A stretch of 53,568 nucleotides of DNA from Candidatus Zixiibacteriota bacterium (lineage in GTDB: Bacteria; Zixibacteria; MSB-5A5; UBA10806). Location: the NCBI GenBank assembly GCA_020344055.1, contig CP070813.1, positions 763,587-817,154 of the forward strand. The letters are read 5' to 3'. The notes below the pieces were generated by a model. The model saw only the letters and a list, made by a program, of their open reading frames with translations, did no database searches and was not told where the DNA came from. Positions 1-53,568 of the stretch are shown one piece after another. Made by a program: the position numbers and the translations under genes. Positions within the stretch are counted from its first letter, which is position 1. The number at the start of each line of letters is the position of its first letter.

Positions 1-1
1 G

Positions 2-1447
2 AAAAAAGAATCGGTGGGCGCCATAAGATGGACGGCGGCCTTCTTCTCCTTCGTCCCCTTTGTCCTGTCAATATACCTTGTATGGTTTTACCTGCAATCC
101 ATGGGCACCGGGCTTCTATTCGACCTCAGCAATAAGACCGCCGGTTTCGTGTTCGATTTCGACAATCCGCTGACATGGTTCCCCCAGGTGAATATCTTCT
201 ACTATATGGGGGCGGACGGCCTGTCGGTCCCCATGATTTTCCTGACCGGCCTGCTTTCTTTTGTTTCGATCTTCGTATCGTTCGGTATCAAAGACAGGGT
301 AAAAGAATATTTCGCCTGGTTCTTGCTTCTGGAAGTCGGAATGTTCGGCGTATTCAGCGCCCTCGATTTCTTCCTCTTCTACATTTTCTGGGAGATCATG
401 CTGGTCCCCATGTACTTCCTGATCGGCGTCTGGGGCGGGCCGAGACGCGAATACGCCGCCATCAAGTTCTTCCTGTATACCCTGTTCGGCTCGGTGTTTA
501 TGTTGATCGGCATACTGGCCCTCTATTTTACCACCGGCACCCTGAACATGCTGGAATTGATCAGCCAGAATTCGATGTATCCCCATTTATTCCAGATGTG
601 GGTGTTTGCCGGATTTTTTGTAGCCTTCGCCATAAAAGTCCCCGTCTGGCCGTTCCATACGTGGTTGCCCGACGCCCACGTCGAGGCGCCCACGGCGGTA
701 TCGGTGATCCTGGCCGGCATACTGCTTAAAATGGGAACCTACGGATTACTTCGGGTATCTTTTCCCATGTTCCCCGAGGCCACCAAGGCCTATGCCGTAC
801 CCATCGCCATTCTGGGATTGATCGGAATAATCTACGGGGCGCTGGTCTCTATGGCGCAGAAGGATCTCAAAAAGCTGGTGGCGTACTCCTCGGTATCCCA
901 CATGGGATACTGTATGCTGGGGATGGCGGCTATCACCACGGTCGGCGTCTCCGGATGCCTGTTCCAGATGTTCAGCCACGGAGTAATAACAGGGGCACTC
1001 TTTATTCTGGTCGGGGTAATTTACGACAGAGCCCACACACGTGAAATCGCCGCCTTCGGCGGGCTGGGAGTAAAACTTCCCGTCTTTACCGGGATATTCG
1101 TGCTTTTTGGAATGGCGTCACTTGGGCTTCCCGGTATGAGCGGTTTTGTTTCTGAGTTCATGGTCTTCATCGGTTCATACCAGACCGTTTTCTTCGAGAA
1201 GTGGATCGTGATCGTGGCCATTCTCGGAGTCGTTCTGACCGCCGGCTATATCCTGAGAATGATACAGAAAATGTTTCTGGGGCAGTTCAATACCAGATGG
1301 GAGGGATTGACGGAAATCAACGGTAGAGAGATCTTCACCGTTGCTCCTCTGGCTTTTCTGACGGTTTTGATAGGCGTTTACCCGAAAGTGTTGAATGTGT
1401 TTTTGAAAGACACCGTCGATAACCTTGTAAAGTTGATACTGGGATGA
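2..1447 (+). CDS. nuoM: NADH-quinone oxidoreductase subunit M (5' partial)
   Basis: This is a proton-translocating antiporter-like subunit of the membrane arm of respiratory complex I. It is almost wholly transmembrane helices. The family hallmarks HTWLPDAHVEAPTAVS and DLKKLVAYSSVSHMG are visible; both carry the charged residues of the proton channel. The frame is open to the left edge (the first residues read KKESVGAIRW), and NuoM normally has a further N-terminal helix, so the true start lies upstream of the window. The GTG at 14 is therefore probably not the start. The stop overlaps the nuoN start by 4 bp (ATGA), which indicates translational coupling in a nuo operon. Confidence 0.95.
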   Translation, partial: KKESVGAIRWTAAFFSFVPFVLSIYLVWFYLQSMGTGLLFDLSNKTAGFVFDFDNPLTWFPQVNIFYYMGADGLSVPMIFLTGLLSFVSIFVSFGIKDRVKEYFAWFLLLEVGMFGVFSALDFFLFYIFWEIMLVPMYFLIGVWGGPRREYAAIKFFLYTLFGSVFMLIGILALYFTTGTLNMLELISQNSMYPHLFQMWVFAGFFVAFAIKVPVWPFHTWLPDAHVEAPTAVSVILAGILLKMGTYGLLRVSFPMFPEATKAYAVPIAILGLIGIIYGALVSMAQKDLKKLVAYSSVSHMGYCMLGMAAITTVGVSGCLFQMFSHGVITGALFILVGVIYDRAHTREIAAFGGLGVKLPVFTGIFVLFGMASLGLPGMSGFVSEFMVFIGSYQTVFFEKWIVIVAILGVVLTAGYILRMIQKMFLGQFNTRWEGLTEINGREIFTVAPLAFLTVLIGVYPKVLNVFLKDTVDNLVKLILG

Positions 1448-2874
1448 TAAATCTAAGCCTGATAATTCCACAACTTTTCCTGTTCGGCTGGGCCATACTG
1501 GTTCTTTTGATCGACTTTGTTAAGAAGGGCCGGAGTCGTCAGGGGCTCGGCTATTTCTCGCTCCTGGGCCTGGCCGTTACCGCAGTTCTTGTAATAGCTA
1601 CCCGAAACGGCGAGGCTTTTTACGCTACCTACGTTTCCGATGACTACGGGAAACTGTTTAACCTGATTTTCATAGTCTCTACGATGCTGACCATCCTGGC
1701 GTCCCTCGATTTCGCCGAAATCAGGCTCAAACATAAAGGCGAATATTACGGTCTTCTGCTTTTCGCCACCGTGGGAATGATGTTTCTCTCCGGGGCGGTG
1801 GAATTGATTACGCTCTATGTCTCCTTGGAACTGGCGACTATTCCATTATATGTCCTGGCGGCGTTTTTGAAGAAAGACCCCAAATCATCCGAGGCCGGCC
1901 TGAAATACGTAATCATAGGAGGGGCATCGTCGGCCATCTTGCTCTTCGGCATTAGCCTCCTTTATGGGCTGTCCGGAACGACATTCCTGGCGGCAATCCA
2001 GAGTTGGGATCTGGCGGCGCCCGGATTGAGCCTCGGCCTGGCTCTCGCCGTAATCCTGTTTATCGCCGGATTCGGATTCAAACTGGCCGCCGCGCCGTTC
2101 CATATGTGGGTCCCGGACGTTTACGAGGGCGCGCCTACTCCCGTGACCGCTTTCTTGTCGGTGTCGTCGAAAGCCGCCGGACTGGTGGCCTTCGTGAGAA
2201 TCTTCTTCAGCCCTCTCTTGATAGCCCGGACCGACTGGGTACTGGTTCTCGAAATCGTGGCGGTCCTGGCCATGGTCATAGGCAATTTCGTCGCACTACT
2301 ACAATCCAATATCAAGAGAATGCTGGCCTATTCCTCCATCGCGCAGGTTGGATACGTCCTGGTGGCTCTCTGCGCCGGAAACGGCGTATCCATAGTCGGC
2401 ATGATGATATTCCTGATGGCCTATGCCTTCGCCAATATCGGGGCCTTCATGATCGCCATCGGATTTTTCAACATGACCGGTTCCGACGAGATCCGCGACT
2501 ACGCCGGAATGATAAGACGCAATCCCCTGGCCTCGGTAATGATGACTATATTCATGCTCTCCCTCGTAGGCATACCCCCCACCGCCGGGTTCCTCGGAAA
2601 ATACTGGCTTTTCGCCGCCGCCATAAAAGGACATATATACTGGCTGGTCGTCGTCGCCGTTCTGATGTCGGTCGTATCCCTTTTCTATTATGTAAACGTG
2701 GTGCGGATTATGATCTTTCACAAGCGGGAGGACGAATCGAAGCTGTATTACGGCCCTGCGCTCGGAATGGGCATCACGATTTCCGGTATTATGGTAATTT
2801 TTATCTGCGTATTACCGGCAACTTTTTATGAATGGGCATCCCGGGCCGCCAGGGTGTTTTTCCCTGAATTTTAA
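1444..2874 (+). CDS. nuoN: NADH-quinone oxidoreductase subunit N
   Basis: This is a complex I membrane-arm subunit, paralogous to NuoM, that takes part in proton pumping coupled to quinone reduction. It has 476 residues, the usual length, and about 14 hydrophobic helices. The motifs FHMWVPDVYEGAPTPVTAF and NIKRMLAYSSIAQVGYVL identify it. The ATG lies inside the stop region of nuoM. NuoN is normally the last nuo gene, and the run of same-strand overlapping genes ends here. A 163-bp gap with a new promoter follows. Confidence 0.96.
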   Translation: MINLSLIIPQLFLFGWAILVLLIDFVKKGRSRQGLGYFSLLGLAVTAVLVIATRNGEAFYATYVSDDYGKLFNLIFIVSTMLTILASLDFAEIRLKHKGEYYGLLLFATVGMMFLSGAVELITLYVSLELATIPLYVLAAFLKKDPKSSEAGLKYVIIGGASSAILLFGISLLYGLSGTTFLAAIQSWDLAAPGLSLGLALAVILFIAGFGFKLAAAPFHMWVPDVYEGAPTPVTAFLSVSSKAAGLVAFVRIFFSPLLIARTDWVLVLEIVAVLAMVIGNFVALLQSNIKRMLAYSSIAQVGYVLVALCAGNGVSIVGMMIFLMAYAFANIGAFMIAIGFFNMTGSDEIRDYAGMIRRNPLASVMMTIFMLSLVGIPPTAGFLGKYWLFAAAIKGHIYWLVVVAVLMSVVSLFYYVNVVRIMIFHKREDESKLYYGPALGMGITISGIMVIFICVLPATFYEWASRAARVFFPEF

Positions 2875-3002
2875 ACTCTATCCTCCATCTCTTTTATCTC
2901 TTTTTGGCGCTTATATATTATAAATACTTAATATCTGTCGAAAATACAGACAGAATGACATATTTTCGAGGGCTCAGAATTAAATCATTTTGTCATTTTC
3001 GC

Positions 3003-3031
3003 TTGACATTATCGAAAGCAAATGATTTATA
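3003..3031 (+). promoter_or_regulatory. Sigma-70-like promoter for the DUF502 gene
   Basis: TTGACA at 3003-3008 is separated by 17 bp from TTTATA at 3026-3031. The gene's ATG is at 3038, only six bases after the -10 box, so a transcript starting at the usual distance would begin at or next to the ATG. No Shine-Dalgarno sequence is present. This suggests a leaderless mRNA. Confidence 0.5.
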
Positions 3032-3037
3032 AAAGAA

Positions 3038-3706
3038 ATGAATTTTAAGAACGAACTCAAAAAAACCATTAAAACCCGCTTCATATCGGGCCTTTTGGTG
3101 ATAGTCCCCCTTTTCATCGCCTTCGCAATATTGAAATTCGTAATATTGACAATAGACAACTTTATAAAACCATATCTATTGAGAGTTGCCGGCCAGGAAT
3201 ATGATTTCCCTTTCATCGGGCTGGGATTAACCATAATACTCATTATCCTGACGGGGATACTCACCACAAACGTCATCGGCCAGAGGCTTTTGAAAATATG
3301 GGAAAATATCCTCTTGAAAATTCCTTTTTTCAATGTAATATATTCAGCGGCGAAAAAATTGCTGGAAGGTTTCGCCTCGCCGGACAACCGGACTTTTGAA
3401 AAGGTGGTGATGGTCGAGTTTCCTCGAAAAGGTTTGTACGCTCTTGGCTTTTTAGCTAACCGCCTGAAAATCCATTCGGCAGCCGGCGAAAGAACTTTCT
3501 GGAGCGTTTTTATAGCCTCCACCCCCACGCCGTTTTCCGGCATTGTAATCCTGGTTCCGGAGGAGGAGGCGACAGTTCTCGATATGTCGGTTGATGAAGC
3601 CATAAAATATTTCGTCTCCGGAAGCGTGGCGGCCCGGAGATCCTGGCGAGCCGTGGAAAGATTTGATACCGAAAACAAAAATCTAACAGCCGGGATTGTA
3701 AATTAA
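3038..3706 (+). CDS. DUF502 family inner-membrane protein
   Basis: This is a 222-residue protein of the DUF502 (COG2928) family, whose function is unknown. Two long hydrophobic helices (about residues 17-40 and 58-85) are followed by a soluble region with the family's KIPFFNVIYSAAKKLLEGF and VVMVEFPRKGLYALGF stretches. The start fits the family's usual short, basic N-terminus, and no alternative Met lies nearby. There is no ribosome binding site, and the -10 box abuts the start (see the promoter entry). Confidence 0.85.
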   Translation: MNFKNELKKTIKTRFISGLLVIVPLFIAFAILKFVILTIDNFIKPYLLRVAGQEYDFPFIGLGLTIILIILTGILTTNVIGQRLLKIWENILLKIPFFNVIYSAAKKLLEGFASPDNRTFEKVVMVEFPRKGLYALGFLANRLKIHSAAGERTFWSVFIASTPTPFSGIVILVPEEEATVLDMSVDEAIKYFVSGSVAARRSWRAVERFDTENKNLTAGIVN

Positions 3707-3728
3707 TATGGGGAGGATTTGTTAAGCC

Positions 3729-4634
3729 ATGAACTTGGCTCGTTTTTTCGATCCCGATCTCATAGATATCGACCTTAAAGCCAAAACCAAAATCGAGGCC
3801 ATCGAGAAATTAACCGAACTGTTCTGTAAAAAATACCCTGATAAGAATAAAGACGAGATCATAAAGTCGGTTATAGAAAGAGAGGATTATGGATCCACCT
3901 CCTTCGGGAGGGGATTCGCGTTCCCCCATGCCCGAACGGATGCGGTCAATGATCTCTATATATTGTTCGGCGTCTGCAGGGACGGTATAGAGTCGGACGC
4001 CACGGACCATGTTCCTCTCAAAGTCGTCTGTTTGCTTCTAACGCCCCGCAACATATCGGGATTATATCTTCAGACCTTGTCAGCGCTGGCCTGCCTGGCG
4101 CGAAGACCCGATATCCTGAATATAATATTGAAAGTAGATAGCTCGGAAAACCTGATCAGGCTTATCGAACGCGCCAATATAAGAATCAAAAAGGCTCTTA
4201 CCGTCGCTGATATAATGCAGGAAAAAACTCCCACGGTTTCGATCGAGGATTCCCTGAAAAAAGTGGCTAATATCATGTTCAAACATCGAATTGACGGAGT
4301 GGCGGTAGTTGACTCGGGAAAAAAGCTGGTGGGCGAGGTGTCCGAAAAAGAGCTTCTGAAATTCGCCCTTCCGGACTATGAGAGTTTCATAGCGAATATT
4401 GCCAACGCCCCGGACCTGGAACCCTTTGAGGATATCCTGAAGCAGAGCGACAAGGTTCTGGTTAAAGACGTGATGAACAAAAATGTCGAGACCGTTTCAA
4501 AAGAGACGCAGGTAGTCGAAGCCGCCGCCCTGATGCTGTTCAAGGATATCGATAGGGTCATGGTTGTCGAGGACGATCGGCTTATCGGGATGGTCTCGCG
4601 CACCGATATAGTCTCGAAGATAATCCGCGGTTAG
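3729..4634 (+). CDS. PTS EIIA-2 (PtsN-like) domain fused to a CBS pair
   Basis: The N-terminal part (about 1-150) resembles the fructose/nitrogen type EIIA domain of the phosphotransferase system. The phosphorylatable histidine sits in RGFAFPHAR (about residue 65). The C-terminal part (about 158-300) holds two CBS motifs, beginning VADIMQEKTPTVS and VKDVMNKNVETVS; these usually bind adenine nucleotides. No EIIB or EIIC gene is nearby, so it is probably regulatory rather than a sugar carrier. A GGGGAGG Shine-Dalgarno lies about a dozen bases upstream. The antiporter gene starts 1 bp after the stop, which implies co-translation and possibly control of that transporter (inference). Confidence 0.85.
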   Translation: MNLARFFDPDLIDIDLKAKTKIEAIEKLTELFCKKYPDKNKDEIIKSVIEREDYGSTSFGRGFAFPHARTDAVNDLYILFGVCRDGIESDATDHVPLKVVCLLLTPRNISGLYLQTLSALACLARRPDILNIILKVDSSENLIRLIERANIRIKKALTVADIMQEKTPTVSIEDSLKKVANIMFKHRIDGVAVVDSGKKLVGEVSEKELLKFALPDYESFIANIANAPDLEPFEDILKQSDKVLVKDVMNKNVETVSKETQVVEAAALMLFKDIDRVMVVEDDRLIGMVSRTDIVSKIIRG

Positions 4635-4635
4635 T

Positions 4636-5913
4636 ATGATAAAAAATATAGAGGAGTTGACCGCCGCATCAGCTAAAGCCTCAGCCTGGCAATCTTTATG
4701 GACTTTTCCATCGATGATTATATCCGCCCTGGTTATCGCCTGGGGCGCCGAATCGGCCCAGTTCCTGGTATCTCAGGCCTTTGCCCTTACAATGCTCGCC
4801 CTTATCCAGACCCTGCCGGAATTCGCGGTGGAGGGAGTAATCGCCTGGAATGCCGGCAAGTTTCCCACTATTACCAACATAGGCTTGATGACCGCCAACT
4901 TTACCGGAGCCATAAGGCTTCTTGTCGGATTGGGCTGGCCTTTGATTTTCGCCACTACCGTAATTTTCAATCTCAGAAAAAATAAGAAATTAAGCATCGC
5001 CCGGATCGATCTCGAGGACGAGCACGCGGTTGAGGTTTCCGGGCTTTTCATCGGCGCGACTTATTCCTTCATCATAGTGGCCAAGGGCACTCTGAGCATT
5101 ATAGATAGCTTCATACTCTTTACCATTTACGGTTTCTACGTTGCCGTGCTATTGAAACTGCCGACCCGCGACGAAGCCCAGATTGCTGAACTCGAAGCCG
5201 TCCCCAGATTCATCCTCACCCGGAAAAGAAGATTGAGAAATATGTTGATCTGGATGTGCTTTTTATGCGGAGGAGGCGGAATCGTTCTGGTGGCCGATCC
5301 TTTTCTGGAATCGGCCCTGGGACTGTCATTCGTTCTCGGAGTACCCGCGTTCATGCTGATTCAATGGCTGGCCCCTTTCCTGTCTGAATTCCCGGAAAAA
5401 ATTTCGGCCTTCTACTGGGCTAAAAGCGTGGTAAAGGCTCCCATGGCTCTGATGAATATGACCTCCTCGGCGATAGCCGAGTTCACACTTCTGATCGCCG
5501 TAATACCTATTGTATTCTGCATCGCACTGGGCAGGGTCGAAAGCATTCCCTTCGATTGGATGCACCGCGCCGAGATCCTGCTGACCGCCACCCAGGGGAT
5601 TCTGGGGGTGGCCATTCTCTCAAAGATGAAATTCCGATGGTTCGAGGCCCTCGGGCTGTTCGTTTTGTGGTTCACACAGATCTATTTCCAATATATGGCC
5701 AGTCAGGTGTCTCTCCCCTTTACAACCGATCCGACCTCCCACAAGATTATCTGGGATATTTTCCACATTAGAATCCTGGAATTTTACATCGCCATTTACT
5801 GGGTCTGGATTATCCTGGAGCTGGGAATTATCCTGGTCGTTAATAGGAAATCCCCGCTTCTCAGCTCGCTCAAAATCGCCTGGGCCTCCCGCCTGCAAAA
5901 CAAAAAAGCATAA
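4636..5913 (+). CDS. CaCA-like cation antiporter (Na+/Ca2+ exchanger family, divergent)
   Basis: This is a polytopic membrane protein of 425 residues with two inverted halves. Each half has an acidic motif that matches the alpha repeats of the sodium/calcium exchanger superfamily: QTLPEFAVE (about 55-63) and FLSEFPEKISA (about 252-262). The usual GSN stretch after each repeat is not conserved (TANFTG in the first, TSSAIAE in the second), so the transported ion is uncertain. It starts 1 bp after the EIIA-CBS gene, which is therefore a likely regulatory partner. Confidence 0.75.
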   Translation: MIKNIEELTAASAKASAWQSLWTFPSMIISALVIAWGAESAQFLVSQAFALTMLALIQTLPEFAVEGVIAWNAGKFPTITNIGLMTANFTGAIRLLVGLGWPLIFATTVIFNLRKNKKLSIARIDLEDEHAVEVSGLFIGATYSFIIVAKGTLSIIDSFILFTIYGFYVAVLLKLPTRDEAQIAELEAVPRFILTRKRRLRNMLIWMCFLCGGGGIVLVADPFLESALGLSFVLGVPAFMLIQWLAPFLSEFPEKISAFYWAKSVVKAPMALMNMTSSAIAEFTLLIAVIPIVFCIALGRVESIPFDWMHRAEILLTATQGILGVAILSKMKFRWFEALGLFVLWFTQIYFQYMASQVSLPFTTDPTSHKIIWDIFHIRILEFYIAIYWVWIILELGIILVVNRKSPLLSSLKIAWASRLQNKKA

Positions 5914-5998
5914 CCTGAAACCGATGTGTCGATTTTTCAGTATAATATTTTGCGATGTGTAAACTTCCTTTCGGGCTTATATAATATAGCACTTTAGC

Positions 5999-6027
5999 TT
6001 GACGTTAAAATGCCCGGGGTCTTATTT
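5999..6027 (+). promoter_or_regulatory. Possible promoter for htpX
   Basis: TTGACG at 5999-6004 is followed after 17 bp by TTATTT (6022-6027). A strong AGGAGG ribosome binding site and the htpX ATG at 6047 come next. The -10 match is weak. Confidence 0.3.
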
Positions 6028-6046
6028 TAATGTTCAGGAGGCTTAG

Positions 6047-6892
6047 ATGAATAATGTTAAGACTGCCATACTGTTCGTGATTTTAACTCTAATGTTGATA
6101 TTTATCGGTTATCTGATCGGCGGACGGACCGGGGTCACCTATGCCTTTATCTTTGCCCTGGTGATGAACTTCGGCAGCTACTGGTTTTCCGATAAAATCG
6201 TTCTGAAGCTCTATCGGGCGCGGAGGGTCGAGGAGCACGATAATCCCCGGCTGCTCAGCGCCGTCAGGTCCGCAGTCCAGATGTCTGGATTGCCCATGCC
6301 GAAGGTTTATGTGATTCCGACTGAGAGCCCTAATGCTTTCGCCACCGGCAGGAACCCGCAAAACGCCGCGGTCGCTGTTACCGAGGGAATACTCAAGATC
6401 CTCAATGATGATGAACTGTTGGGAGTCATTTCGCATGAGCTGGGGCATGTTAGAAACCGCGATATACTTGTCGGGACAATCGCCGCCACCATCGCTGGGG
6501 CCATAACATACCTCGCCTTCATGGCCCGCTGGATGCCGTTCTTCGGCTCCGATGACGATGAAGGAGGGGGTAACCTGATAGTAATGCTGATTGTTGGTAT
6601 CCTCGCGCCCATCGCCGCCGCCCTGGTCCAGATGGCCATCTCGCGGCAGAGGGAATATCTCGCCGACCGCACCGCCGCGGAAATATCACATAAGCCTCTG
6701 GCATTGGCGGGCGCTCTTAAAAAGCTGCATCGGGCCAGCCGTCAGATTCCGCTCAAAACCAATCCCGCATCCGCGCATATGTTTATCGTAAATCCGTTAA
6801 CCAAGAGAAATTTCGCCTCGCTTTTCTCTACTCATCCGCCCATAGAGGAGCGTATCGAAAGGCTGGAGAAATATTACAGGGAAGGTATTTAA
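6047..6892 (+). CDS. htpX: HtpX-like M48 membrane zinc metalloprotease
   Basis: HtpX degrades misfolded membrane proteins from the cytoplasmic side of the inner membrane. There are two N-terminal helices (about 6-50), then the HEXXH zinc motif in VISHELGHVRNRD (about residue 130), two more hydrophobic segments (about 147-195), and the downstream EYLADRTAAE motif that supplies the third zinc ligand. At 281 residues it has the family length. AGGAGG lies seven bases before the ATG. It is followed 9 bp later by the CNNM/CorC gene. Confidence 0.93.
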   Translation: MNNVKTAILFVILTLMLIFIGYLIGGRTGVTYAFIFALVMNFGSYWFSDKIVLKLYRARRVEEHDNPRLLSAVRSAVQMSGLPMPKVYVIPTESPNAFATGRNPQNAAVAVTEGILKILNDDELLGVISHELGHVRNRDILVGTIAATIAGAITYLAFMARWMPFFGSDDDEGGGNLIVMLIVGILAPIAAALVQMAISRQREYLADRTAAEISHKPLALAGALKKLHRASRQIPLKTNPASAHMFIVNPLTKRNFASLFSTHPPIEERIERLEKYYREGI

Positions 6893-6901
6893 CCGCCGTA
6901 A

Positions 6902-8239
6902 ATGGACCTTAAGTTCTGGCTGGAAATAGTAATTATAATAATCCTGGTGTTCGTTTCAGGGTTCTTCTCCGCGTCTGAAATTGCGGTTATCGCCGTCAGA
7001 AAAAGCCGAATCAAAAAGCTGGCCAAATCCGGGGATTCCAGAGCTGCCTTTGTCGAAAAACTCAAGAACAATCCCGACGATTTTTTCGCCATAGTACAGA
7101 TAGGCATGACCGTTACCGCCTCCGCGGCCAGCGCCCTCGGCGGCGCCACAGCCATTATAGTTATCAAGCCGTTAATCTCTTCGATACCTGTCCCGGCCAT
7201 TCAGCGAGGTGCCGAATCGATCTCTATCATCATGGTCGTCGTTGTAATATCCTATCTCTTCCTGGTGCTCGCAGAGTTGGTCCCCAAAGCCCTGGCCATA
7301 AGATACTCCGAAAAAATGGCTCTCTGGGTCGGTCCGGCTACATGGTGGTCGTTAAAGGCCATAAGAATCTTTATCTCCTTTCTATCCTGGTCGACCAACG
7401 TATGCCTGAGAATAATCGGGATCTCGCCCAAAGAAAGAAGGGATTCCATAATAACCGAGGAGGAGGTCAAAATCATCCTCGCGGAGGGTTTGAAAACCGG
7501 CGTATTCGAGCCCGAAGAACAAAAACTCATTCACTCCGTCTTTGAATTCTCCGATACTCTGGCAAAAAACGCCATGACTCCCAGAACCGAAATCGTGGCG
7601 GTTGAGATCAACGACGAGCCCAAAAAAATCCTGGAGATCGCCACCACCGCGGGATTCTCCCGCCTCCCGGTCTTCGAGGAAAACCTGGATCAGATCAAGG
7701 GCATAATTCACGTCAGAGACCTGCTCAATATTTTCCTTACCGACGGCCTTATCATTACCAGGGACATTATGCGCCCGCCGGTATTTGTCCCCGACTCCAG
7801 AAAAATCTCCGACATTTTAACGGATATGCAGAGACAGAGAATGCATATGGCTATGGTGCTGGATGATTATGGCGGAACAGCCGGCCTGATAACACTTGAA
7901 GATATTCTGGAGGAACTGGTAGGCGAAATCCAGGACGAGTACGATGACGAAGAGGATGATATAGTCATGAAACCCGATGGCTCGGCCGTGGTCAAAGGGG
8001 TGGTTGACGCCGATCTCGTATGGGAACAATTTGGTATCGAACAACCTCCTGAAAGCGAATTCGAATCCATAGCCGGATTTGTCATCGATAAGCTGGGGCG
8101 GATACCGGCTTTGGATGAATCTATAGAAACTGCCGGTTTGAAAATTACTGTTCTGGAAAAATCTGGCCATAAGGTCGGAAAATTACGGGTGGAAAAGGCC
8201 GCATCCGCTAAAGACGACCAGCAAAAAACCGAAAAATAA
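6902..8239 (+). CDS. CNNM/CorC (HlyC) family membrane protein with CBS domains
   Basis: This is a 445-residue protein with a CNNM transmembrane domain (about 1-190), a CBS pair (about 205-330; NAMTPRTEIVAVE and DIMRPPVFVPDS start the repeats) and a C-terminal CorC/HlyC domain (about 345-435). The linker is very acidic (DEYDDEEDD). Family members act in magnesium or cobalt efflux or homeostasis; the older name hemolysin is misleading. It is probably co-transcribed with htpX, 9 bp upstream. Confidence 0.9.
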   Translation: MDLKFWLEIVIIIILVFVSGFFSASEIAVIAVRKSRIKKLAKSGDSRAAFVEKLKNNPDDFFAIVQIGMTVTASAASALGGATAIIVIKPLISSIPVPAIQRGAESISIIMVVVVISYLFLVLAELVPKALAIRYSEKMALWVGPATWWSLKAIRIFISFLSWSTNVCLRIIGISPKERRDSIITEEEVKIILAEGLKTGVFEPEEQKLIHSVFEFSDTLAKNAMTPRTEIVAVEINDEPKKILEIATTAGFSRLPVFEENLDQIKGIIHVRDLLNIFLTDGLIITRDIMRPPVFVPDSRKISDILTDMQRQRMHMAMVLDDYGGTAGLITLEDILEELVGEIQDEYDDEEDDIVMKPDGSAVVKGVVDADLVWEQFGIEQPPESEFESIAGFVIDKLGRIPALDESIETAGLKITVLEKSGHKVGKLRVEKAASAKDDQQKTEK

Positions 8240-8294
8240 AAACTAATCTTATATTTTTATATATTAAAATCCCCCCCGAAGGAGTATCTCAGCC

Positions 8295-9302
8295 CTAGAA
8301 ACCCGCGCCCAATGATATCCGGTGCACGGAACCCAGGTCCACATAAGACGAATACGAATAATCTACAGTGTAATTTTCATATGTATACCCGAAACCGCCG
8401 GCGAATCCCGCCATGGTGTCGCTGTCGTTCCCGGTACGGTAATCCCTTCCGGTCGATGACCACCCGATCCTGATAAAAAACGGCTTCAGCGAGACGAGCT
8501 CCGCGCCCAGGGCGAAATAAAAATCATTATCGAACGGCTTACCGACTTCGGTGCTGAATAAAAACGGCAATCCCCTTAATTTGTGTGATAGACCCAGTGC
8601 GATCTTCGTCGGCAACGGATCTTTATGGGTTTCGGTCAAACCCGAAAGCTGAGCCCCGAGATTGGTTAACGCCATACCCAACCTGCTGGAACCGTCCTCG
8701 TTTATCATATACATAATCCCGATATCCAGCGCCAGGCCATTCGAGGTGTAATCATCGATGGCCTCATATATGAATTTCCCCGTGGCCCCTGCCGAGAATT
8801 TCGGCTTTAATCTTTTCGAATAGGTTACGCCAATGGCGATATCGGACGCTCCGAAAGTCCCGATATTATCGCCGTCTATATCCAGCCGATTAAAGGTGCC
8901 GTAATTCTGATAAGAAATGGAAATTCCGGCCATAGATCTTTCGTCCAGCTCCCGGCCATAACCGATAAAACCATACTGGAAATCGAGAAGGTAGTTAATA
9001 TAGGTCGCCATGAAGTTGTTTTTGACCCGGTCTTCGGTCGGCTTCTCTAGAAGATCATCGTAAATTTCGTAACTTTCCGCCCTGGCGGTCAGACCTGCGG
9101 GATTATAAAATAAAGCCGATTCATCATCGGCCAGTCCCACAAACGCTCCGCCCAGCGCCTGCGATTTCGCCCCGGTGCCGATCTTTAAAAACGTATACGC
9201 CGCGGTTCCGGCTTTGGAATTGGTGCCGAAAACGATCGCCGCATCTGCAAATAAAAATAAAATAACCGAAGCGATGATGTAACGTTTCCCTTTTATAAAC
9301 AT
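8295..9302 (-). CDS. PorV/PorQ family outer-membrane protein (UPF0164-like)
   Basis: This is a 335-residue protein with a signal peptide and the PorV/PorQ opening GTGAKSQALGGAFVGLADD followed by SALFYNPAGL, the conserved plug motif of this beta-barrel family. The rest alternates polar and hydrophobic residues as barrel strands do. In Bacteroidota, PorV shuttles tagged cargo within the type IX secretion system. Here six proteins with matching C-terminal tags are encoded at 30553-36774 and 46963-48525, so a similar role is plausible. It lies 13 bp after lptE and is probably the last gene of the hut-lptE run. Confidence 0.8.
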   Translation of the reverse strand: MFIKGKRYIIASVILFLFADAAIVFGTNSKAGTAAYTFLKIGTGAKSQALGGAFVGLADDESALFYNPAGLTARAESYEIYDDLLEKPTEDRVKNNFMATYINYLLDFQYGFIGYGRELDERSMAGISISYQNYGTFNRLDIDGDNIGTFGASDIAIGVTYSKRLKPKFSAGATGKFIYEAIDDYTSNGLALDIGIMYMINEDGSSRLGMALTNLGAQLSGLTETHKDPLPTKIALGLSHKLRGLPFLFSTEVGKPFDNDFYFALGAELVSLKPFFIRIGWSSTGRDYRTGNDSDTMAGFAGGFGYTYENYTVDYSYSSYVDLGSVHRISLGAGF

Positions 9303-9315
9303 AATATATCCTTTC

Positions 9316-9804
9316 CTACCAGCCTTTTACCGTCCTGTTTAAGATATCTTCCACCAGCTTGGCAACCGCCCTATCCTGGCCCTGATATTCCGTTTCTTCC
9401 AGCGATCCATAGGTGCCCCAGTTTGAAAGACGCTCCTCCCAGATCACCTTATCGCTTTTACTCTCAACGAAGCTGACATTCACCTCTATCCGTACGATAT
9501 ATTCGCTCACCGCCTCGGATTCATCGTATGTGTAAGCGTCACGACTGTAAGAAACCACGGTTCCTCTCAAAATCGAGTCCGATCTTCCTTCCGGGACCAC
9601 CCTTAATGTATTGTCGGCGACAAACGCTGCCGCCAGCTCGTCGGTAAGTTTCTCTCCCACCCCGCTTTCAAGGGTTTGATTCTCAAAAAGCGGAATGGCG
9701 ATAGACTTGATCCCCCCCAGCGCCGACGGCGAAAAGGTATAAACTCCGCACGAAATTCCAAGTAAAAAAACCGCCGATATCGTAATCCCCGCAAAAATCC
9801 TCAA
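9316..9804 (-). CDS. lptE: LptE-like LPS-assembly lipoprotein
   Basis: This is a 162-residue lipoprotein with the lipobox LLGISC (Cys at about 19), followed by the LptE-family core SIAIPLFENQTLESGVGEKL and a C-terminal stretch that includes RAVAKLVEDIL. LptE plugs LptD and helps place LPS in the outer leaflet. The only suitable start is a TTG at 9804-9802 that overlaps the hutI stop (TTGA), so translation is probably coupled to hutI. This is an odd partner for an envelope gene. Confidence 0.8.
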   Translation of the reverse strand: MRIFAGITISAVFLLGISCGVYTFSPSALGGIKSIAIPLFENQTLESGVGEKLTDELAAAFVADNTLRVVPEGRSDSILRGTVVSYSRDAYTYDESEAVSEYIVRIEVNVSFVESKSDKVIWEERLSNWGTYGSLEETEYQGQDRAVAKLVEDILNRTVKGW

Positions 9805-11069
9805 CGGACCATCTCCCCTTTTTTAAACACTCTCTCCACCATGTTGCCGCCGAAATGGTACGGTATCTCCCGGTAATCGCCAGCATCCCATATTACCATA
9901 TCGGCATATTTGCCCGGCGACAGCGACCCGATCTCGTTCCCCCGGTCGATGGCGAAAGCGGCGTTTATGGTTGACGCCGTCAGAACCTCCGCCGGCGACA
10001 TTTTGTAATTCAAACATGCCAGCGTCATTATCATCTGCATCGACTCCGTCATCGACGATCCCGGGTTGCAGTCGGTGGCCAGCGCTACCGGCAACCCCTT
10101 CTCTATCATCTTACGGGTCGGGGCCTCTTTTTTCAACCCCAGATAAAACGTCGTCCCCGGCAAAAGCACCGGAATCACTCCCGCCTTGTGCATCAGGTGA
10201 ATACCCTCATCCCCCACGCTTATCAGGTGATCGGCGCTTACCGCCCCGAATTCCGCCGCCAGCTCCGCACCGCCCGTATTGTAGAACTCGTCGGCGTGAA
10301 GCTTGAGTTTCAATCCGAACGCCTGCGCGGTCTGCAGAATCACCCGCGTCTGTTTGGGAGTGAATACACCCTTCTCGCAGAAAACGTCGCAGAATTCGGC
10401 CAGTTCCTTCGACGATACCTTCGGAATCATCTCGTTGCATACCAACGCGACATAATCGTCCGGTCTCTTTTTATACTCCGGAGGTATCTCATGTGCTCCC
10501 AGAAACGTCGGCACAAGGTCGACCTCGTGCTCCTCGTTCAACTCCTTGATCGCCTGTAGCTGCTTGATTTCGTCTTTGGTTGTCAATCCGTAGCCCGATT
10601 TCGCCTCCACGGTGGTGGTGCCCAGGGTCAGCATCCGGTCCAGTATCTTGCGGCCGTTTTCCTTGAGAACATTCTTTGACGCTTTCCGCACCGCCGCCAC
10701 GGTCGAGTTGATCCCGCCGCCCGCCTTGGCGATATCCAGGTAGGTCTTCCCCGCGATCCGCATCTCGAACTCCCCCGACCTCTCCCCGGCGAAAACCGGG
10801 TGGGTATGCGGGTCGATCAGGCCGGGCGTAACCACCTTTTTCTCGGCGTCGATAACCCGGGCGTTCTTGGTAAGTGCAACAGATTTAAGCAGTTTATTTG
10901 TTCCGCTCACCGCTACAATGCGCGAGCCGTAGATCGCCACCGCGCCGTTTTTAATGATATTCAGCTCCCCCTGCGCCTTCCCCCCCTTGGGCCCGATCTT
11001 TTTGGGATCGTGCAGGGTTACCAGCTGTGACGCGTTTTTAATTATTAATGATGCTGTGAGTGTTTGCAT
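9801..11069 (-). CDS. hutI: Imidazolonepropionase
   Basis: HutI hydrolyses 4-imidazolone-5-propanoate to N-formimino-L-glutamate, the third step of histidine breakdown. It has 422 residues, the family length. The amidohydrolase metal motif is DPHTHPVFAGERSGEF (about 88-103); further ligands sit in KLHADEF and VALATDCNPGSS. hutU lies 1.1 kb upstream on the same strand with two small genes between. Neither hutH nor a formiminoglutamate-processing gene is in the window. Confidence 0.94.
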   Translation of the reverse strand: MQTLTASLIIKNASQLVTLHDPKKIGPKGGKAQGELNIIKNGAVAIYGSRIVAVSGTNKLLKSVALTKNARVIDAEKKVVTPGLIDPHTHPVFAGERSGEFEMRIAGKTYLDIAKAGGGINSTVAAVRKASKNVLKENGRKILDRMLTLGTTTVEAKSGYGLTTKDEIKQLQAIKELNEEHEVDLVPTFLGAHEIPPEYKKRPDDYVALVCNEMIPKVSSKELAEFCDVFCEKGVFTPKQTRVILQTAQAFGLKLKLHADEFYNTGGAELAAEFGAVSADHLISVGDEGIHLMHKAGVIPVLLPGTTFYLGLKKEAPTRKMIEKGLPVALATDCNPGSSMTESMQMIMTLACLNYKMSPAEVLTASTINAAFAIDRGNEIGSLSPGKYADMVIWDAGDYREIPYHFGGNMVERVFKKGEMVR

Positions 11070-11107
11070 CGGGATCCCTTTTTATTACAAAATACTTTTT
11101 CTACCAT

Positions 11108-11878
11108 TTAATTAGACAAATTCTCCAATAATTCAACCAGATTTTTATCGGCGGAATCGAACCTCCAAAAATCATCATCTTTTACAAAATTCAATAAAAG
11201 TATATCTTCTTTTCTTCTTTTGGGGCTACCCGTTTCCATCACATAAGTAATTGTACAAAAAGCGCTCATTATAGCGTTATCGGCCGAAATTGATGATGAA
11301 GTAAGCTGTTCGAAAGAAGCGTTCGCCGTAAGCTCAATCACTTTATTATCTTCCCGCCCGGATGTAGGGGAAAAGGAATGCGAATTAAAATCCATCGAAT
11401 CGGAATTTAATGTTATCACACCTGTCCCCTTCAAAAACCCATATTCAAATTGCAGGTTTAATTTGCTCTTAAACACCACATATTCACTATCAAATGATAT
11501 TTTCCCCTCTACAATATTTAGGTTGTCGATTTTACCTCTAGCCGCAAACTCATCTTTTGCACAGAAATCGATAAAAACACTATCTATTTGAAAATTTAAC
11601 AATTCAAATTGCCTTTTTCTTTCGTAGAAATCATCGAATATCGATAAATCTCCGCTATCGTAATTGTATTCTTCTTCAGTAAAGGGAAATTCATCCATAT
11701 TGAATAGGCATTCAAACATAACGACGTATAGAGTCAGTCCAAAAAATCCAATTGTATTTTCGAACGAACCTAGAATACTGTAATCATCGTCTCCATCTTT
11801 TCTGCCCGTTCCCCCACAACCGGAAATTAAAAGAGAAATCAGTAATAAAAAACCGATTATCAGATTAAATTTTTTCAT
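11108..11878 (-). CDS. Hypothetical lipoprotein
   Basis: I do not recognise the family. The 256-residue product has a lipoprotein signal with lipobox LISGC (Cys at about 21), then a Gly/Asp-rich spacer and a mixed alpha/beta-looking soluble part. It is therefore likely anchored in an envelope membrane. The sequence is more AT-rich than hutI and hutU, between which it sits, which may mean a later insertion into the operon. Confidence 0.65.
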   Translation of the reverse strand: MKKFNLIIGFLLLISLLISGCGGTGRKDGDDDYSILGSFENTIGFFGLTLYVVMFECLFNMDEFPFTEEEYNYDSGDLSIFDDFYERKRQFELLNFQIDSVFIDFCAKDEFAARGKIDNLNIVEGKISFDSEYVVFKSKLNLQFEYGFLKGTGVITLNSDSMDFNSHSFSPTSGREDNKVIELTANASFEQLTSSSISADNAIMSAFCTITYVMETGSPKRRKEDILLLNFVKDDDFWRFDSADKNLVELLENLSN

Positions 11879-11906
11879 ATTCCTTTTCCGGCTCGCCTAT
11901 TGCCTC

Positions 11907-12203
11907 TTACTCCCCACCTCTTAACAGCGCCAGCCTAAATGGCATCAGCTCCCCGCTGAAAACACCCTCTTTCACCGCCGGGTCCTCGGCCATAATCCTA
12001 TTAGCTTCATTCTCGCTGTTTGCTTCAATTACTGCGATACCGAAACGGCCGTCCTCGATCCGCCCGGCCAGGATAAGCTTCCCCTCCGCCTCCTGTTTTT
12101 GCAGGTATTCGAAATGCCGCTCGATGACTCGCGATTCTTCGGGGGTCGCGTTCTCCGCGAACCCCTCCCTGGGCGGGCGGTACATGATCAGGTAATGGCC
12201 CAT
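11907..12203 (-). CDS. YciI-like (DGPF/YCII) small protein
   Basis: This 98-residue protein has the ferredoxin-like YciI fold pattern: HYLIMYRPPR at the N-terminus, the helix RHFEYLQKQEAEGKLILAG, and a C-terminal AEDPAVKEGVFSGELMPFR. YciI proteins are dimeric and of uncertain catalytic role, with a conserved His-Asp pair; H29 and D87 are candidates. It starts one base after the hutU stop, so it is translationally linked to histidine degradation genes. Confidence 0.8.
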   Translation of the reverse strand: MGHYLIMYRPPREGFAENATPEESRVIERHFEYLQKQEAEGKLILAGRIEDGRFGIAVIEANSENEANRIMAEDPAVKEGVFSGELMPFRLALLRGGE

Positions 12204-12204
12204 A

Positions 12205-13860
12205 TTATTTCCTTCTCATCGGTATCTTTATGCCCTTTTTCTCCGCCACCCCGATTGCTTTCTCGTATCCCGCATCGGCGTGCCGAGCGACACCGGAGCC
12301 GGGGTCATTGGTCAGTACCCGCTCGATACGGACATCCATCTCCGGGGTACCGTCGGCCACTGTCACCTGTCCGGCGTGGATGGCCAGCCCCATCCCCACA
12401 CCGCCGCCGTGATGGATCGACACCCAGGAAGCGCCCGAGGCCGTGTTCAGCATGGCGTTCAGAAGCGGCCAGTCGGCGATAGCGTCAGAGCCATCCTTCA
12501 TCGCCTCGGTCTCCCTGTTCGGCGACGCCACCGAGCCTGTATCCAGGTGATCGCGCCCCATCACTATCGGCGCCGAGATTTTCCCCTCCCGCACCAGGCG
12601 GTTAAACTCCAGCCCCATCCTGTGCCGATCACCATAGCCCAGCCAGCAGATCCTACACGGCAACCCCTGGAACTCCACCTTCTCCGATGCCATCTTGATC
12701 CAGTTTATGAGCGGTTTGTCGTCGGGGAACATCCTCATCACCGCCTCGTCCGTCACCGCAATATCTTTCGGATCGCCCGAAAGCGCCGCCCAGCGGAACG
12801 GGCCCTTGCCCTCGCAGAAAAGCGGCCTGATATAGGCCGGCACGAATCCAGGATAATCGAAGGCGTTTTTCACTCCCGCCTTCTGCGCCTGACCCCGCAG
12901 GTTGTTGCCGTAATCGAAACAGACCGCCCCCATCTTCTGCAGATCCAGTATCGCCCGAGTGTGAACGACCATGGAGTCATATGCCATCTTGATATACTTA
13001 TCCGGATCGGATTTCCGGAGCGCCAGCGCCTCCTCGTAGGGGATTCCATTAGGCACATAACCGTTGAGCTCGTCATGCGCCGACGTCTGGTCAGTTACCA
13101 CGTCCGGCACGATCTTTCTTTTCACCAGTTCAGGTACTATATCGGCACAGTTACCGACCAATCCGACCGATAACGGTTTTTTAGCCTCTTTGGCTTCTTT
13201 TATCCATTTCAACGCCTCATCCAGATTGCGGGTCTTCTTATCGCAATAACGTTTCTCGATCCGGCGGTCGATACGCTTCTCGTCAACCTCCACCACCAGG
13301 ATAGCTCCGCCCGCCATGGTGGCCGCCAGTGGCTGAGCGCCACCCATACCGCCCATACCTCCTGTAAGAACGAACTTCCCGGAAAGATCAGAATTGTAAT
13401 GCTTCTTGGCCAGCGCAGCAAACGTCTCATAGGTCCCCTGCAGAATCCCCTGGGTTCCTATATATATCCACGATCCCGCGGTCATCTGGCCGAACATGAT
13501 GAGGCCCTTTTTATCCAGCTCCCGGAAATGCTCCCAGGTGGCCCATTGCGGCACCAGGTTGGAGTTAGCGATCAACACCCGCGGCGAATAGGGATGCGTC
13601 TTGAAAATCCCTACCGGCTTTCCCGACTGCACCAGCAACGTTTCGTCATTTTCCAACTCTTTCAACGATTTTATTATCGCCTCCAGGCATTCCACGTTCC
13701 GGGCCGCCTTGCCCATCCCGCCGTAAACCACCAGCTCTTCCGGCTTCTCGGCAACCTCGGCATCAAGATTGTTCAAGAGCATCCGCAACGCCGCCTCCTG
13801 CTGCCAGCTCTTGCACGATATCTTGTTTCCCCTCGGCGCTTTTATATTCTTCAGATCCAT
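12205..13860 (-). CDS. hutU: Urocanate hydratase (urocanase)
   Basis: HutU converts urocanate to imidazolonepropionate using tightly bound NAD+ as an electrophile. It has 551 residues, the typical length. [19 protein letters not shown] is the NAD-binding glycine-rich loop, and [18 protein letters not shown] carries the conserved cysteine. It is the first gene of the minus-strand run. AAGGAGG precedes the ATG, and a good promoter lies about 35-60 bp upstream. Confidence 0.96.
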
Positions 13861-13892
13861 TATTCCTCCTTTATATATGTCATAACCCGATC

Positions 13893-13921
13893 AAATTACA
13901 TTACGCCGATTGTAGTGTCAA
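13893..13921 (-). promoter_or_regulatory. Promoter for the hutU-led operon
   Basis: On the minus strand, TTGACA (13921-13916) is followed after exactly 17 bp by TAATTT (13898-13893). The hutU ATG is 33 bp further on, with AAGGAGG in between. No operator palindrome was obvious. Confidence 0.6.
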
Positions 13922-13944
13922 CGATTTAGACATACATACAATTC

Positions 13945-13988
13945 GTCATCGCGAGGATCACGCCACAGGCGTGAGACGAAGCGATCCC
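13945..13988. repeat. Dispersed hairpin repeat (GTCATCGCGAGG...GCGATCCC type)
   Basis: This intergenic element begins GTCATCGCGAGGATC and ends GAAGCGATCCC. Its core hairpin TCACGCC-ACA-GGCGTGA is a perfect 7-bp stem at 13958-13974. It sits between the divergent hutU and Fe-S protein genes and has the look of a MITE or REP-type palindrome. Confidence 0.5.
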
Positions 13989-14035
13989 ATTACTCTCTCT
14001 TGACATTCAATTTCTAATTCATCTTATTGCCGCCC

Positions 14036-14716
14036 ATGAAAGAAAAAAATTACCAATTCCTGAAAAGTATCGCCGCCTCCCGGGGCGCCGACCTATTCGG
14101 AGTGGCCGACACCAAACTCATCGAAAAATATATCTACGAGGAATTGAAAAACGAAACCGCGAAAATGCCTTACACCGTCAGTATCGGAATAAGACTGCAG
14201 CGAGCCGTATTGAATACCATCATCGACCGCCCCAACCAGATCTACAAGACCCATTACCGCCATGTCAACGCCCAGCTCGACGGTATAACTTCATTTATGG
14301 CGGGTGAAATCCAGAGGAAAGGTTACAATGCGATCCCCATCGCCGCGTCATATATAATCGACTGGAAACTGCAGAACGCGCATGTTTCACACCGTCATGT
14401 GGGATTGGAGGCCGGCCTGGGTTTCTGGGGCAAGAACAATATCCTGGTTCATCCTGAATATGGCGCCGGGATACGGCTTGCCAGCCTCTTTACCGATATG
14501 CCCCTTACCGACGATTCCCCCATCGAAAACGATTGCGGCGATTGCGCCGCCTGTATCGCCGCCTGCCCGGCGGAGGCCATCACCGACGACGCTTTCGAGT
14601 TCGATAAATGTTACCAGATGCTGCGACAGTTCTCCAGGGAAAACAACTACGGCGTAATGATCTGCGGATTATGCGTGAGAGCCTGTGCCGATGCCCGGAG
14701 TAAAACCCAAAGTTAA
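14036..14716 (+). CDS. QueG-like protein with double [4Fe-4S] cluster domain
   Basis: This 226-residue protein resembles epoxyqueuosine reductase at its C-terminus. CGDCAACIAACPAEAI, then a lone Cys about 17 residues on and CGLCVRAC, give the two-cluster ferredoxin arrangement. It is shorter than typical QueG, so reductase activity on queuosine is uncertain; a generic 4Fe-4S redox protein is the safer name. The ATG at 14036 is preferred over the TTG at 14027. Its 3' end overlaps the DUF4416 gene by about 30 bp. Confidence 0.75.
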   Translation: MKEKNYQFLKSIAASRGADLFGVADTKLIEKYIYEELKNETAKMPYTVSIGIRLQRAVLNTIIDRPNQIYKTHYRHVNAQLDGITSFMAGEIQRKGYNAIPIAASYIIDWKLQNAHVSHRHVGLEAGLGFWGKNNILVHPEYGAGIRLASLFTDMPLTDDSPIENDCGDCAACIAACPAEAITDDAFEFDKCYQMLRQFSRENNYGVMICGLCVRACADARSKTQS

Positions 14717-15218
14717 ACCGGTAAAACTGATCTGCGCGGCTCTGTTTTTCCCAACCGCAGATCTAGATTCAGCGGTTGCGGATCTGGAAAACCTGTTCGG
14801 TAAAATCGATCATAAATCCCCGATATACGATTTTACATTTACAGATTATTATAATGACGAAATGGGTAAAGGTCTTAAAAAGTTTTTTTTATCGTTTGAA
14901 AATCTGATAATGCCGGATCAACTTGCCGATATAAAAAACTCCACCAACAAAATCGAAGCAAAATATTCGGCAGAAGGAAAAAGAACCGTCAACCTCGATC
15001 CGGGTTATCTCGAAGAATCGAAATTGATACTCGCCTCCACCAAGAATTTTTCCCACAGAATATATCTCAAGGACGGCATTTGGGCGGAATTAACGCTTAG
15101 CTACGCCTCCGGAAAATTCGTTACCCATCCCTGGTCCTATCCCGACTACCAGACCGAATTGGTATATGATTTTCTCAGAAAGGTCCGCGATATATATATC
15201 AGCCAGCTCAAAAAGTAG
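14685..15218 (+). CDS. DUF4416 family protein
   Basis: This is a 177-residue protein of the DUF4416 family, whose function is unknown. Recognisable parts are KLICAALFFPTADLDSA near the N-terminus and NLDPGYLEESKLILASTK in the middle, which is the family's most conserved stretch. The GTG at 14685 and the ATG at 14691 are both possible starts. It overlaps the upstream Fe-S gene in another frame, which suggests coupling. Confidence 0.75.
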   Translation: MPMPGVKPKVKPVKLICAALFFPTADLDSAVADLENLFGKIDHKSPIYDFTFTDYYNDEMGKGLKKFFLSFENLIMPDQLADIKNSTNKIEAKYSAEGKRTVNLDPGYLEESKLILASTKNFSHRIYLKDGIWAELTLSYASGKFVTHPWSYPDYQTELVYDFLRKVRDIYISQLKK

Positions 15219-15262
15219 GTCGGGTTCTGAGTCCCGCTAAAGCGGGACGAAAAACCCGACGC
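15219..15262. repeat. Dispersed GTCGGGTT...AACCCGAC hairpin repeat, copy 1
   Basis: The outer arms GTCGGGTT and AACCCGAC pair. Inside them is a second hairpin, GTCCCGC-TAAA-GCGGGAC. It follows directly on the DUF4416 stop (TAG at 15216-15218). Related elements lie at 18497, 46820 and 49000. Confidence 0.65.
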
Positions 15263-15318
15263 TCGAGCCAATTGATGGGCATAGTGAGAAAAGACATGCA
15301 AAACAAAGAGATCGATAT

Positions 15319-16674
15319 ATGAGAAAATTTCTATTCACGACTTTGCCATCAAATGATCTCGGATTATTAACCAGATCTTTGCCTATCGCCAATGAACTTC
15401 GCAAATTGGGGCACAAAATTGCGTTTTCAAGCCCTGCAAAAGCGCCTGATAAATTAATAAATAGCGCTGGATTTGAAAATCTAACACCCAGACATCCTTT
15501 ATATCAACTTGAAAACCTCCCCGTTCGAAGCATGATTATTCCATTTAAATTTAATAAACATAAAAAAGAATACGGAAATATATTTAGCTTCCTTTTTAAA
15601 TTAATTCGGGGCATACCGATAAAATTTGCTCCGTCCACCGCAGAAATATGGAATACAGATCACGCCGCCGCTATCGCCGGAATGTTGAATAAGAATTTTG
15701 TTCGGGCGAATTGCGAAGCCTACGAAAAATTAATCGTCGATTACAACCCTGATTGCATCGTCGATTTCTGGAATCCTTTTGCCTGTATTGCGGCAAGAAT
15801 ACTTAAAAAACCTCTAATTACGGTAATTCAGGCCGACGGCCATCCCGGCAACAATGGGCTGATCTGGTGGAAAGATCATCCTGAGAATTTACCGACTGCA
15901 TTACCAACAATTAATAAAGTCATTACCTACTACGGCCTTAAACCATTAACTAAATTTGAGGAACTCAATATAGGCGATTTAACACTTGTGGTTGGCACGC
16001 CGGAAACCGACGCCATACCCGATACCGAGAATTGTCATCATATCGGCGCGTTACTCTGGGAAAATCCCGATGTCAAGCTTCCGGAATGGATTGAGAATAT
16101 AGATAGAAACAAACCGGTAATCTGGGTTTATTCAGGGAATCCGCGGTACAGACGAAAAAAAGAAACAGTTTTCGACTCCGATATAATATTATATGCGTCT
16201 ATAAAAGTTCTCGCCAAAGAAGATGTCACAGTCATTTTGACCACAGGACATCATGAACTGCCCGAAGAACTTCTTCCGCTTCCCGATAATTTTCATTTTT
16301 CGAAATATTTACCTGGTTTACGTCTTGCCGCGACGTGCGATTTAATGATTCATCATGGCGGTTACGGTTCGTGCCAGACAGGCCTTTATACCGGAACACC
16401 CTCAGTCATTATTCCTACTTTTTCAGAAAGGGAGAGTAACGCCCGTCGTATCGCCGCCCTTGGTGCGGGAGAATACGTTCTTCCGAAAACGAACTCCAAT
16501 AATAAAAAGGAAATCGATTTATCCGAATTTCGAGATAAAGTAAAAAAGGTATTATCGACACCAACATATTTTGAAAACGCGAAAATATATAGTGAAAAGC
16601 TGAAAACCTACGGCGGACCTGAAAAAGCGGCCGAATTTATCGAGAAATTCGTAAATGCCGACCCTACCCATTAA
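15319..16674 (+). CDS. GT1-family (UGT/MGT-like) glycosyltransferase
   Basis: This is a 451-residue GT-B fold enzyme. The C-terminal donor-binding signature is HHGGYGSCQTGLYTGTPSV (about 344-362), as in macrolide and sterol glycosyltransferases that use UDP- or TDP-sugars. The N-terminus RKFLFTTLPSNDLG is the usual first strand and loop. The acceptor cannot be deduced. The gene is clearly AT-richer than the core genes around it and stands in an accessory-looking stretch; transfer is possible. Confidence 0.82.
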   Translation: MRKFLFTTLPSNDLGLLTRSLPIANELRKLGHKIAFSSPAKAPDKLINSAGFENLTPRHPLYQLENLPVRSMIIPFKFNKHKKEYGNIFSFLFKLIRGIPIKFAPSTAEIWNTDHAAAIAGMLNKNFVRANCEAYEKLIVDYNPDCIVDFWNPFACIAARILKKPLITVIQADGHPGNNGLIWWKDHPENLPTALPTINKVITYYGLKPLTKFEELNIGDLTLVVGTPETDAIPDTENCHHIGALLWENPDVKLPEWIENIDRNKPVIWVYSGNPRYRRKKETVFDSDIILYASIKVLAKEDVTVILTTGHHELPEELLPLPDNFHFSKYLPGLRLAATCDLMIHHGGYGSCQTGLYTGTPSVIIPTFSERESNARRIAALGAGEYVLPKTNSNNKKEIDLSEFRDKVKKVLSTPTYFENAKIYSEKLKTYGGPEKAAEFIEKFVNADPTH

Positions 16675-16689
16675 ACTCGGAGGGAAACA

Positions 16690-17556
16690 ATGAGCGAAAT
16701 TAACAAATTATTCGAGCAATTTATAGATAGGTTCACCCGATGGGCGGAGAAACAGGATGATATCAGGGGGGCATACATACTGGGTTCACGCGCCAGGAAA
16801 GAGACACCTGCGGATGAGTGGTCCGATCTCGATCTTCCGATAATCACGTCCGACCCGGATAAATATATTTCCGATACCGAATGGCTGGATGACCTCGGTA
16901 AGTACCATCTGACATTTTTGGAAAAGACTGGTATCGGTGATGAGATAGAACGCAGAGTTTTGTTCGAAGGCGGTCTGGATGTAGATTTCCCGGTTATACC
17001 GTATGATCTGCTTAAAAATCATACTCTCAGTCCCGTAGATATAATAATGCTTAACAAGGGATATCGAATATTAGTAGATAAAGATAAGGAATTGGCGGCT
17101 ATAGTCCGCGATTTGCCCGTACCACCAGAACCGATCCATCCCACTCCGGATGAATTCGACAACAATGTTCACGATTTCTTTTACCATGCCGTGCTGGCGG
17201 TTAAGAAATTTAAAAGAGGAGAGCTTTTTTACGCAAAATCTGTTTGTGACTGTTATATGAAACGTTTGTTAATATCTATGATAATCTGGCATGCTCTCGC
17301 GAAGCATGGTTTAAATTATGATGTCTGGCATGACGGCAGGTTCCTGGAAAAATGGGCAGAGCCGGAGTTCGTTGACGGCTTGCGTAAAGTATATGCTATC
17401 TATTCCGTTGAGGATTTCCAACGCGCCTTAAGGGAAACTATAAGATTGTTTCGCTGTATTGCAGTCGAAACAGCCGATATGCTGGGTTATGATTATCCGG
17501 CCGAAGGAGATAATTACGCAGTTGGCTTAATTGAAGATTATCTTAATAGAAAATAA
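16690..17556 (+). CDS. Aminoglycoside 6-adenylyltransferase-like nucleotidyltransferase
   Basis: This 288-residue protein carries the nucleotidyltransferase motif GSRARKETPADEWSDLDL (about 32-49), whose two Asp residues would bind metal, and a C-terminal helical region. The arrangement, including the ISDTEWLDDLG stretch, matches the ANT(6)/AadE family. Real family members can adenylylate streptomycin, but many environmental homologues have unknown substrates, so resistance should not be assumed. GGAGGG precedes the ATG, and it follows the glycosyltransferase by 15 bp. Confidence 0.75.
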   Translation: MSEINKLFEQFIDRFTRWAEKQDDIRGAYILGSRARKETPADEWSDLDLPIITSDPDKYISDTEWLDDLGKYHLTFLEKTGIGDEIERRVLFEGGLDVDFPVIPYDLLKNHTLSPVDIIMLNKGYRILVDKDKELAAIVRDLPVPPEPIHPTPDEFDNNVHDFFYHAVLAVKKFKRGELFYAKSVCDCYMKRLLISMIIWHALAKHGLNYDVWHDGRFLEKWAEPEFVDGLRKVYAIYSVEDFQRALRETIRLFRCIAVETADMLGYDYPAEGDNYAVGLIEDYLNRK

Positions 17557-17635
17557 CACCCTTAGTTATTTGACTTAAGAATTGACGTTATAGTTTACAG
17601 GATTTGATTCAAAGCCATATTATAACCGGCAAAAT

Positions 17636-18082
17636 TTATACCTTTTTACTTGCTTCAACTCTAATTTCCATTACGATACGTCCCCATCCGCCGCACTCCA
17701 AGCCCACATCAAAGCATGCCGCATGTTTGAATCTCATCTCATTGGGATCAACACCCGCGAAAAACATCTCTATCATAGCGAATATTTGAGGCGTTATGGC
17801 ATTTAAAGCGTAGATACATATCCGCTTGGGACATTCCTCGGTTAAAAGATTTCCGGCCCCGTCAAAATAAAACTTATCGCCTACATGGTGTTCGCTGTTA
17901 CAACCATGTGAATCAATTACCTCAGCCACTATAGTTTTATCAAACAACTTCGGAATCTTGGACAGGATATCTTCATTTCTCGGATTTTCCCGGAACTTTT
18001 TCATTTCATCATCGGAGTAGCCTAATCGCCTTTTCATAAACTTCCACTTAATTTTATTCCATGCCAGATCTTTTATACCCAT
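17636..18082 (-). CDS. TIGR04076-like small protein
   Basis: This is a 148-residue protein. The middle part (AEVIDSHGCNSEHHVGDKFYFDGAGNL, quoted in pieces: HGCNSEHHVGDKF then YFDGAGNL) and ECPKRICIYALNAITPQIFA match the TIGR04076 family of short uncharacterised proteins. Several Cys and His residues could bind metal or take part in redox chemistry, but this is a guess. It is on the minus strand, facing the adenylyltransferase gene. Confidence 0.65.
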   Translation of the reverse strand: MGIKDLAWNKIKWKFMKRRLGYSDDEMKKFRENPRNEDILSKIPKLFDKTIVAEVIDSHGCNSEHHVGDKFYFDGAGNLLTEECPKRICIYALNAITPQIFAMIEMFFAGVDPNEMRFKHAACFDVGLECGGWGRIVMEIRVEASKKV

Positions 18083-18121
18083 TTTAATTCTCCTTAATTT
18101 AAGCAGATCCAGCAGCGGATA

Positions 18122-18412
18122 TCATTTCCGCCCTTTCACCACAATGACATCGGCCGTTGAGGCCTTGTGTCTATGCTTGACCAACTGCTGATATTCATCC
18201 GATTCGTACCATCGCATTGTTTCAGCCTGGCTTGGAAACCGAATTATTACTGTTCGCGTGTATGGCCAGGCGCCTTCAAGAACCACAGGGTTGTCGTCAA
18301 CGGCAATAACCTCTCCATTGTATTTCCCGAAAATATCGTCATACCCCTCCAAATATAGTTTGTACTCCTGCCAATCGTGAATTTTAATTTGCGCCACAAA
18401 ATACCCGTACAT
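18122..18412 (-). CDS. DUF1330 family protein
   Basis: This 96-residue protein has the dimeric alpha/beta-barrel pattern of DUF1330: GYFVAQIKIHDWQEYKLYL at the start and RTVIIRFPSQAETMRWYES in the middle. The family is small and of unknown function. It is transcribed in the same direction as the TIGR04076-like gene, about 40 bp upstream of it. Confidence 0.82.
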   Translation of the reverse strand: MYGYFVAQIKIHDWQEYKLYLEGYDDIFGKYNGEVIAVDDNPVVLEGAWPYTRTVIIRFPSQAETMRWYESDEYQQLVKHRHKASTADVIVVKGRK

Positions 18413-18496
18413 TTTAATTCCTCTGTAAACGGTTACGACATATGCTCATTTCTTATCTCTTCGTTTTTGCCTTTAGAACGAATTTTTAGATTGTAG

Positions 18497-18527
18497 GTCG
18501 GGTTTGATCTCTCACCAAACCCGACGC
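18497..18527. repeat. Dispersed GTCGGGTT hairpin repeat, copy 2
   Basis: GTCGGGTTTG and CAAACCCGAC pair around a short ATCTCTCAC loop, between the DUF1330 and DUF2461 genes. It is nearly identical to the copies at 46820 and 49000. Confidence 0.7.
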
Positions 18528-18532
18528 CAAGC

Positions 18533-19225
18533 CTAAACCCTCTCCACCATCGCCGCCACCCATTTATGCAAAGGCTGCATCGCCTTGAAATGTTCGTAAC
18601 AAAAATCTATCAGCTTCGCCGAGTAAAACTCTTTCGGTATCTTCATCGTTATGGAAGCGTGAATGCCGCCATACAAAAGCCATTCGGCGTTCGGATGCTC
18701 GGTATCATAACCGCGCGGAACCTTCTTGTATGATTTCCCCCCGATCTTGTATCTTTTATCTCTGGTGATCGTCTTAATAGCCTTGACCAGCGCCGCGCCG
18801 TATTTATCGTGAACCACCGAATCACGGTATTCCGCCAGGTGCTCCCTGGGAAACATATACAATCCTGTCCCCAGGAACATCTCGCTTCCCTCGTAATGAA
18901 AATAGAAGCCCGAACATTCCATCCTCTTGCGCTCCCCTTCCCAGAGCCAGATCCCCAGGTTGGTCTTAAACGGCCTCTTATCCGGGGAAAACCGTGTATC
19001 GCGATGAATCTTGAAAAGCGACCTGTTCACCCTGGGATCGGCTATTACATTCGGCGCGATCTTTTCAAGCTTTCTGCCCAGATCCACAACGAAAAACCTC
19101 GACGGCGTCTGAACATATTCCTCGTATTCCTCCTTATGCTTTTCGAACCATCTTTTATCGTTGTGCTTTTCCAAACCCTTGAAGAACTCTATACATTCTT
19201 TAGGAAATCCGGTGAAACCTGCCAT
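18533..19225 (-). CDS. DUF2461 (TIGR02453) family protein
   Basis: This 230-residue protein has family signatures FFKGLEKHNDKRWFEKHKEEY near the N-terminus (quoted region about residues 14-34), SLFKIHRDTRFSPDKRPFKT (about 87-106) and FYFHYEGSEMFLGTGLY. The family is widespread and has no established function. It is a single gene between repeat elements. The stop codon lies just after the repeat copy ending at 18527. Confidence 0.88.
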   Translation of the reverse strand: MAGFTGFPKECIEFFKGLEKHNDKRWFEKHKEEYEEYVQTPSRFFVVDLGRKLEKIAPNVIADPRVNRSLFKIHRDTRFSPDKRPFKTNLGIWLWEGERKRMECSGFYFHYEGSEMFLGTGLYMFPREHLAEYRDSVVHDKYGAALVKAIKTITRDKRYKIGGKSYKKVPRGYDTEHPNAEWLLYGGIHASITMKIPKEFYSAKLIDFCYEHFKAMQPLHKWVAAMVERV

Positions 19226-19277
19226 ATTATACTCCTTATTTATTTGTAGGCGGTCGGTTTATCCGGCCGCAATTTCC

Positions 19278-19374
19278 TGTCATGCCGGACTTGATCAGGC
19301 TTCCATTATGGTTGGCGGACGTCCCCGTCCGTCCCGCCAAAGGCGGTATTGGTGCACCGGGAGGTACACCAACC
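19278..19374. repeat. Compound palindromic intergenic element
   Basis: It begins TGTCATGCCGGACTTGATCA, a motif common to many dispersed bacterial repeats. It continues with nested inverted repeats: GGTTGG (19310-19315) pairs with CCAACC (19369-19374), with GGCGGAC and GTCCG arms between them. It lies between the DUF2461 and GNAT genes. Confidence 0.4.
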
Positions 19375-19380
19375 ACAAGA

Positions 19381-19881
19381 TTATCGACCCTTATATTCAT
19401 GCCTCAGCATCGACATCACCATAAGCGACAGATACTTCTCCCCCTGCCTCAGGCTCTCCCGATGTACCCCCTCATCCACAAAACCCTCGGACTTATAAAG
19501 CTGATACGCCCGTTCGTTATTCTCCAGTACCTCCAGCCACAGCCTGTGAAAACCAAGCTCCTCGAACACATATTTCTTTATAAACCGTACCGCCGCCCGG
19601 CCGTATCCGTTCCCCTTCTCATTTACGACAATTCTCTTGAATTCAACTGCCCTATCGGGATTTTCAAGGCCGATCAATATTATATACCCGATTATTCTTC
19701 CATCATCCTGCGCCTGTATCACAAAATGACCGATATTCTTATCGGTTATCGCCTCCAGATGCTTCTCCCGCGACCACTGCCGGATATACGGCGTGTTTTC
19801 ATCGGAGCACTCCATGGCGATAATCGTATCAAGGTCGGCTTCGACGGTAGGGCGGATGGATATGGAATCAAATTTCATCAT
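19381..19881 (-). CDS. GNAT family N-acetyltransferase
   Basis: This 166-residue GNAT-fold protein resembles the RimJ/RimL branch: ISIRPTVEADLDTIIAME at the start, FKRIVVNEKGNGYGRAAVRF as the acetyl-CoA pyrophosphate loop, and LEVLENNERAYQLYKSEGF as the classic C-terminal motif. The substrate is unknown. Confidence 0.85.
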   Translation of the reverse strand: MMKFDSISIRPTVEADLDTIIAMECSDENTPYIRQWSREKHLEAITDKNIGHFVIQAQDDGRIIGYIILIGLENPDRAVEFKRIVVNEKGNGYGRAAVRFIKKYVFEELGFHRLWLEVLENNERAYQLYKSEGFVDEGVHRESLRQGEKYLSLMVMSMLRHEYKGR

Positions 19882-19957
19882 TCGTTATTAAAACTAGATC
19901 TTGCCTGCGCGTCACTGCTTGCAGTGACCGCCTCCCCCCAAAAAAATTAAGAAAATG

Positions 19958-20455
19958 CTATTTTCGTATCTCAATTTCCCAAACGTCACCTATAAAATCG
20001 TATTTGTTTTTTGTTTTATATAGCTTCCCCTGTATGTCTTCCAACTCGGCAGATATTTTAAAAATACCATTAGTATTTTTATCCTGTCCTAAAACTCCCA
20101 ATAATACTTCCGTAAAAATACCAACTTCAAACTGATCTCCAGGATTTAAAGGAACCGGTATTTTATCCTTACCAAACCAATCCAAACCGTGTTGGATAGT
20201 TTTATTTTGAGCTAAAAGTCTAACTGTATTTTTATCAATAACTATTGGTTTTGTGCCTGTATTAACAACTTGTATGACAATAAATGATTCTTCAGGGTCT
20301 GAATCTGTTGATTTTATAAATTCATCTCTGAATTTCCTTAAATGATCGCAATATAAATTAATTACAAGTTGCTTCCTTCTTTCCCATCGCGTTAAGACAA
20401 AAATTAAGATACTAAAAATAAAACCCAATATTCCTAATATATCTTTCCAGGTCAT
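19958..20455 (-). CDS. Hypothetical membrane-anchored protein
   Basis: I do not recognise the family. One N-terminal helix (about residues 5-22, DILGILGFIFSILIFVL) is followed by a basic patch WERRKQ and a beta-rich domain of about 120 residues (FIVIQVVNTGTKPIVIDKN). It lies 9 bp after purL on the same strand and is AT-rich, so it may be a late addition to the end of the purL transcript. Confidence 0.6.
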   Translation of the reverse strand: MTWKDILGILGFIFSILIFVLTRWERRKQLVINLYCDHLRKFRDEFIKSTDSDPEESFIVIQVVNTGTKPIVIDKNTVRLLAQNKTIQHGLDWFGKDKIPVPLNPGDQFEVGIFTEVLLGVLGQDKNTNGIFKISAELEDIQGKLYKTKNKYDFIGDVWEIEIRK

Positions 20456-20464
20456 TCGTTCCGC

Positions 20465-22687
20465 CTACCCCCCGCTCACAACCCCCATATACGAAGGTAT
20501 AGCGTTCTCATATATATCGCGCAGGTCTTTCACCGGCATATCGATCAGGCCGTTGATCTTGAGCAGTTTCCCGCCTGTGTGCCCGATCAGCCTAATCGGC
20601 ACCCCGAACCGGCCGTAGATTTCCCAGACCTTCTCTTTATCATTCGGGTCGGCGGTGAATATCACCCGCGATTGAGTCTCGCCAAACAGGAGAGCGTCAG
20701 GCCGAATATCGGACTCAATTGTTACATCTGCCCCGATACCGTTTTTAAAACAGCATTCTGCCATCGCCACCGCCAGCCCGCCGTCGGAAACGTCCTGCGC
20801 CGATATAACAACCCCGGCTTTAATCAGCTCCAGCATCATATTGATAGTGTTTTTATGATGTTCCAGGTATACCTCCGGTATCCTGCCGGTCATCTTGCCG
20901 TGAACCGTCTTGAGATACTCTGTCCCGCCGATCTCGTCCTTGGTATCGCCGATTAAAAATATATCGTGCCCCTCGGCTTTGAAATCGATAGTGGTTATAT
21001 GATCGATATGCTCGATTATCCCCACCATCCCGATAACAGGAGTCGGATATACCGCGCCCTTCGGGTCCTCGTTGTAGAAGCTGACATTGCCCCCGGTTAC
21101 CGGCGTATCGAACATCCTGCAGGCCTCGCCCATCCCTCCCACGCACTCGGCGAACTGGTAAAATATCTCCGGGTCGTAGGGATTGCCGAAATTGAGGCAG
21201 TTGGTGATGGCCGCCGGTCTTGCCCCCGATACCGTCACGTTCATGGCCGCCTCCGCTACCGCAATCCTCGCCCCCATGCGGGGATCGAGATAGCAATAGC
21301 GGCCGTTGCAGTCGGTTGAGACCGCTATGGCCTTATCGGTTTTCCTTATCCTGATCACACCCGCCGACGATCCCGGCCTCACCGCCGTGGAGGTCCTCAC
21401 CGAGGTATCGTACTGCTCGTATACCCATCTCTTGGAGGCGATATTGGGAGCGCCCAGTAGAGCCTCAAGCGTCTTGTTCCAATCGGCGGGTATCGGTATC
21501 GACATAAGATTGAAATTCATATGCTCATCAATATAATCCGGCTTCTTCTGCTGCCTGGTATATACCGGCGCGCCTCCCCCCAGGACGAGCACGTTGGCCG
21601 GTATCTCCGCCGCCCTGTCCCCGTTGTTGCGCACCACCAGGTTGCCCCCGTAGATAACCTCGCCTATCTCCTTGGCGTGCAGGCCCCATTTCTTGAAAAT
21701 CTCCTTCACCCTGGGAAGCTTATCCGGTTCGCACACCACCAGCATCCGTTCCTGCGACTCCGAGAGCATGATCTCATACGGCGTCATCCCCTCTTCCCGT
21801 ACGGGAACCTTATCGATATCGACCCTCATACCCGATTTGCCTCGAGCGGACATCTCCGACGACGAGCAGGTAATCCCCGCCGCCCCCATATCCTGGATAC
21901 CGACTATAAGCTTCTCCCTGATTATCTCCAGCGTCGCCTCCAGAAGCAGCTTCTCCATGAAGGGATCGCCGATCTGCACTGACGGCCGCTTCGATTCCGA
22001 CTTCTCCGAGAGCTCCTCCGAGGCAAATGTCGCCCCGTGGATTCCGTCGCGCCCCGTCGACGCTCCCACCATTAACGCAATATTACCCTCCCCTTTGCTC
22101 ACTGCCGATACCAACTCAGAATGCTTTGCTATACCGACCGCCATGGCGTTAACCAGCGGATTGCCAGTGTAAGCATCCTCGAAATATATCTCCCCCCCGA
22201 TATCGGGCACCCCGAAACAGTTGCCGTAATCACCGATACCGCGAATTACGCCATCGAATAAATATCGTACCCGGGGATTTTCCAGCGATCCAAAATGCAG
22301 CGAGTTCAAGACCGCCACCGGCCTGGCGCCCATTGTGAAAATGTCCCGCAAAATACCCCCCACACCGGTGGCCGCCCCCTGGTACGGCTCCACCGCCGAG
22401 GGATGATTATGCGATTCTATCTTGAATACCACCGCCAGCCCGTCACCGATATCGATCGCCCCGGCGTTCTCCTCCCCCGCCTTCGCCAGCAACGCCGAGC
22501 CTTCGCGCGGCAACGTTTTCAACTGCGCAATGGAGTTTTTATAGGAGCAATGCTCCGACCACATCACCGAGAAAATCCCCAGTTCGGTGAAGGTGGGAGT
22601 CCTGCCCAGTATATTCAGTATGTTGTTATACTCCTCTTCGCTCAAACCGTGCTCAACGGCAAGTTTGAGATCGACCATCGGCTCCAT
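20465..22687 (-). CDS. purL: Phosphoribosylformylglycinamidine synthase subunit PurL
   Basis: PurL is the ATP-dependent synthetase subunit of step 4 of purine synthesis and makes FGAM from FGAR with ammonia from PurQ. At 740 residues it is the small, three-component type that also needs PurS and PurQ; neither is in the window. Signatures are [10 protein letters not shown] (about 44-53), [20 protein letters not shown] (about 94-113) and the second-half repeat [11 protein letters not shown]. The gene stands alone on the minus strand. Confidence 0.96.
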
Positions 22688-22719
22688 TGAATCTCCTATC
22701 TATCCCGGAAAATCATTCC

Positions 22720-23466
22720 TTATCTTAAATTTTTTAATCGAAAACCGTTTTCATCCAGAACGACATAACTGTAATGCTCGATAAAATCGCCGCAGTTTAC
22801 GTACAATCCCGGGCCGGCCTCCTCGATTTCGGGTATATGCACATGCCCCATCACTACCGCGTCAAAACCGCTTTCGCTCTCCCTTTTGGCAAACTCGATA
22901 TAATCGGTGGAATCTTTCATCTCGCGGGAGGATGTGTGACTTCTGGATACGTTCGACGTCGACATAGCCAGACGATAAGCCATATTTACGGGCAATTGCG
23001 AGAAAAGCCAGATACAGAACCTGTTTCTGAATATTTTTTTGATAAATCTATATCCTCGATCATCCACCCTTATGCCGTCCCCATGGGTTATTAATATCTT
23101 CTTGCCGAAATGATTTATCTCAAACCTATCGCCGGTTAACTCAATTCCAATCTGCCTTTTCAGGTAATCCTTCATCCAGAAATCATGATTGCCGGGGATA
23201 TAGAAAATCTTGATCCCGGATTGAGCCAGATCATACAGGGCCGATAGTACCCTGAAATAACCGGCCGGGATCGTGTATTTATACTCGAACCAGAAATCGA
23301 ATAGGTCTCCCACGATATAAAGATAGCCGCCGTCGGATTTTACTATCTTAAAAAACCTCATAAGCTTATCTTCTCTCTCTTGCTGTTCTTTAACCAGGTC
23401 GAGGTGGGCGTCGGATACAAAATAAACCTTCTCTTTCGTTTTAACGGCTTGCTCCATGATTTCCAT
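22720..23466 (-). CDS. lpxH: UDP-2,3-diacylglucosamine diphosphatase-like phosphoesterase
   Basis: This is a calcineurin-like phosphoesterase of 248 residues with the metal ligands intact: FVSDAHLD, VGDLFDFWFEY, IPGNHDFWM, ITHGDG and GHVHIPE. The GDLFDFWFE form is typical of LpxH, which splits UDP-2,3-diacylglucosamine to lipid X in lipid A synthesis. A TATAAT on the minus strand (23470-23465) overlaps the ATG, so the internal ATG at 23457 (MEQAVKTKEK) may be the real start, or the message may be leaderless. Confidence 0.85.
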   Translation of the reverse strand: MEIMEQAVKTKEKVYFVSDAHLDLVKEQQEREDKLMRFFKIVKSDGGYLYIVGDLFDFWFEYKYTIPAGYFRVLSALYDLAQSGIKIFYIPGNHDFWMKDYLKRQIGIELTGDRFEINHFGKKILITHGDGIRVDDRGYRFIKKIFRNRFCIWLFSQLPVNMAYRLAMSTSNVSRSHTSSREMKDSTDYIEFAKRESESGFDAVVMGHVHIPEIEEAGPGLYVNCGDFIEHYSYVVLDENGFRLKNLR

Positions 23467-23637
23467 TATAATATAATCATAAAGCCGGGAGCAAAAAGAT
23501 TTTCGACACGTATTAATAATGAGCTTTCCGGCGCTTAAACCTGAAAACCGCGGCGGGTGTCCAATAATCGGTGCGAGACGATAACGGTTTTCGTATCAAC
23601 AGCTTAAATTGAATGGATCGCTAAAGGAAAATAAATT

Positions 23638-24900
23638 ATGGATAAATTCATAGTCGAGGGCGGCAACAGGCTCAAAGGTTCCGTTGAAATCTCAGGCTCC
23701 AAAAACGCTGCTTTGCCGATAATCGTGGCTTCGCTTCTGGCCGAAGAAGGCAAAACCGTTCTCTCCAATGTGCCCGAATTGATGGATATCAAGACCATCA
23801 CCGGCGTCATCGAAGGATTGGGGGCAAAAGTAAAATATGATACTGAAAACGAAACGATGGAAATAGATTCCACTTCCGTAGGCGGTCATATCGCGCCGTA
23901 CGACCTGGTAAGAAAAATGCGCGCCTCTTTTCTGGTCATGGGGCCTCTTCTGGGCAGGCTTGGCAAGGCCCGGGTTTCTCTTCCCGGCGGATGCGTGCTG
24001 GGCCCGCGCCCCGTGGATCAGCATATCCTGGGATTCCAAAGAATGGGGGCCAAAATCTCCGAAAGCAAAGGCTACATCAATGCCACCGCCAAAACCCTGA
24101 AAGGAGCCGAGATCTTCTTCGACCGGCCGTCCCATACCGGCACGGAGAACATTATGATGGCCGCGGTGCTCGCACAGGGCAAAACCACCATAATAAACGC
24201 CGGATGCGACCCGGAAATAGTGGACCTGGCGGAATTCATGAACAAAATGGGAGCCAGAATCTCAGGCGCCGGTACTCCCAGAATTGAAATAGCCGGAGTA
24301 AAAAAACTGAATGCCACCACTCATACCGTGATCCCCGACCGGCTCGAGACCGGGACGTTGATGCTCGCCGTCGGCGCCTGCGGGGGATCGGTGGAACTCA
24401 AAAACGTGAAGCCCGAACACAACGAGATCCTGATTTCAAAACTATCCGAGTCCGGAGTGAAATTCAAGATCGGCAAAGACCGGATAACCGTCTCCCGCGA
24501 CGGGCGCCCCGAACCCCTTAAAATCACCACTTATCCCTACCCGGGATTTCCCACGGACCTGCAGGCCGCCGCCATGGCCTGCGCCGCGATCTGCAAAGGG
24601 ACTTCTCAAATAAGGGAAACGGTTTTTACCGAAAGATTCACTCATGTTATGGAACTCATTCGTCTCGGTGCCGATATTAAGATTACTGGGGATGAAGCCA
24701 TCGTTACCGGAGTCGATAGTCTGAAAGGGGCTTCCATTATGGCTTCCGATATACGCGCTGGCGCGGGTCTGGTCCTTGCTGCCCTTGCCGCCAGGGGACA
24801 ATCGGAAATTTTGAGGGTTTATCATATCGATCGAGGATACTGGAGCATAGAAAAGAAAATCGCCCGGATCGGCGGGAATATTAAGAGGGTTGCGGTGTAA
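23638..24900 (+). CDS. murA: UDP-N-acetylglucosamine 1-carboxyvinyltransferase
   Basis: MurA transfers enolpyruvate from PEP to UDP-GlcNAc, the first committed step of peptidoglycan synthesis. It has 420 residues and two EPSP-synthase-like halves. The N-terminal GSKNAALPI and the catalytic loop LPGGCVLGPRPVDQHI are present; the active Cys (about residue 119, E. coli Cys115) is retained, so fosfomycin sensitivity would be expected. AAAGGAAA serves as ribosome binding site. It is divergent from lpxH. Confidence 0.97.
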   Translation: MDKFIVEGGNRLKGSVEISGSKNAALPIIVASLLAEEGKTVLSNVPELMDIKTITGVIEGLGAKVKYDTENETMEIDSTSVGGHIAPYDLVRKMRASFLVMGPLLGRLGKARVSLPGGCVLGPRPVDQHILGFQRMGAKISESKGYINATAKTLKGAEIFFDRPSHTGTENIMMAAVLAQGKTTIINAGCDPEIVDLAEFMNKMGARISGAGTPRIEIAGVKKLNATTHTVIPDRLETGTLMLAVGACGGSVELKNVKPEHNEILISKLSESGVKFKIGKDRITVSRDGRPEPLKITTYPYPGFPTDLQAAAMACAAICKGTSQIRETVFTERFTHVMELIRLGADIKITGDEAIVTGVDSLKGASIMASDIRAGAGLVLAALAARGQSEILRVYHIDRGYWSIEKKIARIGGNIKRVAV

Positions 24901-24977
24901 ATATGATGGCGGTGGAACTGTCCCATCGTTTATGATGTTTTAAATATCGACAGGAAAATTCGACCAGGAGTAAGCGA

Positions 24978-27900
24978 ATGAACGGCAGGAAATTATACGT
25001 AATTATTTTCGTCATCCTTATAGCGCAGATCGCCGCCGCGCAGAATGTCTTCTTCGGTCAGAACAAGGTCCAGTACAGAGATTTCGACTGGTACTTCATT
25101 CAGACTGCGGATTTTGATATATATTTTTACAAGGATGAAGACACCCTGGCCGTATTCGCCGCGGAGGTCTTAAATAACGCCTATGAGGAGATAAAGGAAG
25201 AATTAAATTATACTCTCTCCGACAGAGTCCCGGTTATTATTTACGCCTCGCATAATGAATTCCAACAAACAAATGTCATAGGCGAACTTATACCTGAAGG
25301 AGTAGGTGGATTCACGGAGGTATTCAAAAACAGAATTGTCGTCCCGTTCACGGGGTCATACGAAGATTTCCGGCATGTTTTGCACCATGAACTTACGCAT
25401 GCCGTGGTATTCGATTTTCTATATGGGAATGCGCTTAGATCCATCTTTTCGCGCGAGGCTTTGTTCCAGCCGCCCGGATGGTTCAGGGAGGGTTACGCCG
25501 AATACTCCTCCCGCCGCGGCTGGGATATTGAGGCGGACATGTATATACGAGACGCCACAATTGAAGGGTATCTACCCCCGTTGCTTTTACTTGGTGGTTT
25601 CCTAGATTACAAAGCGGGGCAAGCGGCTTTGCTATATATCACGGAAAAGTATGGTGAAGAAAAAATCTTTGAGATCTTGAGTAAAGGACGCTCGGTTATC
25701 ACCATGGAAAGAGCCGTCAAGGCGACTCTCGGCGTCTCTCTCGAGGATCTCTCTGAAGAATGGCAGAAAACCCTGAAAAAAACATACTGGCCGGAAATCG
25801 CCACCAGAGATGATCCCAATGAAATAGGCGAGATGCTTACCGATCACCGTAAGGATGGCTCCATATACAACCAGCAACCCGAATGGTCGCCGTCCGGAGA
25901 CAGATTGGCGTTTTTCTCCGACAGGTCGAATCCTAAACACGGCTACTCGGATAGATACAATGAAATATTCATAATATCGACCATTGACGGCGAAATCATT
26001 TCGAGATTGGTTAAAGCCGAAAGATCGGGCGATATGGAATCCCTTCATTCCTATGTCTCCGGGCTCACCTGGTCGCCGGACGGGAAACTAATAGCCTTCA
26101 TAAGCAAAAGCCACGGCAAAGACGCCCTGTTTATTTACGACGCCTCCAAAGGGAAAAAGAAAAAGAAAATAGAGCTTGGCCTCTCAGGAATGAGAAATCC
26201 CGCCTGGTCCCCGGACGGCAATCGGATAGCGTATGAAGGTTTCAGAAGCGGTTTCACGGATCTTTATATTTATAACCTGGAAACCAGAGAAAACACCAGG
26301 TTGACGGCCGATAAATACGATGATAACAGCCCCTCGTGGTCCTCCGATGGTAATTATCTGGCTTTTTCGTCCGACAGACCCGTCGGTGAGGATAAGACAG
26401 ACGAATTTTTATATGGTAACTACAATATTTTCGTCTACGACCTGGAAAACGGCGAGCTTCAGAATATAACTGATAACGTTTACAATAATATTCAACCCGC
26501 TTTCTCCCCCGACGGTAACAGAATAGCCTTCGTATCAAACAGAAACGGCATCAATAATATTTATATCCGCGAGATCGAAACCGGCGCGACGTTTCCGATA
26601 ACCGATGTCGTTTCCGGGCTGTTTTCCCCCACCTGGTCCCCCTCCGGCGATAAAATCGCGGTCTCGGCTTTCAATAAATACGGCTTCGATATCTTGATCC
26701 TGAAAGACTTACAAAATATCACCCCCGACGGCGCGGAACTCGCACTCACGCCGTACATGGAGAAATTGCGGAATAACGAAAAAAATATATTCGTGCCGGA
26801 AATAAGGTTAACGGATGAGCAGCTGGATGAAATGGCGAGAGATTCCACTTCCGATCTGTCCAGCGATTTCGAGACCTACGTTTTTCGGGCAGGTGAAGAC
26901 CTTATCAAAAAAGGCCGGTCCGAACGGGATTCAGAGATACCGGGCGAGGAAGAAACCAGAATAGCCGAGGCCCCCGAACCGGATACTCTGGAATACCTTC
27001 TACCCAGCGGGGAATACAAGCGTAATAAATATAGACTCAAGTTTTCCCCGGAACTCATTACCGGCGGTTTCTCTTATGATAACTTCTACGGCCTGCAGGG
27101 ACAATCATTCCTGTCGATCTCCGATATTTTCGGAGACCATCACTTCTATATCGTAACCGACCTGGTTAACACAATCGATCAATCCAATGTGCTTTTGAGC
27201 TATTCCTATACCGGCAAACGGATTGATTATGCCGCCGGAATCTTCCATTTTAAAGATACCTACTTCAATGATTACGAAAGATATTATTTTTCCGATCGGG
27301 TCTTCGGGACTCAGGGATACGCCAGTTATCCCTTTTCAAGGTTTTCCCGATTCGATATGACCCTGACTCAGATGACCGTTTCCCGCGACAATTTCGGATT
27401 CAAATCCGATCGTACCACCAATATACTTTCGCTTTCCGGCGAATTTGTAAATGACGCCGTTATCTGGGGGATTGTCGGACCCGTATCCGGTCGAAGGTAT
27501 AAAATCGAGCTGGAAAAGTCGATCAAGACGGTAGATTCCGGGTTGTCATACCTGTCCGCTCAGCTCGATTTCCGCAAATACTGGCATTTCTGGGACAGAT
27601 ACAATCTCGCCCTGAGAATAGGCGGCGGCGGATCCTCGGGCAAGAATGCCAAGCTGTTCTATCTGGGAGGTTCTTCCAACTGGATCGGACCGAAAAGAGA
27701 ACAGGCCGATATTTACGGCATCAATGATATCTACGTTAATGAATTAATCGTTCCCCTCAGGGGTTACAGCTACTTCGAGGAATCCGGCACCCATTACGGT
27801 ATCGCCAACCTGGAATTCCGGTACCCTTTTATCGAATACTTCCAGCTCAGATTCCCTCTCCCCATCTCTCTCCAGCAGGTCTCCGGGGCTATTTTCTGGG

Positions 27901-28115
27901 ATATGGGCGCCGCCTGGCACGAAATGGATAAGGTCCGATTCTTCGATAAGGCCAAGGGCTTTCCGGTCCTCGGAAGCGTAAATGGCGGCCTCGGAGTCGG
28001 GGCGCGAGCAAATCTCGGAATTTTCGTCCTGAGAGTCGATCTCGCCTGGGCTACCGATCTGAACACCATAGCTCACAAACCGGAAACTTATTTCTCTTTT
28101 GGAGCAGAATTTTAA
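24978..28115 (+). CDS. Peptidase MA-like, TolB/PD40-repeat and beta-barrel multidomain protein
   Basis: This is a 1045-residue exported protein. A signal peptide (about 1-21) is followed by a gluzincin peptidase domain with HELTH (H137, E138, H141) and the downstream WFREGYAEY glutamate. TolB/PD40 propeller repeats follow (about 285-590; PEWSPSGDRLAF, LTWSPDGKLIAF, PAWSPDGNRIAY, PSWSSDGNYLAF, PAFSPDGNRIAF, PTWSPSGDKIAV), then an acidic linker. A C-terminal part (about 690-1045) ends in phenylalanine and looks like an Omp85-type surface-antigen barrel. It is probably an outer-membrane protein with a periplasmic protease and propeller; its substrate is unknown. Confidence 0.82.
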   Translation: MNGRKLYVIIFVILIAQIAAAQNVFFGQNKVQYRDFDWYFIQTADFDIYFYKDEDTLAVFAAEVLNNAYEEIKEELNYTLSDRVPVIIYASHNEFQQTNVIGELIPEGVGGFTEVFKNRIVVPFTGSYEDFRHVLHHELTHAVVFDFLYGNALRSIFSREALFQPPGWFREGYAEYSSRRGWDIEADMYIRDATIEGYLPPLLLLGGFLDYKAGQAALLYITEKYGEEKIFEILSKGRSVITMERAVKATLGVSLEDLSEEWQKTLKKTYWPEIATRDDPNEIGEMLTDHRKDGSIYNQQPEWSPSGDRLAFFSDRSNPKHGYSDRYNEIFIISTIDGEIISRLVKAERSGDMESLHSYVSGLTWSPDGKLIAFISKSHGKDALFIYDASKGKKKKKIELGLSGMRNPAWSPDGNRIAYEGFRSGFTDLYIYNLETRENTRLTADKYDDNSPSWSSDGNYLAFSSDRPVGEDKTDEFLYGNYNIFVYDLENGELQNITDNVYNNIQPAFSPDGNRIAFVSNRNGINNIYIREIETGATFPITDVVSGLFSPTWSPSGDKIAVSAFNKYGFDILILKDLQNITPDGAELALTPYMEKLRNNEKNIFVPEIRLTDEQLDEMARDSTSDLSSDFETYVFRAGEDLIKKGRSERDSEIPGEEETRIAEAPEPDTLEYLLPSGEYKRNKYRLKFSPELITGGFSYDNFYGLQGQSFLSISDIFGDHHFYIVTDLVNTIDQSNVLLSYSYTGKRIDYAAGIFHFKDTYFNDYERYYFSDRVFGTQGYASYPFSRFSRFDMTLTQMTVSRDNFGFKSDRTTNILSLSGEFVNDAVIWGIVGPVSGRRYKIELEKSIKTVDSGLSYLSAQLDFRKYWHFWDRYNLALRIGGGGSSGKNAKLFYLGGSSNWIGPKREQADIYGINDIYVNELIVPLRGYSYFEESGTHYGIANLEFRYPFIEYFQLRFPLPISLQQVSGAIFWDMGAAWHEMDKVRFFDKAKGFPVLGSVNGGLGVGARANLGIFVLRVDLAWATDLNTIAHKPETYFSFGAEF

Positions 28116-28340
28116 TAATGCAGGCTGGTCTTATTAGCTACCTTCTTCATTGATAACAAGTTAAATCATGCGGGTAGATTTGATTTGACAATCTTAGCCA
28201 AATAACTAAATTAGGGCCAAAAAAAGAGGAAGATGGCGCCTTAGTGAAAATAAGCACCTTTGAACACCGCAACAAGACAGATCTTGAACTAATAATTCCG
28301 TTTTTATCTCATACGGTAAAAAAACCTTTAACCGGCAAAA

Positions 28341-28349
28341 TGCTATAAT
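28341..28349 (+). promoter_or_regulatory. Extended -10 promoter for the TlpA gene
   Basis: TGCTATAAT is a perfect extended -10 element, 17 bp before the ATG at 28367. A recognisable -35 is lacking, which is usual for extended -10 promoters. The predicted leader is very short but still holds GGGAGA as a possible ribosome binding site. Confidence 0.5.
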
Positions 28350-28366
28350 ATAATGTAGGGAGAATC

Positions 28367-28912
28367 ATGAGTTTGAGACTTATTATCATCATCGCTTTCT
28401 GCGCCCTTTTGTTGGCATCTTTCGCCCAGGGGCAGACAATTAAATCCAAAACCGCCCCGGAATTTTCTTTGAAAGACATCAACGGCAAAAAAGTAACCTT
28501 AAAGGAATATTATGGAGAAGGGCCGGTTTATATCTCTTTTTGGGCCATATGGTGCAAACCCTGCCGCGAGGAATTGAAGATTATTCAAGGACTTTACGAA
28601 AAATACGAGGAATGCGGATTTAAGGTCCTTGCCATTAACACCGACGGTCCCAAGGCCGGGGGAAAAATTAAAAGCTTCGTTAAATCAAACGGCTGGTCCT
28701 TTAACATTCTTATCGATAACGACGGCGAGGTTTTCCGTCGCAAATACAAAGGATTTGCCCTCCCCTATACGGTGATGACCGACCCCGAGGGCAATATCGT
28801 CTTTACCACCATCGGTTTCAAACCTGGTGACGAAAAGCACGTTGAGGAACTGATACTCGAGCATATCCCGCAAACCACGTGCGCAATTGAAGAAACCGAA
28901 GCGGAGGACTAA
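28367..28912 (+). CDS. TlpA-like exported thioredoxin
   Basis: This is a 181-residue periplasmic thiol-disulfide oxidoreductase. A signal peptide (about 1-22) precedes a redox domain with SFWAIWCKPCREEL (Cys63 and Cys66) and the cis-proline in FALPYTVMTDPEG. TlpA proteins keep partner thiols reduced. The normal CxxC here contrasts with the TGA-containing UxxC genes that begin 1.6 kb downstream, and it could be a redox partner for them (inference). The next gene begins at the base after its stop. Confidence 0.9.
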   Translation: MSLRLIIIIAFCALLLASFAQGQTIKSKTAPEFSLKDINGKKVTLKEYYGEGPVYISFWAIWCKPCREELKIIQGLYEKYEECGFKVLAINTDGPKAGGKIKSFVKSNGWSFNILIDNDGEVFRRKYKGFALPYTVMTDPEGNIVFTTIGFKPGDEKHVEELILEHIPQTTCAIEETEAED

Positions 28913-30370
28913 TTGAAAAAATATATAGCCGTTCTCGCCGGGGGCGTTTTCTGCCTGCTGTCTCTCGCCGATAGCTGCCCGGCCCAGGAGGATTACTGGT
29001 CGGTTTCCGCCGCCAACTGGATGCAGTACTGGTACTTTGAGGATTCATTCAATTTCGCCGAAGCCCGTCGCGATTCCCTTGATAACCGTTTCATTGTCGA
29101 TTTCGACCTGGGCGATTTCTACGCCGGCGTATGGCTGAGAATACTTCAGCTCAACCGGCCCGACGAATCGTCCGAGGAAACTACCCAGCGATACTTCGGC
29201 TGGCGCCAGAATGGATTCAATATCCATGCCGGTAATTTTTACCAGGTTTTCGATAGGGGGCTTACGCTCAATACCTTCATCGATGACAACGTTTACTACG
29301 ACAATAACCTCGACGGGATAAAGGCCTCGGGACTCTACGATCGCTTCGATTTCGACTTTCTCTCGGCACGCGGCCTGGAATCCACCACAGGCGAAAGAGA
29401 TTATATTTTCAGGGGAGCGCGGGGCGCGGTCAGACCGGTTGATCCTTTCAAAATCGGCTTTTCATACGTTCGTTTTAAGAGAAACGATTTTATGAACGTC
29501 AACAGATCCCTGAATTCCAATATCACCGGCTTTAATTCCCGATTCGTTATGGGTCCTATCGATCTCTACGGAGAATATGCCGTGAGAAGAGGCAAAAAAC
29601 CGAATCCTTTCACCGAGGGTAATGGCGACGGAACCTATCTGTCCGCCTCCCTGGTTTTCGAGAAAATAAGCCTTTTCTCGGAATACAAAAATATAATAAA
29701 CCTGATCTACCCCAACCCCCAGAACCGTTTCAACGCGCCCCCGCCTGCCAGCCATAGCGGACGCACGCTTACCGATCTCGCCGGGGCGCCCGGCGAAAGA
29801 GGCTATCAGGTGGGAATCCTCATCTCCCCAACTTTCGATCTGAATTTCGAGTTCGCATACTCCGAAGCTTTTTCCAGGAGCACGCCGGTCGATTATTATC
29901 TGGGGGAAAAATTCGCCGGGGTTCGCTGGAGCGCGACGTCGGATCTGATCATGAATTACAGCTGGGACAGGATCGACTATGCCTTCGGCTTCAGCGGAGA
30001 GGATGAGATCGAAAATTACTTCGACGCATACTATTATTGGCGGTATAATGTAACTTTGTCTCTCGCCGCCTTTACCCGCAGATTTATCCCCGAAGGCAGC
30101 GAGGATTACCACGAAAATTATTTGACTCTGGGTTTTGGACTGGCCAATAAGTTTCAACTGAATCTCGGCGGATCAACCTCTAACTGGGATACCAATCCCG
30201 AAGGTGATCCCAAAAAACTTGCCTTTATCGAGCTGACCGTAAGGTTTCCAAATCATGAGCTGGTTATATTCAACGGGGGCGAACGAGGTGGATTGATCTG
30301 CTCTTCGGGTATTTGCCAGTCACGGCCGACCTTTCAGGGCACGCGAATCGTATTGTTTTCCAGATTCTAA
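28913..30370 (+). CDS. Predicted outer-membrane beta-barrel protein (DUF6029-like)
   Basis: This 485-residue protein has a signal peptide ending near SCPAQE and many short amphipathic strands rich in Tyr, Phe, Asp and Arg, ending SRPTFQGTRIVLFSRF with a terminal phenylalanine. That is a typical outer-membrane barrel profile, and it resembles DUF6029 proteins, though I am not certain of the family. The start is a TTG immediately after the TlpA stop (TAATTG), so translation is coupled. CSSGIC near the C-terminus is a pair of cysteines that a TlpA partner could act on. Confidence 0.65.
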   Translation: MKKYIAVLAGGVFCLLSLADSCPAQEDYWSVSAANWMQYWYFEDSFNFAEARRDSLDNRFIVDFDLGDFYAGVWLRILQLNRPDESSEETTQRYFGWRQNGFNIHAGNFYQVFDRGLTLNTFIDDNVYYDNNLDGIKASGLYDRFDFDFLSARGLESTTGERDYIFRGARGAVRPVDPFKIGFSYVRFKRNDFMNVNRSLNSNITGFNSRFVMGPIDLYGEYAVRRGKKPNPFTEGNGDGTYLSASLVFEKISLFSEYKNIINLIYPNPQNRFNAPPPASHSGRTLTDLAGAPGERGYQVGILISPTFDLNFEFAYSEAFSRSTPVDYYLGEKFAGVRWSATSDLIMNYSWDRIDYAFGFSGEDEIENYFDAYYYWRYNVTLSLAAFTRRFIPEGSEDYHENYLTLGFGLANKFQLNLGGSTSNWDTNPEGDPKKLAFIELTVRFPNHELVIFNGGERGGLICSSGICQSRPTFQGTRIVLFSRF

Positions 30371-30552
30371 ATTTATTGGCAACAATGGAACGATTAGAAA
30401 AGCCGGATTGTTGTAAAATATACAGTGCCTTTTTGTTTTAATTTGATGAGGATCAACGGGTTAATGAAGCGGCGATTTAAAACTATTGATTTTTTCAATA
30501 TATATATTATATTCTGGCGATACAGAAAATCTATATTCCTTAAGGAGGTTTA

Positions 30553-31593
30553 ATGAAAATAGCTAAAGCGACATTGTTTATGGCGGCGGCGCTCCTTTGT
30601 ATTTCGGGTTCCGTTCCGGCCGCGGACAGGGTAGTCATCGGAGAGATGTTCACCAACGTCTCGTGACCGTACTGTCCTCCTGCTGATCAGGTCCTTGATC
30701 AGATGGCTATTAACATGGAAGAGGTGTTCACCGTAATACGTTATCATGTATGGTGGCCCGGTTCCGGAGATCCTTTCTGGCTTTACAACCAACCTGAAAT
30801 CCAGACAAGAAACTCATACTATGGCAATAATTACGCCCCTCACTGCTACTTCGATGGTGCCATCGACGGCGGATATTCCTACGGTGCCTGGCCCGGGATT
30901 GTCGATGGCAGAAGCCTGGTAAATTCGGATCTCCAGATGAATATTACCGGCTATTTCGATGAGAATACCGGCACCGGTGAATTTACGGTTTCTATCTATG
31001 CCGAAACGACGCCCGGACTATCTAACCTGAGACTGCGTTCCGTTATAACCGAATCCAACTGTGTCTACCAAAATAATCTCTGGAACCAGGTTTTCCGGGA
31101 TATGATTCCCTCCACTTACGGAGAGCCGATAACAATCACGCAGGGCGAAACCCTGGAATTCACCTACGATCTAACCATAAGCAATCCTCTGGTTCCCCGC
31201 AATTGCCAGGTGGTGGCTTTCGTGCAATCAGATCAGAACCGTGAAATCCTCCAGTCCGCAAAAGAATGGGTGACCGAACTCCAGCAAACCTCAGTCGACG
31301 ATGAGATAGCTTTCCCGACTCTGTTCAATCTCAGCCAGAATTACCCCAATCCTTTCAACGCTACCACCAAAATCGATTTCCTTAGCGAAGGCGGTAAAGT
31401 CAACCTGGCCGTATATAATGTCACCGGGTCCCTGGTTAAGACTCTGGTTGACGGTTCTCTCGAAGCCGGTTCGCATTCTATCATCTGGGACGGCAAAGAC
31501 AACAGCGGGTCCGAAGTTTCCTCCGGTATTTATTTCTATCGCCTCAGCGATTCCAGCGGAGAAAATGTCCGCAGAATGACTCTGCTGAAGTAA
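30553..31593 (+). CDS. Selenocysteine-containing Omp28/thioredoxin-like secreted protein 1 (TGA at codon 38)
   Basis: The full frame is 346 codons if TGA at 30664-30666 is read as selenocysteine. TAAGGAGG precedes the ATG. A signal peptide (about 1-24, cleaved near VPAAD) leads into VVIGEMFTNVS, then U38-P-Y-C41, a UxxC version of the glutaredoxin-like CPYC motif. The thioredoxin-like Omp28-type domain runs to about residue 225, with the likely cis-proline in NNYAPHCYFDG. A FlgD-like type IX sorting tag (NLSQNYPNPFN to RRMTLLK) fills about 258-346. A SECIS-like hairpin and a terminator go with it. Without recoding, only the part from Met51 is called and both signal peptide and active site are lost. 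Confidence 0.85.
30683..30702 (+). promoter_or_regulatory. SECIS-like stem-loop 1
   Basis: CTGATCA (30683-30689) pairs perfectly with TGATCAG (30696-30702) around the loop GGTCCT. The loop begins 23 nt after the TGA. A loop starting GGUC resembles the E. coli fdhF element (AGGUCU), and the spacing is within the known bacterial range of about 16-37 nt. Confidence 0.8.
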
Positions 31594-31620
31594 TCCGCTT
31601 TTATTTAGAGACTTATGAGC

Positions 31621-31647
31621 CCTTTCCCTCCGGAAAGGGCTTTTTTA
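31621..31647 (+). terminator. Rho-independent terminator after selenoprotein gene 1
   Basis: CCCTTTCC and GGAAAGGG form an 8-bp stem with a CTCC loop, followed by C and six T residues. It lies 28 bp after the stop codon. Confidence 0.88.
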
Positions 31648-31773
31648 TGAATATATAGGGATTGGATCTGAATTATCCTCAATTCGCGCAACCTTTCCGG
31701 AAAAAAATTTGTAATCTATAATAGATGAATATGATTCGCAGGCGGAATATATAATCCTAAAATAGGAGCGAAC

Positions 31774-32829
31774 ATGATCAAAATTGAAAACTTCATCCTT
31801 TCGGCTATGGCAGGTGTATTATTCATTTCACCTCAACCGATCGCAGCCGAAAGGATGGCGGTCGGCGAAATGATCACAAACACATCTTGAGGCCAATGCT
31901 ATACTGCTGATCTGGTCTTAGATCAGTTGGCGGTAGCCTATCAGGGCAATTTGGCCCTGGTGCGCTATCATTACTGGTGGCCCGATTATTACGATCCTTT
32001 TTTCCAGCATAACATTGCCGAAAATACTGACCGAATAAACTATTATGGTTCTGACTACGCCCCTCATTTTATAATCGATGGCATTATCGATGGCGCTTAT
32101 AACATCTACTCTTGGGACGGCTTGATCGCCGATAGAGTCAATGTCAGTTCTCCCCTGACGATAGATATTGACGGCAACTATGACGAAAATAATCAAAACG
32201 GGGAGGTAACCATCACGATATTTTGTGAAACAACCCCCTCCGTCTCCAACTTGAAATTGAGAGTCGCGCTCACTGAAAGCGATATCCAGTGGCAGGCGCC
32301 GAACGGGTCTAACATCCACAATCAGACTTTTCGCGATATGATTCCCAATACAACCGGCGAACCTTTTAGCATTAATCAGGGCGATACTCGGCAGTTTACT
32401 TATCAGTTCGAAATCAGAAATCCTCTCGTTCCGGAGAATTGCGGAATTATGGCATTCGTTCAATCAGATCAAAATCGGGAGATCTTACAGGGCAGCAAAA
32501 TCGGTATCCCCGACCTGATTCCACTTGACGTTTACGATAATCCCTCTATTCCGAATAATTTTGCCCTTAGTCAAAATTATCCTAATCCGTTCAACGCTGC
32601 CACCAGGATCGATTTCCATACCGAGGGCGTTAAAGTTAAGCTGGCCGTCTATGATGTCACCGGTTCTCTGGTTAAAACCCTGGTTGACGGTTCCCTCGAA
32701 ACCGGTTCGCATTCTATCGTCTGGGACGGCAAAGACAACAGCGGATCCGATGTTTCCTCCGGCGTATATTTCTATCGCCTCAGCGATTCCAGCGGAGAAA
32801 ATGTCCGCAGAATGACGCTGCTGAGGTAA
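31774..32829 (+). CDS. Selenocysteine-containing Omp28/thioredoxin-like secreted protein 2 (TGA at codon 39)
   Basis: The frame has 351 codons with TGA at 31888-31890 read as selenocysteine. A signal peptide (about 1-25, ending PIAAE) precedes VGEMITNTS and U39-G-Q-C42. The Omp28-type thioredoxin-like domain follows, with SDYAPHFIIDG carrying the putative cis-proline. The C-terminal tag runs from NNFALSQNYPNPFN to RRMTLLR. It has a TAGGAG ribosome binding site, its own SECIS-like hairpin and its own terminator. It is closer to copy 3 (same length, similar throughout) than to copies 1 and 4, so it probably arose by recent tandem duplication. Confidence 0.85.
31907..31926 (+). promoter_or_regulatory. 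SECIS-like stem-loop 2
   Basis: CTGATCT (31907-31913) pairs with AGATCAG (31920-31926) around the loop GGTCTT; an extra G-T pair can extend the stem. The loop starts 23 nt after the TGA, exactly as in the other three copies. Confidence 0.82.
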
Positions 32830-32853
32830 TCCGCTTTCATTTAAAGACTTATA

Positions 32854-32882
32854 AGCCCTTTCCTACCGGAAAGGGCTTTTTT
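32854..32882 (+). terminator. Rho-independent terminator after selenoprotein gene 2
   Basis: AGCCCTTTCC pairs with GGAAAGGGCT (10 bp, loop TACC) and runs into a T tract. It is a close copy of the terminator after gene 1. Confidence 0.9.
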
Positions 32883-33010
32883 ATATATCAGGTTAGGAAT
32901 TCATTTTCTTCCTATTTACGCAACTATTAGGGCGAAATATCTGTAATCAGTACAGGACGAGGACGGTCTGCTAATAATTTAACTTATATATTCTTAAAAA
33001 AGGAGCGTCA

Positions 33011-34066
33011 ATGAACAAAATCGAAAACTTGATTCTTTTGACCCTGGGGGGCTTATTATGCATCTCGCTACAGGTAATTGCCGCCGACAGAATGACGGTC
33101 GGCGAAATGATCACCAACACCTCGTGAGGCCCTTGCTATAACGCTGATCTGGTCTTAGATCAGTTGGCAATTACCTATCATGATGATTTGGCCTTGATAC
33201 GCTATCATGCCTGGACGCCCGGTTCCGGCGACCCTTTTTACCAGTACAACATTCCCCAAAACATTGCTCGAATAAACTATTACGGTTTTGACTATACCCC
33301 GCATTTTAGATTGGACGGCGTTGTTGACGGCACTTATAATACCGGAGCATGGAACGCATTAATCGCATATAGAATCAATATCAGTTCGCCTATGACCATT
33401 GACATTGACGGCAGCTATGACGAAAACAATCGAACCGGCGAAGTGACCATTACGGTATATTGTGAAGCCACACCTTCTGTTTCAAACCTGAAAATGAGAG
33501 TCGCGATTACTGAAAGTGGCATCCAGTGGCAGGCGCCGAACGGGTCTAATGTTCATGAACAGACTTTTCGCCATATGATCCCGAACGCAGCCGGTGAATC
33601 TTTCACCATAAACCAGGGCGATACGCAACAGTTTACTTACCAGTTTATTATCCCGAATCCTCTTCGTCCGGATTATTGCGATATTATAGCTTTCGTCCAA
33701 TCGGATCAGAACAAGGAGATTTTACAGGGCGGCAAAATCGGCATTCCAGATCTGGTCCCCCTTGACGTTTACGATGATCCCTCTTCACCGAACAACTTTG
33801 CCCTTAAACAAAATTACCCCAATCCGTTCAACGCTACCACCAGGATCGATTTCCTCGCCGAAGGCGGTAAAGTCAACCTCGCTGTCTATAATGTCACCGG
33901 TTCTCTGGTCAAAACACTGGTCGACGGCCCACTTGAAGCCGGCATACATTCTATCGTCTGGGACGGCAAAGACAACGGCGGATCCGATGTTTCCTCCGGT
34001 ATATATTTCTATCGCCTCAGCGATTCCTCCGGAGAAAGCGTCCGCAGAATGGCCTTGCTCAAGTAA
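33011..34066 (+). CDS. Selenocysteine-containing Omp28/thioredoxin-like secreted protein 3 (TGA at codon 39)
   Basis: The frame has 351 codons with TGA at 33125-33127 read as selenocysteine. AAAGGAGCG precedes the ATG. A signal peptide (about 1-25, ending VIAAD) is followed by VGEMITNTS and U39-G-P-C42, which is exactly the thioredoxin WCGPC context with Sec in place of the first Cys. FDYTPHFRLDG carries the putative cis-proline. The C-terminal tag runs from NNFALKQNYPNPFN to RRMALLK. It shares long stretches with copy 2, such as ITESGIQWQAPNGSNVH. Confidence 0.85.
33144..33163 (+). promoter_or_regulatory. SECIS-like stem-loop 3
   Basis: CTGATCT (33144-33150) pairs with AGATCAG (33157-33163) around the loop GGTCTT. 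The loop begins 23 nt after the TGA. The hairpin is identical to copy 2, while the 5' flank differs (CCCTTGCTATAAC against CCAATGCTATACT). Confidence 0.82.
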
Positions 34067-34092
34067 TCTTTCAGATCTTTTGATAGTAAAGA

Positions 34093-34120
34093 GCCCTCTC
34101 TTTGCAAGAGGGTCGTTTTT
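34093..34120 (+). terminator. Likely terminator after selenoprotein gene 3
   Basis: CCCTCT and AGAGGG form a 6-bp stem with a seven-base loop, followed by TCG and five T residues. It is weaker than the two preceding terminators. Confidence 0.6.
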
Positions 34121-34243
34121 CTGACCGGATTTGGCCAAACCAGAGAATCCGATCGAAAAATGAACCGATCGGGCAATGTTTAAATGATAAAAAGAACTAA
34201 ATCAAATATTGATTTTATTCCATGAAATGGTATATTCAGGCAA

Positions 34244-35320
34244 ATGATAGGGTACAACCAGACGAGAAATCGATTAGGAATTTTGCTTCCTGCGGCGCTT
34301 ATGGCCTTCTGCCTTTCGTTATCTTCATATTCGGCGGAAAGGCTGGTGGTGGGCGAACTGTTCACCAATTTTTCGTGAGGCGCCTGTTACAATGCTGGTC
34401 TGGTCATAGACCAGCTCGGAACCGAACTGGAACAGGGATTTGTCCCCATAGCCTATCATACCTGGTTTCCGATTCCCGATGATCCCTTCTACTTATATAA
34501 TCCGGCTGAAATACGAGACAGGATAGGATATTATGATATCCAGGCCGCGCCTCGCTTGATCGTGGATGGTACAATAGATTGCGGTAATGCGCCGGAGCTG
34601 TGGCGGCCCCACGTGGAAAACCGGATTCCGGTTGCGGCACCGCTGGTAATGTCTTTCACCGGATATTATATTCCTGATTCGCTTTCCGGGCAGTTTACCG
34701 TTACGATATTCGCCGAAGATGATCCGGGAGCGTCAAACCTATGGCTCCGGATCGCCCTGACCGAATCGGGAATATACTACCAGGCTCCTAATGGTGCCAC
34801 GATTCATAATTACATATTTCGCGACATGATTCCTTCTACCGAAGGTCATTATATAGAAATCAATCAGGGCGAAACCAGGCATTATACTTTCCCGTTTAAT
34901 GTGCCACAGCCGTTGGAGGCCGGCAATTGCGCGCTGGTCGCATTCGTGCAATCCGACCAGGACTGGCAGATATTGCAGGGCGCCAGAATCAAGATCCCCG
35001 ACCTAAATAATACCACCGAAATCGAGCAATTCACTGAAATTCCACAAAGATTCAACCTTGGGCAGAATTATCCAAACCCGTTTAATTCCAGTACCAGGAT
35101 TGATTTTGCCGTAGTTTCCGGATATGTAGACATAGCTATATTCGATATTACCGGCTCTCTCGTTAAGACATTGTATAAGGGCGAGTTGGACGGCGGTTCC
35201 CACAGCGTAGAATGGGACGGCAAGGATAATTACGATTCCGGGGTTTCATCCGGTATTTACTATTACAGGGTGAGAAATGGGGACGATTTCCGCGTCAATA
35301 AAATGACATATCTGAAATAA
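34244..35320 (+). CDS. Selenocysteine-containing Omp28/thioredoxin-like secreted protein 4 (TGA at codon 45)
   Basis: The frame has 358 codons with TGA at 34376-34378 read as selenocysteine. This is the most divergent copy. A longer signal region (LGILLPAALMAFCLSLSSYS, about 15-34) leads into LVVGELFTNFS and U45-G-A-C48; IQAAPRLIVDG carries the putative cis-proline, and the tag is LGQNYPNPFN to VNKMTYLK. The ATG at 34244 is chosen because it gives a signal peptide; the ribosome binding site (TCAGG) is weak, so the start is less sure than in copies 1-3. The gene most easily called here by other means starts at Met 34556, losing the active site. Confidence 0.78.
34395..34414 (+). promoter_or_regulatory. 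SECIS-like stem-loop 4
   Basis: CTGGTCT (34395-34401) pairs with AGACCAG (34408-34414) around the loop GGTCAT, starting 23 nt after the TGA. Compared with copies 2 and 3, one A-T pair has become G-C by changes on both arms. Confidence 0.82.
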
Positions 35321-35388
35321 AAAATCAGAATTCCTATAAATAATCATAAAAAATAATATAAAGTGTTTTATAGATATAAATCGGACCC

Positions 35389-36774
35389 CTATTTCAACAG
35401 GGTCATTTTCCCGGCGTAGCTATTTTTACCGATAACGATCTTTGAAAGATAGACTCCCGACGATTGTCCGGAAGCATCCCATAAAAACTTATATTCCCCG
35501 GCCTCGAAAAATCCATTAACGATGTATTCCAGCACCTGCCCGGTCACGTTGTAAACCGAAATCGAGACATCGGCCGGGCGATCGAGAACGCAACTGATTG
35601 TCACCGTTGAATTGAAGGGATTGGGATATATCGATTCCAGGCTGAAATCATCCGGCAGCTCATTATTACTTATCGAAGTAGGATTAGAGCAGTTCTCCCA
35701 CCAGGAAACATCATTATTTGAACATGCGGTTCCCAGCAGATCTATATCGCCGTCCTGATCCAGATCATGAGGAAAAATACCTGTAGCGTAACTGTAACCA
35801 TACTGAACAACATACTTTGTGAAATTGTAGTTACCGTCATTATCCCACCAGGCTAATTGATTGTTAAACCTACCGGCCGCCATCACGTCAATATCCCCGT
35901 CGAGATCGAGATCGTAGGCTTCAACGGCCTGGCCTCCCCCAAAGCCGTTGTCAATAGTGTGCTTTACGAAACTTTGATATCCATCATTTTCCCACCATGA
36001 GACATCACAATCAGCAGACGCGCAACCAATGATATCATTGTCACCGTCAAAACCTAAATCGACCGCCTTTGCCCAAAAGGCCGCATCATAATTATATTCA
36101 ACTACACGCTTGGTGAAATCTTGATATCCATTATTTTCCCACCATGCGATTTGATCAATATCCTCCGCGGGAGCGATTATATCTATATCTCCATCCAGGT
36201 CCAGATCAAAAGGATGTAGCTGTCGGATACCATAATAGTTATTGCTGATATCGTGCCTTGAAAAATTCTGTTCCCCATCGTTTTCCCACCACGATAAATA
36301 GCCAATATCCTCTCCGCAACCGATTACATCTACGTCGTCATCAAAATCAATGTCTATTGCGTAAACGTGGTGAGCACCATCATAATAGTTTTCGATAGAA
36401 TGCTTGTAAAATAATTGATGGCCATTATTCTCCCACCAGGCTATTTCATCTCCCGAATAAGCCGCACCCAGTATATCCATATCTTTATCTTTATCCAGAT
36501 CGACAGCAAATATGGAGCAAACTCCATAGAAACCTGTTGCCACTGGATGATCCATAAATCCTTGGTAACCGTTATTCTCCCACCAAGCAATCTCATGCCC
36601 TAAGTATGCCGCTCCGACCACATCGAAATCCCCGTCTCTATCCATATCTACAGGCAATGCCTGCCAGGCTCCTACAAACGCCGGGTCAATAGTGTGTTTT
36701 ATCCACTCAATCTCCTCAGCATCCGCCGAAAACACGGCAATTAACAAAACCGGAATTACGATATACTTTATCAT
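35389..36774 (-). CDS. Secreted VCBS/FG-GAP repeat protein with type IX-like sorting tag
   Basis: This 461-residue exported protein has a signal peptide (about 1-19) and roughly seven to eight repeats of about 50 residues. Each has a calcium-binding-like DxDxDGDxD loop followed by AWWENNG or SWWENDG, the pattern of FG-GAP/VCBS propeller repeats. The C-terminus (SIYPNPFNSTVTIS to AGKMTLLK) is the same kind of sorting tag as on the selenoproteins. It is convergent with selenoprotein gene 4. Likely surface-attached or secreted; its ligand is unknown. Confidence 0.85.
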   Translation of the reverse strand: MIKYIVIPVLLIAVFSADAEEIEWIKHTIDPAFVGAWQALPVDMDRDGDFDVVGAAYLGHEIAWWENNGYQGFMDHPVATGFYGVCSIFAVDLDKDKDMDILGAAYSGDEIAWWENNGHQLFYKHSIENYYDGAHHVYAIDIDFDDDVDVIGCGEDIGYLSWWENDGEQNFSRHDISNNYYGIRQLHPFDLDLDGDIDIIAPAEDIDQIAWWENNGYQDFTKRVVEYNYDAAFWAKAVDLGFDGDNDIIGCASADCDVSWWENDGYQSFVKHTIDNGFGGGQAVEAYDLDLDGDIDVMAAGRFNNQLAWWDNDGNYNFTKYVVQYGYSYATGIFPHDLDQDGDIDLLGTACSNNDVSWWENCSNPTSISNNELPDDFSLESIYPNPFNSTVTISCVLDRPADVSISVYNVTGQVLEYIVNGFFEAGEYKFLWDASGQSSGVYLSKIVIGKNSYAGKMTLLK

Positions 36775-36977
36775 TTTGGCCTCCCCGTATTAAGATTTAC
36801 AATAAAAATTTATAATAATACCCACAGTTTGTCAAGACAATTTTATATTTTGTAAATTCAATATAAATAAAGCATATAGTAAACAGATATATTTCAATAT
36901 TTAATAATTATTATGATAAATATATTTAGTGTTCCCCGGAAACCATCAAAGATGATTTTTTTCGCTAGATTCCTTTT

Positions 36978-38576
36978 TCATCTCAAATACTTACGTGGGT
37001 CGGCTATACTGCCTTTAAGCGCCGTCGCCGCAGCTGTGGCGGGGGACGCCAGAAAAATCCCGGAACCCACAGAGCCCGGTTCGCCATCATGCTCGCCACA
37101 GGTAGTAGTCAGGATTTTCTGACCGGGCATAAAAGCACCCTCATAAGAAGATGGACAGGAACCGCATCCGGGATTTACTATGACGCATCCCGATTCCACA
37201 AAGGTTTTTATGATACCCTTATCTATGGCCTCTATCATTATCTTCCTGGAACCGGGAATCACCATCATCCTCAGATCCCGGTTTATCCTCCTGCCGCGTA
37301 GAATTCCCGCCGCCACCTCCATATCGTCTATGCGACCGTTTGAGCACGAACCGAGAACCACCAGATCGATTTTCTTTCCCGCCGCCTCTTCTACCGGAAC
37401 CGCGCGCCCCGCTTCTCCGCCCCAGGATACCTGTGGCGTCAAATAATTGACATCTATTTCCAATACGTTTTCATAAAAGGTGTCATGATCCGATCTTATC
37501 GGCGAGTATCTGGCCTTTGTAATCTTCTTGACATGCCTCATGGCAACATCATCAAAGGGCACTATCGCCGATTTAGCGCCTGTCAATTCGGCGAAACCGG
37601 TCAGAGTAAGTCTCTCCGAAACAGACATGGACGATACCGCCGTACCGTAAAATTCCAGCGACCTATAATTCACGTTCTGCTTCACGAGGTCGCGCATAAG
37701 TTTAAGCATAATATCTTTTGCGTAAACGCCCCTTCCCAGTTTTCCGTTTATAACCACTTTAACAGTGGATGGTACTTTCATCCATATCTTGCCTGTCGCC
37801 CAGAGAGCGGCCATTTCCAGAGAATTTATTTTCGTGGAAACCGCACCCAGGCAACCATAAGAGGTCGCCTGATGATGAGTGCCGAAGGCCAGACTTCCCG
37901 GAAGTATATGTCCGTTTTCAAGAATTACCTGATTGCAGATCCCCTCGCCGATATCATAAAAATTCTTTATTTTCCTTTTCCTGGCAAACTCCCGGATTTT
38001 GCTATGAGCCCTTGAAATCTCCGGGGAAACAGTCGGCATCCTGCTATCCAGTACAATTACAACCCTGGTGGAATCCCATATTTTTTTCGCCCCGAACTCC
38101 TCAAAATAATCTATTATGGAATCGGAATTGTTGTTCGATATCACCAGATCGGGTTCCACATCCACGAACTGCCCGACTTCCACTCTTTTCAGGCCCGCCT
38201 TTTTTGCCAGTACTTTCTGTATTATTGTCTCTTTTTTCGACGATTTTCGCCGGTCGTTGTAGCCCAGGTTTAACTCCAGCTGCTCCAACCTTAGCTGTGC
38301 CGGCTTTTTGGTGATTTTGTATTTCCTGCGCCACTGCCTGAAACCGGCCGCCGTTATGCCGAGCTCCGCCCCGGCCTGCCCATCGTCCCCGAACCGTTCC
38401 CAGTATTCCAGCACCTGCTCGTTCGAATATTTGGGTTGAGAATACGAGCCTATTTTCTTTTTGCTGCGCCAGTACGCCACCAATCGCGCCGGCACGCCGT
38501 AGACCTCGCCTATCTTTTTATCGGTTTTATATTTCCTTTGAAGCTCTAACAGCTCTTTTTTGTTCGGAATTCTCAA
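36978..38576 (-). CDS. Helix-turn-helix / aconitase-family (LeuC-like) fusion protein
   Basis: Residues about 1-105 hold two HTH-like units (KIGEVYGVPARLVAYWRSKK and QAGAELGITAAGFRQWRRKY). From about 115 to 532 the protein is an aconitase-superfamily large subunit, close to 3-isopropylmalate dehydratase. The three [4Fe-4S] cysteines are present (GSCSNGRIDD at about 411, NPGCGSCPSS at about 470 and 473). The substrate-side NRNF motif expected near the C-terminus is replaced by TTTCGEHDGEPGS, and no small (swivel) subunit gene is adjacent. It may be a regulator or moonlighting protein. The TTG start overlaps the HIT gene stop (TTGA). Confidence 0.75.
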   Translation of the reverse strand: MRIPNKKELLELQRKYKTDKKIGEVYGVPARLVAYWRSKKKIGSYSQPKYSNEQVLEYWERFGDDGQAGAELGITAAGFRQWRRKYKITKKPAQLRLEQLELNLGYNDRRKSSKKETIIQKVLAKKAGLKRVEVGQFVDVEPDLVISNNNSDSIIDYFEEFGAKKIWDSTRVVIVLDSRMPTVSPEISRAHSKIREFARKRKIKNFYDIGEGICNQVILENGHILPGSLAFGTHHQATSYGCLGAVSTKINSLEMAALWATGKIWMKVPSTVKVVINGKLGRGVYAKDIMLKLMRDLVKQNVNYRSLEFYGTAVSSMSVSERLTLTGFAELTGAKSAIVPFDDVAMRHVKKITKARYSPIRSDHDTFYENVLEIDVNYLTPQVSWGGEAGRAVPVEEAAGKKIDLVVLGSCSNGRIDDMEVAAGILRGRRINRDLRMMVIPGSRKIMIEAIDKGIIKTFVESGCVIVNPGCGSCPSSYEGAFMPGQKILTTTCGEHDGEPGSVGSGIFLASPATAAATALKGSIADPRKYLR

Positions 38577-39067
38577 CTTGTCTTTCTCAACCGCTCAAAT
38601 CCTGGTTTCAGTCTATCGTAAATCTCCATCATGGAAAAAGACTGTACCCGCGAACTACCTACCGTACATATGAAATTCGCATCCCCCAAAAAGCGCGGGA
38701 CAATATGGATATGAATATGCTCCTTGATGCCTGCTCCCGCCACCGCCCCCAGATTCATTCCGATATTGAATCCCCGTGTCGGCATGGCCTCCCGCAATAT
38801 TTTCAGGCTTTCCCGCGTCAGATCGTTCATTTCGTTCCATTCAAACGAGGTTAGCTTATGAATATCGCCCTTATGAGCCCTGGGAAGCACCAGGAGGTGA
38901 CCAACGTTATAGGGATACTTGTTCATAAAAACCACGCTCTTTTCCGCCCTGTATAAAATTAGATTAGTGCGATCAGACCTCTTCCTGATTCGGTTACAGA
39001 AAACACAACCTTTCTCTTTTGGCCCCAGAATAAAATCGCGACGCCACGCAGCCCATAAGTTTTCCAT
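38573..39067 (-). CDS. HIT family nucleotide hydrolase
   Basis: This 164-residue protein has the histidine triad HIHIHIVPR (about 118-126) and an N-terminal zinc-type motif CVFCNRI, as in bacterial Ap4A phosphorylase/hydrolase-like HIT proteins. It starts MENLWAAWRRDFI, the usual opening of this branch. The likely role is hydrolysis of dinucleoside polyphosphates or AMP conjugates. Its stop overlaps the start of the HTH-aconitase gene. Confidence 0.9.
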   Translation of the reverse strand: MENLWAAWRRDFILGPKEKGCVFCNRIRKRSDRTNLILYRAEKSVVFMNKYPYNVGHLLVLPRAHKGDIHKLTSFEWNEMNDLTRESLKILREAMPTRGFNIGMNLGAVAGAGIKEHIHIHIVPRFLGDANFICTVGSSRVQSFSMMEIYDRLKPGFERLRKTS

Positions 39068-39157
39068 AATATTGTGAATAAGATAAAAATCAAAAAACCC
39101 AAATCAAGGAAATTGTTGATGATGCCGTATTTTATGAAGATCTGTTGTTAAAAAGGC

Positions 39158-41254
39158 CTACAGGCTGATTGTCGAATCCGCCCATCTGTCGTAATGATCG
39201 CGGCTGGTTAAAAGAAGAATCTGATGATCGCTCGACATCCCCTTCAAAAAACCCATGACGTTTTCCAGACGCTGGTTATCATACCCGGAGAAGGGATCGT
39301 CGAGAACAAACAGCGTATTTTTATGCTCCGAAACCAGATCAGCGAGCGCCAGCCTGGCGGAAAGATATATCTGGTCAATCGTTCCGGATGACAATACCGT
39401 TTCCGGATCAACCCAGTCGTTCTTTTCCTCCGCCCACACCTCGAATTTCAGGTTGGATCTGTCAAACCTGACTTTCGAGTATTTACCGGATGTCAGGGTA
39501 TTTAATATATCCGACGTCGTGCCGTTTAAAACCTCGAGCTTGGATTTCAACGCGTTCTGTCTCGCCTCATCTATGCAATCTTTGGTAATCCCCAGGATCT
39601 TGACCTCGGCCTTCAAGGCTTCTACGCGTTCCTTTATCTGGGACTTGCGTTCCAGGTAACAGGCCAGAAGCTCCGATCCGCCTTCGGCGCTTTCTATCTG
39701 CTGGAATAATACCTTCCTCTCCCGCTCGAGATCTTTGGTGCGTTCTTCTATTTCATTGATTATCAATCGCTCTCTCTCCAGCTCCTCCGGCTCCATCGAG
39801 GACTCGGAAAGATTCCCTTTTTCTTTGGACATAGTCTCCAATTCCGAGCCCAATGCCGTCAGCCGTTTTTCAAGCTCTTCCAACGACTTGCCAGCCATTA
39901 ACTTGGAATATTCCTTGCCGGAATCCTTGAATTTTTTGTCCAGTTCCTCGTATTGCCAGAGATGCCTTTTCATCTCCTCCACCGAGGAGACTTTGTATTT
40001 TTTCAGCAGATCGTCCGCCTCCGCTTCCGCCACTTCCAGATTTTTCACGATATCGTTATATTTTTTCAAAGCTTTGTCCGCGTTTTTTGAAAGCATCTTA
40101 CGTTTCTGCTTTCTCGAATTCCATATGGATGATCCTAACAGGAGAATTGAAACCGAACCGGCCAGTACATACCAGATTTCGGGGTAATATTGCGGAAAAA
40201 GATTGGCCGTATGAACCGCTGTAATAGAACCGGAGACCAGAACGCCCAATAATGAAATTGCCGGCCCGAATACTCCGACCTTGAAGCCGTCCAATTCCTC
40301 AATCGCTTCCAGATGTTCCCTCTCCAGCCCGTCTTTCTCGTGACGGTAATATCCCACGGCTGTAGATGCTTCCTCAACCTCCCTTAACTCATCGGGAGTC
40401 ACTTTTCTCATATCCGAAATCTGTTTCTTGAGACCCTCGACTTCTTTATGAAGGCCTCCCGCTTCCGATAATTTCTTTATATACTCCTCCCGCTCCTCAA
40501 GCAATTCCTTTTCCTGATCTTTTACTTTTTTGGCCTCCTGGGCGCAGGCGAATTTTTCCTTCCTGTTTTTATGATCATCACATACGTTCTTATAAGCGGT
40601 CTCTACCTGTACCAGATCGGTCATCTTCGATCTAAGACCTTGGATATCTCTGTTAAGTTTATTGATATTGTAGTCCAGCTCTTCCGTTAACGAATCGGTA
40701 CGGGATATTTCCAGAGTTACCTGAACGATTCTATCGTCTATTTTTTTAATAACATCCGATCCGGCCCTGTCCTCTCTGCCGCCCGTAACCAGGGACTCCA
40801 GCTTATCCTTTATAGCCTCTATGGAGTCTTCTATATGGGTGATTCCTCCCTGCGCCACGCAGGCTGTGGCCTTGAATATCTCTTCGGAAGGTATCCCCGT
40901 CTGGTCCGAAAGCCATTCATCAACCGCCGCGGCATCGTCCCCCGCCAACTTCAGGTCATCACCTTCCAGATTTGATTTGTGATGCCCGAAGTCTTTTATC
41001 AGCTTATAATGCTTCCCCCCGACATTCAAAATAGCCTCCAGAACCGGGGCGTTTTCTCCCCCCCATCGCTTAATTTCGCCCGTCTGCCTGTCGCTCTTCT
41101 TGGGATCCAGGAATAAGGCCGCCGTCAGGGCTTCGACAATCGTGGATTTGCCCGCTTCATTCGGCCCCTTGATTATATTCAATCCGGGGCTGAAGTCACA
41201 TTCGAACGTATCGAACTTGCCGAAATCTTTTAAAAGCAAATGAGAGATCTGCAT
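39158..41254 (-). CDS. SbcC/YhaN-like SMC-type ATPase with internal membrane hairpin
   Basis: This is a 698-residue ABC/SMC-class ATPase. The Walker A motif is GPNEAGKST (K36). Two long coiled-coil arms (about 170-325 and 380-560) flank two hydrophobic segments (about 328-373, GVFGPAISLLGVLVSG and IWYVLAGSVSILLLG). The signature SSGTIDQIYLSARLAL and Walker B LFVLDDPFSGYD are near the C-terminus. No CxxC zinc hook is visible; a membrane hairpin in its place is what B. subtilis YhaN shows. Its partner gene ends 1 bp upstream, but that partner looks catalytically dead. Confidence 0.85.
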   Translation of the reverse strand: MQISHLLLKDFGKFDTFECDFSPGLNIIKGPNEAGKSTIVEALTAALFLDPKKSDRQTGEIKRWGGENAPVLEAILNVGGKHYKLIKDFGHHKSNLEGDDLKLAGDDAAAVDEWLSDQTGIPSEEIFKATACVAQGGITHIEDSIEAIKDKLESLVTGGREDRAGSDVIKKIDDRIVQVTLEISRTDSLTEELDYNINKLNRDIQGLRSKMTDLVQVETAYKNVCDDHKNRKEKFACAQEAKKVKDQEKELLEEREEYIKKLSEAGGLHKEVEGLKKQISDMRKVTPDELREVEEASTAVGYYRHEKDGLEREHLEAIEELDGFKVGVFGPAISLLGVLVSGSITAVHTANLFPQYYPEIWYVLAGSVSILLLGSSIWNSRKQKRKMLSKNADKALKKYNDIVKNLEVAEAEADDLLKKYKVSSVEEMKRHLWQYEELDKKFKDSGKEYSKLMAGKSLEELEKRLTALGSELETMSKEKGNLSESSMEPEELERERLIINEIEERTKDLERERKVLFQQIESAEGGSELLACYLERKSQIKERVEALKAEVKILGITKDCIDEARQNALKSKLEVLNGTTSDILNTLTSGKYSKVRFDRSNLKFEVWAEEKNDWVDPETVLSSGTIDQIYLSARLALADLVSEHKNTLFVLDDPFSGYDNQRLENVMGFLKGMSSDHQILLLTSRDHYDRWADSTISL

Positions 41255-41255
41255 A

Positions 41256-42368
41256 CTACCAGACCTCTCTTCCCGACAACAATGTGTATCCGATTTTCAG
41301 GGATCTCTCGTATTGTTCCTTTTCCGCCCCGGATGCCTGGTTCAGTCTATCCACCATCACCTTGAGATACTGACCGAGAACCGTTTTCTCGTGAACCTTT
41401 ACCTCCGAAATGTTCTGCGGAAGCACCCGGGTTGCATCCTCGAATTGGATGTCCAGAAAATGCTCTTCCAGATCGCTCTGCAATTGTTCGGTGTTCAATC
41501 CCGTCTCCAACAATGTCAACCCGGATAATCTCACCTTTAAAAGGGTACTCTGCCCGGAAAATTCCAGTATCCGGCCTTTCAAATCCTCTATATTATGGAT
41601 CGTATCCATCGGTATATCCACGGTACGCCATTCAAAACCCGGGATCTTTTTTAACTCCACGGAAAGGGACTCGTCCTCCATGTTCACCAGAAGAACGCCT
41701 CCCGAATTCGCCTCCCCCGCCGATAATCCCAGGGGCGAGCCCGACGATACTGCCTTGATGCCCGATTCGCTATATTCTTTAAAATTATCGCCACCGCAAA
41801 CCGCCACATAATCAAATCCAACTGAGGTGAACGGTTTAAGATCGAGCGAATCGCCGGTAAGGTTACCGCCCCTCGCCGATACCGGCACATTCGTAACGGC
41901 AATATGGTATTTCGATGATCTATTTTTCTTCAGAAATTCTATTTGACCCTCCGCTGTCTGACCCGGGCCGACCGGTATCCCGTAAACAGTCATTGAAAGA
42001 TCCGGAATATCTTGAGTGACCGGCGTTTTGCCCGCCAGAATGCGGAGATTTGCCGACGGCGGCGCTACTTTCCAGTAATCCCAGAAACTCCCCTGTTGAT
42101 AACGATCTTTGCTCCCCGGAAACAAAACCGCCGGCGTGTTTTCAAGCCTGATAACTTCCGATACAAAAAAATCAAGCATATTTTGAGAAAGATCCAGATT
42201 GTCAAAAATGTCGCCGGCGAAAATTACCAGATCCGCCTTCTCATCTTTGGCCACGTCTATAGCCGATGAGAATATGGTTTTTATTCCCGCCCTTAACTTG
42301 TTGCCGGCGGCACAATTATCCTCAAAATGCCGGCCCAGGAAAAAACCTGATGTTTGAAGTATTTTCAT
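41256..42368 (-). CDS. SbcD/YhaO-like phosphoesterase, apparently inactive
   Basis: This 370-residue protein has the calcineurin-like nuclease fold and the neighbour expected of SbcD/YhaO. The first motif, normally D-x-H-x-G, reads TSGFFLGR (G8 and F10 replace Asp and His). The second, AGDIFDN, keeps Asp53. GNHD has become GSKD (85-88). The fourth-motif His is missing in HIAVTNVPV, and GHxH has become GGDN (192-195). So at least five metal or catalytic ligands are gone. The fold and capping domain look intact and the frame is open, so it is likely a pseudoenzyme with a structural or regulatory role for the ATPase. Confidence 0.75.
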   Translation of the reverse strand: MKILQTSGFFLGRHFEDNCAAGNKLRAGIKTIFSSAIDVAKDEKADLVIFAGDIFDNLDLSQNMLDFFVSEVIRLENTPAVLFPGSKDRYQQGSFWDYWKVAPPSANLRILAGKTPVTQDIPDLSMTVYGIPVGPGQTAEGQIEFLKKNRSSKYHIAVTNVPVSARGGNLTGDSLDLKPFTSVGFDYVAVCGGDNFKEYSESGIKAVSSGSPLGLSAGEANSGGVLLVNMEDESLSVELKKIPGFEWRTVDIPMDTIHNIEDLKGRILEFSGQSTLLKVRLSGLTLLETGLNTEQLQSDLEEHFLDIQFEDATRVLPQNISEVKVHEKTVLGQYLKVMVDRLNQASGAEKEQYERSLKIGYTLLSGREVW

Positions 42369-42558
42369 ACGCCTATAATGATATCGGCATTAATAAAACG
42401 TTTTTGAAGAAAGGATATATTAAAATAATAATGCCCTGAAAATGGGTCGGACAATCTTAAAATCTTTTAATGGGTTAGATAAAAAATGCGACCCCGGGTC
42501 CCGGATCGATCCGTCGATTATAGAAGAACACGTCTCAAAATGAATCACATCTCATAAA

Positions 42559-43929
42559 TTATTTCCCCGGCGTAAGCCTGCATACCGCCTCTATGTGATA
42601 TGTCTGCGGAAAAAGATCGATCGGAACCGCCTTTTCCAGACGGTAACCGCCCTCCGCCAGCTCCGCTATATCCCTGGCCAGGGTCGCCGGATTGCATGAA
42701 ATATATACTATCTTACGGGGACCGATTTGCAGGATCGATTTGATCGCTTTGGGGTGGCATCCCGCCCTCGGAGGATCCAGTATCATCAGGTCGTATGACG
42801 CCCCCTCACCCGCGGTGTCTTTCAAATATTCCTCCACGTCAGCCACGATAAAACTGCAATTGGACGCATTATTCAATCTGGCGTTGGTTCTGGCATCCTC
42901 CACCGATTCCGGCATCGATTCAATCCCCACCACGTCTCTTACCAGGCCGGAAAGATAAATCGCGATGGTGCCGGTTCCGCAGTAAAGATCCATCATCCTG
43001 TCCAGCTTATCCGGTTCGGCGCATTCGACAACAAGATCATACAGCCTTTTTATCTGATAACTGTTGGTCTGGAAAAATGAATTCGCGGAAATGCGGAACT
43101 CCTTTTCCCCCAGGCGCTCGTGAATATGATCCGCTCCATACAGGACTGTCTCCCTATCCCCTCTGGCTACGTTCGCTTTTTGCGGATTCACCGTATGGGA
43201 TACCGAGACCACATTCTCGAACCTGTGGCCTATTTCCTGGCCGAGCTTCTTGATGATATCGTGATTTCCCTCTCCCGTAACTATATTTACCAGCGACTCG
43301 CCGGTAAATTTCCCCTCGCGGATTACCAGAAACCGCAAGTAACCCTCATGCTTTTTAATATGATACGCCGGCAAACCGAGCTCCGCCGAGCGGTTCCTGA
43401 CAAAATTCACGATTTCATTGGAGCTTTCCGACTGGAGATGGCATTTTCTCAGCTGGAAAACATCCTGGAAACGACCCGCCCTGTGAAGGCCCAGCAGGGT
43501 CTCACCGTTCTCGCCGACATGAAATGAGAATTCCATTTTGTTGCGGTAATAGTATATCTTGTGAGCCCCGATAATCGGCTCCATCGGCGGATCGAGTATT
43601 TTGCCTATGTAAACAAGCGCTTCTCTTAGCTGATCCTCTTTATATTTCTTTTGAATAGAGTATTCCAGGTCCTGCCATTTGCATCCGCCGCAGTAATCAA
43701 AATGCTCGCAGGGCGGCTTAATGCGATACTCCGACGGTTCCAGAAGCTTCTCGATACGGCCCTCGGCGAAATTCGATTTTGTCCTGATGATTCTTACCTC
43801 CGCCATATCCCCCGGCAGACCCCCCTCAACGAACAGCACATACCCCTCGATCTTCCCGATCCCTTTTCCGCCGTAAGCGAGGTTATCTATTTTCACTCTT
43901 ACGATATCGTTCTTTCCGGGTTTGCTCAT
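42559..43929 (-). CDS. RlmD/RumA-like class I 23S rRNA (uracil-C5) methyltransferase
   Basis: This 456-residue protein has an N-terminal TRAM domain (about 7-65), a [4Fe-4S] motif CEHFDYCGGCKWQDL plus a later Cys (RKCHLQ), and a SAM-binding domain with MDLYCGTGTIAIYLSG. The catalytic Cys is in YISCNPATLARD, preceded by LILDPPRAGCHPK. Family members methylate U1939 or U747 of 23S rRNA, or U54 of tRNA; which one is not decidable here. Confidence 0.92.
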   Translation of the reverse strand: MSKPGKNDIVRVKIDNLAYGGKGIGKIEGYVLFVEGGLPGDMAEVRIIRTKSNFAEGRIEKLLEPSEYRIKPPCEHFDYCGGCKWQDLEYSIQKKYKEDQLREALVYIGKILDPPMEPIIGAHKIYYYRNKMEFSFHVGENGETLLGLHRAGRFQDVFQLRKCHLQSESSNEIVNFVRNRSAELGLPAYHIKKHEGYLRFLVIREGKFTGESLVNIVTGEGNHDIIKKLGQEIGHRFENVVSVSHTVNPQKANVARGDRETVLYGADHIHERLGEKEFRISANSFFQTNSYQIKRLYDLVVECAEPDKLDRMMDLYCGTGTIAIYLSGLVRDVVGIESMPESVEDARTNARLNNASNCSFIVADVEEYLKDTAGEGASYDLMILDPPRAGCHPKAIKSILQIGPRKIVYISCNPATLARDIAELAEGGYRLEKAVPIDLFPQTYHIEAVCRLTPGK

Positions 43930-44051
43930 TTACTTTTTCCTTATGGCGCTGCTTTTTGTCGATTTCATTTTACCGGGGAATCAATATCGGCCAAAAAAAT
44001 ATCAATGTCAATTAAGGTTGTTATGAAAAAGTACAAGATTTTACGATAGAC

Positions 44052-45587
44052 TCAGGTGAGCACCCTCAGAAACGATATCCTGCCGTCCCTTTCCATGGTG
44101 AAAATAAGCTTGTTTCCCTTCCCGATCTGAGACATGATGTTGATATAATCGTTCAGGCCGGTAAGCCTGCGCCGCCCGATCTGATATATTATATCACCCT
44201 TCTGAAGACCCCAGGTCGCCGCCGTGGTGGAATCGCCCGCGCCGTAAACCATTATGCCCCCCTCACCCCTGATACCCATATAGCTTTTAATCTTGGGCGT
44301 AATCTCGACCACCTCCAGCCCGAAGCGGTCCGTTTTCCGGGGAGCGTTATTAATAGGAACTTCCTCCGGAACAACCACCAGCGATATCTCCTCATTGCCC
44401 CTGATAATATCGAATCCCAGTGCTCTATCCGGCCGGGCGTAATTGGCCACCTCGGTCCAATCCGAACTATTCCTTATTTCCGTATTGCTCACCGAGTGTA
44501 AAATATCCCCCGGCTTTAACCCCGCCCGTGACGCTGGCGATAGATTGCTAACATAGGAAATATAAATTCCTTGATCCCCGGCATAACCTATGGCAGCGGC
44601 AACCTGGGGGGTGATCTCGCGGACCTGTATCCCTATCCAGGATTTGACAACCTCCCCATACCTCAATAGATCGTTTATGATCATCTTGGCCCTGTTGATC
44701 GGCACCGCGAACCCTATCCCCTCCGAGCCCCGGCTGGACGTGAATATAAACGCGTTAATACCGATCACTTCGCCCAGGGCGTTAACCAAGGGGCCGCCGG
44801 AATTGCCGGGATTGATCGACGCGTCGGTCTGGATCATATTCCGGTACACCGCCGTTTGCCCCCTCTCCAGCTTGATATCCCGGTCGACGGCCGAAATAAC
44901 CCCGACTGTAACCGTCGGTTTGGGATCATCCAGAAGATAGCCGAAGGGATTCCCTATGGCTATGGCCCATTCCCCTATTATCAAATCGTCCGAATCCCCC
45001 AGAACCCCGTTGGGAAAATGAACCGCCGAATCGGAGATTATCTTGACCACCGCCAAATCGGTTACCGGGTCGGAGCCGACCAGTCTCCCCGGAAATTCCC
45101 TGCCGTCGATCAGAGTGACCCTTATCTCCTTTGCTCCTCCCACGACATGGTCGTTGGTGAGGATATATCCTTCGGGATTGATAATCACCCCCGAACCCTG
45201 GGAAAGAACCGGCCGTTCCCTGGTGGGCGGCGGCAGAAACAGAAAATCCCAGAAATCCCTGCCGAAGGGAGAACTGCTTCTCTCCTTGACCATCTGGATA
45301 ACCGAAAGGGAAACCACCGCCGGCGCCACCCTGTCCGCGGCCTTTACGATGGCGTTCCGGCGGGCCATATCTATATCGCTGGTGGCCGATTCCAGTTCGG
45401 AGAGATCCTTCCTTTCCGGCCCGTTTTCCGTATCGGGCAGCATCTGGCTCGATTCGGTTCCCTGGACATCTTTTTCGTCCGGAGATACCTTGGCCTTTCC
45501 AAAATAGCCCAGAAACCAGAACATGGCGGCCGCCCCCAGTACTCCCCCGATCAGGACCGTCAATAATGTCGATTTAAATTTCGCCAT
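44052..45587 (-). CDS. HtrA/DegP-like membrane-anchored serine protease with two PDZ domains
   Basis: This 511-residue protein has one N-terminal helix (about 8-28), an acidic linker, a trypsin-like domain with the triad His in ILTNDHVVGG, Asp in TDLAVVKI and Ser in GNSGGPLV, then two PDZ domains (about 325-410 and 425-505). It acts in the periplasm in envelope protein quality control. The anchor makes it DegS-like in topology, while the double PDZ is DegP/DegQ-like. Confidence 0.94.
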   Translation of the reverse strand: MAKFKSTLLTVLIGGVLGAAAMFWFLGYFGKAKVSPDEKDVQGTESSQMLPDTENGPERKDLSELESATSDIDMARRNAIVKAADRVAPAVVSLSVIQMVKERSSSPFGRDFWDFLFLPPPTRERPVLSQGSGVIINPEGYILTNDHVVGGAKEIRVTLIDGREFPGRLVGSDPVTDLAVVKIISDSAVHFPNGVLGDSDDLIIGEWAIAIGNPFGYLLDDPKPTVTVGVISAVDRDIKLERGQTAVYRNMIQTDASINPGNSGGPLVNALGEVIGINAFIFTSSRGSEGIGFAVPINRAKMIINDLLRYGEVVKSWIGIQVREITPQVAAAIGYAGDQGIYISYVSNLSPASRAGLKPGDILHSVSNTEIRNSSDWTEVANYARPDRALGFDIIRGNEEISLVVVPEEVPINNAPRKTDRFGLEVVEITPKIKSYMGIRGEGGIMVYGAGDSTTAATWGLQKGDIIYQIGRRRLTGLNDYINIMSQIGKGNKLIFTMERDGRISFLRVLT

Positions 45588-45688
45588 ACTTACGGATCTC
45601 CCGCGACTCTATAATATAATATACATCGCAGGTAAGCGAAAGTTTCTAAACTGAATTTCTATTTTCGATTTACCCGGATTGAAAACGA

Positions 45689-46615
45689 TTATAGATCGCT
45701 TCGACACCCGCAGCTTTCGTCCATGCAGCACTCGCATTCCACCTGCAGGGTCACGTGAGAAATGCCGTATTTATCCGATAAAAGGCCCCTTATGGCCTGC
45801 ATAATCTCCCGGGAGGAATGGGTCGACTGGCTCGACGCTGTGATATGGGCCGAAAGGGAAATCCTGGACGATGAGATCGCCCAGATATGAAGATCATGTA
45901 TCGAATTCACGTTGTCCAGCGATTCGATATCCTTTTTCAACACCTCGTAATCGATATTCCCGGGCACCCCCTCGAGGAGGATATTGACGCCTTCCTTCAA
46001 TACCCCGATAGCCCCCATCAGGATAATTATCCCGACCAGAAACGATATAAGCGGATCGGCTATATAGTTGCCCGTAAGAAGCATGATCACCCCGCCGATC
46101 ACGACCCCCACCGAGGCCAGCATATCGCCCATTACGTGCAGGAACGCCGCCCGTACGTTGAGGTTCTCCGTGGCGTGCCCCTTGAGCTTGAAAAGCACGT
46201 ATAGATTGGCCGAAAATCCGGTAACTGCCACGATCAGCATCAACGTTGATTTGATCGGCTCCGGCTCCAACAGACGATGATAGGCCTCATAAAATATGTA
46301 TACCGATAGAAAAAGAAGCGTTGTCCCGTTAATCATCGCCGCCAGGACCTCGCTCCGGTGATACCCGAAAGTCCTTTTTTTGGATGGCGGCAGTTTGCTC
46401 AGCTTGACCGCCAGAAGCGAGAGCCCCAGGGCCATCACGTCCCCGAACAGATGGCCGGCGTCCGACTTGAGAGCCAGGGAATTGGAGAGAAAACCGCCCG
46501 CCAGCTCCATCACGAATATAAGTCCCGTTATCAAAAGGGCGATCGTCAGCCGCTTTTCGATAACCCGGTCTACGGAATGGATAATATGCCCTTTTCCTGT
46601 ATTATGATTATTCAC
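45689..46615 (-). CDS. CDF-family zinc/cadmium/cobalt exporter with Cys-rich tail
   Basis: This 308-residue cation diffusion facilitator has six helices. The transport-site residues are in SDAGHLFGD (helix II) and HVMGDMLASV (helix V), the HxxxD pattern of zinc-type exporters such as ZitB/CzcD. A His-containing cytoplasmic domain follows (NSIHDLHIWAIS). The last 20 residues hold five cysteines (ECECCMDESCGCRSDL), an extra likely metal-binding tail. Confidence 0.93.
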   Translation of the reverse strand: MNNHNTGKGHIIHSVDRVIEKRLTIALLITGLIFVMELAGGFLSNSLALKSDAGHLFGDVMALGLSLLAVKLSKLPPSKKRTFGYHRSEVLAAMINGTTLLFLSVYIFYEAYHRLLEPEPIKSTLMLIVAVTGFSANLYVLFKLKGHATENLNVRAAFLHVMGDMLASVGVVIGGVIMLLTGNYIADPLISFLVGIIILMGAIGVLKEGVNILLEGVPGNIDYEVLKKDIESLDNVNSIHDLHIWAISSSRISLSAHITASSQSTHSSREIMQAIRGLLSDKYGISHVTLQVECECCMDESCGCRSDL

Positions 46616-46819
46616 CCGTTTTTCGCCGATCGGATCCCGAACCTCGTTAGAAATTGCCCGTTTCCCTTTTTAATCCCCAATAATGGCCTTCGATTTAAAC
46701 ATGTTCCCGCGAACCGCATAATAATATATATAATATTATTATCGGAAATATCCCACGCCAAAAATAACCGTTTCGCCTTTTTTTGTGTTTCGGGAACTAT
46801 GATTCCCGAAACAACCCAT

Positions 46820-46850
46820 GTCGGGTTTGATCGCTCCCCAAACCCGACGC
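46820..46850. repeat. Dispersed GTCGGGTT hairpin repeat, copy 3
   Basis: GTCGGGTTTG pairs with CAAACCCGAC around ATCGCTCCC. It matches copy 4 at 49000 base for base. It sits in the 347-bp gap between the CDF gene and the BNR protein gene, where I see no gene. The rest of that gap has an AT-rich part and a GCCTTCGGCGAGGC hairpin. Confidence 0.72.
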
Positions 46851-46962
46851 ACCGTTCCTGCCCGTTCAGCCCCGCCTTCGGCGAGGCTTCCTGACCGCTT
46901 GCTCCAATTTCCGGATTGCTTTTTCATCGTTATTTGTTATTCTATCGTAGAGAGCATTTGCC

Positions 46963-48525
46963 ATGAATACACTCAAATTCCTCATTATTATCACGACATT
47001 TCTTACGGGCTTTTCCTCTGCGCTGGCCCAGGAATATGTCTACCCCAATAAAAAGCTCTGCGACCAAGGCCTGCTGGAATACCGCCGCTACACTCTGGAA
47101 GAGGCGATGGCCTATGACGAGGGCAGTTCCTTCGCTCCCTACACCACGCTTGCCTGGGGGCCGGAGAGACGACTGACCGAGCAGGAGAACGTGTACAGGG
47201 CCAGGGTGGTCACCTCGGGGGATTCGCTGTTTGTGACTTATTCGCTTATTTTGGGGATGAAAACACATTTCATTCGCAGTCTCGATTCGGGTGAAAGCTG
47301 GGAACCACATATTGCCCTTGAGGATTCTAATAGACCCCTGTTTCAATTGTGGCCTGAAATCATGAATAATGGTCCTAATCTAATGATAGGCCTCGGGATT
47401 CAGGAGCCGGGTGAAGGAAATAACCTTTGCTTTTACAGAAGTACCAATTATGGATCAACATGGGGTGATATAAACGAAGTATTACCAATTACCAGCTGGG
47501 ATTATAGCTATTTCGCGTCATTTAATAATGTTGGAAATAGAGTCTACGCCTCCTATAGAAATAGCGCCAGGGATTCCATTTATGTAATTAAATCGACCGA
47601 CTGGGGTGATATCTGGAACGGCCGGGGCGTGAATATTGCTTATTTAAGCAGTACACCCCAACCAATGACCGTAAGAGCGTGGGGGAATACGGTTCATTTG
47701 GTCTGGGTTAATGAGAACCAACCCATCTCCTGCCGCTACTCCCGCAGTACCGACATGGGCCAGACCTGGTCGGATGAGATCGATATATCCAACGATTCGC
47801 TCGGAGCTCAGGTGCCTTTTATTGCGGTTCAGGATACTCATGTGGTGGTTTGCTGGATGGGGTACAAATACAGTCCCCATTCATTTACGGGAGATTTATT
47901 TATAAAGCAGAGCTTTGATTATGGCGAGACCTGGGGGGATGAACAGGTATTAACGGATCTTCACAAAGTTAGAATAGGAGCTATATATTGCGAGGATAGC
48001 TTGTTGTCAGCCGTTTGGATGGATGCCAGGTTTGGCGGCGGGAATGATGAAGTATACGCTCGCACCAGTTATGATTATGGAATAACCTGGTCTGATGAAG
48101 AGAGATTATCTTTTGGCGATGATCATTCATATACTCCAATATCCTGTAAAACAGGAGAGAAGATTCACGTTCTCTGGGGGGATCAACGTTCGACAGCTCC
48201 TGGGCTGTACTATCGCGTGAACGATCCATCGACCGCAATAACTGAACACGAAAATCAAAAACCAACAAATATATATTTATACGCTTACCCCAATCCCTTC
48301 AATTCTAGGACGCTCATAACATATAAAGAGATCGAAGGAGGTAATATAGGTATATACAACATAACCGGCCGTTTAATCAAAACTTTAACCGTATCTGGAA
48401 AGGAGGGAGGAATAGTATGGGACGCCACCGATGATCGAGGAATTGAAGTATCGTCGGGGGTATATTTTATCAAGGCACGGACAACCAATGGCAAGACATC
48501 GAGAAAGGCGGTATATTTAAGATAA
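46963..48525 (+). CDS. Secreted BNR/Asp-box repeat protein with type IX-like sorting tag
   Basis: This 520-residue exported protein has a signal peptide (about 1-22, ending SALAQE) and six Asp-box repeats of the sialidase/BNR type: RSLDSGESW, RSTNYGSTW, KSTDWGDIW, RSTDMGQTW, QSFDYGETW and TSYDYGITW. These predict a six-bladed propeller. The C-terminus (YAYPNPFNSRTLIT to SRKAVYLR) is a sorting tag. No catalytic sialidase residues (Arg triad, Tyr) can be assigned with confidence, so a sialidase label would be premature. Confidence 0.85.
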   Translation: MNTLKFLIIITTFLTGFSSALAQEYVYPNKKLCDQGLLEYRRYTLEEAMAYDEGSSFAPYTTLAWGPERRLTEQENVYRARVVTSGDSLFVTYSLILGMKTHFIRSLDSGESWEPHIALEDSNRPLFQLWPEIMNNGPNLMIGLGIQEPGEGNNLCFYRSTNYGSTWGDINEVLPITSWDYSYFASFNNVGNRVYASYRNSARDSIYVIKSTDWGDIWNGRGVNIAYLSSTPQPMTVRAWGNTVHLVWVNENQPISCRYSRSTDMGQTWSDEIDISNDSLGAQVPFIAVQDTHVVVCWMGYKYSPHSFTGDLFIKQSFDYGETWGDEQVLTDLHKVRIGAIYCEDSLLSAVWMDARFGGGNDEVYARTSYDYGITWSDEERLSFGDDHSYTPISCKTGEKIHVLWGDQRSTAPGLYYRVNDPSTAITEHENQKPTNIYLYAYPNPFNSRTLITYKEIEGGNIGIYNITGRLIKTLTVSGKEGGIVWDATDDRGIEVSSGVYFIKARTTNGKTSRKAVYLR

Positions 48526-48534
48526 GGCTCGTTA

Positions 48535-48566
48535 TGTCATTCCCGAAATCTCTAATCGGGAATCCA
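48535..48566. repeat. 32-bp palindromic repeat flanking the GIY-YIG gene, copy A
   Basis: It begins TGTCATTCCCGA and ends TCGGGAATCCA; ATTCCCGA and TCGGGAAT pair as an 8-bp stem. It is identical over 32 bp to copy B at 48905. Confidence 0.8.
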
Positions 48567-48576
48567 GGGCAATACC

Positions 48577-48864
48577 ATGAAACAGTATTTCGTCTACATT
48601 CTGGCCAGCAAAAGGAACGGAACCTTATATATTGGGGTCACTTCTGATTTGATAAGACGCGTCTATGAACACAAGAATAAGCTTATACCGGGATTTACGT
48701 CTAAATATAATGTGGAAATGCTGGTGCATTTTGAAGAGTTCAGTGATATCGAGTCAGCAATCTATAGGGAAAAACAATTAAAAAAATGGAATAGGAAATG
48801 GAAGCTGGAATTGATAGAAGAAGAGAATCCGGATTGGAAGGATCTCTACGAAGATTTGCTATAA
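48577..48864 (+). CDS. Small GIY-YIG domain endonuclease-like protein
   Basis: This 95-residue protein consists of a single GIY-YIG nuclease domain. The motif pair is YVYI-type (FVYILASKRNGTLYIGVTSDL, residues 4-24), followed by RRVYEHK with the catalytic Arg and the acidic ESAIYREKQLKKW with the metal-binding Glu. Proteins of this short class occur in many genomes and are of unknown role. Here identical 32-bp palindromes stand on both sides, which suggests a repeat-associated mobile gene. Confidence 0.88.
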   Translation: MKQYFVYILASKRNGTLYIGVTSDLIRRVYEHKNKLIPGFTSKYNVEMLVHFEEFSDIESAIYREKQLKKWNRKWKLELIEEENPDWKDLYEDLL

Positions 48865-48867
48865 TCT

Positions 48868-48893
48868 GGATTCCCAATCAAGTTGGGAATGAC
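48868..48893. repeat. Inverted relative of the GIY-YIG flanking repeat
   Basis: GGATTCCCAATCAAGTTGGG continues to AATGAC. ATTCCCAA and TTGGGAAT pair as an 8-bp stem. It is in the opposite orientation to copies A and B (TGGATTCCC against GGGAATCCA) and follows the stop of the GIY-YIG gene directly. Confidence 0.65.
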
Positions 48894-48904
48894 GACAAGG
48901 AAGC

Positions 48905-48936
48905 TGTCATTCCCGAAATCTCTAATCGGGAATCCA
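48905..48936. repeat. 32-bp palindromic repeat flanking the GIY-YIG gene, copy B
   Basis: An exact direct copy of the 32-bp element at 48535-48566; the two bracket the GIY-YIG gene about 370 bp apart. Confidence 0.8.
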
Positions 48937-48999
48937 TGAGGGCCGGCATTTATGGATGCTGGATTAAATCCGACATGACCGAGGAAAACATGGCCGCAG

Positions 49000-49030
49000 G
49001 TCGGGTTTGATCGCTCCCCAAACCCGACGC
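49000..49030. repeat. Dispersed GTCGGGTT hairpin repeat, copy 4
   Basis: It is identical to copy 3 (46820-46850). It lies between the GIY-YIG repeats and the terminator of the M23 peptidase gene. Confidence 0.72.
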
Positions 49031-49066
49031 CCGAACTCACAAATAACCAATTATAACCCCGGCAAC

Positions 49067-49088
49067 AAAAAAGCCCCGAATCCGGGGC
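49067..49088 (-). terminator. Rho-independent terminator after the M23 peptidase gene
   Basis: On the minus strand GCCCCG and CGGGGC form a 6-bp stem with loop GATT (49088-49073), followed by six T residues. It lies 26 bp after the stop of the peptidase gene. Confidence 0.88.
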
Positions 49089-49114
49089 CGCAAAAGTCGA
49101 ATTGTCCTGTTTCC

Positions 49115-50089
49115 CTATGATATATACGTGCTCAATATATACCTGTACGGATTCACCGCTCTCCTGTTGACCCTGACCTCATAATGCAGATGAGACCCGG
49201 TGGAATAACCCGATGAGCCCATTTCCGCTATTATATCGTGCCTGTTCACCCTCTGGCCTTTCTTGACTCTGAATTTACTCAAATGGCCGTAATATGTCTT
49301 TATTCCGTTTCCGTGATCGATAACCAGAGTGTTGCCTAGTTTGGTCTGATAACCGGCGAATCTGACAACGCCATCTCCCGTGGCATAGATTGGAGTGCCT
49401 TTGGGGCCCGCGATATCGATACCGTTATGAGGTTGATATATCCCCGTAAAGGGATCGTTATGCATACCGAACCCGCGAGATAGCAGCCCTTCGGTCGGTA
49501 ATATGGTGGGAGTATGGTCTATAACGTTCTTTCTTTTCTCGATCTCTTCGATCAGGTTTTCGAATGAAGCGTTCTCCAGTTCCAGTTGCCGTTGTATTTT
49601 TTCGACGTCTTCATCCACCATCCAGGTCCTGTGAGCCAGTTCCGAACCCACCTGGGGTTCAGCGTAAGCCAGACCGCCGATTCCTACCTCCCTCAACTCG
49701 GAATCCAGGGGCGGTAGATCGAAAACCATGCGGATATAATCGTCCTTCTCCATCAAAGTGGACATCTCGGCCCTGAGGTCATGCACGGTGTTTTCAAGTT
49801 CGTTAATTTTCCCCGATAAAAATTCGTTTTCCAGGCTCAAATTGGACATCTGCCTGCGATCGATGGTCGTGTTTATGAATCCAAAGGCGAAATAGAGGCT
49901 GGTCGCTATAAACAAAATAGCGAGTGCGCCGGTCAAAAGCACCAGCCGCCCGCTAACATTTTTATTTATTACTCTATCGTTTCTGTCCGGTACGACAATG
50001 ATCGAGTATTTTTTCGAAATCAAGCCACGATTCTCCGGTACCCCTCCTAAAATCGCGGCCAATTTATTTACTATTTTCTCTATTGTCAA
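49115..50089 (-). CDS. M23 family murein metallopeptidase
   Basis: This is a 324-residue peptidoglycan hydrolase or hydrolase-like protein. A cytoplasmic start and one membrane helix (about 48-68, LLTGALAILFIATSLYFAFG) are followed by a coiled coil (about 78-120) and a LytM domain. The zinc site is complete: HNGIDIAGP, with the HxxxD pattern, and HLHYEVRVN. It resembles MepM/EnvC-type proteins at the division or growth site. Confidence 0.92.
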   Translation of the reverse strand: MTIEKIVNKLAAILGGVPENRGLISKKYSIIVVPDRNDRVINKNVSGRLVLLTGALAILFIATSLYFAFGFINTTIDRRQMSNLSLENEFLSGKINELENTVHDLRAEMSTLMEKDDYIRMVFDLPPLDSELREVGIGGLAYAEPQVGSELAHRTWMVDEDVEKIQRQLELENASFENLIEEIEKRKNVIDHTPTILPTEGLLSRGFGMHNDPFTGIYQPHNGIDIAGPKGTPIYATGDGVVRFAGYQTKLGNTLVIDHGNGIKTYYGHLSKFRVKKGQRVNRHDIIAEMGSSGYSTGSHLHYEVRVNRRAVNPYRYILSTYIS

Positions 50090-50101
50090 GGTTTTTTCTC
50101 G

Positions 50102-50242
50102 CTACTTTATCAACAGATATTCTTTTTTCAGAATCTTGCCGACAACTTTCACGAATTTTTCAGGATTCAACTCCTGAAGACTGTAAAGATGCCAGCAGGT
50201 CTTCTCCGGGAGTTTAAATTGAGGTTTCCTCTTCTTGGCCAT
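50102..50242 (-). CDS. Small basic protein, 46 aa, unknown
   Basis: A short ORF reads MAKKRKPQFKLPEKTCW and ends KKEYLLIK. A purine-rich GAGGGGG lies about five bases before the ATG, and the stop is 13 bp ahead of the M23 peptidase start, so it could be the first gene of that transcript. Eleven Lys/Arg in 46 residues make it strongly basic. I recognise no family. The gap from 50243 to 50549 upstream of it shows nothing beyond AT-rich sequence and a small CCTATT/AATAGG hairpin. Confidence 0.45.
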   Translation of the reverse strand: MAKKRKPQFKLPEKTCWHLYSLQELNPEKFVKVVGKILKKEYLLIK

Positions 50243-50549
50243 GACGCCCCCTCTTCAGACGTCCCGCCGATACCTTTTATCAAAGAACCATTTATCTTTA
50301 TCGGCAGGAGCGCAAATTCGATTAGCGCTACATTTTATCCGCAAGAGAATATGCAAAACCCGTTCCCGAAATTAATACCCGAAAATAATACCTCCCAATC
50401 CTGTAAGCCCTTTAATAATAAACGCTTGCATTGCGAATAAAAAATATGGAGCCTCAATGATGTTTAAAAAAATATTGGAAAAATCCTATATTTATACAAA
50501 TTGCCCTATTTTTGAATAGGCCTTAGCAGAAATCCGGCCGGAATAGCCG

Positions 50550-50762
50550 CTATTTTTGATTTTCGGAATCGGCGGAACCGCTCTCTTTTTCAAAAGCGGA
50601 AAAATCGAGTTTCGACGGCGGGCTGTTGTCAATCCCTTTCTTCCCCAGCGCCTTTAAAATGATATGAATCACGGCGCCTATCATGGGAAGTATCATGAAA
50701 ACCGCTATAAATATCGCCAGGAAAGGATGTTCGTTAAAAAATTGAGTGAACGATTCGCTCAT
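50550..50762 (-). CDS. Small single-pass membrane protein, 70 aa
   Basis: No family is recognised. A hydrophobic helix (about 14-38, FLAIFIAVFMILPMIGAVIH) follows a short polar N-terminus (MSESFTQFFNEH), and the C-terminal 30 residues are polar and Ser/Glu-rich. A membrane-anchored small protein is likely. It is divergent from the DUF3108 gene. Confidence 0.55.
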   Translation of the reverse strand: MSESFTQFFNEHPFLAIFIAVFMILPMIGAVIHIILKALGKKGIDNSPPSKLDFSAFEKESGSADSENQK

Positions 50763-50871
50763 GATCCAAATCTAAACCTCACAATTGCGATAGTCAAGTT
50801 ATCAGGCAAATTTCTTCAAAGGGCCGGAATCTTTTTGACAAATCGACTATATAACATTAATAAGTGTCATT

Positions 50872-51648
50872 ATGCGAAAAGATCTCGAGAAAATGGCCCC
50901 GATTTACCTTCTTTTTCTGGCAATATTGCCGTTAACCCTCATCCCCAATCCGGCGCTCGGCGAAAATAAAAGCCTGATTCAAAATCCGCCTCTCTACCTG
51001 GTCTATGACGTTACCTACGCGGGCGGCAAGATTGCGGAGGTCGATTTCGCCGAAAGCCGACCCTATTCCTATAAGGGACAAAAGGTTCGCGATATCGATT
51101 GCCGGATCGAATCCTCGGGATTGTTCAATCTTAACGGGCGCTACCTGAGCATTGTCGCCGACGATTACTCCGTGGTCTATTTCAGAAGCGACGAGGGCCA
51201 GCCGGGGAACAAACGGATTATCGAATATCATTTCGATTATAAAAAAGAGGGCGTAACCATAATCGATAACCGCATAAAGGGCGCCGACACCATCTCCACC
51301 ACCTCGTATATAGAAAACATAAATAAAAAATATTTCGATACCGTATCCATGATATTCAGGGTCAGACAGGGGATCGATACCCTTAAGGCGCCGGCCTATA
51401 TCCCCATCTTTATGGAGGGCCGGCAGGACTCGATACTTATCGATTCGGTAAGCGAGGTTCAAACACTTGGCCGTAACGGCGAAATGGTGGACGCCTTCCT
51501 GATCAAAATGAAACTGCCATATCCTCCTTATCCCGGCTTCGGTGACCGGATCGAGATATATATTTCAAAAGACCAGGACCACGTCCCGCTTCGGGGACGG
51601 ATCCAGATGGCGCTGGGATATATGGAGCTAAACCTCCGGCAGCCGTAG
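50872..51648 (+). CDS. DUF3108 domain exported protein
   Basis: This 258-residue protein has a signal peptide (about 1-30, ending NPALGE) and the beta-rich DUF3108 domain. Landmarks are LVYDVTYAGGKIAEVDF near the start, RYLSIVADDYSVVYFRSDEG and KKYFDTVSMIFRVRQG in the middle, and KDQDHVPLRGRIQMALG near the end. The family is periplasmic or outer-membrane associated and of unknown function. Confidence 0.8.
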   Translation: MRKDLEKMAPIYLLFLAILPLTLIPNPALGENKSLIQNPPLYLVYDVTYAGGKIAEVDFAESRPYSYKGQKVRDIDCRIESSGLFNLNGRYLSIVADDYSVVYFRSDEGQPGNKRIIEYHFDYKKEGVTIIDNRIKGADTISTTSYIENINKKYFDTVSMIFRVRQGIDTLKAPAYIPIFMEGRQDSILIDSVSEVQTLGRNGEMVDAFLIKMKLPYPPYPGFGDRIEIYISKDQDHVPLRGRIQMALGYMELNLRQP

Positions 51649-51707
51649 ACCCTTTTACTATTAATGAACTTGACTATAGAGCTTTCTGAACTTAATATCG
51701 GCTTATC

Positions 51708-52175
51708 ATGTTCAAAATCAGGAAAGCGCGCGAGGACGAGCTTTTAAAGGTCGCCGTCTTATGGAAAGAGTTCATGAAATACAACGGCGAGTTTAACGCC
51801 TCTTTCGCTATCAATAAAAAAGCCCAGGAGATATTCTCCCGCGAAATGCTTGAAAAGCTCAAAGAATACGACAGCCGGCTCACCGTGGCCGAGTCGGAGG
51901 GCGAGCTGATCGGATTCTGCTATTCGTACATATCACAGAAACCTAAATATTTCAAACTGGCCAAATTCGGTTTCATAGGCGACCTTTACGTCCTACCGGA
52001 GTATCGCCGGAGCGGCATCGGAAAAGCGCTGGTTAAGGATGCGATCGATTTTTTCACCAAAAGAAAAATAAAGCAGATCGAGCTTCTGGTGGCGGTAAAG
52101 AACGAAAACACCATCAAATTCTGGGAGTCGCTGGGATTCAATCACCTTTTGACCTGGATGTATAAAAGGAACTGA
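51708..52175 (+). CDS. GNAT family N-acetyltransferase
   Basis: This 155-residue GNAT protein has the acetyl-CoA binding motif YVLPEYRRSGIGKALVKDAI (about 92-111) and the C-terminal VKNENTIKFWESLGF motif. The substrate is unknown. It ends one base before the gatD start, so the two genes are probably co-transcribed and coupled. Confidence 0.88.
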   Translation: MFKIRKAREDELLKVAVLWKEFMKYNGEFNASFAINKKAQEIFSREMLEKLKEYDSRLTVAESEGELIGFCYSYISQKPKYFKLAKFGFIGDLYVLPEYRRSGIGKALVKDAIDFFTKRKIKQIELLVAVKNENTIKFWESLGFNHLLTWMYKRN

Positions 52176-52176
52176 T

Positions 52177-53568
52177 ATGGCAAAGGCCAATAACGCTGCC
52201 GATTCGGAAGCGTACAAAGGATACAAGGGAACCGCCCTGGCGAAACTGAAAGAACTGGGCATAAAGGTCTGGTCCGACGTTGAAATTACCACCGATAAGG
52301 GCATTTTCAAAGGTGTAATCCTTCCCCGCTCGGAGACCGCCGATGACAAACATATCGTGCTCAAGATGCATAACGGCTATAACATCGGAATTCTGGCGCA
52401 ATCGATTACTAAGGCTGACGAGATCGGCTATAAGGAGGCCCACTACAAAATACCGGAGCAGGAGTTTCCCAAAGACTCCGAAAAACCGAACGTAACCCTT
52501 CTGGGAACCGGCGGCACCATCGCCTCCAGGCTGGACTACCGTACCGGCGCCGTAATCCCCGCATTTACGCCGGGCGAGCTCTACGGGGCGGTGCCGGAGC
52601 TGGCCGATATCTGCAACCTCGAAACCAAGAAGCTGTTCGGGGTCTTCTCCGAAAACATGGGTCCGGAACAATACCAGGTTCTGGCAAAAGCGATCGGCGA
52701 GGAGATAGAAAAAGGTGTTGACGGCATAGTGATCGGTCACGGCACCGACACCATGCATCATACCGCTGCGGCGTTATCCTACATGGTGCAGGATTCGCCG
52801 GTGCCGATAGTCATGGTCGGCTCGCAGAGATCGTCGGACAGGCCCTCGTCGGACGCCGCCTTCAACCTGCGGTGCGCGGTCTGGACCGCCGCCCACGCCG
52901 ATATGGCCGAGGTGACAGTCTGCATGTTCGGGCCGACATCGGATAAGTATAACCTGCTCCACCAGGGCACCCGCGTCAGGAAGATGCATTCGTCGTATCG
53001 ATCCACGTTCCGCACCATCGGCGATGTTCCCCTGGCCATGGTGGAGCCCGGCAAGCTGACCCCCATCCGTCCTGGTTTCAGGAAGCGCCGGAAAGATAAG
53101 AAGGTGAAGATCGATCCATCCTTCGACGACCGTGTAACCATCGTATATTACTACCCCAACATGAAACCCGATATAATCGACAGCCTGGTGCAGAACGGCT
53201 ACAAGGGGATCGTCATAGCCGGAACCGGGTTGGGGCATGTGAACAAGCCGCTTTACGAGCCGATCAAACGGGCGGTGGAAGCCGGGGTGGCCGTCTACAT
53301 GACGGTGCAGACGCTGTGGGGATTCGTGCAGATGTTCGTCTATGACACCGGCCGCGACCTCATGCATTACGGCGTGGTTCCTTGCGATAACATGCTGCCG
53401 GAGGTGGCCTATGTGAAGCTGGGTTGGGTCCTGGGTCATACGCAGGAGCCTGCGAAGGTGAAGGAGATGATGCTGACGCCCATTGCCTGCGATATCACCG
53501 AGCGGGAACCGTTCGACGGTTACCTCATCATGCAGGGCGGCGTTCCGGAGGTTGAGGATTTTATCGGG
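52177..53568 (+). CDS. gatD: Archaeal-type Glu-tRNA(Gln) amidotransferase subunit D (3' partial)
   Basis: The frame is open from ATG 52177 to the window edge (464 codons). A short N-terminal beta domain (about 25-80, VEITTDKGIFKGVILPRSE) precedes an asparaginase-like domain. That domain holds the catalytic Thr of LLGTGGTIASRLDYRTG, the Thr-Asp pair of IGHGTDTMHHTAAALS and the Lys in TRVRKMHSSYR. This is the GatD arrangement, not the plain AnsA one. GatD releases ammonia from glutamine for GatE, which amidates Glu-tRNA(Gln). Only a short C-terminal piece should be missing, and gatE would be expected just beyond the window. Bacteria normally use GatCAB. Confidence 0.88.
   Translation, partial: MAKANNAADSEAYKGYKGTALAKLKELGIKVWSDVEITTDKGIFKGVILPRSETADDKHIVLKMHNGYNIGILAQSITKADEIGYKEAHYKIPEQEFPKDSEKPNVTLLGTGGTIASRLDYRTGAVIPAFTPGELYGAVPELADICNLETKKLFGVFSENMGPEQYQVLAKAIGEEIEKGVDGIVIGHGTDTMHHTAAALSYMVQDSPVPIVMVGSQRSSDRPSSDAAFNLRCAVWTAAHADMAEVTVCMFGPTSDKYNLLHQGTRVRKMHSSYRSTFRTIGDVPLAMVEPGKLTPIRPGFRKRRKDKKVKIDPSFDDRVTIVYYYPNMKPDIIDSLVQNGYKGIVIAGTGLGHVNKPLYEPIKRAVEAGVAVYMTVQTLWGFVQMFVYDTGRDLMHYGVVPCDNMLPEVAYVKLGWVLGHTQEPAKVKEMMLTPIACDITEREPFDGYLIMQGGVPEVEDFIG

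Follow-up and report, generated by a model that had tools for sequence, protein, structure and literature searches.

Four adjacent genes in a Zixibacteria genome (Table 1) very probably form a tandem array of paralogues in which an in-frame TGA is read as selenocysteine (Sec) by the organism's own machinery, the predicted products being likely exported by a type IX secretion system (T9SS) and engaging in extracellular disulfide exchange or reduction. With TGA read as a residue, all four genes are open from a signal-like N-terminal peptide to a TAA stop, and each holds a single in-frame TGA. Translation thus confirms the original prediction of four frames running from a signal peptide through one TGA to a normal C-terminus, the TGA standing at the first residue of the motif in every case (UPYC, UGQC, UGPC, and UGAC). 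Across six frames of the window, meaning the whole 53,568-base stretch of DNA analysed, these are the only places at which a UxxC motif is followed by at least 200 open residues and preceded by 25 residues free of stops and TGA. Genes 1–3 start with an ATG preceded by an AGGAG-type ribosome site, while the most likely start of gene 4 is an ATG lacking such a site. Judged by sequence, the four are paralogues of one another, genes 1, 2, and 4 sharing 58%, 74%, and 45% identity with gene 3, respectively, and all exceed the gathering cut-off of 34.9 bits for Pfam Omp28 (PF11551), with 55.2, 66.4, 61.1, and 50.2 bits for genes 1–4.

Table 1. Features of the predicted selenoprotein array and its surroundings, in window positions.
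Feature	Position	Strand	Description
TlpA/ResA-like thioredoxin gene	28367..28912	+	upstream of array; WAIWCKPC (Cys form); Pfam AhpC-TSA 86.1 bits
DUF6029 gene	28913..30370	+	directly upstream of gene 1; Pfam DUF6029 61.9 bits
Gene 1	30553..31593	+	predicted secreted selenoprotein, 346 aa; UPYC; TGA codon 30664
Predicted bSECIS hairpin, gene 1	30682..30703	+	8/9 pairs; one U-A to A-U change; -10.1 kcal/mol
Terminator-like stem-loop behind gene 1	31617..31642	+	11 pairs, then T run
Gene 2	31774..32829	+	predicted secreted selenoprotein, 351 aa; UGQC; TGA codon 31888
Predicted bSECIS hairpin, gene 2	31906..31927	+	9/9 pairs; -14.3 kcal/mol
Terminator-like stem-loop behind gene 2	32853..32878	+	near copy of that behind gene 1
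Gene 3	33011..34066	+	predicted secreted selenoprotein, 351 aa; UGPC; TGA codon 33125
Predicted bSECIS hairpin, gene 3	33143..33164	+	9/9 pairs; -14.9 kcal/mol
Terminator-like stem-loop behind gene 3	34093..34113	+	same class of site
Gene 4	34244..35320	+	predicted secreted selenoprotein, ~358 aa; UGAC; TGA codon 34376; start codon less sure
Predicted bSECIS hairpin, gene 4	34394..34415	+	9/9 pairs; A-U to G-C, both sides changed; -15.9 kcal/mol

The position of the TGA is conserved among homologues. In an alignment, all 34 complete TGA-bearing copies carry it at the motif Cys position, and the residue found there in complete copies without TGA is Cys in 21 of 22 and Asn in one, so that Cys aligns with the TGA codon as had been anticipated. 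The nearest copy of gene 1, in the same-genus genome G001, likewise has TGA. An ordinary ORF listing, however, breaks each gene at the TGA, with a new frame opening downstream, as would be expected if the TGAs were true stops and the genes either pseudogenes or a short secreted peptide combined with a separate C-terminal protein made from an internal start. Many proteins shortened in this way are found in databases: 60 of 104 database homologues examined start behind the motif, some of them maybe plain contig-end fragments, and the active site is therefore missing from those records, a practical problem for which the array provides an illustration. Shorter forms without the thioredoxin domain have also been reported for HBP35 of Porphyromonas gingivalis in the available part of its description (PMC2907840). 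Nonetheless, true stops are very improbable, as TGA recurs in copies from 14 genomes with Cys at the position in most others, none of the 34 complete copies has an extra TGA within the domain, the frame behind the TGA remains open and conserved, a broken copy occurs in just two of 12 loci examined (G001 and G026), and, of the first start codons downstream of the TGA, only that of gene 1 is ATG, those of genes 2–4 being TTG.

The means of reading TGA as Sec are encoded in the same genome as the array, a genome search having recovered selA, selB, selD, and a tRNA-Sec, all four of which the original prediction had named. Genome-wide reassignment of TGA, for instance to Trp or Gly, would also leave the frames open through these four codons as ordinary sense, but is scarcely credible given that three of 27 counted window genes end in TGA, that TGA sits only at Sec/Cys positions in selD and in the Omp28 domains, and that the tRNA-Sec has the anticodon tca. 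Scoring selB above cut-off is common to 50 of the 58 genomes searched, this one included, whereas only 14 of those 50 hold the Omp28-related array family (E 1e-10); the machinery thus permits Sec in genes 1–4 rather than pointing to it. Together, machinery, Cys alignment, and the SECIS-type hairpins predicted behind the TGAs support the claim that genes 1–4 encode UxxC selenoproteins.

These hairpins were sought with a script written from published rules for bacterial SECIS elements, not with the bSECISearch program, the rules requiring a loop 16–37 nt behind the UGA and a G in the first two loop positions. A SECIS-type hairpin was found behind the TGA in all four window genes, and in 31 of 36 Sec copies overall; among Cys-type copies, 5 of 22 satisfy the general rules as well. 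The five failing Sec copies include L104, despite 8 of 9 hairpin A pairs, the script probably refusing stretches with a second hairpin. When codons were replaced synonymously, the recoded sequences folded as well as the native one in 55 of 200 cases for gene 1, 16 of 200 for gene 2, 1 of 200 for gene 3, and 3 of 200 for gene 4, and under this protein-preserving null 11 of 36 Sec copies fall at or below 5%. The gene 1 hairpin is unexceptional on its own, by this recoding and by shuffling (z -0.90), and in the unconstrained minimum-energy fold of gene 2 the stretch is paired otherwise, with a different loop. The hairpin also overlies the conserved peptide ADLVLDQL, and its conservation is thus partly protein constraint.

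A single SECIS common to all Sec copies was considered and rejected, since hairpins A, B, and a third type differ by group. Hairpin A is found in most f1/f2 copies and one G033 copy, the copies for its pair-change analysis having been grouped after their hairpins were seen. Hairpin B, mostly in f4/f5 copies (n=15), has a stem beginning 12 bases later than that of A and 81.9% of cells paired; its three doubly changed pairs are equalled by 22 of 500 shuffles and by one slid version. The third hairpin, GCGGC-AGUU-GCCGC in the f16 copies, is by eye exact in 3 of 7 copies, has one G-U pair in 3 of 7, and is a 4-pair variant in 1 of 7; the best free fold contains it in two of three pieces, the 39-base piece from the fourth gene folding without it.

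The modelled structure of gene 3 (mean pLDDT 89.5) comprises a thioredoxin fold, an Ig-like domain, a linker, and a beta-rich tail, and matches the fold of HBP35 across the thioredoxin and Ig-like domains; alignment and model both place the UxxC motif in a thioredoxin-like fold. The tails of genes 1–4 score 34.7, 32.7, 35.3, and 30.4 bits against the T9SS type A model TIGR04183 (cut-off 23), while for Pfam Por_Secre_tail (cut-off 27) gene 1 reaches 30.3 and gene 4, at 26.9, falls just under. The query's tail portion has at least 144 further matches elsewhere in the genome, which also encodes SprA and 14 PorV-family proteins as parts of a T9SS translocon. On these sequence matches, the products of genes 1–4 are likely exported by the T9SS.

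The same proteins might instead be selenoproteins of the periplasm or outer membrane, acting as DsbA/DsbC-like oxidoreductases that fold exported proteins, with an FlgD-like Ig domain as a tail devoid of any role in secretion. The C-terminal tail resembles FlgD no less than it does PorU and the T9SS tail, and the distant array of G130 ends in dockerins in place of the T9SS-type tail. One of the neighbouring genes encodes a TlpA/ResA-like thioredoxin, a periplasmic type. An hbp35 plasmid is also reported, in the available part of PMC2907840, to complement an Escherichia coli dsbA mutant. This alternative is nonetheless unlikely in view of the scores above the T9SS type A cut-off, the many further tail matches, and the encoded SprA and PorV-family proteins.

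Relatives of both upstream neighbours accompany such arrays, the TlpA/ResA-like gene in 11 of 12 loci and the DUF6029 gene in 11 of 12, the window counted in each case. The former scores 104.5 bits against NCBIfam ResA (PRK03147), below the cut-off of 170, and the product of the latter may, by inference only, be an outer-membrane beta-barrel. Terminator-like loops between the genes cast doubt on a single transcript for the whole array, though this class is not enriched over shuffles, the region having 10 such sites where 8.6 would be expected.

If exported by the T9SS as favoured here, the array proteins would be made and used as follows. The genome's own SelA, SelB, SelD, and tRNA-Sec would read the TGA as selenocysteine, SelB acting on the hairpin, whose apical loop follows each UGA at a distance of 23–24 bases. 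Guided by its signal peptide, the protein would reach the periplasm, from where SprA/PorV-type translocons would take the C-terminal domain across the outer membrane. Sec could then attack substrate disulfides or oxidants, the second Cys resolving, and the copies may differ in redox potential or substrate through the dipeptide that separates Sec from Cys (PY, GQ, GP, or GA). From gene position alone, the TlpA-like protein is a candidate periplasmic partner supplying electrons and the DUF6029 protein a candidate outer-membrane partner.

The same kind of gene array recurs in related genomes, some arrays also holding Cys paralogues among the Sec copies. One distant genome has its array directly behind selD-selA-selB. 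In six Neomarinimicrobiota loci (L130–L135), found by a scan whose seed carried Cys in the motif, Cys is present and the domain is free of TGA. Descent of Sec from one origin is unsupported, the domain tree of 63 rows needing at least 12 Sec/Cys changes, although 21 of the tree's 60 inner branches are so weakly supported that they are drawn open.

Selenocysteine is used sparingly by bacteria. A tandem-multiplied Sec gene with Cys paralogues in some arrays offers a natural series on the choice between Sec and Cys. Tentatively, Zixibacteria may possess a selenium redox kit that acts extracellularly and can be expanded: a TlpA–DUF6029–Omp28 module, seen repeatedly, whose exported thioredoxin has been Sec-converted, tandemly multiplied on separate occasions in several families, and tuned copy by copy through its dipeptides. 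If so, these would to our knowledge be the first type IX-exported selenoproteins, and the array behind selD-selA-selB may be a main reason for which the distant lineage keeps its selenium machinery. An extracellular site is rare among the selenoproteins in the available part of Table 1 of PMC13188914, and outer-membrane ones are few there.

Sec in the Omp28 superfamily is not new, since an Omp28-related selenoprotein family is already recorded as NCBIfam NF045500, 'hypothetical protein GOS_C' (available parts of PMC2398784 and of PMC13188914, Table 1). The array shares with it a homologous thioredoxin and Omp28 part, Sec as the first residue of UxxC, and the existence of Cys homologues, and differs in its T9SS-type tail, tandem copies, and TlpA/DUF6029 neighbours, as far as the accessible descriptions go. 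Of 56 complete copies, 44 were scanned and every one of these matches NF045500 (best E 2.9e-21), but genes 1–4, with 60.6, 56.0, 63.7, and 46.9 bits, do not reach its curated cut-off of 200, a separation made by profile score and not by a member above the cut-off. The original prediction knew of no described tandem array of Omp28-related selenoproteins, and none appears in the literature searched, mainly titles and abstracts: the word 'tandem' is absent from the available text of PMC2398784, no mention of it was found in that of PMC1794560, nor of Omp28 or tandem genes in that of PMC12013277, and the two Zixibacteria passages seen in PMC8318568, which also names selenocysteine, concern genome recovery only. 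In the same literature, no counterpart was found for the array itself, its T9SS-type tail, or its genomic neighbourhood. HBP35 (PDB 5y1a; PMC2907840), 14% identical over the aligned part, has Cys where the array has Sec. Sec thioredoxin and the DsbA-like and DsbG-like selenoproteins also carry UxxC in thioredoxin-fold families but belong to other families, for which the available part of Table 1 of PMC13188914 gives no Omp28 domain or T9SS tail. The SAO and Tso operons likewise place several selenoprotein genes side by side; these operons, however, join different selenoprotein families (PMC13188914), whereas the array repeats one family in tandem, with terminator-like signals between the copies.

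The four tandem Omp28-related genes of the window, originally predicted to encode UxxC proteins (the selenocysteine, Sec or U, form of the thioredoxin CxxC motif), are very probably selenoproteins, a reading supported by the selenium machinery of the genome, the match between TGA and Cys positions in relatives and, at group level, SECIS-type hairpins. They are probably exported as cargo of type IX secretion (T9SS), and the explanation as a whole, worded with export as likely, is very likely correct. Translation through the TGA bore out four frames with a single motif TGA apiece, and no further UxxC with 25 open residues before it and 200 behind it was found in six frames of the whole window.

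The four Omp28-related genes, each frame being open with its TGA read as a residue
Gene	Position	Strand	TGA	Motif
gene 1	30553-31593	+	30664	UPYC
gene 2	31774-32829	+	31888	UGQC
gene 3	33011-34066	+	33125	UGPC
gene 4	34244-35320	+	34376	UGAC

Identity to gene 3 is 58% for gene 1, 74% for gene 2 and 45% for gene 4. The DNA likeness of genes 1 and 3 is higher over the C-terminal T9SS-type tail (85.8%) than over the front stretch (70.1%), which suggests exchange between their tails. Since the domain tree joins gene 2 to gene 3 with 99% support and G001, a genome of the same genus, holds only copies nearest genes 1 and 4, the gene 2/3 pair would have arisen in the window's lineage or been lost in G001. 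On the opposite strand, at 35389-36774, lies a gene with a similar PNPFN-type tail, also found beside the array in G001, whose repeats we take to be FG-GAP-like; the T9SS-type tail occurs in at least 144 places in the window's genome.

That genome, one contig with a length of 3.83 Mb, has an estimated completeness of 90.31% and contamination of 3.13%. Its closest named proteins and records come from Candidatus Zixiibacteriota MAGs, which makes it a probable member of Zixibacteria. All the machinery sought in it is present: selB, selA and selD lie consecutively at 1600362-1604601, and a tRNA-Sec, with anticodon tca by ARAGORN, lies at 425298-425389. Its selD carries an in-frame TGA within CAGUAAK, UxxK being the motif given for Sec-SelD in a 2026 review (PMC13188914); apart from the array, this genome therefore has another, independent case of TGA in frame where Sec is known to occur. 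Such machinery is widespread in the class: selB exceeds its cut-off in 50 of the 58 genomes searched, own included, and selA was matched in 17/17 genomes having the Omp28-related family (16 over cut-off, one, G033, as a partial match). Elsewhere in the window's genome are a fifth Sec-type Omp28 gene (L104:1916-3379, UPGC, with 8/9 pairs of hairpin A, described below) and a Cys copy (L105:1552-2562, CPYC).

A profile of the four genes, searched against these 58 genomes, gave 40 stretches (two from the own genome), which were scanned in all frames with TGA read through. Among 59 domain matches, window included, the two motif positions are U/C in 34, the motif TGA being the sole TGA within the domain in every one; the first position, where Cys had been expected in homologues, is indeed Cys in 21 copies without TGA (16 C/C, 3 C/S, 2 C/A) and Asn in one (N/C), the rest being one fragment with U but no second position and two without the motif. 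When 132 genomes of the phylum were searched with the domain only, it was present in 17 at E 1e-10, with 43 genes carrying the TGA and 26 lacking it (71 rows, split rows merged); at least one TGA copy occurs in 14 of the 17, and none in G005, G006 and G007. One record from candidate division TA06 (L118) also has TGA at the motif. The protein database holds 432 relatives, the window genes themselves included; among the best 120, 104 have the domain, of which 41 show Cys, one Trp and one Asn, one lacks an aligned motif and 60 start behind it. These 60 would be the remnants expected from gene callers that end a frame at UGA, although contigs breaking off there may account for some of them.

The bSECIS model places a loop of 3-9 nt at a distance of 16-37 nt behind the UGA, requires G in the first two loop positions and sets a folding energy of ≤ -7.5 kcal/mol (PMC13188914). 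By our own script of these rules, a conforming hairpin stands behind every TGA of the window (-10.1, -14.3, -14.9 and -15.9 kcal/mol for genes 1 to 4), and the rules are met by 31/36 Sec copies (the 34 U/C copies, L110 and L118) versus 5/22 non-Sec copies. Hairpin A, common in families f1 and f2 (GCUGAUCU-GGUCUU-AGAUCAG), keeps at least 8 of 9 pairs in 18/34 Sec copies, and more than seven at the same place in none of the 22 non-Sec copies. Its alignment of 19 copies has 95.3% of cells paired and both sides changed at 4/9 pairs; the split into these 19 and the other 15 copies was made after the pair counts were seen and favours hairpin A. None of 500 shuffles matched this, and slid versions gave at most two, with 36.3% pairing. 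The changes include G-C in gene 4 versus A-U in the others, and A-U in gene 1 and its nearest G001 copy versus U-A in most. Hairpin B, of 15 f4/f5 copies, is 81.9% paired with three pairs changed on both sides, a number reached by 22/500 shuffles and one slid version, its covariation score by 0/500. Under synonymous recoding, which keeps the protein, Sec copies have a mean z of -1.16 (11/36 at ≤5%) and non-Sec copies 0.00 (0/22); of 200 recodings, 55, 16, 1 and 3 fold as well as genes 1 to 4, respectively. In free folding the hairpin is shown by genes 1, 3 and 4, with another pairing in gene 2. Taken together, scan, covariation, recoding and free folding make the SECIS support real for the group and modest for single genes.

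The array was compared across 12 loci, the window and 11 further ones. Four Sec copies occur in the window and the distant G130, three in G008, two in G002, G010 and G131, and one in G129; one Cys copy is joined by three Sec copies in G020 and G033 and by two in G011, while a TGA copy with a broken frame accompanies one Sec copy in G001 and one Cys copy in G026. At least two intact Sec copies thus stand in tandem at 9/12 loci, and the Sec dipeptides all differ within six of these nine arrays, repeating in G002, G008 and G020. In the two broken array copies, L066 (G001), L110 and L084 (G026), the frame fails shortly behind the motif with the TGA still there, reflecting either decay or assembly error.

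TlpA-like and DUF6029 genes flank one side of the array in 11/12 loci, as immediate neighbours at the loci of f1-f5 and at a distance of one or two genes in G129 and G130; the exception, G131, has its Sec genes near a contig end. In G130, some 2 kb holding one further gene, presumably amidohydrolase-like, separate the array from the end of an upstream block of selD (TGA in SAGUAAK), selA and selB; its four tandem UxxC genes carry dockerin ends, and three of the four miss the Pfam Omp28 cut-off. A single stretch, L145 (G130:C1:2460500-2479000), holds selD-selA-selB, one gene, the four UxxC Omp28-like genes, two TlpA-like genes and DUF6029. At two f16 loci, L142 (G131) and L143 (G129), an iron-sulphur membrane protein gene, which we assume to be NapH-like, immediately precedes the Sec genes; its product is a possible electron source.

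The nearest known family is NF045500, 'Omp28-related selenoprotein', which the 2026 review, in its part on this family, equates with GOS_C (PMC13188914), itself known from 74 ocean sequences, described as Trx-like with a UxxC motif and with no functional evidence given (PMC2398784). All 44 copies scanned, of 56 complete ones, match NF045500, but genes 1-4 lie far below its cut-off. Among the selenoprotein operons covered in section 9 of the review, none is presented as repeating a single family in tandem (PMC13188914), and the original prediction that no tandem array of this family had been described agrees with the literature searched, in which no tandem selenoprotein array of this Omp28-related kind was found. 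The tandem Sec array is partly foreseen by NF045500/GOS_C and is best regarded as a variant of something known.
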